Assembly (NCBI GenBank): GCA_028823395.1
Contig: JAPKBO010000009.1
Coordinates: forward strand, 1-39,840
DNA length: 39,840 nucleotides
Direction of reading: 5' to 3'
Source: Planctomycetota bacterium
Lineage (GTDB): Bacteria; Planctomycetota; UBA1135; GCA-002686595
Shown here: one piece after another, positions 1-39,840 of the stretch
Numbering within the stretch: position 1 is the stretch's first letter
Layout of the letters: each line of letters starts with the position of its first letter
The notes under the pieces: generated by a model
The model's input: the letters and a program-made list of their open reading frames with translations, nothing else
The model's database searches: none
What the model was told of the DNA's origin: nothing
Program-made: the position numbers and the translations under genes

Positions 1-87
1 CTCCTGCTCTTCCGCAGCCTCCACCTCGGTGTCCGGTGGCGCAGCCGTGTCCGGTGGCGCAGCCTCCTGCTCTTCCGCAGCCTCCAA
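1..87. repeat. Nested direct repeats at the left edge
   Basis: A 23-base unit occurs at 1-23 and again at 65-87; between them an 18-base unit (GTGTCCGGTGGCGCAGCC) is repeated in tandem at 29-46 and 47-64. On the minus strand they encode a repeating Glu/Ala-rich and Pro-Pro-Asp-Thr-Ala segment of the giant virion protein. Repeats of this sort are a common cause of assembly breaks, which would explain why the sequence ends here. Confidence 0.9.
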
Positions 88-2352
88 CTCCGCGCCCGCA
101 GCGGCAGCCTCCTTCTCTTTGAGTTCCATCTGCGCCTTGGCGAAGCCCATGAATCGGGCATCCCTGGCGTCCATCAGCGCCTTGTGAATTGCCAGCGCCA
201 AAGATGCGTCCGCGAGAGATACATCCGCGCCTTCCTCGCCCACCCTCGCCAAGCGTTTCGACAAACGCTCTAGGATGCGCTGGTGCGCCGTCTGCCCAGT
301 CAGCGTCTTCACAACCGCGTCGATGATGGACCGCAGGAACCCCTGGCCGGGGGCGCTCTCCACCAGCGCGCTAATTTCAGACCTGCCCTCGCGGCTACTC
401 AGGAACAGGATGTATCCGGCGAGGAATTCAGAGCCGCGAGCGGCACCCTCTTCGAGCTGCTGCTTCGGGGTCAGACGCGACCACGCCTCACTCCCAATCT
501 CGCCCTTGTATTTCTCCCTCCACTCTTTGAGTCGCTTAGGATTGCCACTCGAAGCCGCGATTTTGTCCAGAAGGGCGTAGAGTTCTTTGAGCCTCTCCGA
601 CTCAACGCCGCGCTCCGTCCCTTCGAGTTCCTCGAAGATCCGCGCCATGTTGTGGAAAACCTCATGCGACCACAGTTCCTCGGGGATCTGCGAGGCGTTC
701 ATGTCCACGACGTAGTGACCAGCGCGGAGACTCGCCGCCGCCCGCGGGAGAGGCGTGCCATCCGCGCTTGCCACCCACTCAAGCGTGTCGCCCCTGCTGG
801 CCGACAGCCTGGTGAGATTTTCACGCCGCTCCCCAGCCTCGTCGTCAGAGAAGACCTCCTCGCGGGACGGCTGAACTACGTCAACGGGCTCGCCCATTTC
901 ACGTTCAAGCGACTGCCGGAACGCCTGGACATCGGGAGAGGGCGCGGGGGCCTCGTCATCCGCCTGTTGCTCGCCGGCAGGCTGCTGTTCGGACTCGGTA
1001 GCCCCGGCCTGTGCGGTGCTGTCTGACGGTGCAGACGGGGAGACGGGGGCGGGCCCTCCCAGGGTCGCATCCCCAGACCCGCCCCCTTCGCCACCTTGCA
1101 ACGCCTCCGCGCCGGGAGGCGGTGACGATCCGCCACTGTGCTTGATACCGCTCGCAGCGGCGAAGCCCGCCCCGGGCACCGCAAATGCTGTCAGTTCAGC
1201 GAACGTCTGCTCCCACCCCGGCCACACATTCTCAAAGTCCCCGTACTCCTCCAGAATCGGAGTGCCCGCGCGCAGAGCATCCCCGAAACGCTCCTCCAGG
1301 TACTCAGGCACAATGCCGTGCCAGCCGAGTTTCTCGCCCGGCAACTTGCCACGGCGGGACGCCACCGCGCCCTTGCGCATGATGCGCCCTATCGCGCCCT
1401 GCGCGCCGCCCGGTGTGCCTTTTGCTGCCCACTGGAGCACACGGGCCTGTGCGGCCCCAATGATTGGCAGAGCCGCTCCTGATCGCTCTGAGAGAATCTC
1501 GATGAACATATCCGCCATGCCCTTGGGGTACGCATCTATGAACTCCTCCTGTGTACCCGGCATAACCCACGCCAGCGTGCGCCCGTCTTCTTCCGTGAGC
1601 CCCATATCGGGCAGCGCACGGCGCCAAGTGGACGCCTCGATACGACCACCGCCAAAGGCAAGCTGTCCTATGCCCTCGGCTACCGCTGCCTGCGCGCCCG
1701 CACCGATGAGGTTGTCCGTGATCTTGCGAGCAATAGACCGCTTCGCCATCCGCTGAGACGCCTGCTTGACGGTCTCCTCGACCATCTCGCCCAGCGCCTT
1801 GCGCAGAACTGCTCCACCCGCCTTGCGCCCTACCGACACGATCCCGCCGGACGCCGCGAACTCGACCATGAACGCAGGCAGATCCGCGAGGATATTGCCC
1901 ACCGTGAAGCCGAACGACCCCTCGCGCTCGGAACGCTCCAGGTACTCGACCACGCGAGCCATCGCTTCCTCGTCGCCGTCCTGCATCGACTTCGCGTCGG
2001 TCCAAAGCTGGTGCATCTCGTCCGCTTCGGCGGCGCCGGCCACGAACGGGATGAAGCGTGCGGGCACTGCGGGGCCGAATTCGGACACGACCCGCGCCAG
2101 CTTCGCGCCGGGGAGACCCCACTCATCCATGCGGCGCGCGATGATCTCGCCCACGGACGGGCCGAGGTCTACGTCGGTGAAGCCAAGGCGGTTGTCCTCG
2201 CCTAGAGTTCCAGCCTGTATTTGAGCGGAAAAGCCCTCCGACCACATATTTCCCGTGGGGGCGGGCTTTTTAGGCGACTCGCCCGGGAGGCTCTCAATAA
2301 AACCAACCGACCAAAGCCCCCCGCCGTCCTGCTGGGGATCCTGCACCGCCAT
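1..2352 (-). CDS. Giant internal virion / polyvalent protein, N-terminal part (runs off the left edge)
   Basis: The frame is open for 784 codons from ATG at 2352 to base 1 with no stop, so the gene is partial. Its ATG overlaps the TGA of the upstream internal virion gene (TGATG), indicating translational coupling. Visible parts: a helical N-terminal half with Ala/Gly-rich hydrophobic stretches, a Pro/Gly/Glu-rich linker (about residues 430-500), then a region with HEVFH at residues 563-567 (bases 652-666), which fits the HExxH zinc-protease motif, and an Ala/Glu-rich repeat tail at the edge. Position after two ejection-type proteins suggests a virion protein injected with the DNA. Such proteins in podoviruses are often over 1,000 residues and carry enzymatic domains. 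The right-edge reading frame (37478-39840) is probably the C-terminal part of the same gene. Function is inferred from context and motif; the third zinc ligand was not identified. Confidence 0.75.
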   Translation of the reverse strand, partial: MAVQDPQQDGGGLWSVGFIESLPGESPKKPAPTGNMWSEGFSAQIQAGTLGEDNRLGFTDVDLGPSVGEIIARRMDEWGLPGAKLARVVSEFGPAVPARFIPFVAGAAEADEMHQLWTDAKSMQDGDEEAMARVVEYLERSEREGSFGFTVGNILADLPAFMVEFAASGGIVSVGRKAGGAVLRKALGEMVEETVKQASQRMAKRSIARKITDNLIGAGAQAAVAEGIGQLAFGGGRIEASTWRRALPDMGLTEEDGRTLAWVMPGTQEEFIDAYPKGMADMFIEILSERSGAALPIIGAAQARVLQWAAKGTPGGAQGAIGRIMRKGAVASRRGKLPGEKLGWHGIVPEYLEERFGDALRAGTPILEEYGDFENVWPGWEQTFAELTAFAVPGAGFAAASGIKHSGGSSPPPGAEALQGGEGGGSGDATLGGPAPVSPSAPSDSTAQAGATESEQQPAGEQQADDEAPAPSPDVQAFRQSLEREMGEPVDVVQPSREEVFSDDEAGERRENLTRLSASRGDTLEWVASADGTPLPRAAASLRAGHYVVDMNASQIPEELWSHEVFHNMARIFEELEGTERGVESERLKELYALLDKIAASSGNPKRLKEWREKYKGEIGSEAWSRLTPKQQLEEGAARGSEFLAGYILFLSSREGRSEISALVESAPGQGFLRSIIDAVVKTLTGQTAHQRILERLSKRLARVGEEGADVSLADASLALAIHKALMDARDARFMGFAKAQMELKEKEAAAAGAELEAAEEQEAAPPDTAAPPDTEVEAAEEQE

Positions 2353-3929
2353 CAGTCCTTCTTCCTGCGCAACATCTCGCGGCTAGGGGCCCCCTTCGGT
2401 TCGATTATGCCCATGGCCCGGGCAGCAGCCTTGTGCTTCTTGCTCAACGCGTCGTCGTACATACGAGTCGCCTCTCTACGCTTCAGCCCACCCTCTGAGA
2501 TGAGGCGCTTGATCGCGCGGCTACGGGACTGCGCCGCGGTCACCTTCGGCGTCGCAAGCGTGTCACCCCACTCCTTGTTGGTGTGCCTCTTTTCTACCGG
2601 GTTGATGTCGTTGCCAGCCTTGGCAAGCACATCGGCAATCACCTTTTTATGGCCCTCCGAGGTCTTGTGTAGCTTTCCAACCGCCTTCTTGATCGCAGTC
2701 TCAAATACGCCAAGTTGCTCCTCGCCATCGTCCGTGAGTACACCTTCCGCAGGTCTAATGCCTTTGGAAAGAATCAACGCGTCGGCGCCCGCCTGGTCTC
2801 CGGCGTGGATCAACTTGGCAACATCAAGCGCGATACGCCTAATCTCATTGGGCTTTAGGCCCAACTCATGCACAGTCTTGGCGCTATCGGGTACTTGCGG
2901 GCTCGCACCGTCAGCAGCCGTAGACTGTCCTTGCCCTTGCTGTGCCACCCCGGAGCCCACGCCGCCCTGCCGCTGCGCGGCCATCTCGGGCGGAAGGTCC
3001 GGGCTGTTGCTGGCAAGCGCCTGGTCTTCGAGTTCCTCTTTCGTCTTGCCCACATTGGCAAGTTCCTGATTCAGTCGGTCAATCTCAAGTTGAAGGGTTG
3101 TCGCAGCCGCCTTGCCAAACGCCTCTAACTGCGCCATCTCAGCCTGGTGCTGATCGACCTTCGCCTTCATGCGACCCGCGAAGCCGAACGCGATGTCCTT
3201 CGCGTCGTCCATGATCTGGTTGATATCGCTTCTCGGCCCAGCAATCTTTGCCTCAAGTGCGTCCAGCGCGTCCAGTTTGTCGAAATAGCCGTCGTCGTTC
3301 TGGTCGAGCCCTGTCGTGAGTTCCGCGATGTAAAGGCGCCCGCGCTCCTGCTGTTTCATCCTCGTCTGGAGCGCGCCGTGCTCGTTGGAAATTTCAGCCA
3401 TCCGCTGCTGGATGCGCTTGGGGTTCTTACCCTCCTGCATCATCGCCTGAATCTCAGCCGTCGTTTCGTTGTCCAGCGCCCCGCTCTCTTGCATCTCGCG
3501 GAAGTCCACCCCGAGGGCGGCATACTCCACACGCTGCTGCTCCTCCAGGTTGCGCGTGGTGAACACCTCACGCATCTCCTTCTGCGCCCCACCCGGCGAG
3601 TTCTGGAGCATGAGTCGCTGCTGCTCCGTGAACTCCATATCCGGCGTGAAGGTGCCCTTGCCTCCGCGCGCGTCAAGCTCATAGGCGCGCTTGATCGCGT
3701 CGCCCTCGCTCTGTTCCGCCTCGAAGGCGCGCTCCTGTAGGTCGATAGCGCGGTGCCGCGCGCCGATCTGGCTCTCTGCGAGTTCAAGCTCCTTCGACAT
3801 CGCCTCGCGCTGAAGCTCCCGGTCCTCCAGCGCGCGCATGTGATCCTGGCCCTGGTTGAACGAGTCCACCGCGGTGTTCGCGCCGTGGTCCCCGTAGAGC
3901 TTGCCGCTGATTTGTACGATTTCAGGCAT
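2352..3929 (-). CDS. Internal virion protein (coiled-coil, DNA-ejection type)
   Basis: This 525-residue protein is rich in Glu, Gln, Ala, Arg and Lys, with long predicted helices and coiled coils (about residues 40-330) and a basic C-terminus ending in RRKKD. No enzymatic motif was found. It lies 3 bases after a small Ala/Gly-rich protein and overlaps the giant polyvalent gene, the usual order for three-part internal core or ejection proteins in podoviruses. By analogy it would be packaged inside the capsid above the portal and extruded into the cell envelope with the DNA. The role comes from composition and position, not from a recognised sequence family. Confidence 0.7.
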   Translation of the reverse strand: MPEIVQISGKLYGDHGANTAVDSFNQGQDHMRALEDRELQREAMSKELELAESQIGARHRAIDLQERAFEAEQSEGDAIKRAYELDARGGKGTFTPDMEFTEQQRLMLQNSPGGAQKEMREVFTTRNLEEQQRVEYAALGVDFREMQESGALDNETTAEIQAMMQEGKNPKRIQQRMAEISNEHGALQTRMKQQERGRLYIAELTTGLDQNDDGYFDKLDALDALEAKIAGPRSDINQIMDDAKDIAFGFAGRMKAKVDQHQAEMAQLEAFGKAAATTLQLEIDRLNQELANVGKTKEELEDQALASNSPDLPPEMAAQRQGGVGSGVAQQGQGQSTAADGASPQVPDSAKTVHELGLKPNEIRRIALDVAKLIHAGDQAGADALILSKGIRPAEGVLTDDGEEQLGVFETAIKKAVGKLHKTSEGHKKVIADVLAKAGNDINPVEKRHTNKEWGDTLATPKVTAAQSRSRAIKRLISEGGLKRREATRMYDDALSKKHKAAARAMGIIEPKGAPSREMLRRKKD

Positions 3930-3932
3930 GGC

Positions 3933-4661
3933 CTAACTCCCCGCCTGGGCGGGGCCGATGCTTCCACCAGGGACGCCAAATTCCCCGTTGAAATATGCGT
4001 CACTGGGGCCACTGCTGTTGCCGCCGGTGAACAGCCCACCAATCAAACCGCCGAGTTCCGAGCCCATCTGCCCCCACCCCGTCGATTGAGACATCTGCTG
4101 ACCGTCAAGTTGGTGGGCTAACAGGTTTACAAGGTTGGTGTTCTGGCTCGACCCGAAGCCGAGCTGTTCGGTTTTGTTGTTCGCCAGCATCCCCAGCGCG
4201 CCCATGTTCCGGTTCGTGTTCTGCCCGATGAGGCTTGAGCGCAGGCCAGCCAGGCCCTCGTCCACCTCGCCAAAGGCGCGGTTGGAGTCCGCCTGGATGC
4301 CGCGCTGGAGGTTTGCGCCTACCGTCGTGTTGTAAAGCCCGCGCTGTGCGAGCCCGGAGTTCATCGCCCCCAGCGACTGCTGCTCGCGCTCGTTGATGCG
4401 CCGGTATGCGGATTGGCCCAATGATCCAACCGCCGCCTCCGCGCGCTGCCCCCCCGCCTGCGACATACTCAGCATCTGCTCCAGCAAGCCGCCCTTCTCC
4501 GCGAGCAGCGCGTTGCCGCTCTGCGTCCAGCCACGGATCAGATCCCCGAGACCCTTGATGTTCCCAAGGTAGTCCTTCTTTGCCTGCCGTTGCGCCTTGC
4601 GCGCCTTGTGACCGCCAATGGCGCTGGCGCCAACGTTGAGTGCTAATGCTGCCCACGGCAT
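3933..4661 (-). CDS. Small internal virion / DNA-ejection protein
   Basis: The 242-residue protein starts with a short hydrophobic Ala/Gly stretch (MPWAALALNVGASAIGG), followed by a basic segment rich in Lys, Arg and Gln, a helical Ala/Gln/Leu/Asn-rich middle and a Gly/Ser-rich tail. This low-complexity pattern (hydrophobic start, Gln/Ala/Asn helices, Gly tail) is typical of the smallest internal core protein in podoviruses, which inserts into the outer membrane during genome entry. It directly precedes the 525-residue coiled-coil protein. Identification is by composition and gene order. Confidence 0.6.
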   Translation of the reverse strand: MPWAALALNVGASAIGGHKARKAQRQAKKDYLGNIKGLGDLIRGWTQSGNALLAEKGGLLEQMLSMSQAGGQRAEAAVGSLGQSAYRRINEREQQSLGAMNSGLAQRGLYNTTVGANLQRGIQADSNRAFGEVDEGLAGLRSSLIGQNTNRNMGALGMLANNKTEQLGFGSSQNTNLVNLLAHQLDGQQMSQSTGWGQMGSELGGLIGGLFTGGNSSGPSDAYFNGEFGVPGGSIGPAQAGS

Positions 4662-4676
4662 GGTGATGCCTCCGTT

Positions 4677-5300
4677 CTAGTTGTCTGCCGAGAGTTCAAA
4701 CTCGGCGTGAGCGAAGGGACTGCGCCCGCCGCGTTGGTTCTGCTTGTAGCGGTCTACCTGCGGTACGACTCGCATCTCGTCGAGTTGGCGCCAGCGCCAC
4801 TCGTTGAATATCAGCCCCGGCGTGCAATAGTCCGTTATGCGGCGACAGGTGCTGGACTCTGCCAAACTCTCGTAGGGGAGGGTGAGCACGTCGTCGCGCA
4901 GCTTTGCAGCCTCCATCGCGGGGCGCAGCGCGTCCATAACGAGCCCTACGGCGTCGGCGTCGGCGTCGGCGCCTGCGCCTGCGCCGCGTAGGCCCGGAAT
5001 GTCGAAGCCTGCGCTACGCAGCGACACTTCAACCTCTTGCACGTCCCGGTCGATGACAACGATTGGCGCGTCGGGGAACAGCTCCCTAACGCGGTCGAGG
5101 TGCAAGGTGAGGTTGGAATCGCAGTTCCCTACGTGCTCAACATCGGCGCACCGAAGCACACCCACAAGGTCGTCGATGTCGTGACAGAACCGCGTTGCGT
5201 CGTGGAGGCAGAGGCTACGGTCTGTCGTCAGCCAGTTGCTAATCCACGTCGTCCTTGACCGCGGGTAGCCTGTGATGAAGAAGTTTTGGATCTCGTCCAC
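4677..5300 (-). CDS. Sulfotransferase-like P-loop protein
   Basis: This 207-residue protein opens with a sulfotransferase-type nucleotide loop, FFITGYPRSRTTWISNWL (residues 7-24). This matches the 5'-phosphosulfate loop of PAPS-dependent sulfotransferases (GxPRSGTTW), with Arg replacing the usual Gly. A second segment, VVIDRDVQEVEVSLRSAGF (about residues 80-99), resembles the 3'-phosphate-binding motif (R-D-x3-V-S). Family knowledge: such enzymes move sulfate from PAPS to an alcohol, amine or sugar. An Ala-Asp repeat near residues 107-115 comes from tandem GCGTCG/GCGCCT hexamers (4951-4986) and may be a loop of variable length. The start is GTG at 5300, 1 base after the preceding stop. It is embedded in the virion operon, so it may modify a virion part or a host surface glycan. 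The acceptor is unknown, and a kinase-like P-loop protein is possible. Confidence 0.65.
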   Translation of the reverse strand: MDEIQNFFITGYPRSRTTWISNWLTTDRSLCLHDATRFCHDIDDLVGVLRCADVEHVGNCDSNLTLHLDRVRELFPDAPIVVIDRDVQEVEVSLRSAGFDIPGLRGAGAGADADADAVGLVMDALRPAMEAAKLRDDVLTLPYESLAESSTCRRITDYCTPGLIFNEWRWRQLDEMRVVPQVDRYKQNQRGGRSPFAHAEFELSADN

Positions 5301-5301
5301 T

Positions 5302-5685
5302 CTATTTTCCCATCATGCCAGCGTCCGTGATCGAAACGACCAGGGCGCGCAGGGCTGTGTTCTGTTCCACTGTGCGTTTGTTGAAGTCCGTCGCCCGCAT
5401 GTACGCCAGGATGGCGTCTACCTTAGCCTCTAGCGTGTTGATGGCCTCGCCTTTGAGGGACGCCTCAATACCGTCATAGGTTGCGCTAGAGGATAAGGGT
5501 GATTGTCCCAGGTCGGCGGGAATAGAGGCCGATTCTGCCGAGGCGGGCGCCGGAACCACAACGGAGTCCGCTTGCCGCAGGGCTACACGTCCCTTTGCGT
5601 CGATGTGGAGGGGCTCCTGGTACGACTGGTTTGCCGCGCGGTCAGCTTGTGCGTTCCGCCGCGCACGGGGATCCTTATCGCCCAT
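5302..5685 (-). CDS. Small virion-operon protein of unknown function
   Basis: A 127-residue protein beginning MGDKDPRARRN. The frame stays open upstream to 5835, but that would overlap the nozzle gene by 97 bases and add atypical residues, so the ATG 53 bases after the nozzle stop is preferred; no clear ribosome-binding site decides it. The N-terminus is basic and Ala/Gln-rich, the middle is Ser/Ala/Pro-rich and probably disordered, and the C-terminal 45 residues form a likely amphipathic helix or coiled coil. No family recognised. Position between nozzle and internal virion genes suggests a minor tail part or chaperone. Confidence 0.65.
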   Translation of the reverse strand: MGDKDPRARRNAQADRAANQSYQEPLHIDAKGRVALRQADSVVVPAPASAESASIPADLGQSPLSSSATYDGIEASLKGEAINTLEAKVDAILAYMRATDFNKRTVEQNTALRALVVSITDAGMMGK

Positions 5686-5738
5686 CGTGCGGCTGCCTGT
5701 ACCAGCACGCAAGGCCGGCACGCGCGGAGCCTCGCCCC

Positions 5739-8700
5739 TCACGACCGCACCCGCTTCCTGCCAGCTGGAGAGGCCATCACAGACGCCTCCTCTAACGCCC
5801 ATGCTGTTGGGCCAGCGTTGTAGATCCGCAACCACGCAGACGAGCCCTTAGCCCGCGCTGCTGAGGATGGGTTGCGGCCTGGCGCGAGTTCGCCTTCGGA
5901 TACGGGGGATCCGAGGGAATCCGAGCGGTCTGTCGCGAACCACTCATATCGCGCCCCGCCCTGATCTTTAGATAGGACGGTTTCCAGCCCGGAGAAGCGA
6001 ATCTCCGCGGGCGTATCTTTGGGGGCAATCGGGCCTATGAGGACGCGGCTGTCAATGCGTGCGCTGCCGTCCGTAACCGCTGCCTTGTCCCAGTACCGGA
6101 CCACGCCATCCTCACACCCGAAGAGGAGCGTACGGTCTGCGGGGAGGTCGCCATCAACTACCAGCGCGCTCGTCGGCTGCACTCCCACCGGGAACGTATC
6201 TGAGAACCAGGCGTCCGCCTTCGCCTCCCAGAACCACGCATCTCGAAGCACGCCCGTGACGTTATTCATTTGGAGGACGTGGAGCCCCTCGTCCTCATAG
6301 TTCCATTCCAGTTCGACGCGCACCGCAGACTGATCCACCGCACGCAGCCGCTCCTCGATGCGATGCACGGAAATTCGCCGGATGCTGCCACCGGGGTCCA
6401 TCTGCACCACGCCCCCGCGCTGGGACATGAAGTAAATCCGCCCTTCAGGGTCTTTTGTCCATGCCGTGCCAAACGCGACGCCGTGCTGATCGCTCACAAG
6501 ATCAATCTGACCGCCCGCCGCAGGGTCGCCATTCATCCTGTGGATCGTGTGGTCTCCACCAATGATCGCGAGGTCATCGGTGTAGGGGATAAATGCTGTG
6601 ATGAGGTCGGGGTTCTTGCCGATCTCCGGGCGAGAGTCGCCGCTCACCGCCATCTGCGACGAGGGCACAGGCGGGAAATAATCCCAGTTGAACGGGTCGC
6701 CCTGCCTCGACATATACCAGTTGTTTGGGTCGTCCGCGCTTCGGAACATAACCAGGCGACCGTTCCACGCCGTGATGCCGCGACACCGCTTCGGAAGCTC
6801 GCCCGACGAAGCAGCCTTGAACTTGCGCGCATTCAGAGCTTTCGCGTCGTATAGCCACTCCCGCAGGCCATCGACGTAGTACACCTTGTCGAAAAGAACC
6901 GCTGACTGGATGTTAGAGCTTGCAGCGTCGAGCGCACCAGCCCCACCTGACGCAACTACTTCAGGCACGCCACCCTTCGTGAACTTCACAATGTCACCGT
7001 TCGACACACCGAGCAGCGTCATCTCGCGCGGGCCGCCTGTCGTCCGATCCTTTTTGAGCGTCTGCACCTTGCGGATCGTCTGGATCGTTTGGTCTAGCAC
7101 GCCACTATTGAGGTTGCTGCTGACCACATAGACATGCTCGGGGCCAAGGTCAGGAAGCACGCCAAAGTTCGGCCCCACAGGAGGAAACGCAACCGCAAAG
7201 CCCTCAGTCCGTAGCGGGTCCGCAGAGTACCCCCACGCCTGCTCGCCGGTAGAGCCCAGTCGCTTCGTGACCATCGCCTTACCCACGCCTGTATCCGCCT
7301 GCGGCACGTAGAAGTTATCCAGCGAGTCCACCGCCACGCGAGGCGTCAGGTATGTCGCGTCTTCCACGCGCTCGGCAACCCATGAACTCGCGGAGTCCTG
7401 GCCGGTCGTGAAGCCTGTCACGGCAATCACGTTGGAGTCGCTCGAAAGGATGGTGTACGTGAGGGCTGGTGTCACCGGATCAGAGACGTTGCCCACCACG
7501 GGCTTCGTCACCAAGATCGTATCGTCCGCGCCGTCCTGAAGCGGGTCGATCACCGTGGTCGTGAGGTCCATCGCAAGGGCAATACGGACGCCTGTTGTGC
7601 TATACGTGACAGCCCCGCTAATCGCCTCGTCAAGCGCCTGGACCCCACCCAAAACAGACGCACGCGCCGGCAGCATGAGATTGGCCCCGGTGACGCCGTT
7701 AGCCGCGACGCCCAGAGCCCAGTCCACCTTCGTCAGGGTTGCCCCGTTCGCGGTGATGACGTTGTTGTTAGAGCCGAGGTCGTCGTGCTTCAACGAGAGC
7801 GTCGTTGGGAGTATCGGAATCGTGGCCGCCCCGGCACTAACCTTGAAAGTGTAGCTCGCGTCATTGATTGCCGTCGCAACGTTGTTGAGCGTTGCGATGG
7901 CGTCGAGCGTCGCGTTCCCAGTGTCTACAATTAGAACCTCGCGAGACGTGGCCGTGTCCCCGCCCGTCAGCGCGGTCACGTAGGTGAACGTGACTGTCTG
8001 TGTGCCATCGGGGATGACATAATTATCAGCAGCTACAGCCACGCCAGAGAGCCCAATCTTGCCCGATGACCGCTCCGCCAGTGTGTCAAACTCGAAGGTC
8101 TCCGTCTCTGTGCCATCGCTGACCGTTACGGTTTCGCCGGCCAGTGTCCCGGAGAGCACCTGGATCGTCCCCGCCGATGCCTGATCCACCACATACGACG
8201 CGCCCAGGTCTTCCACTTTGCGGTACGACACCGCCGACTCCTCCAGGTTGGAGAGGCCAAACCACACGGGCGTCTGTCCCGGCGCGTTCGTCACGACCTG
8301 CTGCCCATAGCACAAGAGATCGTCGTTGCTGTCTGCGGCCACACCCAGCCCCACGCCCCCGGCGCTGAGGGCCCACACAAGTTCGCCGCTGGAACCCCAC
8401 TTCGCGAGGATGGGGTCCACGCTCTGGAGCGCAAGCTCTGAAGCCGACTGCGTGAACGTGCTCCCACCTGTGCCGCCCGACGCGGGAGGGCCAGGCGTGG
8501 CGCCGCCCGATGCGTATCGGTGCGAGAGGAGAGGATCCGCGTCGAAGGGCAGGACATCGGGGATGCCCCACTTGGACGCTAGATACGACTCGACCTTCTC
8601 AATCTCATCGAGCGTGAGGGGAACGTCGTGGAGGTCCGCACTGGGTGACCCGAGCACCGTGATGATCTCGCAAACGTGACCCGTGAAGCCCTCCACCTGC

Positions 8701-10742
8701 CGCAGCGCAACCTCGGGGTTGATGTCCACGGTCTGCCCAAACTCCTGAGTCAGCGCCGTGCCGGTCCAGTACCAGTGACCGAGCACCGTGTACGACGTGA
8801 GCCCCGAGTTGGCCGACTCCGTGAATATGAAGTCCTCGATGATCTCCCCGTTGACGCGCAGCTCGGCGCCGGTAATGCCGCCCACCATGCCTTCGATTGT
8901 TGCGTTGGTAAGCGGCCCCTTGAGGCTCTCATTGCCGTCGTGCCTCCACCTGTCATTGAGTAGATCAACCTCGGTGCCCGTGCCATTGGTGGCTGTGATC
9001 TCGATGAGGCAGCCCGCCGTGGGCGCATTGATCTTGTTGAAGAGGGCCGTTGCTACCGTGGTGGCGTTCAGCGCCGTAGTGTCGATGTGTTGCAGGATGG
9101 GTGTGTCGGCCCCCGGGGTTGTCGTGAATAGGTACGACACCTCCGGGTTGCGCCCATCGTTGACCTCAAGTGACTCGCCTGGATTTGGGACACCCACGAA
9201 GTTCACATTGCCAGCAGCCTTCGTGGGCGTTCCATTTTCGCCGCCATGCGTGACGGAAATGATCGCGAAGCCAGGGGCTCCGGGGTAAGCCACCGTGTCG
9301 GCCCCCACCGAGGCTATTGCATATGTGCTTGGACTGACGGTTCCAAGCGAATGGCCCGCCATCAGTTCAATGCTCCACCCTGACATTCCATAGTTCGCGG
9401 GACTGCCTGCCTGCGCCCACAGTCCGCGAGGACCGCTAGAGACGTTGATGCCCTGGGGCTCGTACTGCACGACCATGAAGTTAGTCCAAGAGACCTTGTT
9501 CCCCCCCGCGCCCACGCCACCGGGAAGCATCGCGCGGCAGTTAGGCCACTCGCCTTGCGTGATAGAGCCCTTTGGCGCGCTACTTGCATTCGGAAACGTG
9601 ACCAGGCCATTACCGGGACTGTCCAGTGAGCCTGTGCCTGCGCTCACCGCAGATTCAAACTTCAGCGTCGGCAGCGACCCCGGCCCCACCCCGTTCGCCA
9701 TATACGTAGGGCCCTTGCGCGTAGAAAGCGCCGCTCTCCGAAAGCTACGATCCGTAGTGTCGTTAGGGGCAACCCACTCAGGCGAGTCAGCCAGTGTGCG
9801 CCGCTCGGGCCACAGAGTCACTTCGTCACCGTCCGCGTACCCGGTCAGGGTGCTCGCATCCCACCAACCATAGATGCGGTCCTCAGAGTTCACGGTTTCG
9901 TTCGGGGTCCAGACAATAGCCGAGTCCTCAAGCTCCGCTGTGCTCGACTCTGGCGCCCGGTTAGCGTTTGCTGCGTGTGCGGTAACCACCGACCCCGCGC
10001 TGTTCACCGTCATGTCATTGAACGGGCTCGGCACCGCCTTCTGCCACTGAAGCGACGGTATGCTCGTAAAAACGTGCGCATACAGTGACAGCGTGGACTT
10101 GACAATGCTGCCCGCGTGGTTGATCCCCACGTACAGCACCCCCGCGCGGTATTCCATCGCCGCTACCGAGCCATCTACATCGAGAGCCCAGGCCAGTTCC
10201 GGCGTGCCCTCCTCGTTCAATGTGTAGCGCCAAATGCGCCCTGCCTCGCCATTGACGTGTGAAGATGCCGCATAAACCGCATCGAGTTCATCAACCAATA
10301 CACGCCGAACCAATGTTTCAGACGAGGGGGTCAGCGGTAGGTTGATCGTCCGCAGCAGCGTCAATTCTGAGTTGTAGTGAAGCAGCAGGCCCTCGCCATC
10401 TACCACCCATAGGTTTCCTTGGCTGTCCGTACCGCAGTCATGCGCCGACCGCAACCCCGGCGTGGTCGTACCTACGTCCAAGGGGAGCAGCGGGTCGTCC
10501 TCGAAGACGATCCGCGGCGTGTCTGTCACGATCATCTGCAAGTCGCGCACAGGGTTCGCGCCAGACAGCGCAGTCGAGAACTCACTCAGCCCCGACCGCT
10601 GTGCCCCGCGCATCCGACCTGTCCTCGGGTCGCGCACGCGAACATTCTGCGCCTCGCGCGTCGTGCCGGCCTCTTGTTCTGAGAACGCCTTGTCGTCCGA
10701 CAGGCCACCTTTCGGGAAGTTGATAGGGATGCGCTGGCTCAA
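5739..10742 (-). CDS. Giant tail nozzle protein with LamG-like and beta-module inserts
   Basis: This 1,667-residue protein is about twice the usual length of podovirus nozzle (tubular tail B, stabilisation) proteins. The N-terminus (MSQRIPINFPKGGLSDDK...) and the C-terminal about 450 residues (CRGITAWNGRLVMFRSADDP, then SRQGDPFNWDYF and IYFMSQRGGV) look like the nozzle beta-propeller family. Inserted from about residue 285 to 725 is a LamG/concanavalin-like lectin region closed by the hallmark KVESYLASKWGI. Three short beta modules of the type GExLxVNDGxxxxxYxF lie near residues 517-540, 856-886 and 900-925. The start is TTG at 10742, overlapping the adaptor stop (TTGA), with GGAGGG upstream. 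It would form the tail tip below the adaptor; the lectin insert suggests glycan contact. The nozzle call is strong; exact domain limits are approximate. Confidence 0.85.
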   Translation of the reverse strand: MSQRIPINFPKGGLSDDKAFSEQEAGTTREAQNVRVRDPRTGRMRGAQRSGLSEFSTALSGANPVRDLQMIVTDTPRIVFEDDPLLPLDVGTTTPGLRSAHDCGTDSQGNLWVVDGEGLLLHYNSELTLLRTINLPLTPSSETLVRRVLVDELDAVYAASSHVNGEAGRIWRYTLNEEGTPELAWALDVDGSVAAMEYRAGVLYVGINHAGSIVKSTLSLYAHVFTSIPSLQWQKAVPSPFNDMTVNSAGSVVTAHAANANRAPESSTAELEDSAIVWTPNETVNSEDRIYGWWDASTLTGYADGDEVTLWPERRTLADSPEWVAPNDTTDRSFRRAALSTRKGPTYMANGVGPGSLPTLKFESAVSAGTGSLDSPGNGLVTFPNASSAPKGSITQGEWPNCRAMLPGGVGAGGNKVSWTNFMVVQYEPQGINVSSGPRGLWAQAGSPANYGMSGWSIELMAGHSLGTVSPSTYAIASVGADTVAYPGAPGFAIISVTHGGENGTPTKAAGNVNFVGVPNPGESLEVNDGRNPEVSYLFTTTPGADTPILQHIDTTALNATTVATALFNKINAPTAGCLIEITATNGTGTEVDLLNDRWRHDGNESLKGPLTNATIEGMVGGITGAELRVNGEIIEDFIFTESANSGLTSYTVLGHWYWTGTALTQEFGQTVDINPEVALRQVEGFTGHVCEIITVLGSPSADLHDVPLTLDEIEKVESYLASKWGIPDVLPFDADPLLSHRYASGGATPGPPASGGTGGSTFTQSASELALQSVDPILAKWGSSGELVWALSAGGVGLGVAADSNDDLLCYGQQVVTNAPGQTPVWFGLSNLEESAVSYRKVEDLGASYVVDQASAGTIQVLSGTLAGETVTVSDGTETETFEFDTLAERSSGKIGLSGVAVAADNYVIPDGTQTVTFTYVTALTGGDTATSREVLIVDTGNATLDAIATLNNVATAINDASYTFKVSAGAATIPILPTTLSLKHDDLGSNNNVITANGATLTKVDWALGVAANGVTGANLMLPARASVLGGVQALDEAISGAVTYSTTGVRIALAMDLTTTVIDPLQDGADDTILVTKPVVGNVSDPVTPALTYTILSSDSNVIAVTGFTTGQDSASSWVAERVEDATYLTPRVAVDSLDNFYVPQADTGVGKAMVTKRLGSTGEQAWGYSADPLRTEGFAVAFPPVGPNFGVLPDLGPEHVYVVSSNLNSGVLDQTIQTIRKVQTLKKDRTTGGPREMTLLGVSNGDIVKFTKGGVPEVVASGGAGALDAASSNIQSAVLFDKVYYVDGLREWLYDAKALNARKFKAASSGELPKRCRGITAWNGRLVMFRSADDPNNWYMSRQGDPFNWDYFPPVPSSQMAVSGDSRPEIGKNPDLITAFIPYTDDLAIIGGDHTIHRMNGDPAAGGQIDLVSDQHGVAFGTAWTKDPEGRIYFMSQRGGVVQMDPGGSIRRISVHRIEERLRAVDQSAVRVELEWNYEDEGLHVLQMNNVTGVLRDAWFWEAKADAWFSDTFPVGVQPTSALVVDGDLPADRTLLFGCEDGVVRYWDKAAVTDGSARIDSRVLIGPIAPKDTPAEIRFSGLETVLSKDQGGARYEWFATDRSDSLGSPVSEGELAPGRNPSSAARAKGSSAWLRIYNAGPTAWALEEASVMASPAGRKRVRS

Positions 10743-11482
10743 CTAGGCCCTCCGACCGTGGATTCATTGCGGAATCTGTTGCTCGCGTAGCTGGGCTGCG
10801 CCGCGCCGTTGTTCAACACGCCCATTTCGGGCTGGAACTCGCCGTCACGCCTGACTGCGTTGGCGTAGAGCTGGCCCTGCTGGACCGCCTGCACCCGCTG
10901 ACTGAGGCTTGCCGTGTCCTCCTCCATGTAGCCCCGCGCAAACGCGACCACGTAATCGAGGAACAGCGCCTCAACCCAGGAAGGGAGCGTGAGCAGCGTC
11001 TCGTCCGCCGATACCTTGGCCCATCCAGCGCGATAGTTCAGCGTCAGAATGTTCGCGCCCGCCGTGCTCGTCGTCGGCGTCGGGTAGACCTCCAGCACCG
11101 GGGTCGGAGCGCCGCCACCCGTCGCCAAACGACGGTGCGTGACGTAGCCCCAGTAGTAGAAGGCGCCGTTGACGAACTCAGCGGTACGCAGCTCCACCAT
11201 GCCCTTCGAGCTAGTCCACTCGAAGCCGCTGATACGGCCCTGCGTCGGATTCAAACTCACCACGTCGCGGAAGTCCGGCGGCAGTTCCGCGTAGTTCTGC
11301 CCCGCCGTGAAGTCGAGCGCCGCGGATGCCCCCTCCAGCCAGCGCCAGGTGCGCGAACTACAAAGCTCCTCGCCGGCCAGGTTGACGATCATCAACGCCG
11401 GCAGGTGCGTGGGGGTCTCGGCGTTCGCCCCCCCGAGCGTGAATCGGGCGTGTTCTATGCAGGTCGCTGCGGTGAGTGCCAT
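10739..11482 (-). CDS. Head-tail adaptor (tubular tail A-like)
   Basis: The 247-residue protein starts MALTAATCIEHARFTLGG and contains a central beta region with LPPDFRDVVSLNPTQ, a pattern common in podovirus adaptor (gp11/tubular tail A-like) proteins, where a phrase like LPxDFxR/D is conserved. The C-terminal third is helical (LPSWVEALFLDYVVAFARGYMEE). These proteins form the ring joining portal to nozzle. It sits between the decoration gene and the nozzle gene, and its TGA overlaps the nozzle TTG, which fits stoichiometric production of adjoining tail parts. The 84 bases upstream hold no gene and only a weak ribosome-binding site. Confidence 0.8.
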   Translation of the reverse strand: MALTAATCIEHARFTLGGANAETPTHLPALMIVNLAGEELCSSRTWRWLEGASAALDFTAGQNYAELPPDFRDVVSLNPTQGRISGFEWTSSKGMVELRTAEFVNGAFYYWGYVTHRRLATGGGAPTPVLEVYPTPTTSTAGANILTLNYRAGWAKVSADETLLTLPSWVEALFLDYVVAFARGYMEEDTASLSQRVQAVQQGQLYANAVRRDGEFQPEMGVLNNGAAQPSYASNRFRNESTVGGPS

Positions 11483-11566
11483 ACGTGCTCAAGGGGTTGG
11501 GTTGTGGGTAGTGCCCCCCGCCCAGCCGCTAGGACCGGACGGGGAGCGAGGAGAAGTGCTCTAGAA

Positions 11567-12085
11567 TTAGGTCACGTTGCCCGCGAACGCGGTAGCCGTG
11601 CCATCGAACAGAACTTTCTGGACGATGGTGGAGCCGGGGTCGCCAGCCGTCAGGGCCATCGCCGTGGCGCGTTCGCCGGTCGGCGTAAGGACCAGTTGGC
11701 CCGCAGCGTTCGGCGTCAGGCCGCCGCCCACAACCAGGACCACGCCGTTGAGGACCAAGGCGTCAACCTCACCCCACACACGGACCATTCCTTGCGCGTT
11801 GTCGGCAATCGCCTCCAGCGCCACGCAGAACACACGAATGCCATCGGCATAATCGGTATCCGTTGTGATGCTCGCGTTGCGCACGTTGGAATAGATGCTG
11901 GTCGTCGCGCCAGCGGCTGTAACGCCGTCTGCCGTGATCGTGGTTTCAGCATCCGTTGCCGTGAAGTCGAAGACGAGGACCTCGCCGATTTCGGCTGCGG
12001 CTCCACGCATGACAACTTCGCAGTCATACTTGCTCGGCTGGAGACCCAGGGGGCCTTTGACGCCGGGAGTAAAAAGTGAACTCAT
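11567..12085 (-). CDS. Capsid decoration / head-stabilisation protein candidate
   Basis: A 172-residue protein made almost entirely of Ala, Thr, Val, Gly and Asp, with alternating beta-strand patterns and no helices of note. It follows the major capsid gene by 19 bases and has a good ribosome-binding site (AAAGGA, about 8 bases before ATG). Small beta-rich proteins placed next to the capsid gene commonly trimerise on the capsid surface as cement proteins. No enzymatic motif is seen. The alternative is a head-fibre or tail protein; the call rests on position and composition. Confidence 0.6.
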   Translation of the reverse strand: MSSLFTPGVKGPLGLQPSKYDCEVVMRGAAAEIGEVLVFDFTATDAETTITADGVTAAGATTSIYSNVRNASITTDTDYADGIRVFCVALEAIADNAQGMVRVWGEVDALVLNGVVLVVGGGLTPNAAGQLVLTPTGERATAMALTAGDPGSTIVQKVLFDGTATAFAGNVT

Positions 12086-12104
12086 GTCAGTTTTCCTTTC
12101 TCCG

Positions 12105-13277
12105 CTAGATAAGCGGTGAGGTGACGCCAGCGGGACTTACAAGGCCGTGGCGCTGCCGCGAGCGGCAAACGAGGTTGTTCCACTGGTCGAAGACTTGCAC
12201 CTTCGTCCACGGCTGCTTGGACGGCGAGAACGGGTCGCTCATCACGCAGAAGTTGTCAGCATGTACCACGTTCCGCAGGTACTCCCCGTTGAGGAAGTAG
12301 AAGCGCGGACCAGTGTTCACGCCGCCACCCGACTCGTTGTAGAAAATACCGTCACTGCCAGCGCCGTCGTAAACGGCGGCGGTATCCAGAGCGGAAATGT
12401 AGTCCAGCGGAACGCCGCGGAACATCGGGGATCCGTAGTCAGGATCCTGGCCGCCGCCGCCACCGCGGAACTCGTCCTGGTTGACGCGCAGCGCGTGCTC
12501 GTAGTTCACGATGCCGCTCAAGGAGCAGGCAATGAAGTGCGGGCTCGTCGTCTTGTCCGAATACTCCGGCTTCTTGGGAAGTCGGTCGAACTTGAGCGAC
12601 CTCATCATTTTTGAGAACACGCCGAAGATTTCCGCCGTGGTTCCGAACGGGTCGGCTGTGCCGTCATACGTCAACTGACCCGGAACCCATGAGGACTGAG
12701 TTGCCGTGTCAATGCCCATGACGTTCGTCCCGGTCCAGCCATTGGGCACACCGTTGGTGTACTCATTGACGTATGTCGGGATGGAGAAAGGAGCCTTGCC
12801 GGCAGTCGCCTCCATCGCGGAGTAGTCGGGCGCTGCCCACAGTTCATCATCCATCGAGTTGCAGATGTCGGTCCAGAGGTTCTGGTGCTTCTGCCGCTTG
12901 AGGGTCTTGTACTGGTGGAATCGGGCCTTCTTGGAGAGCTGGCCTGTGTTCAGACCGATCTCATGTTTCGTCCAAGAGACGTTCGCCGTGGCAAAGCGCC
13001 ACGGAACCGTCCAGGTCGTGCCCGTTTGCGGGTTCGAGTACTCGAATTCCGCGTTCGGGTCGTACCGTTCATAGGTCGTCTTCTCGGAGAAGAAGATCGT
13101 GTCTTGGATCTGTGTACCACCCTGCACCATGTCTTGGAGCGAGTGGCCGCGCGCAAGGCGCGGATACGTGTAGGTATTCTTGACGGCTTCGTTGATGACA
13201 TCTTCAGCCGATGTCAAAAACGCAGGGCCTGTAGAGGCCATGAACGTCGAGAAGTTCTGATAAGGAGTGCCGGACAC
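12105..13277 (-). CDS. Major capsid protein
   Basis: The 390-residue protein has the expected length and features: an N-terminal helical arm (about residues 1-50), a central spine-like helix near KTLKRQKHQNLWTDICNSMDDE, a tip-like Gly-rich loop (FRGGGGGQDPDYGSPMFRGV), and a C-terminal beta region ending in VSPAGVTSPLI. It lies directly after an acidic scaffold gene and before a decoration protein, the canonical order. The start is GTG at 13277, preceded by a strong AGGAGG ribosome-binding site 9 bases upstream that lies in a small hairpin. An HK97-like fold is assumed because all known tailed-phage capsids have it; the sequence alone does not assign a subfamily. Confidence 0.85.
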   Translation of the reverse strand: MSGTPYQNFSTFMASTGPAFLTSAEDVINEAVKNTYTYPRLARGHSLQDMVQGGTQIQDTIFFSEKTTYERYDPNAEFEYSNPQTGTTWTVPWRFATANVSWTKHEIGLNTGQLSKKARFHQYKTLKRQKHQNLWTDICNSMDDELWAAPDYSAMEATAGKAPFSIPTYVNEYTNGVPNGWTGTNVMGIDTATQSSWVPGQLTYDGTADPFGTTAEIFGVFSKMMRSLKFDRLPKKPEYSDKTTSPHFIACSLSGIVNYEHALRVNQDEFRGGGGGQDPDYGSPMFRGVPLDYISALDTAAVYDGAGSDGIFYNESGGGVNTGPRFYFLNGEYLRNVVHADNFCVMSDPFSPSKQPWTKVQVFDQWNNLVCRSRQRHGLVSPAGVTSPLI

Positions 13278-13282
13278 TTGTG

Positions 13283-13298
13283 TTCACCTCCTGGTGAA
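13283..13298 (-). promoter_or_regulatory. Hairpin enclosing the capsid-gene ribosome-binding site
   Basis: A perfect 6-base inverted repeat (TTCACC / GGTGAA) with a 4-base AGGA loop covers the AGGAGG site of the major capsid gene. Folded, it would partly hide the site, as in translational control by a coupled ribosome or a binding protein. The stem is short, so the effect may be slight. Confidence 0.45.
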
Positions 13299-13325
13299 TG
13301 TGTCCCAGCCGGGTGCTACTACCCT

Positions 13326-14303
13326 CTAAGCGATGCGGCCCGCCTCGATGTCTTCGAGGACTTGTTCCTCGCGTTGTTCGGGACTGAGCCGCGGCTTGCC
13401 CGGTCTGTTAGACCGACCCATGCCTAGAGTGCCGTTTGCCTTCCGACTGGTTTCTGATTCAGTTCGGAGCCGGTCAGCATCAGTTTCACCATCTCCCCAA
13501 ATCACACGCGCTGCGTCGTTCAGGGCTGTTTCGGTGTCGTAGTCCGGCATGGCCTCAAGTTGAGCCGCCTTGTCGATCCACTGCTGTTTGCCGTCCGGCG
13601 TGAGCATTTCGGGGTAACGCCCCCCAAGTCGCTCGACAGAACGGTCCACCTGCGCAAGAGTGTGCGCTTGCAGAAGCGACTGAATCGCCTCCTGCTGCTG
13701 CGCAATCTGCTGCTCAAACGGCGCTGTCGCCGCCTTCTGGAGGGCCGCTAGGGCGCTCGCCGCGTCTTCACCGAACAAGTCCGCCAGGGGTTCAAGCTGA
13801 TCCGAGAGGTTGGCGGCGTTAGAGGGTTCGTCAGCAGGCACTCCGGCCACTGATTCCTCACCGCCCTCGTCGGGGCTCTCCCTGTTTTCCAGTTCTTTGA
13901 GACGACGCCAAGCGTCATCAGAATCCGATTGCCGTTTGGCGGCTTTCTCGCCATACGCAACCAAGTCTTCCTCGCTCATCTGCTCGATGAGAGCGTCTTG
14001 GAGTCCATCCCGTTTGGCGGCAGTCAGGGCACGCTCGAAAGCTGCCCGGTCCCCCGGCTCCGGTTTGGGTTCCTCCTCGACCTTGCCGTCAGACTCCGTA
14101 GCCTCCGGCTGTTCTTCTGCCTCATCCGGCCCCGCGCCGGAATCTGGCGTGTTGAGGGCCTGACGGACCTCTTCAGCTACCGCCGGCGGGGTGTCCCCGT
14201 CGTCAGTCCCGCTCGCCGCTTCGAGCTGCTCCAAGAGCGCGTCATCCGCTGCTTCCTGTGCTACCGGCTCCTGCGGTGCTTCTGCCTTGCTTTCCTCAGC
14301 CAT
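13326..14303 (-). CDS. Scaffolding protein
   Basis: This 325-residue protein is strongly acidic and disordered in its first 110 residues (Glu, Asp, Ala, Pro), helical in the middle (DRAAFERALTAAKRDGLQDA, then EQQIAQQQEAIQSLLQAHTL), and ends with a short basic, Pro-containing segment followed by a small amphipathic helix (LSPEQREEQVLEDIEAGRIA). Such a helical, acidic protein just upstream of the capsid gene is the usual assembly scaffold: its C-terminal helix binds capsid subunits and it leaves the prohead during packaging. The ribosome-binding site is AAGGAAAGGG upstream of ATG. No protease motif is present. Confidence 0.8.
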   Translation of the reverse strand: MAEESKAEAPQEPVAQEAADDALLEQLEAASGTDDGDTPPAVAEEVRQALNTPDSGAGPDEAEEQPEATESDGKVEEEPKPEPGDRAAFERALTAAKRDGLQDALIEQMSEEDLVAYGEKAAKRQSDSDDAWRRLKELENRESPDEGGEESVAGVPADEPSNAANLSDQLEPLADLFGEDAASALAALQKAATAPFEQQIAQQQEAIQSLLQAHTLAQVDRSVERLGGRYPEMLTPDGKQQWIDKAAQLEAMPDYDTETALNDAARVIWGDGETDADRLRTESETSRKANGTLGMGRSNRPGKPRLSPEQREEQVLEDIEAGRIA

Positions 14304-14339
14304 TCATAGTCCCTTTCCTTGCATCCCCGTGTCTCAAAG

Positions 14340-14669
14340 TCAAGCCCCGTGCTTGCCCTTGTACTTGCCATAGGCGTGCTTGCCGTCTGAGCGGTCCACG
14401 AAGTCCTTGACCTCCTTGCGGGAGGCAAACTGAGCCCTGCCCACGGAGTCATATCGCGGCGCTCCAGGCACCCAGTCCTCAAACTGCTGCGCCGTGAAGT
14501 GCAAATCAGGCTCGACCGCGACCGTTACGCCGCCCTCGACCAGCCGGCGCAGCTTGCGACCAGCAATGACGCGCTCCTCACCGAACTTAGGACGGGCCGG
14601 ATCGTCGCCCGTGAAGAAGAGTTCAACCCGCTCGCCGGTCTCCACGTCCTCGAAGGTGTACTCAGGCAT
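14340..14669 (-). CDS. Small conserved-type protein between portal and scaffold
   Basis: A 109-residue protein starting MPEYTFEDVETGERVELFF. The opening recalls the beta hairpin of FmdB-type zinc ribbons (MPxYxYxC), but all the cysteines are absent, so a metal-free relative is possible. The second half (FEDWVPGAPRYDSVGRAQFASRKEVKDF) is mixed helix and turn. Its start overlaps the portal stop by 8 bases. Genes of this length in this slot are frequent in related phages, but the function is unknown. Confidence 0.7.
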   Translation of the reverse strand: MPEYTFEDVETGERVELFFTGDDPARPKFGEERVIAGRKLRRLVEGGVTVAVEPDLHFTAQQFEDWVPGAPRYDSVGRAQFASRKEVKDFVDRSDGKHAYGKYKGKHGA

Positions 14670-16572
14670 TCAAAGCCCCCGACTGTGAGGCAGCCTGTGG
14701 TCCGCTCTGCTGGCCTGCTGTGCTCTGTGGCCCCATAGGCGCAGGAGCCTTCGGGGCGGGCCTACGCGGCGCCACAGCCCGCGCAGCGCCCACGTCCTTG
14801 CCCAGCCTCGGCTGCGCCTTCGGATTCGGTCCAGCTTCGCCCATCTGGGCCTCAGCCATCGCCATCAGCGCCTCCGTGTTCACCATCTCACCCAGGTCCG
14901 GCATGTTGAGCGAGTCGCCCAGCTTGTCGAATATCTGAGCCCAGTTGATGAATGGCGTCTGCGGCATCAGCGGCGCCACCTGGCCGATGAACCCAACCAT
15001 CTCCATCGTCCGCTTCTGGAGCAACCCCTCGGTCGTGCGCTCCATCGAGTATGCCTCGATCTCCAGCTCCAGGTCGTCGAAGGTTGCCCCGCTCTCCGGG
15101 TCGAAGTTGCCGCCCACAAACCAGGGCTCGTTACCCTCGCCCTGTGCAGCCTCCTCACCCAACGGGAACACCACCTCGTCGTCGTGGTACATATACCAGG
15201 CGACCTTGCGTAGCAGCCGCGTCACCGCGTCCTCGAAGCGCCGCTTCAGGAACTGCACCCGGATCGTTGCGCTCTCGTTTGCGATCTGGTTTTCCGTCGC
15301 CGTTCCCTGCCCGCTCACGTTGCCGCGCTGCGCGTCCGACATGCCCAGGTTGCGGTCGAGCCGCTCCCTCGCGATCTGGATGTAGGTCGCGATGTCCTGC
15401 GGCGGCCCGCCGATCTCGACCGGCATCACGTCGTCCTTATTGAACCCCTCAATGGGGATCACTGTGTCATGCTCCGCGTTCTTGATCGCATCGACCAGCC
15501 GCGGCTTGCTTGCGTCCACGATAATGCCGCGCTTGTAGTGCCCCGCGCTCTCCGTCAGCGACAGCGCGTGACGGTTCAGGTCGAGCGCCTGCCCATACGT
15601 CGCCGTCAGCGGGCCGAGGCTATATGTCTCATCGGGAACGTCATATGCACCAAAGAAAACATACGGACCAGAGCGCGGACCATAGAACGGTCTGTCCTCA
15701 CGAATGAAGTCGGAAGACACCTCGCCCTGCTCACCCACGCTGACAGCCAGCGTGTAGATGCGCCCGTGATAGCCGTCACCGTCTTCTTTGTTCCGCTCGG
15801 GGATCCAGATGTCGTAGCCCACCACCTCTTCGCGCTGCGCGTCCTCGTTCGCGCCCTCATTGCGCTCGCTCTCGCGCGCGTTGTTCGTCGCCATCGACTC
15901 AATGACATCGGTATTCCACCCACGGTCGGGGAACTCCGCTGCCTCGTCTAGCAAGTCCTCCTTGTCGCGGATCCACTTGTGCCCCTGAAAGCGGATCTCG
16001 CTGCGATCCGACGCCAGGTAGTCCTCGATGTACCGCTTCTGAGGGATGCGCTTGACCGTGGGCCAGCTAGGAGTCGCTCGCGCCACCGGAACCATGCCCA
16101 GTTCAACGCCATCCGTGGGCTTCGCCCGCGTCTTCAGCCGCCCGGTCTTGATGTGCTCGCGCACCTCCTTCGGAATCTCCGCGTCACCCTCTTCGCGTGA
16201 CACAGCCATGATCCCGAAGTTCCAAAGGAAGTCCTGCGCTGGCGCAATCAGCGTCTCGTTCAGGTTCTCATCCCGCACCCAGCGGTTCAGACCGTGCTGA
16301 ATCGCCTCTGCCGCAGACCCCTGCGTGCCCACCCGCCGCGTCTTCACACGCACGCGCGGGTTGTCGAAGACCAGCCTCGGCACGATGTAAGACATATACT
16401 CGTAGGCGTAGTTCTCCGGGTCGAACTTGGTCGTCCCGTCGCCGGCACTGCCCTTGTACCAGGGGCCCGTGTACTTACCGAGGCGCTCATCGAAGTCCTT
16501 GAGGGCCTCGTTGCGCCGTGCCTCAGCAGCTCGCACCTCCAAGTGCAGGCTTTTGGGGTCGTCTTTCAGCAT
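14662..16572 (-). CDS. Portal protein
   Basis: The 636-residue protein lies 1 base after the large terminase stop and before the scaffold, the expected place for the portal (the dodecameric channel for DNA entry and exit). Consistent features are length, the N-terminal alpha/beta wing (YEYMSYIVPRLVFDNPRVRV), a stem-like region with DRNLGMSDAQRGNVSGQGTA, typical of portals, followed by a long helical segment with ESATIRVQFLKRRFEDAVTR, and a Pro/Ala/Gln-rich disordered tail (from about residue 590). No catalytic motif is expected or seen. The assignment rests on these patterns plus gene order. Confidence 0.85.
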   Translation of the reverse strand: MLKDDPKSLHLEVRAAEARRNEALKDFDERLGKYTGPWYKGSAGDGTTKFDPENYAYEYMSYIVPRLVFDNPRVRVKTRRVGTQGSAAEAIQHGLNRWVRDENLNETLIAPAQDFLWNFGIMAVSREEGDAEIPKEVREHIKTGRLKTRAKPTDGVELGMVPVARATPSWPTVKRIPQKRYIEDYLASDRSEIRFQGHKWIRDKEDLLDEAAEFPDRGWNTDVIESMATNNARESERNEGANEDAQREEVVGYDIWIPERNKEDGDGYHGRIYTLAVSVGEQGEVSSDFIREDRPFYGPRSGPYVFFGAYDVPDETYSLGPLTATYGQALDLNRHALSLTESAGHYKRGIIVDASKPRLVDAIKNAEHDTVIPIEGFNKDDVMPVEIGGPPQDIATYIQIARERLDRNLGMSDAQRGNVSGQGTATENQIANESATIRVQFLKRRFEDAVTRLLRKVAWYMYHDDEVVFPLGEEAAQGEGNEPWFVGGNFDPESGATFDDLELEIEAYSMERTTEGLLQKRTMEMVGFIGQVAPLMPQTPFINWAQIFDKLGDSLNMPDLGEMVNTEALMAMAEAQMGEAGPNPKAQPRLGKDVGAARAVAPRRPAPKAPAPMGPQSTAGQQSGPQAASQSGALNA

Positions 16573-16573
16573 C

Positions 16574-18097
16574 TCAGAAGTCCCTTTGATGTCCGTTGCG
16601 ACCGTGCCCTAACACGTCCGCATAACTGCCAGGCTCCGGTTGCCATTGAGGCTCCGGGGTGCTCATGTCCTTGTCCCACACATACATCACCGCGTAGCGC
16701 ATCGCGTCCATGCCGTGATCCGCACACAGCGGGCTCGGGATGTCGCGGTTGGGCTTGGTCTCATCCGGCTCGTTCCACACGTAACTGCCGATCTCCTGTT
16801 CTGTGCTGGTGGGCTTGCCCTTTGAAAGCAGCACCGGATCCGCACCATGACGCAGGCAGTTCGCGAGCATGAACAGTTTGGGGCCGCACTCCTCAACCGG
16901 CTCGCCGTCGCGCAGCAAGGGCTTGCCATCTTTCCCCATCAGGACATGAGCCGACTTTGGGTTCAGTTTGTCCATCACCTCACTGATCCCGGTCTGCAAA
17001 GACTTGTTTGCCTTGACCGCCAGCCGCGCAGAGTCACGCCCGCCCGGTGTACCCAGGTGGTCGTTGAAATACTGGATGCGGTCAGGCTCTGCGCTGTCGC
17101 AGACGATGCGCCGCAAATCAAACTCCTCGATGAACTCTGCCGCCACGCCGGCCCACCAGTCGGTGGATCTCTTTGTCTGGTACACGTCCGCAACCAGATA
17201 CATATTGCGGTCCTTGTCCACGCCCCACACCTGTTGCGATCCTGGGTTCGTGTGTCCCCAGTCCTGGCTCGCTATGAACCATGTCAGTTCGATGGGGGCA
17301 CTCTCTGGCACCATCAACAGGTAGCGCCCTTGGACCTTATGTACCTCGCCATCGAGCACATGCACCGCAGGATCCCAGTCGTCGTAGACCAGGCCACTCG
17401 CGCTCACCCAGCGCCCCTTGTACAGACGCTCGAAGTTTGCGCCGCTCATCGAGACGCGAAGGTCATCGAGGTACGCCTCGCCGGCCTCGGTCCAGCCACC
17501 ACCGCTCCACAGCCCAGGGTTGTCTTTGTGCCGCGAGAGAAGACGCAACATCAACGGGTTGCCATCCTCATCGAGCTGACTCGCCCGCTGGTTCAACCAG
17601 TGGTACTCCGCGCCGGGGTTCGTGTCCGCAATCCGCATCTGCCACGGCATGACCCAGTTGCGGTTCACACGCACCAGCTTCTCCCAGGAGTCCTTCGTGA
17701 TCTCTACCGCCTCAGCGATATACACCACGTCGTACTCCATCGAGAACGTTCGCGTTGGGTTGTCTAGACCGCTCAGGACAACGTGCGATCCATTCGGAAA
17801 ATGATAACTCTGCCTGTGGCTCGGCCTCGCCGTGCCATTGATCGCCGCATGATCCAAACCTAGCACCTTCTGCTCCCAGGTCACCAACACGGACTCGTTC
17901 AGCGAGTTCCGCGTCTGACGCGCGATGAGCACACGGATACCCGGATACCTGTTGCACAGGTACTTGATGTACGTGAGGACCGCAAAGGTCTTGCCCGTTC
18001 CCGCGGGGCCCTCAATAAGAACCTCACGGTCACGGCACTCAAACAGGCGCGCGTTCGCTCCACGCAGGACTGTTCGCTTTTTGGGCCGGGCGATCAT
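16574..18097 (-). CDS. terL: Terminase large subunit
   Basis: The 507-residue protein has both domains of a packaging motor. ATPase: Walker A GPAGTGKT (residues 30-37) and a Walker B strand DVVYIAEA (123-130) with Glu129 as likely catalytic base; the usual Asp before it is Ala. Nuclease (RNase H fold): Asp279 in SQDWGHTNPGS, Asp334 in IVCDSAEPDR, and Asp460 or Asp464 in CADHGMDAMRYA. Family knowledge: TerL binds the portal, translocates DNA using ATP and cuts concatemers. It sits immediately before the portal gene. The start is the ATG 1 base past the upstream stop; the N-terminus is basic. Confidence 0.95.
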   Translation of the reverse strand: MIARPKKRTVLRGANARLFECRDREVLIEGPAGTGKTFAVLTYIKYLCNRYPGIRVLIARQTRNSLNESVLVTWEQKVLGLDHAAINGTARPSHRQSYHFPNGSHVVLSGLDNPTRTFSMEYDVVYIAEAVEITKDSWEKLVRVNRNWVMPWQMRIADTNPGAEYHWLNQRASQLDEDGNPLMLRLLSRHKDNPGLWSGGGWTEAGEAYLDDLRVSMSGANFERLYKGRWVSASGLVYDDWDPAVHVLDGEVHKVQGRYLLMVPESAPIELTWFIASQDWGHTNPGSQQVWGVDKDRNMYLVADVYQTKRSTDWWAGVAAEFIEEFDLRRIVCDSAEPDRIQYFNDHLGTPGGRDSARLAVKANKSLQTGISEVMDKLNPKSAHVLMGKDGKPLLRDGEPVEECGPKLFMLANCLRHGADPVLLSKGKPTSTEQEIGSYVWNEPDETKPNRDIPSPLCADHGMDAMRYAVMYVWDKDMSTPEPQWQPEPGSYADVLGHGRNGHQRDF

Positions 18098-18421
18098 CTA
18101 GGAGGTGAAGTACGAGACCTCGAATGTTGGATTGCTCGCCGAGAACGCCCGCAGGTCTGGAAGGTCGAATGGGTCGCAGAAGATTTGGAGTGTGTTCTCA
18201 TCCTCGGTTCCACCGCTCCCGTGGACCTTGAGCCCGCTCGCGCCGCCGGAATTGGGCCGGATGTAGACCTCCGAGGTTGTTAGCGCGTTCGTTTCTATCA
18301 GTATCCCCACGCAGCCGACTGGGATGGTCAGGGGCTTCTCTGTGGATTTAGACAGGGAAATCGACTCCCATGACGTTGCCTCCGAGAAACCGAAAGGCCT
18401 GTTCATGTGGTAGCGGCCCAT
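18098..18421 (-). CDS. Small virion-type protein, paralogue of its upstream neighbour
   Basis: A 107-residue protein with the start MGRYHMNRPFGF. It shares MGRY at the N-terminus and a DPFDLPDL motif near the C-terminus with the 120-residue product encoded just upstream (MGRY, DPFDIADI), and both are beta-rich, suggesting gene duplication. Its ATG overlaps the TGA of that gene. It lies between fibre genes and TerL; a small tail-tip or fibre-associated protein is plausible, but no family was recognised. Confidence 0.7.
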   Translation of the reverse strand: MGRYHMNRPFGFSEATSWESISLSKSTEKPLTIPVGCVGILIETNALTTSEVYIRPNSGGASGLKVHGSGGTEDENTLQIFCDPFDLPDLRAFSASNPTFEVSYFTS

Positions 18422-18783
18422 CAGGGATAGAAGCGGATCACGCTCACGCTAATGGTCGTCCCATCCGTGTGGATGTAGATGTCTGCGATGTCAAAGGGGT
18501 CGATGTAGGCCACCATGTAAGACTGGTGCCCAGCCTGATCCCACATCTGCATCCCGTTCAGGACAGCGGGGTCCGGCGTACTGTCGGTGCTCATGTATGT
18601 GCGGCTGCTGTGCCCGCCAATCGTTTGAACCCAGACAGCCGTGCAGCCGTCCAGATCAAGGTCAGGCGACGCCGTAGACGGTCCCATGTGAACGGGGGTG
18701 CCGCCTGTGGGTATCGCGATGCTCACAACGGTTTTGCTGTTCCACACAGGGCCAGCAGGCGTGTTCTTCCAGTATCGTCCCAT
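18421..18783 (-). CDS. Small virion-type protein, first member of the paralogous pair
   Basis: A 120-residue, beta-rich protein beginning MGRYWKNTPAG. It resembles the next gene in its N-terminal MGRY and in a C-terminal YIDPFDIADIYIHTDG segment. It has many Thr, Ser, Gly and aromatic residues and no cysteine pair or catalytic motif. The start is 4 bases after the upstream stop. Likely a structural part of the fibre/tail cassette; function unknown. Confidence 0.7.
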   Translation of the reverse strand: MGRYWKNTPAGPVWNSKTVVSIAIPTGGTPVHMGPSTASPDLDLDGCTAVWVQTIGGHSSRTYMSTDSTPDPAVLNGMQMWDQAGHQSYMVAYIDPFDIADIYIHTDGTTISVSVIRFYP

Positions 18784-18787
18784 TGTC

Positions 18788-19183
18788 CTACGCCGAGGTG
18801 AGTCGGCTCCTCACGTCCACAAACTTGGTTACGGTCATCTGCCCGAGCTTCTGCTCTGGGTCTGTCTCTATCACGTACTCCAGCCGGTACGTCTTGCCAC
18901 CTGATTTGAAAACGTGATACCCCTCCAGAACATGCCGAAAGGTGCTGCCTATGGTGTCGCGGTCCCACGGCAACGCGGTATTCGCCACGTCCTCGATCAC
19001 ATCCTCCACGTCGAGGAGTTCGCTGTAAACCATCACCCCCGGCGTGCCAGATGTCGTGTCGAACACCCGCAGGACGATGCTCTCCACGTCCGCCTGTAAC
19101 AGGTACGTGCCGACAGGCTTCGTGAGCCGGTCCATGACCGTCACGCTGCCCTTCTCCTCTACGTCGAGTCGTTCTCGGATCAT
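18788..19183 (-). CDS. Beta-sandwich structural protein of the fibre cassette (putative)
   Basis: The 131-residue protein is predicted mostly beta. It contains PWDRDTIGSTFRHVLEGYHV and GGKTYRLEYVIETD, a pattern often met in small phage or prophage structural proteins placed beside fibres. The ATG overlaps the stop of the upstream beta-helix fibre (ATGA). No signal peptide or enzyme motif is present. A role as fibre connector or baseplate-like part is an inference. Confidence 0.65.
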   Translation of the reverse strand: MIRERLDVEEKGSVTVMDRLTKPVGTYLLQADVESIVLRVFDTTSGTPGVMVYSELLDVEDVIEDVANTALPWDRDTIGSTFRHVLEGYHVFKSGGKTYRLEYVIETDPEQKLGQMTVTKFVDVRSRLTSA

Positions 19184-21654
19184 GCGTTGTTGAAGTAACA
19201 GGGTTGTCCGAAGGCGGGAGATCCACCACCCACCTGGCTGGGCTGATTGGTGAAGCCGCCAATGATGCTGTTCGACTCCTGGTAGCTGGCACCAGGCGTC
19301 GAATCAGGCGAGGCGAACACCGTCGCATACATATCCGTCAAGTCCGACGTGGCCCAAGTGTTGCCGGACACAACCGTCGCGGCACTCACAGCCGCGGTGT
19401 TCAGTGAGCCGAACGAGATCGGACCAAACGCCCACAGATCCCCGAAGATGTTGTTCTTCACATGGACGTTGAGCGGGATCGGGGCGGCGGCGTCCTTCTG
19501 TTCGACCGAAATGATGTAGTTGCCACCGCTCAACCAGTTGTCCTCGATACGCAGTCCGGCAGCTCCACCATCTACAGGTCCGCCCGTTGTCAAAGGATCC
19601 GGGTCGCGGGACTGCACCAGGAAGGCCGCGTTCGACTTGTAGCTGTAGCGGAAGTTCGACGGCTGTGTGTACTCCCCCAGCCCGAGCGGCCCACCAACTA
19701 TCGAGCCCGCGGCGGAAGGCGGCTGCTCTGACTGCGGCACAGAAAGCGGGTCTACCGCCAGCGAACTCGATGCCGGGTTGTTCGGATGTGGCATGTCGCA
19801 GAAGTTGTGATGGAAGTACACGTTGCTCCCACCGTCTTGGATCTGGTGCGCGTCACAGTGAGATGAAATCTTCGACCCGCAATGGTGGATCCAGTTCCAG
19901 GCTTGCTCGCTGTTACGGTTCGCGAGCATTGCATCCCCACCTGTGTCGTGGATGTTGTTGTGGTGCCAGTAATGGATGCCGTCCACCGCGCCGCCACCGT
20001 TTGCAATCAAGCCCGTGCTATACGAGCCCTGCACCTCGCAATACCGAATCTCCGAGCCCTTACCGAGCGTGGACGGAGCCTTCACGTCCACCACATACTG
20101 CTGACCGTTGTCTGTCGGGCCTTGCACGTAACCGCCGTCCAGCCAGCAGTCCTCGATGAGGCAGTTCTGGGCGCTCTGGCCTCCCGACGCAATGACCACC
20201 TTGCGGATGTCGCACTTGCGGATCGTCACGTTGTTGTGCTTGACCAGGATGCCGAAGCCTGTGGACTGGAGCCCTTCGATGATCTGACCATCCGAAGTCG
20301 TGGACAAAGAAGCGGTCAGCGGGGTAAACGAGACCGACGCCTTCGTCACCCGAGGCCCTGTGTTCGTCGGGCCAGGTCGAGAGGCTGCCGTGCTCGCAGC
20401 CGGGTCCTTGATTGTGTGCGTGTGGACCGACTGCCCACCGAGCTTGATAGACGACGATTGCACGGGATCAGAAAGCGTCAATGTAAACCGCTCATCCTCC
20501 TCGGTCAGCGCGTCAGCATGAACCTCTAAGTTGGCAAACCCCGTGGCTGACCCTGCCGGGATGTCGATGACGTTATCAGCGAGCACCAGGCCGCCCGTGT
20601 AGATGGGATCGGTGCTCGTCACATCTACACCAATCGTGGCCGGGGCCGTTGCCGTCGGATCAATCGAGTATGGAACCTGGACTGAAAACGGATGCACCTG
20701 CGACATCGTGACTGAGACGGTAGCCGCTGTACTGCCCGTTACTGGCTCAAACGTCTCGCCTAGAGTGCTGCTGAACTGAACCACGGCAGCCGGCGTCGGG
20801 CCCGTACCGTCGCGCCCCGCGCCGTAGTTCACTAGCGCCTGGTTCTCGCTCATCAGCGTGTCACCGAACGCCACGAAACCTATCTTGCCCACGAAGTCAT
20901 GCGTGACGCCCGCGGCTGTGTCAATCTCGTTGCCGAAGGCGAGCGGGAATAGCGCGCTCCATGAGATTGCGGTCAGCGGACCAAGCACCTCCTCATTTGC
21001 CACCTGCACGCCGTCGATGTAGAGGAAGCAGTTGTCTTCGCCAGAGAGCCCGCCGTCGTATGTCAATACAAGATGCTGCTGCGTCGCTGTCACCTCGCCG
21101 GTCCCGCTGCCGGAGGACGCCACCACAGGAACGTCACTGGGCGGGGTCAGGTTTAGATCGCCGTTCGCGTTCGTGCCAGCCGCCGTATTGTCGTCCGTCG
21201 CCACGCGCCCGCGTAGCGTGTTGTCGGCTGACGTGTACCCAATGCCTAGCATCACGTTGCGCTCGGTGATCGGGTCACCACCTAGCACAACGGGGTTGCT
21301 CATCGTGACGAGGCGTGAGGGGCCAGCGTTGCCAGCCGCAGGCGTACACCACACCTCGATCCAGAACTTGCCCGACGCGCGCATCGAGACCGCAATCTGG
21401 TTTGGCGCGGCAAAGTCCGGGTCCGGGCCCTTCACAATCCCCGTGCCCGTCCCGCCTGTATTCATCGTGATGCCCGAGCCATCGGCCTCAAACGCCGCGT
21501 CGCCGGCCAGGGTCAGGGTGGGGCCAAAGTTGTACGTGTCCGAAGCCGTTGTAGCCGCAGGGTTCGTATCGTTGAGCTGGTACTCAGCGATGATCCCCGT
21601 GGTGTCACGGTTCGTTGACGGAAGACCGCCGCCTCCTTGGCCGATGATTCCCAT
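19180..21654 (-). CDS. Tail fibre / receptor-binding protein: LamG-like, Calx-beta and beta-helix
   Basis: This 824-residue protein has three recognisable blocks. Residues about 20-285: LamG/concanavalin-like sandwich (NCFLYIDGVQVANEE is the typical strand). About 290-418: Calx-beta-type repeat (VSVTMSQVHPFSVQVPYSID, then LTEEDERFTLTLSDPV). About 450-760: right-handed parallel beta-helix of pectate-lyase style, with regular NVTIRKCDIRKV, NCLIEDCWLDGG, GSEIRYCEVQGS and YFHHNFCDMPHP turns. Such a fold fits a trimeric fibre or depolymerase that binds or cuts polysaccharide; no catalytic triad can be assigned by eye. There is no signal peptide, as expected for a virion part. It is flanked by another fibre and a sulfatase. 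Confidence 0.8.
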   Translation of the reverse strand: MGIIGQGGGGLPSTNRDTTGIIAEYQLNDTNPAATTASDTYNFGPTLTLAGDAAFEADGSGITMNTGGTGTGIVKGPDPDFAAPNQIAVSMRASGKFWIEVWCTPAAGNAGPSRLVTMSNPVVLGGDPITERNVMLGIGYTSADNTLRGRVATDDNTAAGTNANGDLNLTPPSDVPVVASSGSGTGEVTATQQHLVLTYDGGLSGEDNCFLYIDGVQVANEEVLGPLTAISWSALFPLAFGNEIDTAAGVTHDFVGKIGFVAFGDTLMSENQALVNYGAGRDGTGPTPAAVVQFSSTLGETFEPVTGSTAATVSVTMSQVHPFSVQVPYSIDPTATAPATIGVDVTSTDPIYTGGLVLADNVIDIPAGSATGFANLEVHADALTEEDERFTLTLSDPVQSSSIKLGGQSVHTHTIKDPAASTAASRPGPTNTGPRVTKASVSFTPLTASLSTTSDGQIIEGLQSTGFGILVKHNNVTIRKCDIRKVVIASGGQSAQNCLIEDCWLDGGYVQGPTDNGQQYVVDVKAPSTLGKGSEIRYCEVQGSYSTGLIANGGGAVDGIHYWHHNNIHDTGGDAMLANRNSEQAWNWIHHCGSKISSHCDAHQIQDGGSNVYFHHNFCDMPHPNNPASSSLAVDPLSVPQSEQPPSAAGSIVGGPLGLGEYTQPSNFRYSYKSNAAFLVQSRDPDPLTTGGPVDGGAAGLRIEDNWLSGGNYIISVEQKDAAAPIPLNVHVKNNIFGDLWAFGPISFGSLNTAAVSAATVVSGNTWATSDLTDMYATVFASPDSTPGASYQESNSIIGGFTNQPSQVGGGSPAFGQPCYFNNA

Positions 21655-21670
21655 GCTACTTGCACATCTC

Positions 21671-23461
21671 CTAGCTCTGGGTCCATTGCATCTGGAAGAA
21701 GAACTGATCCACCGTACCCGACACTACAGGGACGGTGATCCACACCATGCTGCCCGCCGGGATGGCTGCAACGCTGAACGATGTTAGCGACGTAGGCCAT
21801 TGGGGGCTGTTGACCGAAACGGGCTGCGGGTTCGTCGCAAGCACCTTGTTGGTCGTCGTCGCCGTTCCGTTTACCGCAATGTCGTGGTAGACCTGGATCT
21901 CCACTTGAGCCCCTAAGCCCACTACCTGCGCCTCGATACTGCCGACAAGAATAGCCTTCTCGGTGTGGAACAGGAGGAAGCTCTGCCCTGCAACGGGCGT
22001 CTCCCATGTCCAGTCACGGCAGAAGTACGTGCCCTTGTCGTGCAGCCGAGCACCCGTGCCGCCCATGTGCGTGACGATCTCAGCAGCGGTCACGCCAGCG
22101 AGGCCCGTGTCTGCGTTCGCCGCGTGCAGTTGCGTGTGGTCGATGCCCACATTGTTGAAGTGGTTCATCAACGCAGTCGGCAGACCGTGCTCGATGGTGT
22201 CTCCAGCTACATCCACAGTCGTCTCGCCAGAGACAGCAACGTGCGTGCGCAGCTTTAGATCAGTGCTCGTCGAGCTTGAACTGTGAACACCTGCGCCGCC
22301 GCCGATGTTGGAGCCCGTGAGCAGGGTGCCGCCGCCGCCTCCTGTGACACTGGCAGACACTTCGGTCCACGGCGGCAAGTGGTCGTCGTGCCGCGTGAAT
22401 ACCACGTTTGCGCCAGCACGAAGCGCCATCCCAATGAACGGCGATTCCCCAGCGTCCCCGCCTGCTGTATTGGGGCCGCGCCAGTACGCCTCTGTAGAAG
22501 ATCCATTCCCAGGCTGGTCTACGCCAGCCGTGGCATCGTGGGCCACAATACAGACGTAGCCCTTCTCCACACCGCTGTGCGTGTTTGAAACCACATCACC
22601 CGAGACGTAGGTGCGCTTGCCGCCAGTCATGCCTGCATCTGTGACGTTCGTCGCGTTGCTGCTGTCGATGGCCTGGTTCGTGTCGCGAGGGACAGAGCCA
22701 TCGCTGTATTGGTCGTGCGTCAGCGACAAGGATCCCGTGTTGTCTACAGACGTAATATTGATGGTTGTGTTGACCGGGGTCGTGATCTTTGCGTGCAGCG
22801 CCGTACAGGTTGCGTTCGCGCTGCCGCCGATGACTACGTTTTGGTTGTTTGCGTCGTCGGCCACCGTCGTGCCGCCGTCAAAGTTGTACGTGATCGTGGT
22901 GGTGCCGTCGTTGATGACGAGCGTGTCCGCATTATTCGGCTGCCCGCCGAAGGTGATTGTGCCCGTGGCGTACGCGCTCGCTGCCCAAGCGCCGCGCCAG
23001 GTGTGCGGGGCCACAATCGGGGTTGGGTCTCCATCCCCTACGCTGATCTGCCCGTCACCCAGGAGCCACCTATCGAGATGCCCCAGACGAGACGCGCCCT
23101 GCGACCGCTCGTCGTTCAGCCCCGTCACCATCGCCAGCGAGCGCAGTTGTTCTAGGTCGTTGGAGCCGACATCGTTGTCGCCCTTCTGCCCAAAAAGCGC
23201 CAGCTTGCCGGCGGGAAGCCCCGGCTGCATGAAGAGCAGCTTGGTATTCGTGGCCGCATCATCGAGCAGGTTGGGGTTCTGCGCCGAGTCGCCCATCAGA
23301 ATCGCGCGACCCTGCGGGCTGTCCTCTGTGCTCTCGTAGTCCCGGAACGATACCGTGTCCGACAGTCGGTTTGTGCTCGCCTGTTCCTTGAGGATCGGCG
23401 TAGACCCTGCACCCCCCGTGGGATCTACCCAGATTGCTTTGATCTCTGTTGCTGCGGCCAT
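21671..23461 (-). CDS. Tail fibre protein
   Basis: The 596-residue protein is beta-rich with Gly, Thr, Ser, Asn and Asp. Residues about 168-235 hold a module (NADTLVINDGTTTITYNFDG, then VVIGGSANATCTALHAKI) that also occurs in the tail nozzle of this genome. A short Gly-rich stretch with SVTGGGGGTLL (around 375) separates this from a C-terminal sandwich (residues about 470-596) with aromatic-rich strands ending QFFFQMQWTQS, perhaps the receptor-binding tip. It lies 4 bases after the sulfatase gene. No enzyme motif is seen; it may anchor the sulfatase or bind the same glycan. Confidence 0.75.
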   Translation of the reverse strand: MAAATEIKAIWVDPTGGAGSTPILKEQASTNRLSDTVSFRDYESTEDSPQGRAILMGDSAQNPNLLDDAATNTKLLFMQPGLPAGKLALFGQKGDNDVGSNDLEQLRSLAMVTGLNDERSQGASRLGHLDRWLLGDGQISVGDGDPTPIVAPHTWRGAWAASAYATGTITFGGQPNNADTLVINDGTTTITYNFDGGTTVADDANNQNVVIGGSANATCTALHAKITTPVNTTINITSVDNTGSLSLTHDQYSDGSVPRDTNQAIDSSNATNVTDAGMTGGKRTYVSGDVVSNTHSGVEKGYVCIVAHDATAGVDQPGNGSSTEAYWRGPNTAGGDAGESPFIGMALRAGANVVFTRHDDHLPPWTEVSASVTGGGGGTLLTGSNIGGGAGVHSSSSTSTDLKLRTHVAVSGETTVDVAGDTIEHGLPTALMNHFNNVGIDHTQLHAANADTGLAGVTAAEIVTHMGGTGARLHDKGTYFCRDWTWETPVAGQSFLLFHTEKAILVGSIEAQVVGLGAQVEIQVYHDIAVNGTATTTNKVLATNPQPVSVNSPQWPTSLTSFSVAAIPAGSMVWITVPVVSGTVDQFFFQMQWTQS

Positions 23462-23465
23462 TCGT

Positions 23466-25784
23466 CTAGTCCTCTTGAGTTAGAAGGGTGACCGTTCCGG
23501 TCTCTGTGGTGATGGGGAAGTCGCCATTTGCGTCTGGCGCAATCTCGTACAGGGGCAGCCCCGCCGAGTCGTGGATCGGTAGCTTGTCCGTGCTTGTCAG
23601 TCTGATCTTGTGCGTGTCCACCAGCACATACTTGCTGCTGTTCTCGCCGCCCGCCTGGTCCAGCAGGGCGTCCAGCAGGCCAACCCCATAGGCATATGCT
23701 GCCTTCTCTGTGTTCGTTGGCGCGTTGGCCCCCGTTGCAGGGGTGCTCGCGACCTGTAGGCTTTCGCGCCGCATCAACTGCACGCGCTCCCAGGGGTCGG
23801 GACTGTTCACGTTCAGCGCCTGGATTGCAGCCGCGTATTCTTCGCTGCCATATGCCCCGGCGCTCGTCGGATCCATGTCCGTCTGGCCGGCCTCTTGGAG
23901 GTGGAAGAACCACTCTCCATTGTCGTCATCGCCGTCGAGGAAGATAGGGCTCCCCGTCCCGCCTGACCATGTGCTCGCCCGCCGCACGATCTTGTACAGC
24001 CCACCGTCACCACTGAATGTGCCCTCGGTGATCGCCTGTGATGCCGTCGCCGGGAACCAGAACGCGAAGCCCAGCTCGGCGTGCGACGTATCCTCGCGGT
24101 CCCCAAGCGGAAAATACTTCTCACAGAGAGACCACTGGCGACCGTGATCGACGTGCGACTCCAAGCCGCCACACACGTCCTTGAAGCTCACGCCGTCGAG
24201 GTAGAAGGATCCATTCGCCGCATGATACTCGGCCAGCTTCGTGCCGCCGCCCAACGTGTCCCAGACCGTCACAGGCACGTCGCAAATGTCCACCATCGCT
24301 CTGGTCTGCTTGCCACCCATCGTTCCGCCCACTATCGGGCCGAACACCAACATGGGGATCCTGGTGCCCGCCTCGAACGTCGTCCGCTTGAACGTGCCCT
24401 CGGTGTGCGTGTAGTTCGTCGAGCTGTCCGCGAGGTTCTGCTGGAGCGGCAAACCAATCTGATTGCCCAGGTTCGTGTGGAAGGCTAACCAGTGTTGCGA
24501 CTCGCCACCGTTGTCGCCCACGAAGTAGATGTTCGTCGTCTGCTCTAGCGCGTCGAGCGCAGCCGTTAGCGTGGTGATCTCGGCGTCCTTCTGCGCCGCA
24601 AGCGCGATCAGGAACACCTCTAGCTCCTTATCGAACGCCTGCATCCGGCCCATCTGGGACAAGGCCCCTTGTGCGGCCCCAGGAAGGGCAGGCAACGGCG
24701 GCACCTGCTGGTCAGGATGAACCGCGTCGTCCCCGTACAGGTTGACGTCCGCAATCAGCGCATCATGCGCCTGCGAATACGGATCGTGCGCGAAGCTGCT
24801 GTGAATATGGCACACATAGAAGCGATCAGCCCCCGCGGCAGGTGCATCGACCTCCGCAATAGCCGTCAGCGCATCATCGAACTGGCGCTTCACCACCCAC
24901 TTGTCGGTGCCTGCGCCTGTGCCGTAAGTGCCATTCACATGCGCAACCGAGCCCGTGAGCCCCTGGATGCGGTAGTTGTAAAACATATCCCGACCCTGCC
25001 CACCCGGAGTGACCTCTTCGGGGTTGGGCATGATGTGCTCTGCGAGGTTCGAGAACACCGTCGAGTGCTTCGCGTCTGCGCCCAGCTTGCTCCCGATGTG
25101 CGGCCAGCCCGTGCCCCAGTCGCGCGCAGGGAAGATCCCTGTGTGGTGCGCCTCCTGCATGTCCGCAGTCGGCAGCCCAAGGTGCCACTTGCCCGTGAAG
25201 ACGAACGACCCTTTGATCGTTCCCGGCTCCAGGTCGCCAGCAGGGTCCAGCGTCCCCGGCCACCCATGTGTCGCGTCCACCAGAGCCTTGGAATATGGAT
25301 GGACATCATGGACAGCCGTGCCGCCGAACTCGTCCATCACACCCGTGCCGAAGTTGGTCAGCACATCGCCCTCGTAGAACTCAGGCACGTTCGCTACGCC
25401 GTGGCCCTTCTGGAGCGATGCCTGCCCGCCCTTGATCGACGCGCCTGGCTTCATGCCGGTGAGAATAGATGCGCGTGTGGGGCTGCACACGGGCTCTGCT
25501 CGCGCATTGAGGAATGTCAGCCCCCGAGTTGCAATTGCCTCCAGCGTAGCGCATGCGGGCTGGTACTGGTTCGTAGCCGCGCGCACGTTGATGCCGCCAG
25601 CCTCGGGCGCTGTGTACGGTCGGTTCCAGCGGTAGAACGAAAAATCCACATCATCAATGAGGATCACAATGCTGTTCGGCTTCTCGGTCAGTTCACCGTT
25701 CGTAGGTGCGCCGCCCGGCCAAGCTGCCTGGAACGGTGTGTCGCCGTGCTCGGGTGTGGGGCCGGACTTGAAGGTGGTGGTCAA
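23466..25784 (-). CDS. Formylglycine-type sulfatase in the fibre cassette
   Basis: A 772-residue protein with all hallmark parts of type I sulfatases (alkaline-phosphatase superfamily): metal ligands in IVILIDDVDFS (Asp44, Asp45), the formylglycine signature CSPTRASILTG with Cys100 and Arg104 (CxPxR), TGKWHLG with Lys199 and His201, His328 in CHIHSSFAHDP, VGDNGG with Asp424 and Asn425, and Lys466 in FKRTTFEAGTRIP. Family knowledge: Cys100 must be oxidised to formylglycine by a maturase, then the enzyme hydrolyses sulfate esters. No maturase gene or signal peptide is seen, so host maturation and virion attachment are inferred. About 200 C-terminal residues beyond the core may fasten it to the tail. 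The start is TTG at 25784, with GGAGGGG upstream, overlapping the previous stop (TTGA). Likely target: host sulfated polysaccharide. A phosphonate- or phosphate-ester activity is possible. Confidence 0.9.
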   Translation of the reverse strand: MTTTFKSGPTPEHGDTPFQAAWPGGAPTNGELTEKPNSIVILIDDVDFSFYRWNRPYTAPEAGGINVRAATNQYQPACATLEAIATRGLTFLNARAEPVCSPTRASILTGMKPGASIKGGQASLQKGHGVANVPEFYEGDVLTNFGTGVMDEFGGTAVHDVHPYSKALVDATHGWPGTLDPAGDLEPGTIKGSFVFTGKWHLGLPTADMQEAHHTGIFPARDWGTGWPHIGSKLGADAKHSTVFSNLAEHIMPNPEEVTPGGQGRDMFYNYRIQGLTGSVAHVNGTYGTGAGTDKWVVKRQFDDALTAIAEVDAPAAGADRFYVCHIHSSFAHDPYSQAHDALIADVNLYGDDAVHPDQQVPPLPALPGAAQGALSQMGRMQAFDKELEVFLIALAAQKDAEITTLTAALDALEQTTNIYFVGDNGGESQHWLAFHTNLGNQIGLPLQQNLADSSTNYTHTEGTFKRTTFEAGTRIPMLVFGPIVGGTMGGKQTRAMVDICDVPVTVWDTLGGGTKLAEYHAANGSFYLDGVSFKDVCGGLESHVDHGRQWSLCEKYFPLGDREDTSHAELGFAFWFPATASQAITEGTFSGDGGLYKIVRRASTWSGGTGSPIFLDGDDDNGEWFFHLQEAGQTDMDPTSAGAYGSEEYAAAIQALNVNSPDPWERVQLMRRESLQVASTPATGANAPTNTEKAAYAYGVGLLDALLDQAGGENSSKYVLVDTHKIRLTSTDKLPIHDSAGLPLYEIAPDANGDFPITTETGTVTLLTQED

Positions 25785-26293
25785 CCCGTATCCCCTCCCC
25801 GCGCAGACCAGCGCCCCTGCACAATCGTCCGATGCACAGGCTCCGAAACCCCTGCCTCGGTGTAGGTCACATCGAACACATGCCCGCCATTGCGGATCTT
25901 GTCCATGTTGTCCGTGCCCTTCCTCTCGGTCGTCGAGATGCCTGAAACATGGATCGTAAGCAGCGTCGTGCTCGCCAATGGCTCGTTGAACCCGGCCTCG
26001 GCATAGAGAATGCGGTCATCCCCAAAATGATCGTAGAACCGCCAAGTGAAACTGGCTGTCGTGATGTCCGCGAGCCCGGATGGCTCCAGGCTGAAATCCC
26101 AGTCCATCGTGATGCTGTCGCCCACCTCGATCTGCTTGTGCCTGTGCCTCTTCGGTGAGGTGGCGGTCGCATTCAGGGTGTATCCGTTGCTGCCTGGATC
26201 CCAGGCGTCAGTCAGGAGGCTCGACGCCGGCGGCGTAACAACGAGCGCAGCCCAAGCCTTCGGCGTGATGTCGAAGTCGAATCTCTCAGCCAT
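25781..26293 (-). CDS. Beta-sandwich structural protein upstream of the sulfatase (putative)
   Basis: A 170-residue protein, predicted all beta, with MDWDFSLEPSGLADITTASF and NGGHVFDVTYTEAGVSE strands, like the N-terminal domains of baseplate or upper-fin proteins that anchor fibres (a description such as BppU N-terminal-like fits). It starts with ATG abutting the upstream stop and overlaps the sulfatase TTG. Given its place before the fibre genes, it may link sulfatase or fibres to the tail. Function is inferred. Confidence 0.65.
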   Translation of the reverse strand: MAERFDFDITPKAWAALVVTPPASSLLTDAWDPGSNGYTLNATATSPKRHRHKQIEVGDSITMDWDFSLEPSGLADITTASFTWRFYDHFGDDRILYAEAGFNEPLASTTLLTIHVSGISTTERKGTDNMDKIRNGGHVFDVTYTEAGVSEPVHRTIVQGRWSARGGDTG

Positions 26294-26539
26294 CTAAGCC
26301 AGCTCCCAGGGCATGGTTTCAGGCACCACCATGCGCTGAACAGCGGCGCGGTGCATCAAGGTTACAGCGCCGTCCTCAAGGGACAGCTCGGGGGCGCAGT
26401 TGCACCAGGGCGTTGTGCCCAGGTTGCCCACGCATACATGGTGCGTGCCATCCTGCGGCAAGACGTGGACGATCTCGTTCGCGGACTCATGGACGTACCA
26501 GCGGAAGGTGCGCCTCTTCGTTCTGCGCCGCCTACCGAT
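26294..26539 (-). CDS. Small protein with uncertain start
   Basis: A frame between two genes gives a protein-like sequence: a basic start (RRTKRRTFRWYVHESANE), Cys residues in HHVCVGN and PWCNCAPE, and an end of VPETMPWELA, with its stop touching the next ATG. No ATG, GTG or TTG is present upstream of these residues before an in-frame stop at 26540-26542; the given start assumes ATC at 26539 (CAGGGG lies 7 bases before). A TTG at 26461 is the conservative alternative (55 residues). The length and even spacing with neighbours argue for a gene; function unknown. Confidence 0.5.
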   Translation of the reverse strand: MGRRRRTKRRTFRWYVHESANEIVHVLPQDGTHHVCVGNLGTTPWCNCAPELSLEDGAVTLMHRAAVQRMVVPETMPWELA

Positions 26540-26777
26540 TCAGCAACCCCTGGAGCGTTGTTGTGAGCCCCTCAATGCCGGGTGTGGGAACGCTGTGCTT
26601 CCCGTCGCCCGTATCCACAGCCTCAGCCAGCAGCGTGCCGGCCATCGACACGAATGCGGCGTACCACTGCATATCATGCTCGCCAATGCCAGGCATGGCG
26701 GGTCCGAGATGGTCGCGGACACTCGCAGCCACGGCGGCAGAGTCGATGAGATCCTGGCCTGTCAGGGGAGTAGGCAT
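26532..26777 (-). CDS. Small protein of unknown function
   Basis: An 81-residue acidic protein (MPTPLTGQDLIDSAAVAASV...), likely mostly helical with a conserved-looking middle (GEHDMQWYAAFVSMAGTLLA). The ATG touches the upstream stop. It lies between the terminase-small-like gene and the fibre cassette. No family recognised; a packaging or head accessory role is possible. Confidence 0.65.
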   Translation of the reverse strand: MPTPLTGQDLIDSAAVAASVRDHLGPAMPGIGEHDMQWYAAFVSMAGTLLAEAVDTGDGKHSVPTPGIEGLTTTLQGLLNR

Positions 26778-26963
26778 TTAGTAGCTATCGCCCTTCGGTT
26801 TCGGCTTGGTCTTCTTCTTCTTCTTCTTAAACAGTGTGGCGATCCCGCTGGGCTCGTCGGCCTCAACCGCCGGCTCGGGCTCCACAGCCACAGGCGCGGC
26901 GACCACGGGCTCACACGTTTTAGCTGCCGCTGCGCGGCGTGCTCTCATCACTCGTCCGGCCAT
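26778..26963 (-). CDS. Small lysine-rich protein
   Basis: A 61-residue protein with a basic start (MAGRVMRARRAAAAK), a Pro/Glu/Ala middle and a tail holding six consecutive lysines (KKKKKK, from AAG codon repeats) followed by TKPKPKGDSY. A ribosome-binding site (GGAGA) lies about 7 bases before ATG. Probably disordered and nucleic-acid or membrane interacting; function unknown. Confidence 0.6.
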   Translation of the reverse strand: MAGRVMRARRAAAAKTCEPVVAAPVAVEPEPAVEADEPSGIATLFKKKKKKTKPKPKGDSY

Positions 26964-26972
26964 ATCGGTCTC

Positions 26973-27323
26973 CTACTCGTTCTGGGTTTCGCTTTCGTCG
27001 TCCGCGTTCCGGTGCTCCAAGATGATCTCCTCGCTGGTATCGTGCTGGACCTCGACCGCGGCAGCCGGTGCCCCATCGGTCTGCTTGAGCAGTTCGCGAA
27101 TGAAGCCGAGGCTTGCGGCGTCCTTCACGGATGCGCTCTCGATGAGGTTGTCCACGACGAGCTGGGCGAGGTTTGGGTCACGGTGTAGTGTCCTTGCGAT
27201 CATCTGTCGCAGACTGAACGTGTGGGCGTTCCAGCCGCCCCCGGCGACATTGTTGCCCTTGGCAAATGTGCCGTCAGGGTTGCGGTCCCCCGTATCTTGC
27301 GGCTTTTCGGGTTGGTCACTCAT
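26973..27323 (-). CDS. Terminase-small-subunit-like protein (putative)
   Basis: A 116-residue protein. The N-terminal RNPDGTFAKGNNVAGGGWNA is like the Gly/Asn-rich arm of DUF5681-type and small-terminase-like phage proteins (GRFxKGxSGNP style). It is followed by helical segments (SLRQMIARTLHRDPNLAQLV, VVDNLIESASVKDAASLGF) and an acidic C-terminal tail. It is the first cytoplasmic-type protein of the late operon. TerS recognises phage DNA and feeds it to TerL, but here TerL is about 9 kb further along, so the call is moderate. An alternative is a general DNA-binding protein. Confidence 0.5.
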   Translation of the reverse strand: MSDQPEKPQDTGDRNPDGTFAKGNNVAGGGWNAHTFSLRQMIARTLHRDPNLAQLVVDNLIESASVKDAASLGFIRELLKQTDGAPAAAVEVQHDTSEEIILEHRNADDESETQNE

Positions 27324-27336
27324 CTACCCCGTAGCA

Positions 27337-27429
27337 TGGTAGCAGGCCGAGGAGTTGAACCTCGCTGGGGCCGAGGCCCACTACCCGGGAATGAGCCGGG
27401 CCTCTGTTTCTCCGGTCGAGTTGCCTGCG
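27337..27429 (-). tRNA. tRNA-like gene, anticodon CAT, with long variable arm
   Basis: On the minus strand the 93 bases fold as a tRNA: acceptor CGCAGGC with GCCTGCT (6 of 7 pairs; position 1 C and 72 T mismatch), D arm CTC/GAG with GG in the loop, anticodon arm CCCGG-CTCATTC-CCGGG (anticodon CAT after the usual T33), a 19-base variable arm with a GGGC/GCCC hairpin, T arm CGAGG-TTCAACT-CCTCG, then A and an encoded CCA. CAT with a long (class II) variable arm is odd, since class II bacterial tRNAs are normally Leu, Ser or Tyr. A8 in place of U8 and T37/C38 are also unusual. It may be a decayed or specialised phage tRNA. Confidence 0.6.
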
Positions 27430-27455
27430 GTGTGCTCACCTAAACCACCTATTGC

Positions 27456-27794
27456 CTACGCCTTGTTCTCCGAGACGACGGCGATGTCCTTCTTGCGGGT
27501 GGCGTTGCGAGCGGCCCACATGCCGGCGAGGCCAACGAGGGTGGTTCCGATGCCCTGGGTGGAGAATGCTCCGCCGATGTCGATGGCGTCGGCCTTAGCG
27601 GCCATTGGTACGGCGCGTAGGGCCGCCTGTACGCCTTCGATGGCTTCCGCGAGTTCGGAGTCCGTGGTCGCGGCGTCGGCAGCGCGAGCGTTCAGGGCCT
27701 CCGTGGCGCGAGCGAGGTCTTCCTGTGCGGCCTGGGTAGCCAAGCAGCCGGTGAGCGTGAGCGCGAGGAATGCCGCGCAGATGATCCTGACCAT
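27456..27794 (-). CDS. Lipoprotein with C-terminal hydrophobic segment (possible spanin-like or exclusion protein)
   Basis: The 112-residue protein begins with a lipoprotein signal (MVRIICAAFLALTLTGC) with lipobox LTGC, Cys17 being the lipid site. A helical, Ala/Glu/Asp-rich periplasmic stretch (residues 20-75) is followed by a weak membrane segment (GIGTTLVGLAGMWAA) and a basic tail. Lipid anchor plus C-terminal membrane segment is the layout of unimolecular spanins, but its place as the first late gene could also fit superinfection exclusion. It has GAGG about 8 bases before ATG and an upstream promoter candidate. Confidence 0.65.
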   Translation of the reverse strand: MVRIICAAFLALTLTGCLATQAAQEDLARATEALNARAADAATTDSELAEAIEGVQAALRAVPMAAKADAIDIGGAFSTQGIGTTLVGLAGMWAARNATRKKDIAVVSENKA

Positions 27795-27850
27795 GTGGTG
27801 TCCTCGGTTGGGTTGACCTACCCCCCCTGGTAGGAAGGGCTACCCCCACA

Positions 27851-27879
27851 TCTCTACGCCCCCACATGGTGTAGGTCAA
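27851..27879 (-). promoter_or_regulatory. Candidate late-operon promoter
   Basis: On the minus strand TTGACC (-35, 27874-27879) and TAGAGA (-10, 27851-27856) are separated by exactly 17 bases, about 57 bases upstream of the lipoprotein start. This resembles a sigma-70 promoter (5 of 6 at -35, 3 of 6 at -10). It is positioned to drive the lipoprotein, tRNA and the virion operon. Confidence 0.45.
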
Positions 27880-27930
27880 GGAGGTGCCCGCACCCTTTCG
27901 CGGGTTCAGCCACTTCTTTCGGGCTACCGG

Positions 27931-27992
27931 ATGCGTCCGGATGCGTCCGGATGCGTCCGGATTCGTCCGGATTCCGTCCGGATTCCGTCCGG
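27931..27992. repeat. Tandem 10-11-base repeats
   Basis: Three exact copies of ATGCGTCCGG, one ATTCGTCCGG and two ATTCCGTCCGG follow one another, period 10 then 11. The array is between the terminator at 28,006 and the late promoter near 27,870, with no gene. One repeat per helical turn suits a protein-binding array (late control, packaging site or origin), but no function can be proved here. Confidence 0.9.
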
Positions 27993-28005
27993 TGGCAGGG
28001 GCACG

Positions 28006-28024
28006 AAAAAGCCCCCGCGGGGCC
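28006..28024 (-). terminator. Rho-independent terminator after the second leftward early unit
   Basis: On the minus strand a GCCCC/GGGGC stem with a short GCG loop is followed by TTTTT. It lies 49 bases beyond the stop of the 77-residue gene and just before the tandem repeats and late promoter, so it would separate early and late transcripts. Confidence 0.7.
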
Positions 28025-28072
28025 TTGTGGCGTCCGCAGGGGCTCAAGAGGGCGGTCTGCCGCCGCGGCGCT

Positions 28073-28306
28073 CTACCGTCGCTGTAGCAGACATGTGCGC
28101 TTCTCGACCGCCCGGGTCGCCCTCCTGCGCGACGGGTACAGACGCATCGCAACGCCCGCGTAACCGACCGGGCAGAGCCCAATGGCCTTCCAGGTCTGCG
28201 CGCTGGGCTCCGGGCCTGGTCCGCCGCGGACCGCGCGGCCATCAATCGCCTCGAAGGTTATGGGCCCGCGCGGGGTATCGACTGTGTGCCGATCTCCAAC
28301 GCTCAT
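28073..28306 (-). CDS. Small protein of unknown function
   Basis: A 77-residue basic protein (MSVGDRHTVDTPRGPITFEA...). The ATG at 28306 overlaps the TGA of the zinc-binding-like gene (GAATGAG), so translation is probably coupled. It contains TFEAIDGRAVRGGPG and a C-terminal basic stretch (YPSRRRATRAVEKRT). The reading frame continues upstream but without a good start. Early-region accessory or host-takeover protein; function unknown. Confidence 0.6.
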   Translation of the reverse strand: MSVGDRHTVDTPRGPITFEAIDGRAVRGGPGPEPSAQTWKAIGLCPVGYAGVAMRLYPSRRRATRAVEKRTCLLQRR

Positions 28307-28644
28307 TCCGACACCAGCGATCCGTCCCTGCGGCGCCATCGGACGCCCGCCTCCCGAAAAGCGTCGATCTGCGACTCGATTGCGGAGTCGAAGCTGCCCT
28401 CCTTGGCGAACTTGGTTGCCTCCTCGAAGCACCAGCGGCACTCGAAAGAGCGCCCGAGGTTGCCGAACCCGCCGGAGGCGAAGAGCACGCGGTCGGCATA
28501 GTCCTGCTTGAGGGCGGCGTAATACTGCTCGTCGGTGCTCGCGAGCACTGAGCATTCCGGGTGGTAGCCGTTATCGTTGGTCTCGGTTGCGTGGGCCGGG
28601 AGCCCGCATCCGGGGCAGGTGGTGATGGTCTCGTCGATGTTCAT
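28303..28644 (-). CDS. Small cysteine-motif protein (zinc-ribbon-like)
   Basis: A 113-residue protein. The start MNIDETITTCPGCG at 28644 is chosen over an earlier in-frame ATG because AAGGA lies about 8 bases upstream. CPGCG (residues 9-13) and HPEC further on form one likely zinc site; CRWC in the middle is another pair. Acidic overall with helical C-terminal half. Probably a DNA- or protein-binding early protein; no family recognised. Confidence 0.65.
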   Translation of the reverse strand: MNIDETITTCPGCGLPAHATETNDNGYHPECSVLASTDEQYYAALKQDYADRVLFASGGFGNLGRSFECRWCFEEATKFAKEGSFDSAIESQIDAFREAGVRWRRRDGSLVSE

Positions 28645-28685
28645 GGCTTGGTCCTTTCGTGTGGGGTTGGCTGACGTGAGCACTT

Positions 28686-28714
28686 AGTTTATCGTCACAC
28701 GCTGTACTACACAA
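28686..28714 (-). promoter_or_regulatory. Candidate promoter of the short leftward unit
   Basis: On the minus strand TTGTGT (28709-28714) and TAAACT (28686-28691) with 17 bases between them precede the 113-residue gene by about 40 bases. A perfect palindrome TGTACTACA (28703-28711) covers the -35 edge and may be an operator. Confidence 0.5.
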
Positions 28715-28727
28715 GACCTGAAACTAG

Positions 28728-28762
28728 AAAAAAGCGGGCCGGGAGCAACAAGCCCCCGACCC
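28728..28762 (-). terminator. Rho-independent terminator of the RecE/RecT operon
   Basis: On the minus strand an 11-bp stem (GGGTCGGGGGC with GCTCCCGGCCC, two G-T wobble pairs), a 5-base loop and then GCTTTTTTC follow the RecT-like stop at 28772 by 9 bases. This is a textbook strong terminator. Confidence 0.85.
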
Positions 28763-28771
28763 TTCCCAACC

Positions 28772-29467
28772 CTATTCGTCCCCGTCTTCCATGATGCGTG
28801 CGCTGTGCCGCACATCGGGGTCTTCCTTGTCGTCGGCCACGGCAGCCGGCAGTTCTTTGATGTCCTCGTTCAGCGCATCAACGACACTTGCGGCCTCCGC
28901 AGCACGCTCCTCGTCCACGGGCCGAGCTTCGGCGTAGCGCAGATCCTGGTGCTCCTCAAACGTCAGGGCGCCCATAAGCACCTCGGGGCAGTACATGCGG
29001 ATGAGGAAGGCGGCGCTTCGGTAGCGCAGCATGATCTCAGGCATCGACTGGTACTTGGCGTTCTTCGTCCACTTCTCCGCGCGAGCCATTGCCATGTCGG
29101 CGGTCATCGCCACGCGGTTCCCCGTCGAGGCCAGGTCCCCGAACGCCGTCACCGAGAGGGAGCCGCCCTCGCCCGCTATCGACCACTCAATGGGGCCCGT
29201 GAACGGTCCCCGCTGGTTAGCCATTGCGATGGCGAACTTCGAGGAGAACCCCGGCTTGCCGCTGACGAGATACATATTGTGCATCACCTGGAAGGGCGTA
29301 CATCTGAGGTCGTCCGCGATCTGTAGCGCCAGCAGGCAGTCCGCCGGCTTACCCTTGAAGTGATCGGGAACGAGTTGCGCCCGGCTGAGTGCCTCGGCAA
29401 CCTTCCACGCTTCGACGAGCGTGGGGAGGGCGACGGTGGACTGCGGGGCGGGGGCGATGTCGGTCAT
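28772..29467 (-). CDS. RecT-like single-strand annealing protein
   Basis: A 231-residue protein with the pattern of phage RecT/Bet-type recombinases: an opening with PTLVEAWKVAEALSRAQLVPDHFKGKPADC, LLALQIADDLRCTPFQVMHN followed by MYLVSGKPGFSSKFAIAMAN, and the characteristic AEKWTKNAKYQSMPEIMLRYRSA. Family knowledge: these proteins coat single-stranded DNA made by a partner exonuclease and anneal it to a complementary strand. The C-terminal 50 residues are acidic and disordered. It lies in the same operon as a RecE-like exonuclease, with a 68-residue gene between, and has GGAGG before ATG. Role: recombination-dependent replication and concatemer formation. Confidence 0.8.
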   Translation of the reverse strand: MTDIAPAPQSTVALPTLVEAWKVAEALSRAQLVPDHFKGKPADCLLALQIADDLRCTPFQVMHNMYLVSGKPGFSSKFAIAMANQRGPFTGPIEWSIAGEGGSLSVTAFGDLASTGNRVAMTADMAMARAEKWTKNAKYQSMPEIMLRYRSAAFLIRMYCPEVLMGALTFEEHQDLRYAEARPVDEERAAEAASVVDALNEDIKELPAAVADDKEDPDVRHSARIMEDGDE

Positions 29468-29670
29468 GCGGGCACCTCCTCGAATACCGCGAGAATGTGC
29501 GGCTCTCCGTACTCGTCCAGGTCCATCGTGAAGTGGTGAAGCGTGTACATGCGCGCCCTCGCCGCATGGATCCCCGAGGTGAACCCCACGGCGCTGTCGT
29601 ACTCCTCCGCATACATCTGGGGGATCTCAGTAATGTCGCGCAGGGGCTTGGCTTGCTCAGTTGATGTCAT
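29464..29670 (-). CDS. Small acidic protein between RecE-like and RecT-like genes
   Basis: A 68-residue protein (MTSTEQAKPLRDITEIPQMY...). The ATG at 29670 lies within the end of the RecE-like gene (14-base overlap) and its stop overlaps the RecT-like ATG by 4 bases, so it is translationally linked to both. It has a likely beta/alpha arrangement with FTMDLDEYGEPHILAVFEE near the end. No family recognised; probably works with the recombination pair. Confidence 0.65.
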   Translation of the reverse strand: MTSTEQAKPLRDITEIPQMYAEEYDSAVGFTSGIHAARARMYTLHHFTMDLDEYGEPHILAVFEEVPA

Positions 29671-30493
29671 CGGTGCTCTCCGTTCTAAGGGCCCAGTCGG
29701 GCAGTTCAAAGTCTGTGCGAATCGCGCCGTCACGCCCCGGCCACTCGCCGGAGTCCATGCACGCCTTGTACTGGCGCTTGGCGTCGAGGTAGAGCGCGTG
29801 CCCTTTTGCGAGCGTCTGCGGCCCGAGCGAGAGCAGCTCGCAGTCGTACTGTTCATTCTCGTCCTTGGAGGCGAAGAGGAGGATGTACGCGCTGACCGGC
29901 TCCCCGATCTGCCGCATCCCGTCCATGTACATGGAGGCCTGGAAGTGGAGTCCATAATCCTTCACCGTGTGTGCGATTCGGTCTGTGCCGTGGCCCAACT
30001 TTGCTATGGACTTCAAGTCCACGGCGAAGTTGCCCCAGTCGATCCAGTCGAGGCGGGCCTTCATGTGCAGGCCGGTCTCCTCGTCGTTCCAGATGATCGT
30101 CTGCTCGGCGTTGCCCTCTTTGAACAGGCGCTGTGTGCCTTTGAGCGAGCGGACCTTTGCCGCCATCAACTGCACCTTGTCGTATTCCTTGAGCGTGAGA
30201 ACCTCGCGCTTCCCCACTGTTTTGAGGAACGCCTGATATGCCGCGTGCTTCTTGTTTCGCACGCCGTCGTAGAAGACAAACTCCGCGTCGAACAGTTCAG
30301 GCTCAAGCACGGCGCAATGAAGGGCGCGACCGAACTGCATCGCAGGGGTGTCCTTCTCTCGGATCAGCGCCGCCGCAGGGTTCTGCGAGATGAGCTTCCA
30401 GAGTCGGCCTCGGTTGACCGCGGGGTAATCCAGGTACTCACGGAACGACATCGTGTGAGCGCCTGGCTGTCGGAGGGAAATAGTAGTGGGCAT
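29657..30493 (-). CDS. RecE-like PD-(D/E)XK exonuclease
   Basis: A 278-residue protein when started at MPTTISLRQPG (30493); the longer open frame to 30802 has atypical residues and overlaps a small gene. Motifs of the DUF3799/RecE nuclease family: FGRALHCAVLEPELF (His59, Glu64), ARLDW (Asp149), VDLKS (Asp159, Lys161) and YGLHFQASMYMDG (Gln185). Family knowledge: chews double-stranded ends 5' to 3', giving the single strand used by RecT. An alternative start is MSFREY (15 codons later). Operon order and the RecT-like neighbour support the assignment. Confidence 0.85.
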   Translation of the reverse strand: MPTTISLRQPGAHTMSFREYLDYPAVNRGRLWKLISQNPAAALIREKDTPAMQFGRALHCAVLEPELFDAEFVFYDGVRNKKHAAYQAFLKTVGKREVLTLKEYDKVQLMAAKVRSLKGTQRLFKEGNAEQTIIWNDEETGLHMKARLDWIDWGNFAVDLKSIAKLGHGTDRIAHTVKDYGLHFQASMYMDGMRQIGEPVSAYILLFASKDENEQYDCELLSLGPQTLAKGHALYLDAKRQYKACMDSGEWPGRDGAIRTDFELPDWALRTESTDDIN

Positions 30494-30563
30494 GGGAGTG
30501 TCCAGGGGGGTTAGGGGTGAGGGTGCCGCCGCCGGATTGATGTACCGACCTGTTGAAGCCGTC

Positions 30564-30591
30564 AAAATATGGCTCGGGTTGTAGGGCCCAA
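30564..30591 (-). promoter_or_regulatory. Possible internal promoter before the RecE-like gene
   Basis: On the minus strand TTGGGC (30586-30591) and TATTTT (30564-30569) are spaced by 16 bases within a 146-base gap. A 6-bp hairpin (GCGGGG/CCCCGC) lies just upstream. Matches are partial, so this is tentative. Confidence 0.3.
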
Positions 30592-30639
30592 GTGAGTTTC
30601 TGAGGTGCGGGGTGCGCCCCGCGACGGACGGCGTGATTG

Positions 30640-30738
30640 TTAGATGAGCGAAACGAACAGCGCGACGATCACGCCGATCACAAAGAGGACGACACAGACG
30701 AGCACGAAATGCTCGTAGTGGAGGCCCGGCTGATCCAT
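30640..30738 (-). CDS. 32-residue single-membrane-segment protein
   Basis: MDQPGLHYEHF followed by about 20 hydrophobic residues (VLVCVVLFVIGVIVALFVSL) forms one membrane span, N-terminus probably short and acidic. GGAGG lies 7 bases before ATG, an optimal spacing, and the ATG overlaps the upstream TGA. It is too short for usual gene callers. Early expression suggests membrane-based takeover or exclusion; function unknown. Confidence 0.7.
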   Translation of the reverse strand: MDQPGLHYEHFVLVCVVLFVIGVIVALFVSLI

Positions 30739-30962
30739 CAGGATACCTCCGTCTCAACCAGAGTCCCCGCGCCGAGACGCTCGCTGGTCTCGTCCACCGC
30801 AAGCGGATCGGAGGCGTTCAGCCGCGGCTGGCCGTACTCAAGCGTGTTGAAGAGGTCCGCGAGGGCCTGCGCCTTGCCGAACGCATCGCACCTCACCGCT
30901 CGCTTGATTTGGTAGAGCAGCAGCCACTTGAGGGAGCGCAAATCTTCGGCATTGGCGTCCAT
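30738..30962 (-). CDS. Small early protein
   Basis: A 74-residue protein starting MDANAEDLRSLKWLLLYQIK; the ATG at 30962 has GGGAGG about 6 bases upstream and overlaps the TGA of the 40-residue gene. It is probably a helical pair (residues 5-40) with a more flexible tail. A longer in-frame start exists but would cover the upstream gene. Function unknown. Confidence 0.7.
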   Translation of the reverse strand: MDANAEDLRSLKWLLLYQIKRAVRCDAFGKAQALADLFNTLEYGQPRLNASDPLAVDETSERLGAGTLVETEVS

Positions 30963-31084
30963 CAGGCACCTCCCTTGAAGATGCACAGGGCAATGGCGGA
31001 GGCCCACACAAGCGCGCAGGCAAGGAAGAGGCAGCAGGCGATGTGGTTCGAACCGCGAGGGGACGAGGCAATGTAGTCTGTCAT
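30962..31084 (-). CDS. 40-residue single-membrane-segment protein
   Basis: MTDYIASSPRGSNH followed by a Cys/Leu/Ala-rich hydrophobic stretch (IACCLFLACALVWASAIALC) and IFKGGA. One membrane span. GGAGA lies about 7 bases before ATG, and the stop overlaps the next ATG. Coupled to the 74-residue gene; early role unknown. Confidence 0.7.
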   Translation of the reverse strand: MTDYIASSPRGSNHIACCLFLACALVWASAIALCIFKGGA

Positions 31085-31122
31085 GTGAGTTCTCCGTGTG
31101 GGTGATGTGAGGAACGTATCCT

Positions 31123-31152
31123 TCTGTAACACGCATCGGCTGGGGCTGTCAA
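31123..31152 (-). promoter_or_regulatory. Candidate promoter of the small-protein/RecET operon
   Basis: On the minus strand a consensus TTGACA (31147-31152) is followed after 18 bases by TACAGA (31123-31128), about 40 bases before the 40-residue gene. The TGTAACACG element (31125-31133) overlaps the -10. Confidence 0.55.
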
Positions 31153-31174
31153 CTCCCTGAGCCCTTTTCCTCAA

Positions 31175-31372
31175 TTACTTCAGCGCGGCCATTTTCTTAG
31201 CCGCCCCCTTCTGGCCCTTGAGGCTGCGCTCGATGTTGTCCATGCCCAGGCGCACGGCCTCGCGGACCAGGACGGAGGGCGTCCATCCGGGGATGCGCTT
31301 GGCTAGGCGTTTGATACGGGCGCGGGTGGCGTCGTCCATGCGGACGTTCACGATCTGCATTTGTTGTGACAT
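31175..31372 (-). CDS. Ribbon-helix-helix transcription regulator
   Basis: A 65-residue protein with the Arc/MetJ/CopG layout: a beta strand (QMQIVNVRMDD), helix A (ATRARIKRLAKRIPG) and helix B (TPSVLVREAVRLGMDNIERS) with a basic tail. Family knowledge: dimers insert the strand pair into the major groove and usually repress early promoters. No ribosome-binding site precedes the ATG; a promoter -10 lies only 7 bases upstream, so the mRNA may be leaderless, as for lambda CI. The gene heads the leftward early region and adjoins repeated TGTANYACA-like sites. Confidence 0.8.
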   Translation of the reverse strand: MSQQMQIVNVRMDDATRARIKRLAKRIPGWTPSVLVREAVRLGMDNIERSLKGQKGAAKKMAALK

Positions 31373-31379
31373 GGGCTTA

Positions 31380-31408
31380 TGTGTAGCACAAAGTCACGCG
31401 GGGGGCAA
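31380..31408 (-). promoter_or_regulatory. Candidate promoter giving a leaderless regulator mRNA
   Basis: On the minus strand TTGCCC (31403-31408) and TACACA (31380-31385), spaced 17 bases, with an extended-10 TGC before the hexamer. Only 7 bases separate the -10 from the regulator ATG, so transcription would begin at or next to the start codon. The TGTAGCACA element (31382-31390) overlaps it. Confidence 0.5.
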
Positions 31409-31450
31409 AAAAAGACAGGCCCCGGCTTGGCATCGCGCCAAGCCGGGGCC
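31407..31450 (-). terminator. Strong terminator facing leftward, upstream of the regulator
   Basis: A perfect 14-bp stem (GGCCCCGGCTTGGC / GCCAAGCCGGGGCC) with a 5-base loop and, on the minus strand, TGTC then seven T residues. It lies upstream of the regulator gene, so it cannot end that gene; it would stop leftward transcripts arriving from the right. Confidence 0.8.
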
Positions 31451-31459
31451 CTCTTCGTC

Positions 31460-31555
31460 TCACATCACAGAGACCGCCAACGTGAATAAGTGTACTACGC
31501 CGCTTGACTCGCACAACCCTGCCGTGCAGTCTCGGGAGAGATCGAATCACATCAC
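31460..31555. promoter_or_regulatory. Divergent control region with repeated motifs
   Basis: The leader of the rightward operon holds TCACATCAC at 31460-31468 and 31547-31555 (a third copy on the minus strand at 31102-31110), and TGTACTACG at 31491-31499. A TTGACT (31504-31509) could be a -35, but no good -10 follows at the right spacing, so rightward initiation may need an activator or a phage factor. Confidence 0.4.
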
Positions 31556-31581
31556 ACAGCTACCCAGGGAGAACGCCCACG

Positions 31582-31980
31582 ATGGAAAACCAGGACGATC
31601 TGTTCGGTGAACAGGAGCCCTTCAAGGACTGGCACAAGTCCGATCTTCCCCCGTTTGCCAAGGGGCGCCCCACGTCCTACCTAGCGGCCCTCAAGATAGC
31701 CGGCAGAACGGGCTCGCTGCGGCGCGCGTGCTTCGAGCTGTCGATGCGGGCGGACCCCGTGGGGGTCACTTGCGACGAGGCCGAGGTTGTCCTTGGGCGG
31801 TCGCACCAGTCTGTGAGCCCTCGGTTTTGGGAGCTTCAGGGAAACCCCAAGAAGGACAAGAAGCCCGCTCTCATCGAGGACAGCGGACTGACCAGGACCA
31901 CTCGGGATAATCGCGACGCCACCGTGTGGGTGGCTATTGGGGAGTACCCCGACGCCGGCGGGGAAGGCGACCTCGCATGA
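31582..31980 (+). CDS. DNA-binding-like early protein (winged-helix type)
   Basis: A 132-residue protein. The start MENQDDLFGEQEP at 31582 has AGGGAG about 11 bases upstream; a longer frame lacks support. A helix-turn-helix-like core (CDEAEVVLGRSHQSVSPRFW) followed by a beta wing (TRTTRDNRDATVWVAIGEY) resembles winged-helix proteins. First gene of the rightward operon, so a regulatory or replication-linked role is plausible. Its stop overlaps the DUF1376 gene (ATGA). Confidence 0.6.
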   Translation: MENQDDLFGEQEPFKDWHKSDLPPFAKGRPTSYLAALKIAGRTGSLRRACFELSMRADPVGVTCDEAEVVLGRSHQSVSPRFWELQGNPKKDKKPALIEDSGLTRTTRDNRDATVWVAIGEYPDAGGEGDLA

Positions 31981-32894
31981 ACTGCCCCTGGTTCAAGTTC
32001 TACCCCGCCGACTACACGCGGGACGGGGCGGTCACGGAGATGTCCTGGGCGGCTCAAGGGCTCTACATCCAGATGCTCTGCTGGAGTTGGGAGAACGGGC
32101 CCCTGCCTGCCGATCCGAGGCGCCTCGCCAGGATCTTCCTGAGCCCCACGGAGACCTTCGCCGACCTCTGGGATGAGGTTGCCCCGTGCTTCGAGCACAG
32201 CGATTTTCTAGTGGACCCGCGGGAGTGGCTCGTCAACCCGCGGCTGGAAATCGAGCGCGAAGAGGCCAACACCCGCATGGAGAAGGCCAGGAAGGGGGGT
32301 CGTGCTAAGTCAAGCAGGGCCCAAGCAGAGCCCAAGCAGAAGCCAAGCACTTCTTGCGGGCTGCTACCCGCGCGCGCGTCAGGGTCAGGGTCAGGGTCAG
32401 GGTCAGGGTCAGGGTCAGAAGCAGATACCCCCCCGCCGCCTACGGCGTCGGACCCCCCCGCCGGGGGTCGCGCTCGGGCAAAGAAGGCTACGCCGTGGCG
32501 GGAGGTGTTGGCGGAGGATCCCTCGCTGGCGATATTGCGAGCGGAAATGATCCGAGCACGGGCCGGCGGCGGCGGCAGCACCCTGGCGGACGCCCTGGCG
32601 CGCTGGGAGGCCGCGTGCTCGACGAACAGCCGAAAGAGGGGTCCGAGCCCCTTCTTGGGTGAAACGGCGAGGCTGAGGCTCCTGAAGGCTCAGGCGGTGG
32701 GCGTCGCCACGTACATCGCGGCCATCGACAACAGCCTTGAGAAGGGAACGCACGTCGCGCCCTGCGTCGAAGCGGTGCTAGAGCGGCGCCAGAAGCAGGA
32801 GCAGCGCAGCAACACGAACATGAACGGCGCGGGGGAGTCCTGGGCCGAGAGGAAGAAGCGCATGGCGCGCGAGGCCGAGGAGCTGAAGGGGTGA
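31977..32894 (+). CDS. DUF1376-type replication protein
   Basis: A 305-residue protein with the classic DUF1376 start (CPWFKFYPADYTRDGAVTEM, then WAAQGLYIQMLCWSWENGPL, residues about 4-45), found in phage and prophage replication initiators next to helicase loaders. A Ser-Gly repeat linker (TCAGGG units, 32379-32418) and Pro-rich stretch separate it from a C-terminal helical, basic domain. No helicase or primase motif is present. The start is the ATG overlapping the upstream TGA. Role: probably origin recognition or helicase recruitment from the host. Confidence 0.75.
   Translation: MNCPWFKFYPADYTRDGAVTEMSWAAQGLYIQMLCWSWENGPLPADPRRLARIFLSPTETFADLWDEVAPCFEHSDFLVDPREWLVNPRLEIEREEANTRMEKARKGGRAKSSRAQAEPKQKPSTSCGLLPARASGSGSGSGSGSGSEADTPPPPTASDPPAGGRARAKKATPWREVLAEDPSLAILRAEMIRARAGGGGSTLADALARWEAACSTNSRKRGPSPFLGETARLRLLKAQAVGVATYIAAIDNSLEKGTHVAPCVEAVLERRQKQEQRSNTNMNGAGESWAERKKRMAREAEELKG
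32379..32418. repeat. Hexanucleotide repeat TCAGGG (about 6.7 copies)
   Basis: Six full copies of TCAGGG and a partial one, in frame within the DUF1376 gene, give a Ser-Gly linker. Hexamers can change copy number without frameshift, so linker length may vary among relatives. Confidence 0.9.
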
Positions 32895-33085
32895 TCCCCT
32901 GTCCGTTCTGCGGAAGCGCCAAGAGCCTTGAGGTGACGAAGTACCGCTTCTTCGCGGTGCGCTGTGAGGGGTGTTTGATTGACGGCCCCACAGCAGAGTC
33001 GAGGAAAGAGGCCGTGTTGAACTGGAACACGCGGCGGTACGCACAGATCAACGAACCGCGCGAGAAAGAGGAGTTGAGAGGATGA
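32891..33085 (+). CDS. Lar-like zinc protein (restriction-alleviation family)
   Basis: A 64-residue protein starting from GTG that overlaps the upstream TGA (GTGA). CPFCGS (near the N-terminus), RCEGC and GP, and LNWNTR at the end match the Lar/Rac-type family pattern (CPFCG...C..C....GP......A...WN.R). Family knowledge: Lar of the Rac prophage reduces EcoKI restriction, although many members are simply zinc ribbons of unknown role. The neighbouring methyltransferase suits an anti-restriction context. Confidence 0.75.
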   Translation: MIPCPFCGSAKSLEVTKYRFFAVRCEGCLIDGPTAESRKEAVLNWNTRRYAQINEPREKEELRG

Positions 33086-33297
33086 ACCACACCGTCTGCC
33101 CCGAGTGCCGCGAAGCCATCAAGCGCGAAAAAGCCGCTTACAACCGCGCCCGCCGTAAGAACCCCGGCGTCCGTGAACGCGAACTGGCGCGTGAACGCGC
33201 ACGGTATCACGACATGAAAGAGAACCGCCCCGAGGAGTTCTACCAGATGCGTGCGCGGCGGGCGGAACTGAAGGCTGCGCAGAAGGCGGGGCTCTAG
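33082..33297 (+). CDS. Small basic protein with a zinc-type start
   Basis: A 71-residue protein (MNHTVCPECREAIKREKAAY...). One CPEC pair near the N-terminus, then a long, highly charged helix (Arg, Lys, Glu). ATG overlaps the previous stop (ATGA). Perhaps a nucleic-acid-binding accessory protein; unrecognised. Confidence 0.65.
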   Translation: MNHTVCPECREAIKREKAAYNRARRKNPGVRERELARERARYHDMKENRPEEFYQMRARRAELKAAQKAGL

Positions 33298-34515
33298 GTG
33301 TGGATCCTTTCAACTGCATATCCGTCTGCGCCGGCATCGGTGGCCTTGACCTGGGAGTCCGACGAGCGGTTCCAAATGCTCGAACGGTCTGCTACCTGGA
33401 GAGGGAAGCCTTCGCCTGCGAAGTCCTGGCAGCGCAGGGTGAAGCCGGGAACCTGGATAGCGCGCCTGTGTTCACGGATCTGCGAGTCTTCGACGGCGCA
33501 GCGTGGCGTGGACAAGTGGATCTCATCTTTGGCGGCATCCCGTGCCAGCCGCACTCCGTTGCAGGTAAGCAACTCCGAGGCGAAGACGAGCGCGACCTCA
33601 TCGACGACTTCCTTCGTGTCGTTGGCGACGTGGGACCGAGCCTCGTCTTCGTGGAGAACGTCCGCGGCTTCGTTTCCGGGGATGGGCTTGGACGACTGCT
33701 TGGAGGACTGGCCGACCTCGGGTTCGATGCGGAGTGGACGACTCTGCGCGCGTCCGAAGTCGGCGCGCCACACAGGCGGGAGCGATGCTTCGTCCTGGCT
33801 TACGCCTCGCACCTTCGAGGTGCTGGAATCCTCGGAAAACTTCACGAAGCGGATGGGGGATCGCCCCCTGGGGGCCCACGCGAGTCTTCAGTCACAGGCG
33901 GTGGTGTGGCCTACAACGACAGTGGGCGACAGTGTCGGCAGCGCGCGGCACACGACGACAACGGGCGTGATGCACAGCGGGACAACGCTGACGGATGCGA
34001 TTCGAGGATGGAGCACGCCGAACGCCCGCGACTGGAAGGGGCCCCCGGGTCAGGGCTCAACGGAGAGGGGGGGACGGGGGGGGAGTCTCCCTCGGGACGC
34101 GGCCGGGGTGCCCCTGACGGTAGCCGCGACGAGCTGGAAGACCCCTCGAGCGAAGTTCGACTCGGGAGCACACCGACAGTCGGAGGACAGCCTGCACTCG
34201 CAGGCGAAGGGCTGGAACACCCCCGGAGCGAACGACTGGAAGGGCAGCAGCAAGCCGGGACAGCGCCGAGGCCAACTGGACGAGCAGGTGGAGAATGGCC
34301 CCAGCCCTGGCCCCCCGCCCCCGGAGACGCCGCCGAGTGGGCTCGCATCCTCGCCCAATACCCCGGCCTCGCCCCTGCGCTTGAACCCGACCTTCGTCGA
34401 GTGGCTGATGGGCCTTCCTCGCGGGTGGACCGCCTTAGAGCCCTCGGTAACGCAGTCGTGCCCGCCCAGGCCACCGCGGCTCTCACCGATCTCCTTGGGA
34501 GGATCGGATGACTAG
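33298..34515 (+). CDS. Overprinted reading frame inside the methyltransferase gene
   Basis: Open for 405 codons in another frame of the methyltransferase. From about codon 95 it looks like a real phage protein: SNSEAKTSATSS, WDRASSSWRTSAASFPG, then CLEDWPTSGSMRSGRL, repeated Trp-x-Thr-Pro units (WLTP, WPTT, WSTPNARDWKG at codon 238, WKTPRAK, WNTPGANDWKG at 306), and LNPTFVEWLMGLPRGWT at 362-378. I recognise this layout from proteins in many phage methyltransferase loci. The true start is unknown (GTG at 33298 is the first possible; TTG/GTG codons occur nearer the recognisable part). GC-rich DNA often has long chance frames, but repeated motifs argue against chance. Function unknown. Confidence 0.5.
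   Translation: MWILSTAYPSAPASVALTWESDERFQMLERSATWRGKPSPAKSWQRRVKPGTWIARLCSRICESSTAQRGVDKWISSLAASRASRTPLQVSNSEAKTSATSSTTSFVSLATWDRASSSWRTSAASFPGMGLDDCLEDWPTSGSMRSGRLCARPKSARHTGGSDASSWLTPRTFEVLESSENFTKRMGDRPLGAHASLQSQAVVWPTTTVGDSVGSARHTTTTGVMHSGTTLTDAIRGWSTPNARDWKGPPGQGSTERGGRGGSLPRDAAGVPLTVAATSWKTPRAKFDSGAHRQSEDSLHSQAKGWNTPGANDWKGSSKPGQRRGQLDEQVENGPSPGPPPPETPPSGLASSPNTPASPLRLNPTFVEWLMGLPRGWTALEPSVTQSCPPRPPRLSPISLGGSDD
33300..34511 (+). CDS. C5-cytosine DNA methyltransferase
   Basis: A 403-residue protein with the C5-methyltransferase motifs in order: I (SVCAGIGGLDLGV, residues 8-20), IV (GGIPCQPHS with catalytic Cys82), VI (FVENVRGF, Glu119, Asn120), VIII (APHRRERCF, 156-164; His replaces the usual Gln) and X (RLRALGNAVVP, 378-388). 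It would methylate cytosine C5 in a short site, protecting phage DNA from restriction or marking it. Residues about 170-360 are Gly/Pro/Arg/Glu-rich and lack clear fold, matching a variable target-recognition region. The start is GTG at 33300. The same bases are open in a second frame, described separately. Confidence 0.9.
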   Translation: MDPFNCISVCAGIGGLDLGVRRAVPNARTVCYLEREAFACEVLAAQGEAGNLDSAPVFTDLRVFDGAAWRGQVDLIFGGIPCQPHSVAGKQLRGEDERDLIDDFLRVVGDVGPSLVFVENVRGFVSGDGLGRLLGGLADLGFDAEWTTLRASEVGAPHRRERCFVLAYASHLRGAGILGKLHEADGGSPPGGPRESSVTGGGVAYNDSGRQCRQRAAHDDNGRDAQRDNADGCDSRMEHAERPRLEGAPGSGLNGEGGTGGESPSGRGRGAPDGSRDELEDPSSEVRLGSTPTVGGQPALAGEGLEHPRSERLEGQQQAGTAPRPTGRAGGEWPQPWPPAPGDAAEWARILAQYPGLAPALEPDLRRVADGPSSRVDRLRALGNAVVPAQATAALTDLLGRIG

Positions 34516-34621
34516 CGCCGCTGAAGTTCTCGACCGCATCGCCATCATGCTCGCCACGCGCGACAAGGTGAATAACGACGAGGCGGTACTGCGGGCAATT
34601 CTGCGGGAGGCGACACGGTGA
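34508..34621 (+). CDS. 37-residue protein between methyltransferase and PP-loop gene
   Basis: MTSAAEVLDRIAIMLATRDK..., likely one amphipathic helix pair with a charged end. ATG overlaps the methyltransferase TGA, and its stop overlaps the next GTG (GTGA). Kept because both junctions show coupling; function unknown. Confidence 0.55.
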   Translation: MTSAAEVLDRIAIMLATRDKVNNDEAVLRAILREATR

Positions 34622-35460
34622 ACCCCTACCTGCTCGACCGGCCCGCGGTTGTCTCGTTTTCTGGCGGGCGCACTAGCGGCTTCATGCTCTGGAATATCCT
34701 CCAGGCGTTCGGCGGCAAGTTGCCCGACGAGGTGCTCGTCTGCTTCCAGAACACTGGACTGGAACATGAAGCCACCTATGCCTTCGTCGAGCGCGTCAGC
34801 GAGGAGTGGAGCGTCCCGATCCACTGGCTGGAGTACCGCGTCACGGATGGGGAGCACGACTATGCCGAGGTAACGCCGGCCACCGCCAGCCGCAAGGGCG
34901 AGCCGTTCGACGCCCTGATCCAGAAGAAGGGCTACCTCCCGAACCCGCGCAGCCGTATCTGCACAACTAACCTCAAGATGCGGACACTCGACCGGCACCT
35001 AAAAACGCAGCCCGCGTTTCTCGACGGCTACACAAACGCTGTGGGCCTGCGTTACGACGAGCCTCGCCGCGTCCACAGGCTGAAAGCGGACAATGCCCGC
35101 GAAGAGATGGCCTGTCCGATGTATAAGGCCAGGCACACAGAGGAGGATGTGCTCGCCTTCTGGCGGCGGTGTGCCCTGTTTGGTTTTGACCTCGATCTAC
35201 CCTACGGCAACAACACCTTCGGTAACTGCGTAGGGTGCTTTCTCAAAAGCAAGGCCAAGCTAGAGTTGATCGCGGAGACACAACCCGGCCACATTGAGTG
35301 GTGGGCGGGCGCCGAGGCGCTCAAAATCACTGACGGCCCTGGCGGTAAGTTCCGCCTTGACCGCGAACCCTATGCCCGCCTCCTAGAGCGCGTCCGCGAA
35401 CAAGGTCGATTCGACTGGCCCGAAGAGGAGGCGGACGCGCCTTGCATGTGCCATGACTAG
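34618..35460 (+). CDS. PAPS-reductase-like PP-loop protein
   Basis: A 280-residue protein of the adenine-nucleotide alpha-hydrolase/PAPS-reductase superfamily: PP-loop VVSFSGGRTSGFML (residues 11-24), a second conserved patch RSRICTTNLKMRTLDRHL, and extra cysteines (FGNCVGCFLKS; CMC near the C-terminus) that could bind an iron-sulfur cluster. Phage members are frequent but rarely proved to reduce sulfate; some relatives take part in DNA modification (DndC type). No dnd partners are seen here. The start is GTG, overlapping the small upstream gene. The specific reaction is uncertain. Confidence 0.75.
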   Translation: MNPYLLDRPAVVSFSGGRTSGFMLWNILQAFGGKLPDEVLVCFQNTGLEHEATYAFVERVSEEWSVPIHWLEYRVTDGEHDYAEVTPATASRKGEPFDALIQKKGYLPNPRSRICTTNLKMRTLDRHLKTQPAFLDGYTNAVGLRYDEPRRVHRLKADNAREEMACPMYKARHTEEDVLAFWRRCALFGFDLDLPYGNNTFGNCVGCFLKSKAKLELIAETQPGHIEWWAGAEALKITDGPGGKFRLDREPYARLLERVREQGRFDWPEEEADAPCMCHD

Positions 35461-35668
35461 CCCGATCAAGGTAGACCTGCCCCGAGCGGACCTGACCGAC
35501 GTTCATCTGCCCCCGGTCCCAAAGGTGGTGCGCTGGCGCGACTCACAGGGGCGCCTGGTCGCCGCGCCGCTCAGTGACTTCACCGACGCCGAGCTGGCGG
35601 ACTTCGGCCTCGCGTGGGTGTCGCAGTTGCTCAAGCGAGCGAAGGAGCAGAGGGGGGCGAAGCCGTGA
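35453..35668 (+). CDS. Small protein of unknown function
   Basis: A 71-residue protein (MTSPIKVDLPRADLTDVHLP...). Beta start (VRWRDSQGRLVAAPLSDF) with a helical end (LAWVSQLLKRAKEQRG). It overlaps the PP-loop gene by 8 bases and the next gene by 4 (GTGA), so it belongs to the operon. No family recognised. Confidence 0.6.
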   Translation: MTSPIKVDLPRADLTDVHLPPVPKVVRWRDSQGRLVAAPLSDFTDAELADFGLAWVSQLLKRAKEQRGAKP

Positions 35669-35790
35669 CAAGAAGTGAAGCGGAGGCCAAGGTGCTGTTT
35701 GTGAAGTATCTACGCTCGGCGTGGGACGATATGAGTTCCGAGGAGCGATGGGAGACCCTGCTCCGGGCGCTCAACTTCGATGTCAGCTAG
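35665..35790 (+). CDS. 41-residue protein
   Basis: MTRSEAEAKVLFVKYLRSAW..., starting from GTG that overlaps the upstream stop and ending inside the next gene (11-base overlap). Helical and acidic. Supported by coupling only; function unknown. Confidence 0.5.
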   Translation: MTRSEAEAKVLFVKYLRSAWDDMSSEERWETLLRALNFDVS

Positions 35791-36124
35791 CCCCACATCC
35801 CGCTCCCTCGCCCTGCTCCGCGAGCGCGAGTGGACCGCCGCCGTCGTCGAGAAGTGGATCCCGCAGACGAAGCGGCGGAAGGATCTCTTCAACTGCATCG
35901 ACATCGTGGCGGTCCAGATTCGGGGCGGCACCCTCGGCGTCCAAGCCTGCGCCGTCTCCGGCCAAGCCGCGCACGTCAAGAAGCTACTCGCAGAGCCCAA
36001 CGCGAAGACCTGGCTCCTCGCCGGCAACAGGCTCTCGATCTGGGCGTGGAAGAAGTACGCGAAGCCCGTGGACCGCAAGTTCTGGCGCGTCACCGAGACC
36101 GAGATCACGCTGGGGATGTTCTAA
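35780..36124 (+). CDS. Nuclease-like protein (PD-(D/E)XK or resolvase-type, putative)
   Basis: A 114-residue protein with RSLALLREREWTAAVVEKWI, then RRKDLFNCIDIVAVQIRGGT and LGVQACAVSGQAAHV. This order (helix, Glu, Asp-containing strand, strand with Gln/Cys) recalls the archaeal Hjc/PD-(D/E)XK core, but the usual ExK is replaced by QAC, so activity is doubtful. Last rightward gene; it may resolve recombination branches made by the RecE/RecT pair. Alternatives: an inactive DNA-binding relative. Confidence 0.55.
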   Translation: MSASPTSRSLALLREREWTAAVVEKWIPQTKRRKDLFNCIDIVAVQIRGGTLGVQACAVSGQAAHVKKLLAEPNAKTWLLAGNRLSIWAWKKYAKPVDRKFWRVTETEITLGMF

Positions 36125-36273
36125 GAAGGCCCCGCCCCCGGCAAGGAGCGAGGCCAGGGACCAGCAGGTCCGCGGGGAAGCGGACAGCGGCAATATAGGT
36201 CAGAGGTTCAACTTTCTGCCCTCATGGGGCTAGTAGAGAATCACTGTCCCACGACGAAGTGCCGCGGTGCTCT
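36125..36273. other. Convergent gap between the rightward operon and the late operon
   Basis: 149 bases with no gene. A GTCCGC/GCGGAC inverted repeat near 36,165-36,182 has no U tract on either strand, so no clear terminator is present. Confidence 0.6.
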
Positions 36274-36801
36274 TTACGGATCGACGCCCAGGAACTCACA
36301 CGCCTCTAGGTATTGCGAGCGCGTCACAACCATGACCCCGCCGAACAGGTAGTCCCGCTCCCCGTTCTCGACGCGGCGGTGCTGCGTCAGGATGATCGCG
36401 TATTGGGTCGGGTGCCCCACCCGCATAGACGGGACGTACTCGGGAATGAAGTACCCGGCGTCATCCCAGGCATCGAGTTCCGCCTGCGTGAATTCGTCAC
36501 GCCACTGGCGGAACGCTGCCGGCGCTTCGTTGCCGTCACCGTCATGGTCGAAGTAGGTCAGCCCGTTAGGGAACAGTCGGCGCTCGAAGCCGAGACCGCC
36601 GCCGCTGCCCTCATACGACTGCTGCGGCCCGAAGCGCAGCGTGTGTTCCGCCACGTAGGGCTGCGTCTTGACGACATCAACCAGTACACCGCGGCGCTGC
36701 CAGAAGTGCGTGTCCTTGGGCACTCCGATTGCGGTTGCGATGCCGACCAGGCAAAGGGCGCCCAAAAGCGCCCCGGCGGCTGATTCGAGTGAGTGCGTCA
36801 T
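36274..36801 (-). CDS. Membrane-anchored protein, last gene of the late operon
   Basis: A 175-residue protein with an N-terminal hydrophobic stretch (SAAGALLGALCLVGIATAIG, about residues 7-27) that could be a signal anchor, then a mixed alpha/beta domain with FDHDGDGNE, an EF-hand-like calcium loop (DxDGDGxE). No lysozyme, amidase or peptidase motif was recognised. Position after the holin and spanin candidates points to lysis, possibly as the missing endolysin or a regulator; this is speculative. Confidence 0.6.
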   Translation of the reverse strand: MTHSLESAAGALLGALCLVGIATAIGVPKDTHFWQRRGVLVDVVKTQPYVAEHTLRFGPQQSYEGSGGGLGFERRLFPNGLTYFDHDGDGNEAPAAFRQWRDEFTQAELDAWDDAGYFIPEYVPSMRVGHPTQYAIILTQHRRVENGERDYLFGGVMVVTRSQYLEACEFLGVDP

Positions 36802-36804
36802 AGT

Positions 36805-37104
36805 TCAGCCACCCCCCCGTTCAAGCACCCTCTCCGTCCTTGCCATCACCATGGTGTTATGCCGCAGGATCTCGTTTGTTTCCTTCTGCATATTCGCCCG
36901 CTCCTTGTCACGCTCTAAATACCGGGCCGTGATGTCCTCGGCGTGATCGTGGCAGTCATCGCCGATGGCCTTCAGGGAATCGCGGAACTCGCCCAGCAGA
37001 AGAATGCGCTCTTTGCTCGCTGTCGAGACCAAGTACCAGACCACCACCATGAAGCACACAAGGATGGGCGCATCGTCGGCCAGCTTGCCAAGCAGCTCTA
37101 TCAT
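36805..37104 (-). CDS. Holin-like or spanin-partner membrane protein (putative)
   Basis: A 99-residue protein with one N-terminal membrane segment (DAPILVCFMVVVWYLVSTAS, about residues 11-30) and a long charged helix (FRDSLKAIGDDCHDHAEDIT, then RYLERDKERANMQKETNEIL), a layout shared by some phage holins and by inner-membrane spanins. ATG overlaps the spanin-like stop. It is in a gene group that would end the late operon, so a lysis role is inferred; no specific family is recognised. Confidence 0.5.
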   Translation of the reverse strand: MIELLGKLADDAPILVCFMVVVWYLVSTASKERILLLGEFRDSLKAIGDDCHDHAEDITARYLERDKERANMQKETNEILRHNTMVMARTERVLERGGG

Positions 37105-37481
37105 TCGTCACAGTCCTCGGTGGGCCTCTTCTTGAAGAAACCAGTCAGGAGGTCGCGGTACAGCACACCGACGTACAGGGCTATCGCGGCGGCGATTGAC
37201 CCGAGGATTGCGGTCCAGGGGTCTTCCCCCTTCTTGGGGCTGGGGGGGGCTTCGGGGTGGATGTGCGTGCCGTCGTCCTCCTCAAGTATCACGCGCCGCG
37301 GGGCCTGCATCGCGGGCGGGGGCGCCCAGGTGATGGTGCCCATGAGGCCGACGTTGTTCGTGTCGTAGTCAGAGCCACGATCATCTACGCCCTCAATACC
37401 GCCCCATTCCCTGTAGGTGGAAACCGCATAGCTGTCGGGGGCGGAACACGCAGCGAGGAGAAGCAGGGGGGCGTATCTCAT
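37101..37481 (-). CDS. Unimolecular spanin candidate
   Basis: A 126-residue protein with a lipoprotein signal (MRYAPLLLLAAC, lipid on Cys12), a Pro/Asp/Glu-containing periplasmic segment of about 75 residues, and a C-terminal membrane span (WTAILGSIAAAIALYVGVLY) followed by FFKKRPTEDCDE. An outer-membrane lipid anchor plus an inner-membrane span on one chain is the layout of unimolecular spanins (phage T1 gp11 type), which fuse the membranes during lysis. Start overlaps the giant gene by 4 bases. Confidence 0.7.
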   Translation of the reverse strand: MRYAPLLLLAACSAPDSYAVSTYREWGGIEGVDDRGSDYDTNNVGLMGTITWAPPPAMQAPRRVILEEDDGTHIHPEAPPSPKKGEDPWTAILGSIAAAIALYVGVLYRDLLTGFFKKRPTEDCDE

Positions 37482-39840
37482 TCGTCATCCTTCTCGGGAT
37501 ACGTCGTAAAGGTCATCGTGCCTGTTATTCGCATCAGCGCGTCAAAGGCGTCGATCTCGCCGCTAACGAAACCCTGGGTGGCCTGCGCTTGAATCGGTAG
37601 CACCGAAAGCCCCTGGCTCATGGCAAACGATGGAAGTTGCGACCAGCCCACACCGTCGCCACCTGAGAAATCGAACGTGACCAGCTTGCCCTGGAGCCGG
37701 CCACCCTTCGGGTCGCCCTTGCGGTAGCGCCCCCTGCGCGAGGTCTTGTATGTGCCCTTGTTGTCGATGCCCATAACCTCCGGCAGCGTTGTGAACCGCT
37801 TGCCCGCCCAGTCCTCGCCTGAAATGTACTCCGTCACCATGCCGGCAAGCACGCTTGACTTGTGATTGATAGACCGACCGGGGTGCCCCACAAACTTGAT
37901 CGGGTCTCGGAAGTGCCCGAGGATTGAAAAGAACTTCCGCGAGCCCTCTTCCTTCAGAGCGTCCGGCACTATCGGCGTGATGTCCACGTCGAGCCAGCGC
38001 AGGCGCCCCTCGTCCCATTGGCGCTTGTACATGCTCCAGAAGTCTTCCTCGTCATCCATCGCCGCCATGACGAGCTGCGCAACGATGGTCAAGAGGCCCG
38101 CCTTGGCAACCACGCGGCCCCAGAACGCTTGGTAGACAGCGGCCTCCTCGCGACCAACCACGCCGGGAATTGCCTTCACCATCGAGCGGACGTTGGATTC
38201 GGTCCAGTCGGGCGCCAGGAACAGCAGCCGCCAGACGTGCTGTAGTGTGGGGTTCCGCCCCATGCGCTTGAGGTTCAGGCCTCCGAAGTCGTCGTTGATA
38301 AGGTTGGCAGCCGCACGCGCAAGGTCATCTCGCGTGACAAGCCCGCGCTCAATGCGCGACTTGTTCTTCTTCACCAGTTCGCGGAACTCGATGACCGCCG
38401 CGTATGCCTTGAAGTGTGCGCCGACTTTCCCGAAGAGCAGCCGGCCCTGTGCCCTCCACAGGCGCAGGGTTTTGCGCTTGGCCTCGCCCACCACGCCCAC
38501 CTTGTCAAGCGCGTCCGCCATCTGGTCGCGGCTACGGTTTACGGCGGCGTCGATCTCCTGCTCGCGCCCAATCGTCAGCCCGTGCTGGATGAGAAAGAGA
38601 AGGTCGGGCTCGATGGCGTCGATCATCTCCTTGCCTTTATTGTATGCCTTGACCGGGTTCCATTGGTTCATTGGCATGGCAAACGTCACCGACCTCCCGA
38701 AGGCCCAGTAGTGATACAGCGACGTGAACAGCACACTCGCCTTTGCCAGCGCACCCCACCGCGTCAGCTTCGCCACCGCGGGGATTTCGTAGAGCACGGA
38801 CTTGCCCAGGATGTTGTTCAGCTTGCGGGCGGTCTTGCCCTCGGCGTAGAGCTGGCGGCGCTCCATCACATTGCCGTCCTTATCGACGTAGGAATTGGCG
38901 TCCTCGTCGAACTCGACCCCCCCGGGGCTGGCCTTGCCAGATTTTGCGTAGGTGGCAAAGCCGGGGTTCGTGATCTCGCGCCAGCTAGAATCAATCGGCT
39001 TGAGCGAGAACGTCCCCGCTGCGAGGCCGGCTTCGATTAGCAAGCGGTTGTACTGCGCTCGGGCCTGGTCTTTAGTGGCGAGCTTTTGCGCCTCGATGGC
39101 GCCCTTGACCTTGAGTTCACGCCCCGCCGCCCAGCCATGCAGGATCGTCGGAATGCTTCGCGCATTGTTAGCGTCCGCGTTTTGCTTGAACGCCTCATGC
39201 GCGCGCGGGGTCGGGCCCTTCTCCTGCTCCTCCAGCGAGCGCCACCTGCGCATCGAGTAATACTTGATGATGCCCTTGATGAGCCCAGCCGCCCGTGCGC
39301 GGTTGCCCAGTTCGCGGTTGAACTTCACCAGCTTCGTGTCCGCGAATTCACGCTCTTCGGGAGTGAGGTTCTGCGAGCGCAGGTAGACCTCGGCGTGTGT
39401 GTCCTTGAACCCTTTGCCGTCTTCAAACCCCTTGGACAGCTTCGCGTAGACCTCAGCCGGCGTCTCCCTCGTTTTGGATTGGTGCTGCTTCAGGTCGATG
39501 TAGAGGTGCATCGCCCGATTGAGAAGTACCCGCTCGCGGTGGAGTTTAGCGGTGGGCATCGACCCTTTGGGCAGTAGCTTCCGAATCAGTTCCTGCTCCA
39601 ACTTCTCCGCACGGTCGTCCGCTAGGTAGTTGGTGAGATCCTGCGCCGCCAGCCAAGAATCAAGAAGCCCCGGCAGCTTCGCGTTCTTGTCCGTCATCTC
39701 AAACACCGGCATCTTATTGTCGAGCAGCGTCGGGTGCGGCGAATCGCTGGCGGCTACCTGCGCGGCAGCGAACATCGGGAAGCCCCCGGCGGCGGACTCG
39801 CGCAGCGGCCCAGTGATCGGGAGGGCGGGGACGGATTCGG
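37478..39840 (-). CDS. Giant internal virion / polyvalent protein, C-terminal part (enters from the right edge)
   Basis: Open from the right edge (first full codon at 39838) to the stop at 37478; an ATG at 39775 is not necessarily a start, since the frame continues upstream (ESVPALPITGPLRESAAGGF). About 787 residues are visible: Lys/Glu/Leu helices at the start, hydrophobic stretches (WGALAKASVLFTSLYHYWAF; AGLLTIVAQLVMAAMDDEED), and a C-terminal Gly/Phe-rich segment. The pattern fits the large polyvalent or internal virion proteins of podoviruses. Together with 1-2352 it would be at least about 1,570 residues. The edges are in different frames, so at least one base is missing between them, or the two are separate genes. 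Confidence 0.65.
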   Translation of the reverse strand, partial: ESVPALPITGPLRESAAGGFPMFAAAQVAASDSPHPTLLDNKMPVFEMTDKNAKLPGLLDSWLAAQDLTNYLADDRAEKLEQELIRKLLPKGSMPTAKLHRERVLLNRAMHLYIDLKQHQSKTRETPAEVYAKLSKGFEDGKGFKDTHAEVYLRSQNLTPEEREFADTKLVKFNRELGNRARAAGLIKGIIKYYSMRRWRSLEEQEKGPTPRAHEAFKQNADANNARSIPTILHGWAAGRELKVKGAIEAQKLATKDQARAQYNRLLIEAGLAAGTFSLKPIDSSWREITNPGFATYAKSGKASPGGVEFDEDANSYVDKDGNVMERRQLYAEGKTARKLNNILGKSVLYEIPAVAKLTRWGALAKASVLFTSLYHYWAFGRSVTFAMPMNQWNPVKAYNKGKEMIDAIEPDLLFLIQHGLTIGREQEIDAAVNRSRDQMADALDKVGVVGEAKRKTLRLWRAQGRLLFGKVGAHFKAYAAVIEFRELVKKNKSRIERGLVTRDDLARAAANLINDDFGGLNLKRMGRNPTLQHVWRLLFLAPDWTESNVRSMVKAIPGVVGREEAAVYQAFWGRVVAKAGLLTIVAQLVMAAMDDEEDFWSMYKRQWDEGRLRWLDVDITPIVPDALKEEGSRKFFSILGHFRDPIKFVGHPGRSINHKSSVLAGMVTEYISGEDWAGKRFTTLPEVMGIDNKGTYKTSRRGRYRKGDPKGGRLQGKLVTFDFSGGDGVGWSQLPSFAMSQGLSVLPIQAQATQGFVSGEIDAFDALMRITGTMTFTTYPEKDDE

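Follow-up and report, generated by a model that had tools for sequence, protein, structure and literature searches.

Gene organization of the sulfatase locus

The window, which is the whole stretch of DNA analysed here, represents an entire podophage contig of 39.8 kb that was binned with a 3.8-Mb Planctomycetota MAG. The RpoB of this MAG shares 87% identity with the RpoB of a Planctomycetota MAG. The gene of an S1-type sulfatase is followed downstream on the same strand by the genes of two fibre-like proteins (596 aa and 824 aa), by small genes and then by the terminase, portal, scaffold-like and capsid genes. RecT and exonuclease genes are located upstream of the sulfatase cassette. The main features of the region are the following:

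25781..26293, minus strand: 170-aa upstream gene, translationally coupled to the sulfatase gene (TTGA overlap), no family match in Pfam or PHROGs
23466..25784, minus strand: S1-type sulfatase, 772 aa, TTG start, without signal peptide; PF00884 at 2e-8, sulfatase fold match, relative with 95-96% identity
21671..23461, minus strand: 596-aa fibre-like protein, encoded directly downstream; its N-terminal part diverges strongly in a pair of phages otherwise 98-99% identical
19180..21654, minus strand: 824-aa fibre-like protein, weak LamG-like match and marginal beta-helix match
18788..19183, minus strand: 131-aa protein, homolog of the gene immediately preceding TerL in the relatives L022/L023
16574..18097, minus strand: terminase large subunit (phrog_2, 3.5e-37)
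14662..16572, minus strand: portal / head-tail adaptor (phrog_332, 9.7e-10)
12105..13277, minus strand: major capsid protein (phrog_9953, 1.2e-7)

An earlier note, made from the sequence alone, had placed the sulfatase gene at 23466-25784. An ORF of 772 codons with exactly these ends was found on the minus strand, with TTG as its start. The coupled starts described in the same note were confirmed as well: the sulfatase start codon overlaps the stop codon of the upstream 170-aa gene by 4 nt (TTGA), and the 596-aa gene begins 4 nt past the last base of the sulfatase gene. The beta-sandwich fold that had been ascribed to the 170-aa product found no support in Pfam, PHROGs or profile comparison. 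This gene was also considered as a counterpart of the phrog_1084-type beta-sandwich genes which precede the sulfatases of the siphophages L018 and L034; the profile comparison gave a probability of 0.7% and the assignment was rejected.

The two fibres that had been proposed to lie beside the sulfatase are present as fibre-like genes, but their fibre nature is indicated by weak domain matches. The 596-aa protein gave a marginal CBM5/12 match and nothing else in Pfam, and the LamG match of the 824-aa protein (E 4e-4) lies below the cut-off. A sequence search of the PDB with both proteins provided no match. The idea that a beta-helix fibre cuts the polymer after its desulfation was not supported, as neither protein has a clear hydrolase or lyase match in Pfam or the PDB. 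The sulfatase gene lies in the place expected of a virion enzyme, within a tail/fibre cassette whose members are recognized as fibres by these weak matches, and not outside the structural module among metabolic neighbours, as would be expected of an auxiliary metabolic gene. The head-module relatives L022/L023 carry no sulfatase/fibre cassette at the corresponding place.

Two adjacent small genes of the window (18098-18421 and 18421-18783, minus strand) form a tandem duplication that has diverged (23% identity, E 4e-4). A PAPS-reductase-like gene (phrog_424) was found at 34618-35460 (plus strand) in the replication region of the phage.

The sulfatase and its catalytic residues

The 772-aa protein matches the S1 family model PF00884 with E=2e-8 (34.4 bits, cut-off 25). 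A phmmer search of the PDB retrieved sulfatases at E=4e-7, and a profile built from the viral relatives of the protein retrieved them at up to 2.8e-41. The AlphaFold model is weak (mean pLDDT 44, pTM 0.52, low confidence outside the core); all top Foldseek matches of this model with pLDDT 44 are nevertheless sulfatases (best E 1.6e-9), the carbohydrate-active ones leading. As judged from these sequence comparisons, the window gene encodes an intact type I (S1) sulfatase and the homology is not due to chance. Pfam detected no other domain in the protein, including the backbone-cutting glycosidase or lyase domains of a capsule depolymerase. The sulfatase domain contains unusually long insertions. 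Neither a virion domain (Pfam, PHROGs, comparison with the fibre neighbours) nor a domain common to the sulfatase and its fibre neighbours was found; fusion to such a domain is common but not obligatory for virion-borne enzymes.

All 11 catalytic and metal-binding residues checked are present (D44, D45, C100, P102, R104, K199, H201, H333, D424, N425 and K466). The residues that had been named previously (C100-S-P-T-R104, D44/D45, K199/H201, D424/N425 and K466) were all found at the given numbers. Their positions are:

25650..25655, minus strand: D44-D45 metal site (residue alignment with viral relatives)
25473..25487, minus strand: C100-S-P-T-R104 formylglycine signature; C100, P102 and R104 invariant in all viral relatives examined
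25182..25190, minus strand: K199-W-H201 of the GKWH motif (residue alignment with viral relatives)
24786..24788, minus strand: active-site H333, not named previously, invariant among the viral relatives aligned
24510..24515, minus strand: D424-N425 metal site (residue alignment with viral relatives)
24387..24389, minus strand: active-site K466, replaced only in L215

When 17 viral sulfatases were aligned beside the window protein, the full catalytic set was found in 15 of them; L025 is truncated at its start and L215 lacks K466. Sequences with no more than 22-30% identity still have the Cys, the Arg, both Asp, the Asn, both Lys and both His in common. Apart from the gene of a sister phage described below, no relative of the window protein above about 30% identity was found.

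The absence of a signal peptide, which had also been claimed, was seen by direct reading of the N-terminus; signal peptides were judged by eye from the N-termini. In this respect the window protein resembles the T4-like, L018, L033 and L034 sulfatases and differs from secreted sulfatases of the host type, since N-termini resembling a signal peptide occur in most host sulfatases examined.

A sister phage and selection on the sulfatase

A contig from another metagenome (IMG/VR 3300024520_003466) has an identical gene order and 98-99% nucleotide identity to the window (blastn), and the two sulfatases share 95-96% of their amino acids. The MAG of the window contig yields 78 matches to PF00884, from which it might be supposed that a host sulfatase was misplaced in the phage contig during assembly or binning. 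Such an artefact is extremely improbable, considering that the same arrangement occurs in an independent metagenome and that the best match of the window protein elsewhere in its own MAG is a short and weak segment (E 6e-7).

The dN/dS ratio of the sulfatase pair from the window and its sister is 0.31, and two pairs of T4-like sulfatases gave 0.12-0.23. On the basis of these ratios, the window sulfatase is under purifying selection, i.e. maintained. The two phages differ in two places, in a loop of the sulfatase and, far more, in the first part of the 596-aa gene:

24662..24747, minus strand: sulfatase loop differing between the two near-identical phages (gap in a 98.7% identical blastn alignment)
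22635..23354, minus strand: divergent segment of the 596-aa gene, unaligned by blastn except for a 52-bp patch

The dN between the window and its sister is 0.19 in the 596-aa gene, compared with 0.004 in the adjacent 824-aa fibre gene. Such local divergence in an otherwise conserved phage would correspond to the pattern of receptor-facing (adsorption-like) genes.

Sulfatases in other viruses

Profile scans of IMG/VR yielded about two dozen contigs with sulfatases. Since phage sulfatases and short conserved motifs served as seeds of these scans, the number of contigs cannot be read as a frequency, and a bias towards contigs with tail genes is possible. In the viral loci, genes were called from codon usage. 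L020 was set aside as host-like, and L031 and L207 were set aside as lying outside a structural context. The homologues that the earlier note had suggested looking for in other phage cassettes were found in baseplate, tail-fibre and pre-terminase slots of myo-, sipho- and T7-like phages. In a collection of phage genomes (50,697 records), no match to the window protein or the L015-type protein was detected. The matches of the L018 sulfatase in this collection were not convincing as phage sulfatases: an Acinetobacter record carries chromosomal genes, and the other records are unannotated or short. No close relatives of the window sulfatase were found in species genomes.

In the T4-like set (L014-L017, L026-L030 and L032), the sulfatase follows an N-terminal module of ~205 aa. 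The gene order is ~1800 aa, ~620 aa, 1046-1389 aa with the sulfatase, ~193 aa, ~1200 aa and ~700 aa. The ~205-aa module, which is covered by PHROG 5417, shares 31-34% identity with the free-standing 193-aa protein encoded next to it and also resembles the N-terminus of the preceding ~620-aa protein (16-18%). The fold predicted for the module matches predicted phage proteins, among them two with a tail-fibre annotation, and a PDB fold search with the module gave nothing significant. Tail sheath, gp23-type capsid, protease, TerL and baseplate wedge genes are present on a 75-kb T4-like contig. In a second T4-like arrangement (L203, L204 and L206, the last being cut), the sulfatase forms the C-terminus of a 1682-1727-aa protein. 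The first ~930 aa of the L203/L204 protein correspond to a full-length ortholog of an 888-aa protein (33%, E 1e-148). In L015-type phages, this 888-aa protein is encoded beside the genes of the baseplate wedge and has no sulfatase at its end. The coordinates are:

L203:1678-6861 and L204:370-5418: sulfatase fusions
L042:14867-17533: sulfatase-free ortholog

The sulfatase domains of the two T4-like arrangements are 32-33% identical to each other. The comparison of the L015-type and L203-type phages therefore indicates that the same sulfatase domain is attached to two different baseplate-region proteins. Because the sulfatase is fused to tail/baseplate-region proteins, a structural role of the fused T4-like proteins is very likely, and the view that phages carry sulfatases on their virions appears well supported by these relatives. 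Homologues are not confined to host metabolic genes; such a confinement would have spoken against a virion enzyme.

Further sulfatases were found in a variety of structural contexts. A 439-aa sulfatase lies among baseplate/tail-region genes of another myophage (L033). In the related siphophages L018 and L034, the sulfatase is located between a small beta-sandwich-like protein (with a phrog_1084 match in L018) and the terminase, and in L019, L025, L212 and L213/L214 it lies upstream of terminase and portal, comparably to the window. In the T7-like phage L209, it occupies the tail-fibre slot, where an internal virion protein and then a tail-fibre N-terminal protein precede it. The sulfatase and two neighbours in L209 (L209:1945-6012) each show a signal-peptide-like stretch at the start, which the other phage sulfatases do not have; this sulfatase and some of its neighbours look secreted, i.e. 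directed along a different route. The L209 contig and the nearest relative of the window come from one and the same metagenome.

In two related siphophages, the genes of the beta-sandwich protein and the sulfatase are directly preceded by genes of large proteins (L049:16383-18812 and L052:17167-18963). These large proteins show weak mutual similarity (33% over 104 aa) and no Pfam match, and it is possible that they are partner enzymes of the sulfatases. The window (36274-36801, minus strand) and the siphophage (L018:15773-16285, minus strand) both encode a 170-175-aa protein of unknown function, with 73% identity between the two; this similarity suggests an exchange between the podophage and the siphophage, or a common host group. 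In PHROGs, phrog_19870 is labelled as unknown function. It behaves like a family of phage sulfatases, with matches to those of L015, L016, L018 and L203 (1.3e-16 to 1.6e-9) and a remote one to the window protein (0.012).

The sulfatase of L207 is a counterexample in its context, since it sits among replication genes, and not all phage sulfatases need therefore be structural. This case bears on the possibility that the window gene is an auxiliary metabolic gene, whose product would act inside the cell or be released by lysis and free sulfate or sugar for metabolism. A review counts sulfatase among the viral sulfur-cycle auxiliary metabolic genes in deep groundwater (PMC10029852), and the PAPS-reductase-like gene of the window phage could be seen in the same light; it is, however, located in another module and on the opposite strand. 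Sulfated glycans are, moreover, extracellular, the window gene belongs to the fibre cassette, and the T4-like relatives carry the domain within tail/baseplate-region proteins. We consider the metabolic explanation unlikely.

A release or detachment enzyme, comparable to a neuraminidase, would desulfate the coat or matrix late in infection so that the progeny can leave, whether bound to the virion or not. Lysis would set free the window sulfatase, as it has no signal peptide, and some relatives lie near lysis-type genes, as in L209, where small membrane/lipoprotein genes directly follow the sulfatase. In the T4-like relatives, however, the baseplate-region fusions locate the enzyme to the end of the particle that serves adsorption, and a role in release or detachment seems quite unlikely.

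Origin of the phage sulfatases and formylglycine maturation

A tree was calculated from the viral sulfatases and 36 sulfatases of the MAG and its relatives. The T4-like sulfatases form one clade (SH-aLRT 100). The branch of the window protein is long and lies, with modest support, close to L025 and to a sulfatase from one of the related MAGs. A single clade of all viral sulfatases was not supported, as the viral proteins are intermixed with secreted sulfatases of the related MAGs. Several acquisitions of phage sulfatases from bacteria are likely, as far as the tree topology indicates. Matches of the A3 profile in related MAGs turned out to be chromosomal sulfatases.

It had been proposed that the host supplies the formylglycine, which is less certain than was assumed. 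FGE-fold proteins are present in the MAG (three PF03781 proteins) and its relatives, but the canonical two-cysteine FGE site was absent from the FGE-fold proteins seen in the MAG (G000) and its relatives (G009, G010, G015, G051 and G054), and the anSME model remained below the cut-off in the MAG and all relatives searched. A pattern search for a host maturase was also empty. The many chromosomal sulfatases of the MAG depend on the same maturation; it is therefore more likely that a maturase escaped recognition, or is missing from the incomplete genomes, than that none exists.

These results also concern the possibility that the virion protein uses the sulfatase fold only for the binding of sulfated glycan and turns over little or none of it, for example with C100 left unconverted. 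The failure to find a canonical FGE or anSME in the host group and the unusually long insertions in the sulfatase domain would fit such a protein. Conservation of the catalytic residues at 22-30% identity exceeds what binding alone would demand, and the chromosomal sulfatases of the MAG would meet the same maturation problem. We therefore regard a purely binding function as very unlikely.

Proposed role of the sulfatase

We propose that the product of the window gene is an active formylglycine-dependent S1 carbohydrate sulfatase which would be synthesized, without a signal peptide, by the infected cell, its C100 presumably being converted to formylglycine by the host. The enzyme would become part of the tail-fibre apparatus of the planctomycete podophage, or be released together with it, and would act outside the cell. 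During adsorption, it would hydrolyse the sulfate esters of a sulfated polysaccharide on the host surface, or of a sulfated matrix around the host, and the desulfation would expose the polymer or a receptor to the neighbouring fibre proteins. Taken as a whole, this proposal of a tail-borne enzyme that desulfates a host surface glycan is the simplest reading and, in our opinion, fairly probable for this podophage. The reading of the gene as a phage virion sulfatase agrees with its intact and selected state, its position in the structural region and the fused relatives, but the window protein itself is free-standing and unfused. Its role in the virion is accordingly argued from the precedent in the family, the cassette position, the missing signal peptide and the variable neighbour.

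Some phages probably strip sulfate from the coat of the host to get in. In a broader sense, we think it somewhat more probable than its opposite that S1 sulfatases were repeatedly incorporated into the tails or baseplates of tailed phages from unrelated lineages (podo-, sipho-, T4-like and T7-like), where they would form a distinct class of entry enzymes that desulfate host surface glycans, and that the domain has moved between two baseplate-region proteins in the T4-like phages. If this is true, virion sulfatases add a new chemistry to the phage entry enzymes and explain how phages gain access to bacteria that make, or live in, sulfated glycan. It would also mean that an enzyme with a post-translationally made catalytic residue can ride on a virion, and genes now called unknown or auxiliary metabolic would receive a new label. 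The fused T4-like proteins are testable candidates and a possible source of sulfatases which are made intracellularly and free of signals.

Comparison with known systems

The phage entry enzymes known so far act on polysaccharides by cleavage or deacetylation. A full-text literature search, covering open-licence papers only, provided no description of a phage virion sulfatase, which does not in itself prove novelty. The FGE-sulfatase-domain variable proteins of phages are C-type-lectin-like; they were named after the maturase fold and are not sulfatases. Variable proteins of phage diversity-generating retroelements have been annotated with this domain (PF03781) (PMC12724379, PMC11318856); they have the word 'sulfatase' in common with the window gene and are not homologous to it. 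In a review of carbohydrate-interacting proteins of gut phages, sulfatase domains are mentioned in bacteria only (PMC9853417).

The known S1 sulfatases (PF00884), such as the Bacteroides mucin sulfatase (7an1/7oqd) and the S1_16 and S1_19 carrageenan sulfatases, have the same fold, the C-x-P-x-R motif and the same metal and catalytic residues as the window protein. In contrast to them, the window protein has no signal peptide, contains large insertions and is encoded in a phage structural cassette.

Tailspikes of phages provide the closest functional parallels. K5-2 and K5-4 are reported to be multi-enzyme T7-like phages with capsule depolymerase tailspikes (PMC5496888). The likeness lies in an enzyme placed in the tail-fibre slot beside other fibres; the depolymerases cut the backbone as hydrolases or lyases, whereas the window protein is a sulfatase. 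Tailspike deacetylases are similar in another way, as a decorating group is removed from a surface polysaccharide during infection. The gp63.1 protein of phage G7C is reportedly an enzyme of this type. For Pectobacterium phage PP99, a tailspike deacetylase that modifies the polysaccharide without chain cleavage is reported (PMC6989608). The tailspike deacetylases remove acetyl and have an unrelated fold, whereas the window protein is predicted from its sequence to remove sulfate.

Follow-up and report, generated by a model that had tools for sequence, protein, structure and literature searches.

In M.EcoHK31I (YGGCCR), the gene for the smaller subunit lies inside that for the larger one, in a different reading frame. 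According to the passages of PMC3404938 that deal with these enzymes, M.AquI and M.EcoHK31I consist of two polypeptides each. The larger subunit of M.EcoHK31I carries motifs I-VIII and X and the predicted recognition domain, and the smaller one carries motif IX only; M.AquI is split between motifs VIII and IX, so that its smaller subunit holds IX and X (PMC3404938). One bacterial enzyme has been described with the nested two-polypeptide layout, which appears to be common in phages; its breadth there is new here. A full-text literature search, with subscription papers mostly outside it, returned no paper on such a nested gene in phages, and PMC4014571 does not mention one.

The window, that is the whole stretch of 39,840 nucleotides analyzed, has a GC content of 67% and belongs to a phage-like contig encoding a terminase large subunit, a head-tail adaptor, exonuclease VIII, a primosomal protein and a PAPS reductase. 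In one of its loci, two overlapping genes, alpha (frame A) and beta (frame B), probably specify a C5-cytosine DNA methyltransferase made of two polypeptides. A first-pass annotation had drawn attention to two plus-strand frames open for more than 400 codons over the same bases; both are there, B with 405 aa and A with 403 aa. The features of the locus are as follows.

33281-33291, plus strand: purine-rich AGAAGGCGGGG upstream of both GTGs, by its sequence a possible common ribosome-binding site
33298-34515, plus strand: frame B, putative beta, +1 frame, open over its full length, 405 aa, from a GTG adjoining A's GTG (phrog_1008; openness in relatives against expectation)
33300-34511, plus strand: frame A, putative alpha, 403 aa from a GTG, a C5-methyltransferase that carries motifs I-VIII and X (PF00145, phrog_363, invariant residues)
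33531-33566, plus strand: GGIPCQPHSVAG of A, which we take to be motif IV (invariant P81 and C82)
33648-33662, plus strand: motif VI of A, FVENV, where the B reading is the WRTS region (invariant E119; sequence)
33759-33803, plus strand: motif VIII of A, VGAPHRRERCFVLA (invariant R160 and R162)
33790-34377, plus strand: recognition region, which gives Trp-x-Thr-Pro repeats in frame B and a hydrophilic linker in frame A
34381-34428, plus strand: motif IX in frame B, LNPTFVEWLMGLPRGW (residue conservation; B-phase entropy and substitution)
34431-34472, plus strand: motif X in frame A, RLRALGNAVVPAQA (A-phase substitution; G383 invariant, N384 at least 90%)

The GTG starts of A and B overlap as GTGTG, and the GTG of B lies directly 3' of the TAG that ends the ORF at 33082-33297. 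A G7-AC-G8 homopolymer tract at 34067-34083, within the recognition region, is a possible slippage site that could alter the downstream frame.

By its motifs I, IV (PC), VI (ENV), VIII and X, A is a C5-cytosine methyltransferase. It matched PF00145 (E 3.4e-29, residues 4-171), phrog_363 (1.6e-55) and M.HhaI (3e-11), and the residues P81, C82, E119, R160 and R162 are invariant among 58 relatives. Motif IX is not in A's frame; the best motif IX match sits in the +1 frame and is under B-phase constraint.

B itself matched no Pfam family. Its match to phrog_1008, 'DNA methyltransferase' (2.7e-27), was shared by all 60 B relatives scanned; since this family covers most of B's length but A at motif X only, it seems to have been made from +1-frame proteins. 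Scanned against NCBIfam and Pfam, 60 B proteins yielded no more than weak hits for single members, and neither B by itself nor the B family found a PDB sequence match up to E = 10. One B ORF in the B-family alignment also matched HNH endonuclease families and perhaps carries an inserted homing endonuclease, and the genome of locus L109 contains a second B-like ORF of 360 aa with an LNPTWVGWLMG motif.

The motifs of B are +1 readings of A: WRTS lies over VENV, the stretch with WPTSGSMRSG covers the one with LADLGFDAEW, and LNPTFVEWLMGLPRGW of B overlies EPDLRRVADGPSSRV of A. Within motif IX of B, M371 is invariant in 60 relatives and L362, P364, W369, L370, G372, P374 and W377 are conserved in at least 90%. 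Profile comparison aligned residues 236-381 of B to single-frame phage methyltransferases (97.9% probability, E 4.4e-13); the B family did not align to the A family. Single-frame enzymes such as L035, L066, L073, L097 and L103 carry Pro-Thr-Pro repeats and an LxPxFVEWMMGxPxGW-like segment in frame with I-VIII and X, and the motif profile built from these peptides also selected LTPLEMERLQGFPDHW in L094 and L095, which we take to have the classical motif IX form. Because B aligns to the single-frame enzymes and the motif IX profile picks the classical form, the C-terminal half of B is, judged by its sequence, the target-recognition region and motif IX of C5-methyltransferases. The N-terminal half has no counterpart in single-frame enzymes.

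The structure predicted for frame B is of low confidence (pLDDT 54) and poor except at motif IX and a short stretch near residues 111-120, as might be expected of a part folding on its partner. For the single-frame relative L066, the catalytic, IX and X parts were predicted confidently and the repeat region with low confidence, and the model aligned to M.HhaI chain 2i9k_A (Z 22.8, rmsd 3.6, 235 residues).

The peptides that the first-pass annotation quoted for the second frame are present in B, and the WLMGLPRGW segment indeed ends where motif X of A begins (LNPTFVEWLMGLPRGW at 34381-34428, RLRALGNAVVP from 34431), because IX and X adjoin in the enzyme but use different frames. The second frame, for which a phage-protein layout was proposed, is not an unrelated protein: by homology, B carries the recognition region of the same enzyme together with its motif IX. 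Overprinting in the variable recognition region, also proposed, holds in that both frames are open and constrained in relatives, but the overlap covers the whole gene.

Open frames were compared with expectation. Shuffling A's synonymous codons in the window gave 2.8 expected stops in the +1 frame against none seen (P = 0.028), and shuffling B's codons gave 8.2 expected A-frame stops against one seen, A's own terminator (P = 0.0012). Over motifs IV-VIII the window alone is uninformative (0 B stops seen, 0.58 expected). In the GC-rich window by itself, the case for B above chance is moderate; the family-wide stop depletion is decisive. Over IV-VIII of 117 distinct +1 loci (a set without the K1G-like group, all of which the motif IV pattern missed; start mapping, with another pattern, counted 75), 21 B stops were found where 165 were expected, compared with 459 and 487 in the third frame. 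Both frames were thereby tested for constraint in aligned relatives, as the first-pass annotation had proposed: B stops are depleted, and the substitution phase switches along the gene. A second frame broken by stops while the first is kept, which that annotation had set against its own proposal, is not the usual pattern, as 105 of the 117 loci have no B stop over IV-VIII (28 expected). The opposite was seen in L003 and L006: 14 and 10 stops, respectively, interrupt A across the recognition region, and B remains open.

Across the recognition region, B is open in 116 of the 117 loci. Given B, A-frame stops there number 95 against 414 expected, and A is open in 103 of 116 loci. In single-frame controls the deficit of stops is only mild (49 against 65.5). 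Relatives of about 46-52% GC (L001, L003, L006 and L016) also hold B open beyond expectation. In single-frame enzymes, the +1 frame is not open over IV and VI (3% and 6% stops per codon). In the Paenibacillus-phage-like set, the rate of B stops runs from 5.6% per codon to 0 and then to 7.8% along the gene, and A3 entropy is 1.61 in block I, 1.00-1.08 from IV to VIII and 1.53 in X. A synonymous-shuffle test of pairwise B similarity was set aside and is not relied on, because the third frame and the single-frame controls also exceeded the null. In the IX-X part (23 pairs), B scored higher than the third frame in this test, with a z of at least 2 in most pairs and below 2 in a few, against a z below 2 in most for the third frame.

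The substitution pattern indicates which frame is constrained in each region. In 73 independent pairs, the recognition region and IX show most substitution at A1 (B3); I-III, IV-VIII and X show most at A3. Sign tests on 74 independent pairs (A1>A3 versus the reverse) gave 50 vs 12 for the recognition region, 49 vs 7 for IX, 6 vs 59 for X and 1 vs 31 for I-III, and in 13 single-frame control pairs IX substitution peaks at A3 (A1>A3 in 0 vs 12). Such evolutionary evidence for a recognition region in beta is new here; in the window-like subset (25 pairs), IX gave 16 vs 1 and the recognition region 11 vs 8 (P 0.65), without a significant phase preference. Entropies of the IX block at B phases 1/2/3 were.85/.82/1.26 in window-like loci (n=32),.64/.66/1.31 in Paenibacillus-phage-like loci (n=62) and.50/.64/.87 in K1G-like loci (n=78), a B-phase pattern like that of single-frame enzymes (.74/.68/1.24, n=36). 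The drop of A3 substitution from I-III to IV-VIII is no proof of dual coding, since single-frame controls show it as well (.388 to.274). The entropy, stop-rate and substitution sets were confined to distinct loci in which a motif anchor was clear and to pairs within the identity range.

B stops cease at a fixed point, which differs between groups. K1G-like loci (n=75) have it some 40 codons ahead of motif IV, Paenibacillus-phage-like loci (n=62) about 10 to 20 codons ahead of that motif, and window-like loci (n=27) at roughly the start of A itself. At the first ATG in frame B downstream of its last stop, a Shine-Dalgarno-like word was found in 34 of 45 Paenibacillus-phage-like loci (17% at other B codons) and in 42 of 69 K1G-like loci (13% at other B codons). 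In these two phage groups B has an ATG of its own, usually with a Shine-Dalgarno-like site.

Among 241 distinct loci, the frame of motif IX relative to I-VIII was +1 in 198, 0 in 37, +2 in 2 and weak in 4; before duplicate removal the motif IX profile matched the +1 frame in 233 of 279. The loci were retrieved with queries that were already nested (window B, window A, K1G A and Shelly A), so the +1 shares are no estimate of prevalence. For the 60 distinct loci retrieved by window A alone, the frame was 0 in 30, +1 in 26, +2 in 1 and weak in 3. In L013 and L019, IX and X are still +1 apart and the frame relative to I-VIII is altered, as if by an extra indel between VIII and IX. In eight relatives, the ORF that holds I-VIII terminates, and a second ORF in the +1 frame holds the recognition region together with IX and X. 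In L003:2994-4265 and L006:3009-4127, the A ORF stops after motif VIII, B is open and a separate A-frame ORF with an ATG carries X, perhaps a three-piece enzyme. The relatives form a series: a single ORF, a pair of ORFs divided ahead of the recognition region, nested alpha and beta, and the possible three-piece form of L003 and L006. For Shelly, Jacopo, Lily and K1G, GenBank already lists a nested CDS, which carries the remark 'internal gene' in two of them; in L105:2993-4159 and L106:2978-4093 the GenBank CDS is the B frame (one named cytosine-specific methyltransferase) and the A-frame CDS is unlisted.

Three other explanations of the second frame were weighed. That B is not translated and results from high GC together with the conserved residues of A fits the window taken alone, with its P of 0.028 at 67% GC, and a third frame that also lies above the synonymous-shuffle null; the openness of B in the relatives of lower GC, the B-frame phase of the IX block, and L003 and L006, where B is open over an A frame full of stops, already largely contradict it and leave it the least probable of all. 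Only slightly more credit is due to B as a translated overprinted protein with its own function outside the enzyme, for example a regulator or a counter-defence factor. The N-terminal half, which single-frame enzymes lack, and the want of a Pfam or NCBIfam family for B suit such a protein, but the C-terminal half is that of a methyltransferase, A has no in-frame motif IX, and split relatives hold X in the same ORF.

Programmed frameshifting, in which one polypeptide would run from A into B for the recognition region and IX and back to A for X, is improbable, if a little less so. It accounts for the constraint on the recognition region and IX in B and on I-VIII and X in A, and the single-frame relatives carry the same motif order in one ORF. 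However, two shifts of opposite direction would be needed; B is depleted of stops over IV-VIII, upstream of any shift site, from fixed starts with Shine-Dalgarno-like sites; and a shifting ribosome would have no need of the open A frame that 103 of 116 loci keep across the recognition region. The reading as two polypeptides rests on the dual constraint, the constrained frame by region, the motif content, the homology of B and its own starts in two groups. Under this two-polypeptide reading, frame A would yield alpha, a large catalytic domain (I-VIII, X) with a long hydrophilic linker in place of the recognition domain, and frame B, from its separate start at the adjacent GTG, would yield beta, with a part overprinted on I-VIII followed by the recognition region and IX. 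The two would assemble as one enzyme in which beta takes the place of the small domain; we infer translation of B in the window phage, this assembly and the activity.

The overlap is complete over about 400 codons, both frames are selected across relatives and the products look like halves of one enzyme, so that overprinting and subunit splitting are combined in one gene. It is fairly likely that many phages encode both methyltransferase halves in two frames of one stretch, with the DNA-reading half in +1. If so, the specificity of many phage cytosine methyltransferases could not be read from the annotated protein, and the recognition region of many 'ordinary' ones would have been placed in the wrong frame. 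Existing annotations already use one frame or the other, B being the CDS in two GenBank phages. One-piece, split and nested relatives offer a natural set for studying the splitting of enzymes and the origin of overprinted genes.

Among known systems, the single-frame phage C5-methyltransferases (L035, L066, L073, L097 and L103) share the type of recognition region and motif IX with B; they differ in that one ORF holds all motifs and +1 is not open over IV and VI. Paenibacillus phages Shelly and Lily ('internal gene') and Escherichia phage K1G likewise have a +1 CDS inside a cytosine methyltransferase gene, but B starts inside A there and at A's start in the window, and the records state no mechanism. 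With M.AquI, as far as its published outline goes, eight relatives share the split into two polypeptides between VIII and IX, whereas its smaller subunit has IX and X and the window has X in frame A under A-phase constraint. The closest likeness is to M.EcoHK31I, compared by the layout in the published passages and not by sequence: I-VIII and X lie in the larger subunit and IX in the smaller. As in that enzyme, the smaller gene is nested in another frame; the window's B, in +1, spans the whole of A, which sets it apart. The predicted recognition domain is placed in the larger subunit of M.EcoHK31I in those passages, whereas substitution over the whole +1 set places the recognition region in B here, with no significant preference in the window-like subset. 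Because the layout fits except for this apparent location of the recognition region, we count the window as being of the M.EcoHK31I type.
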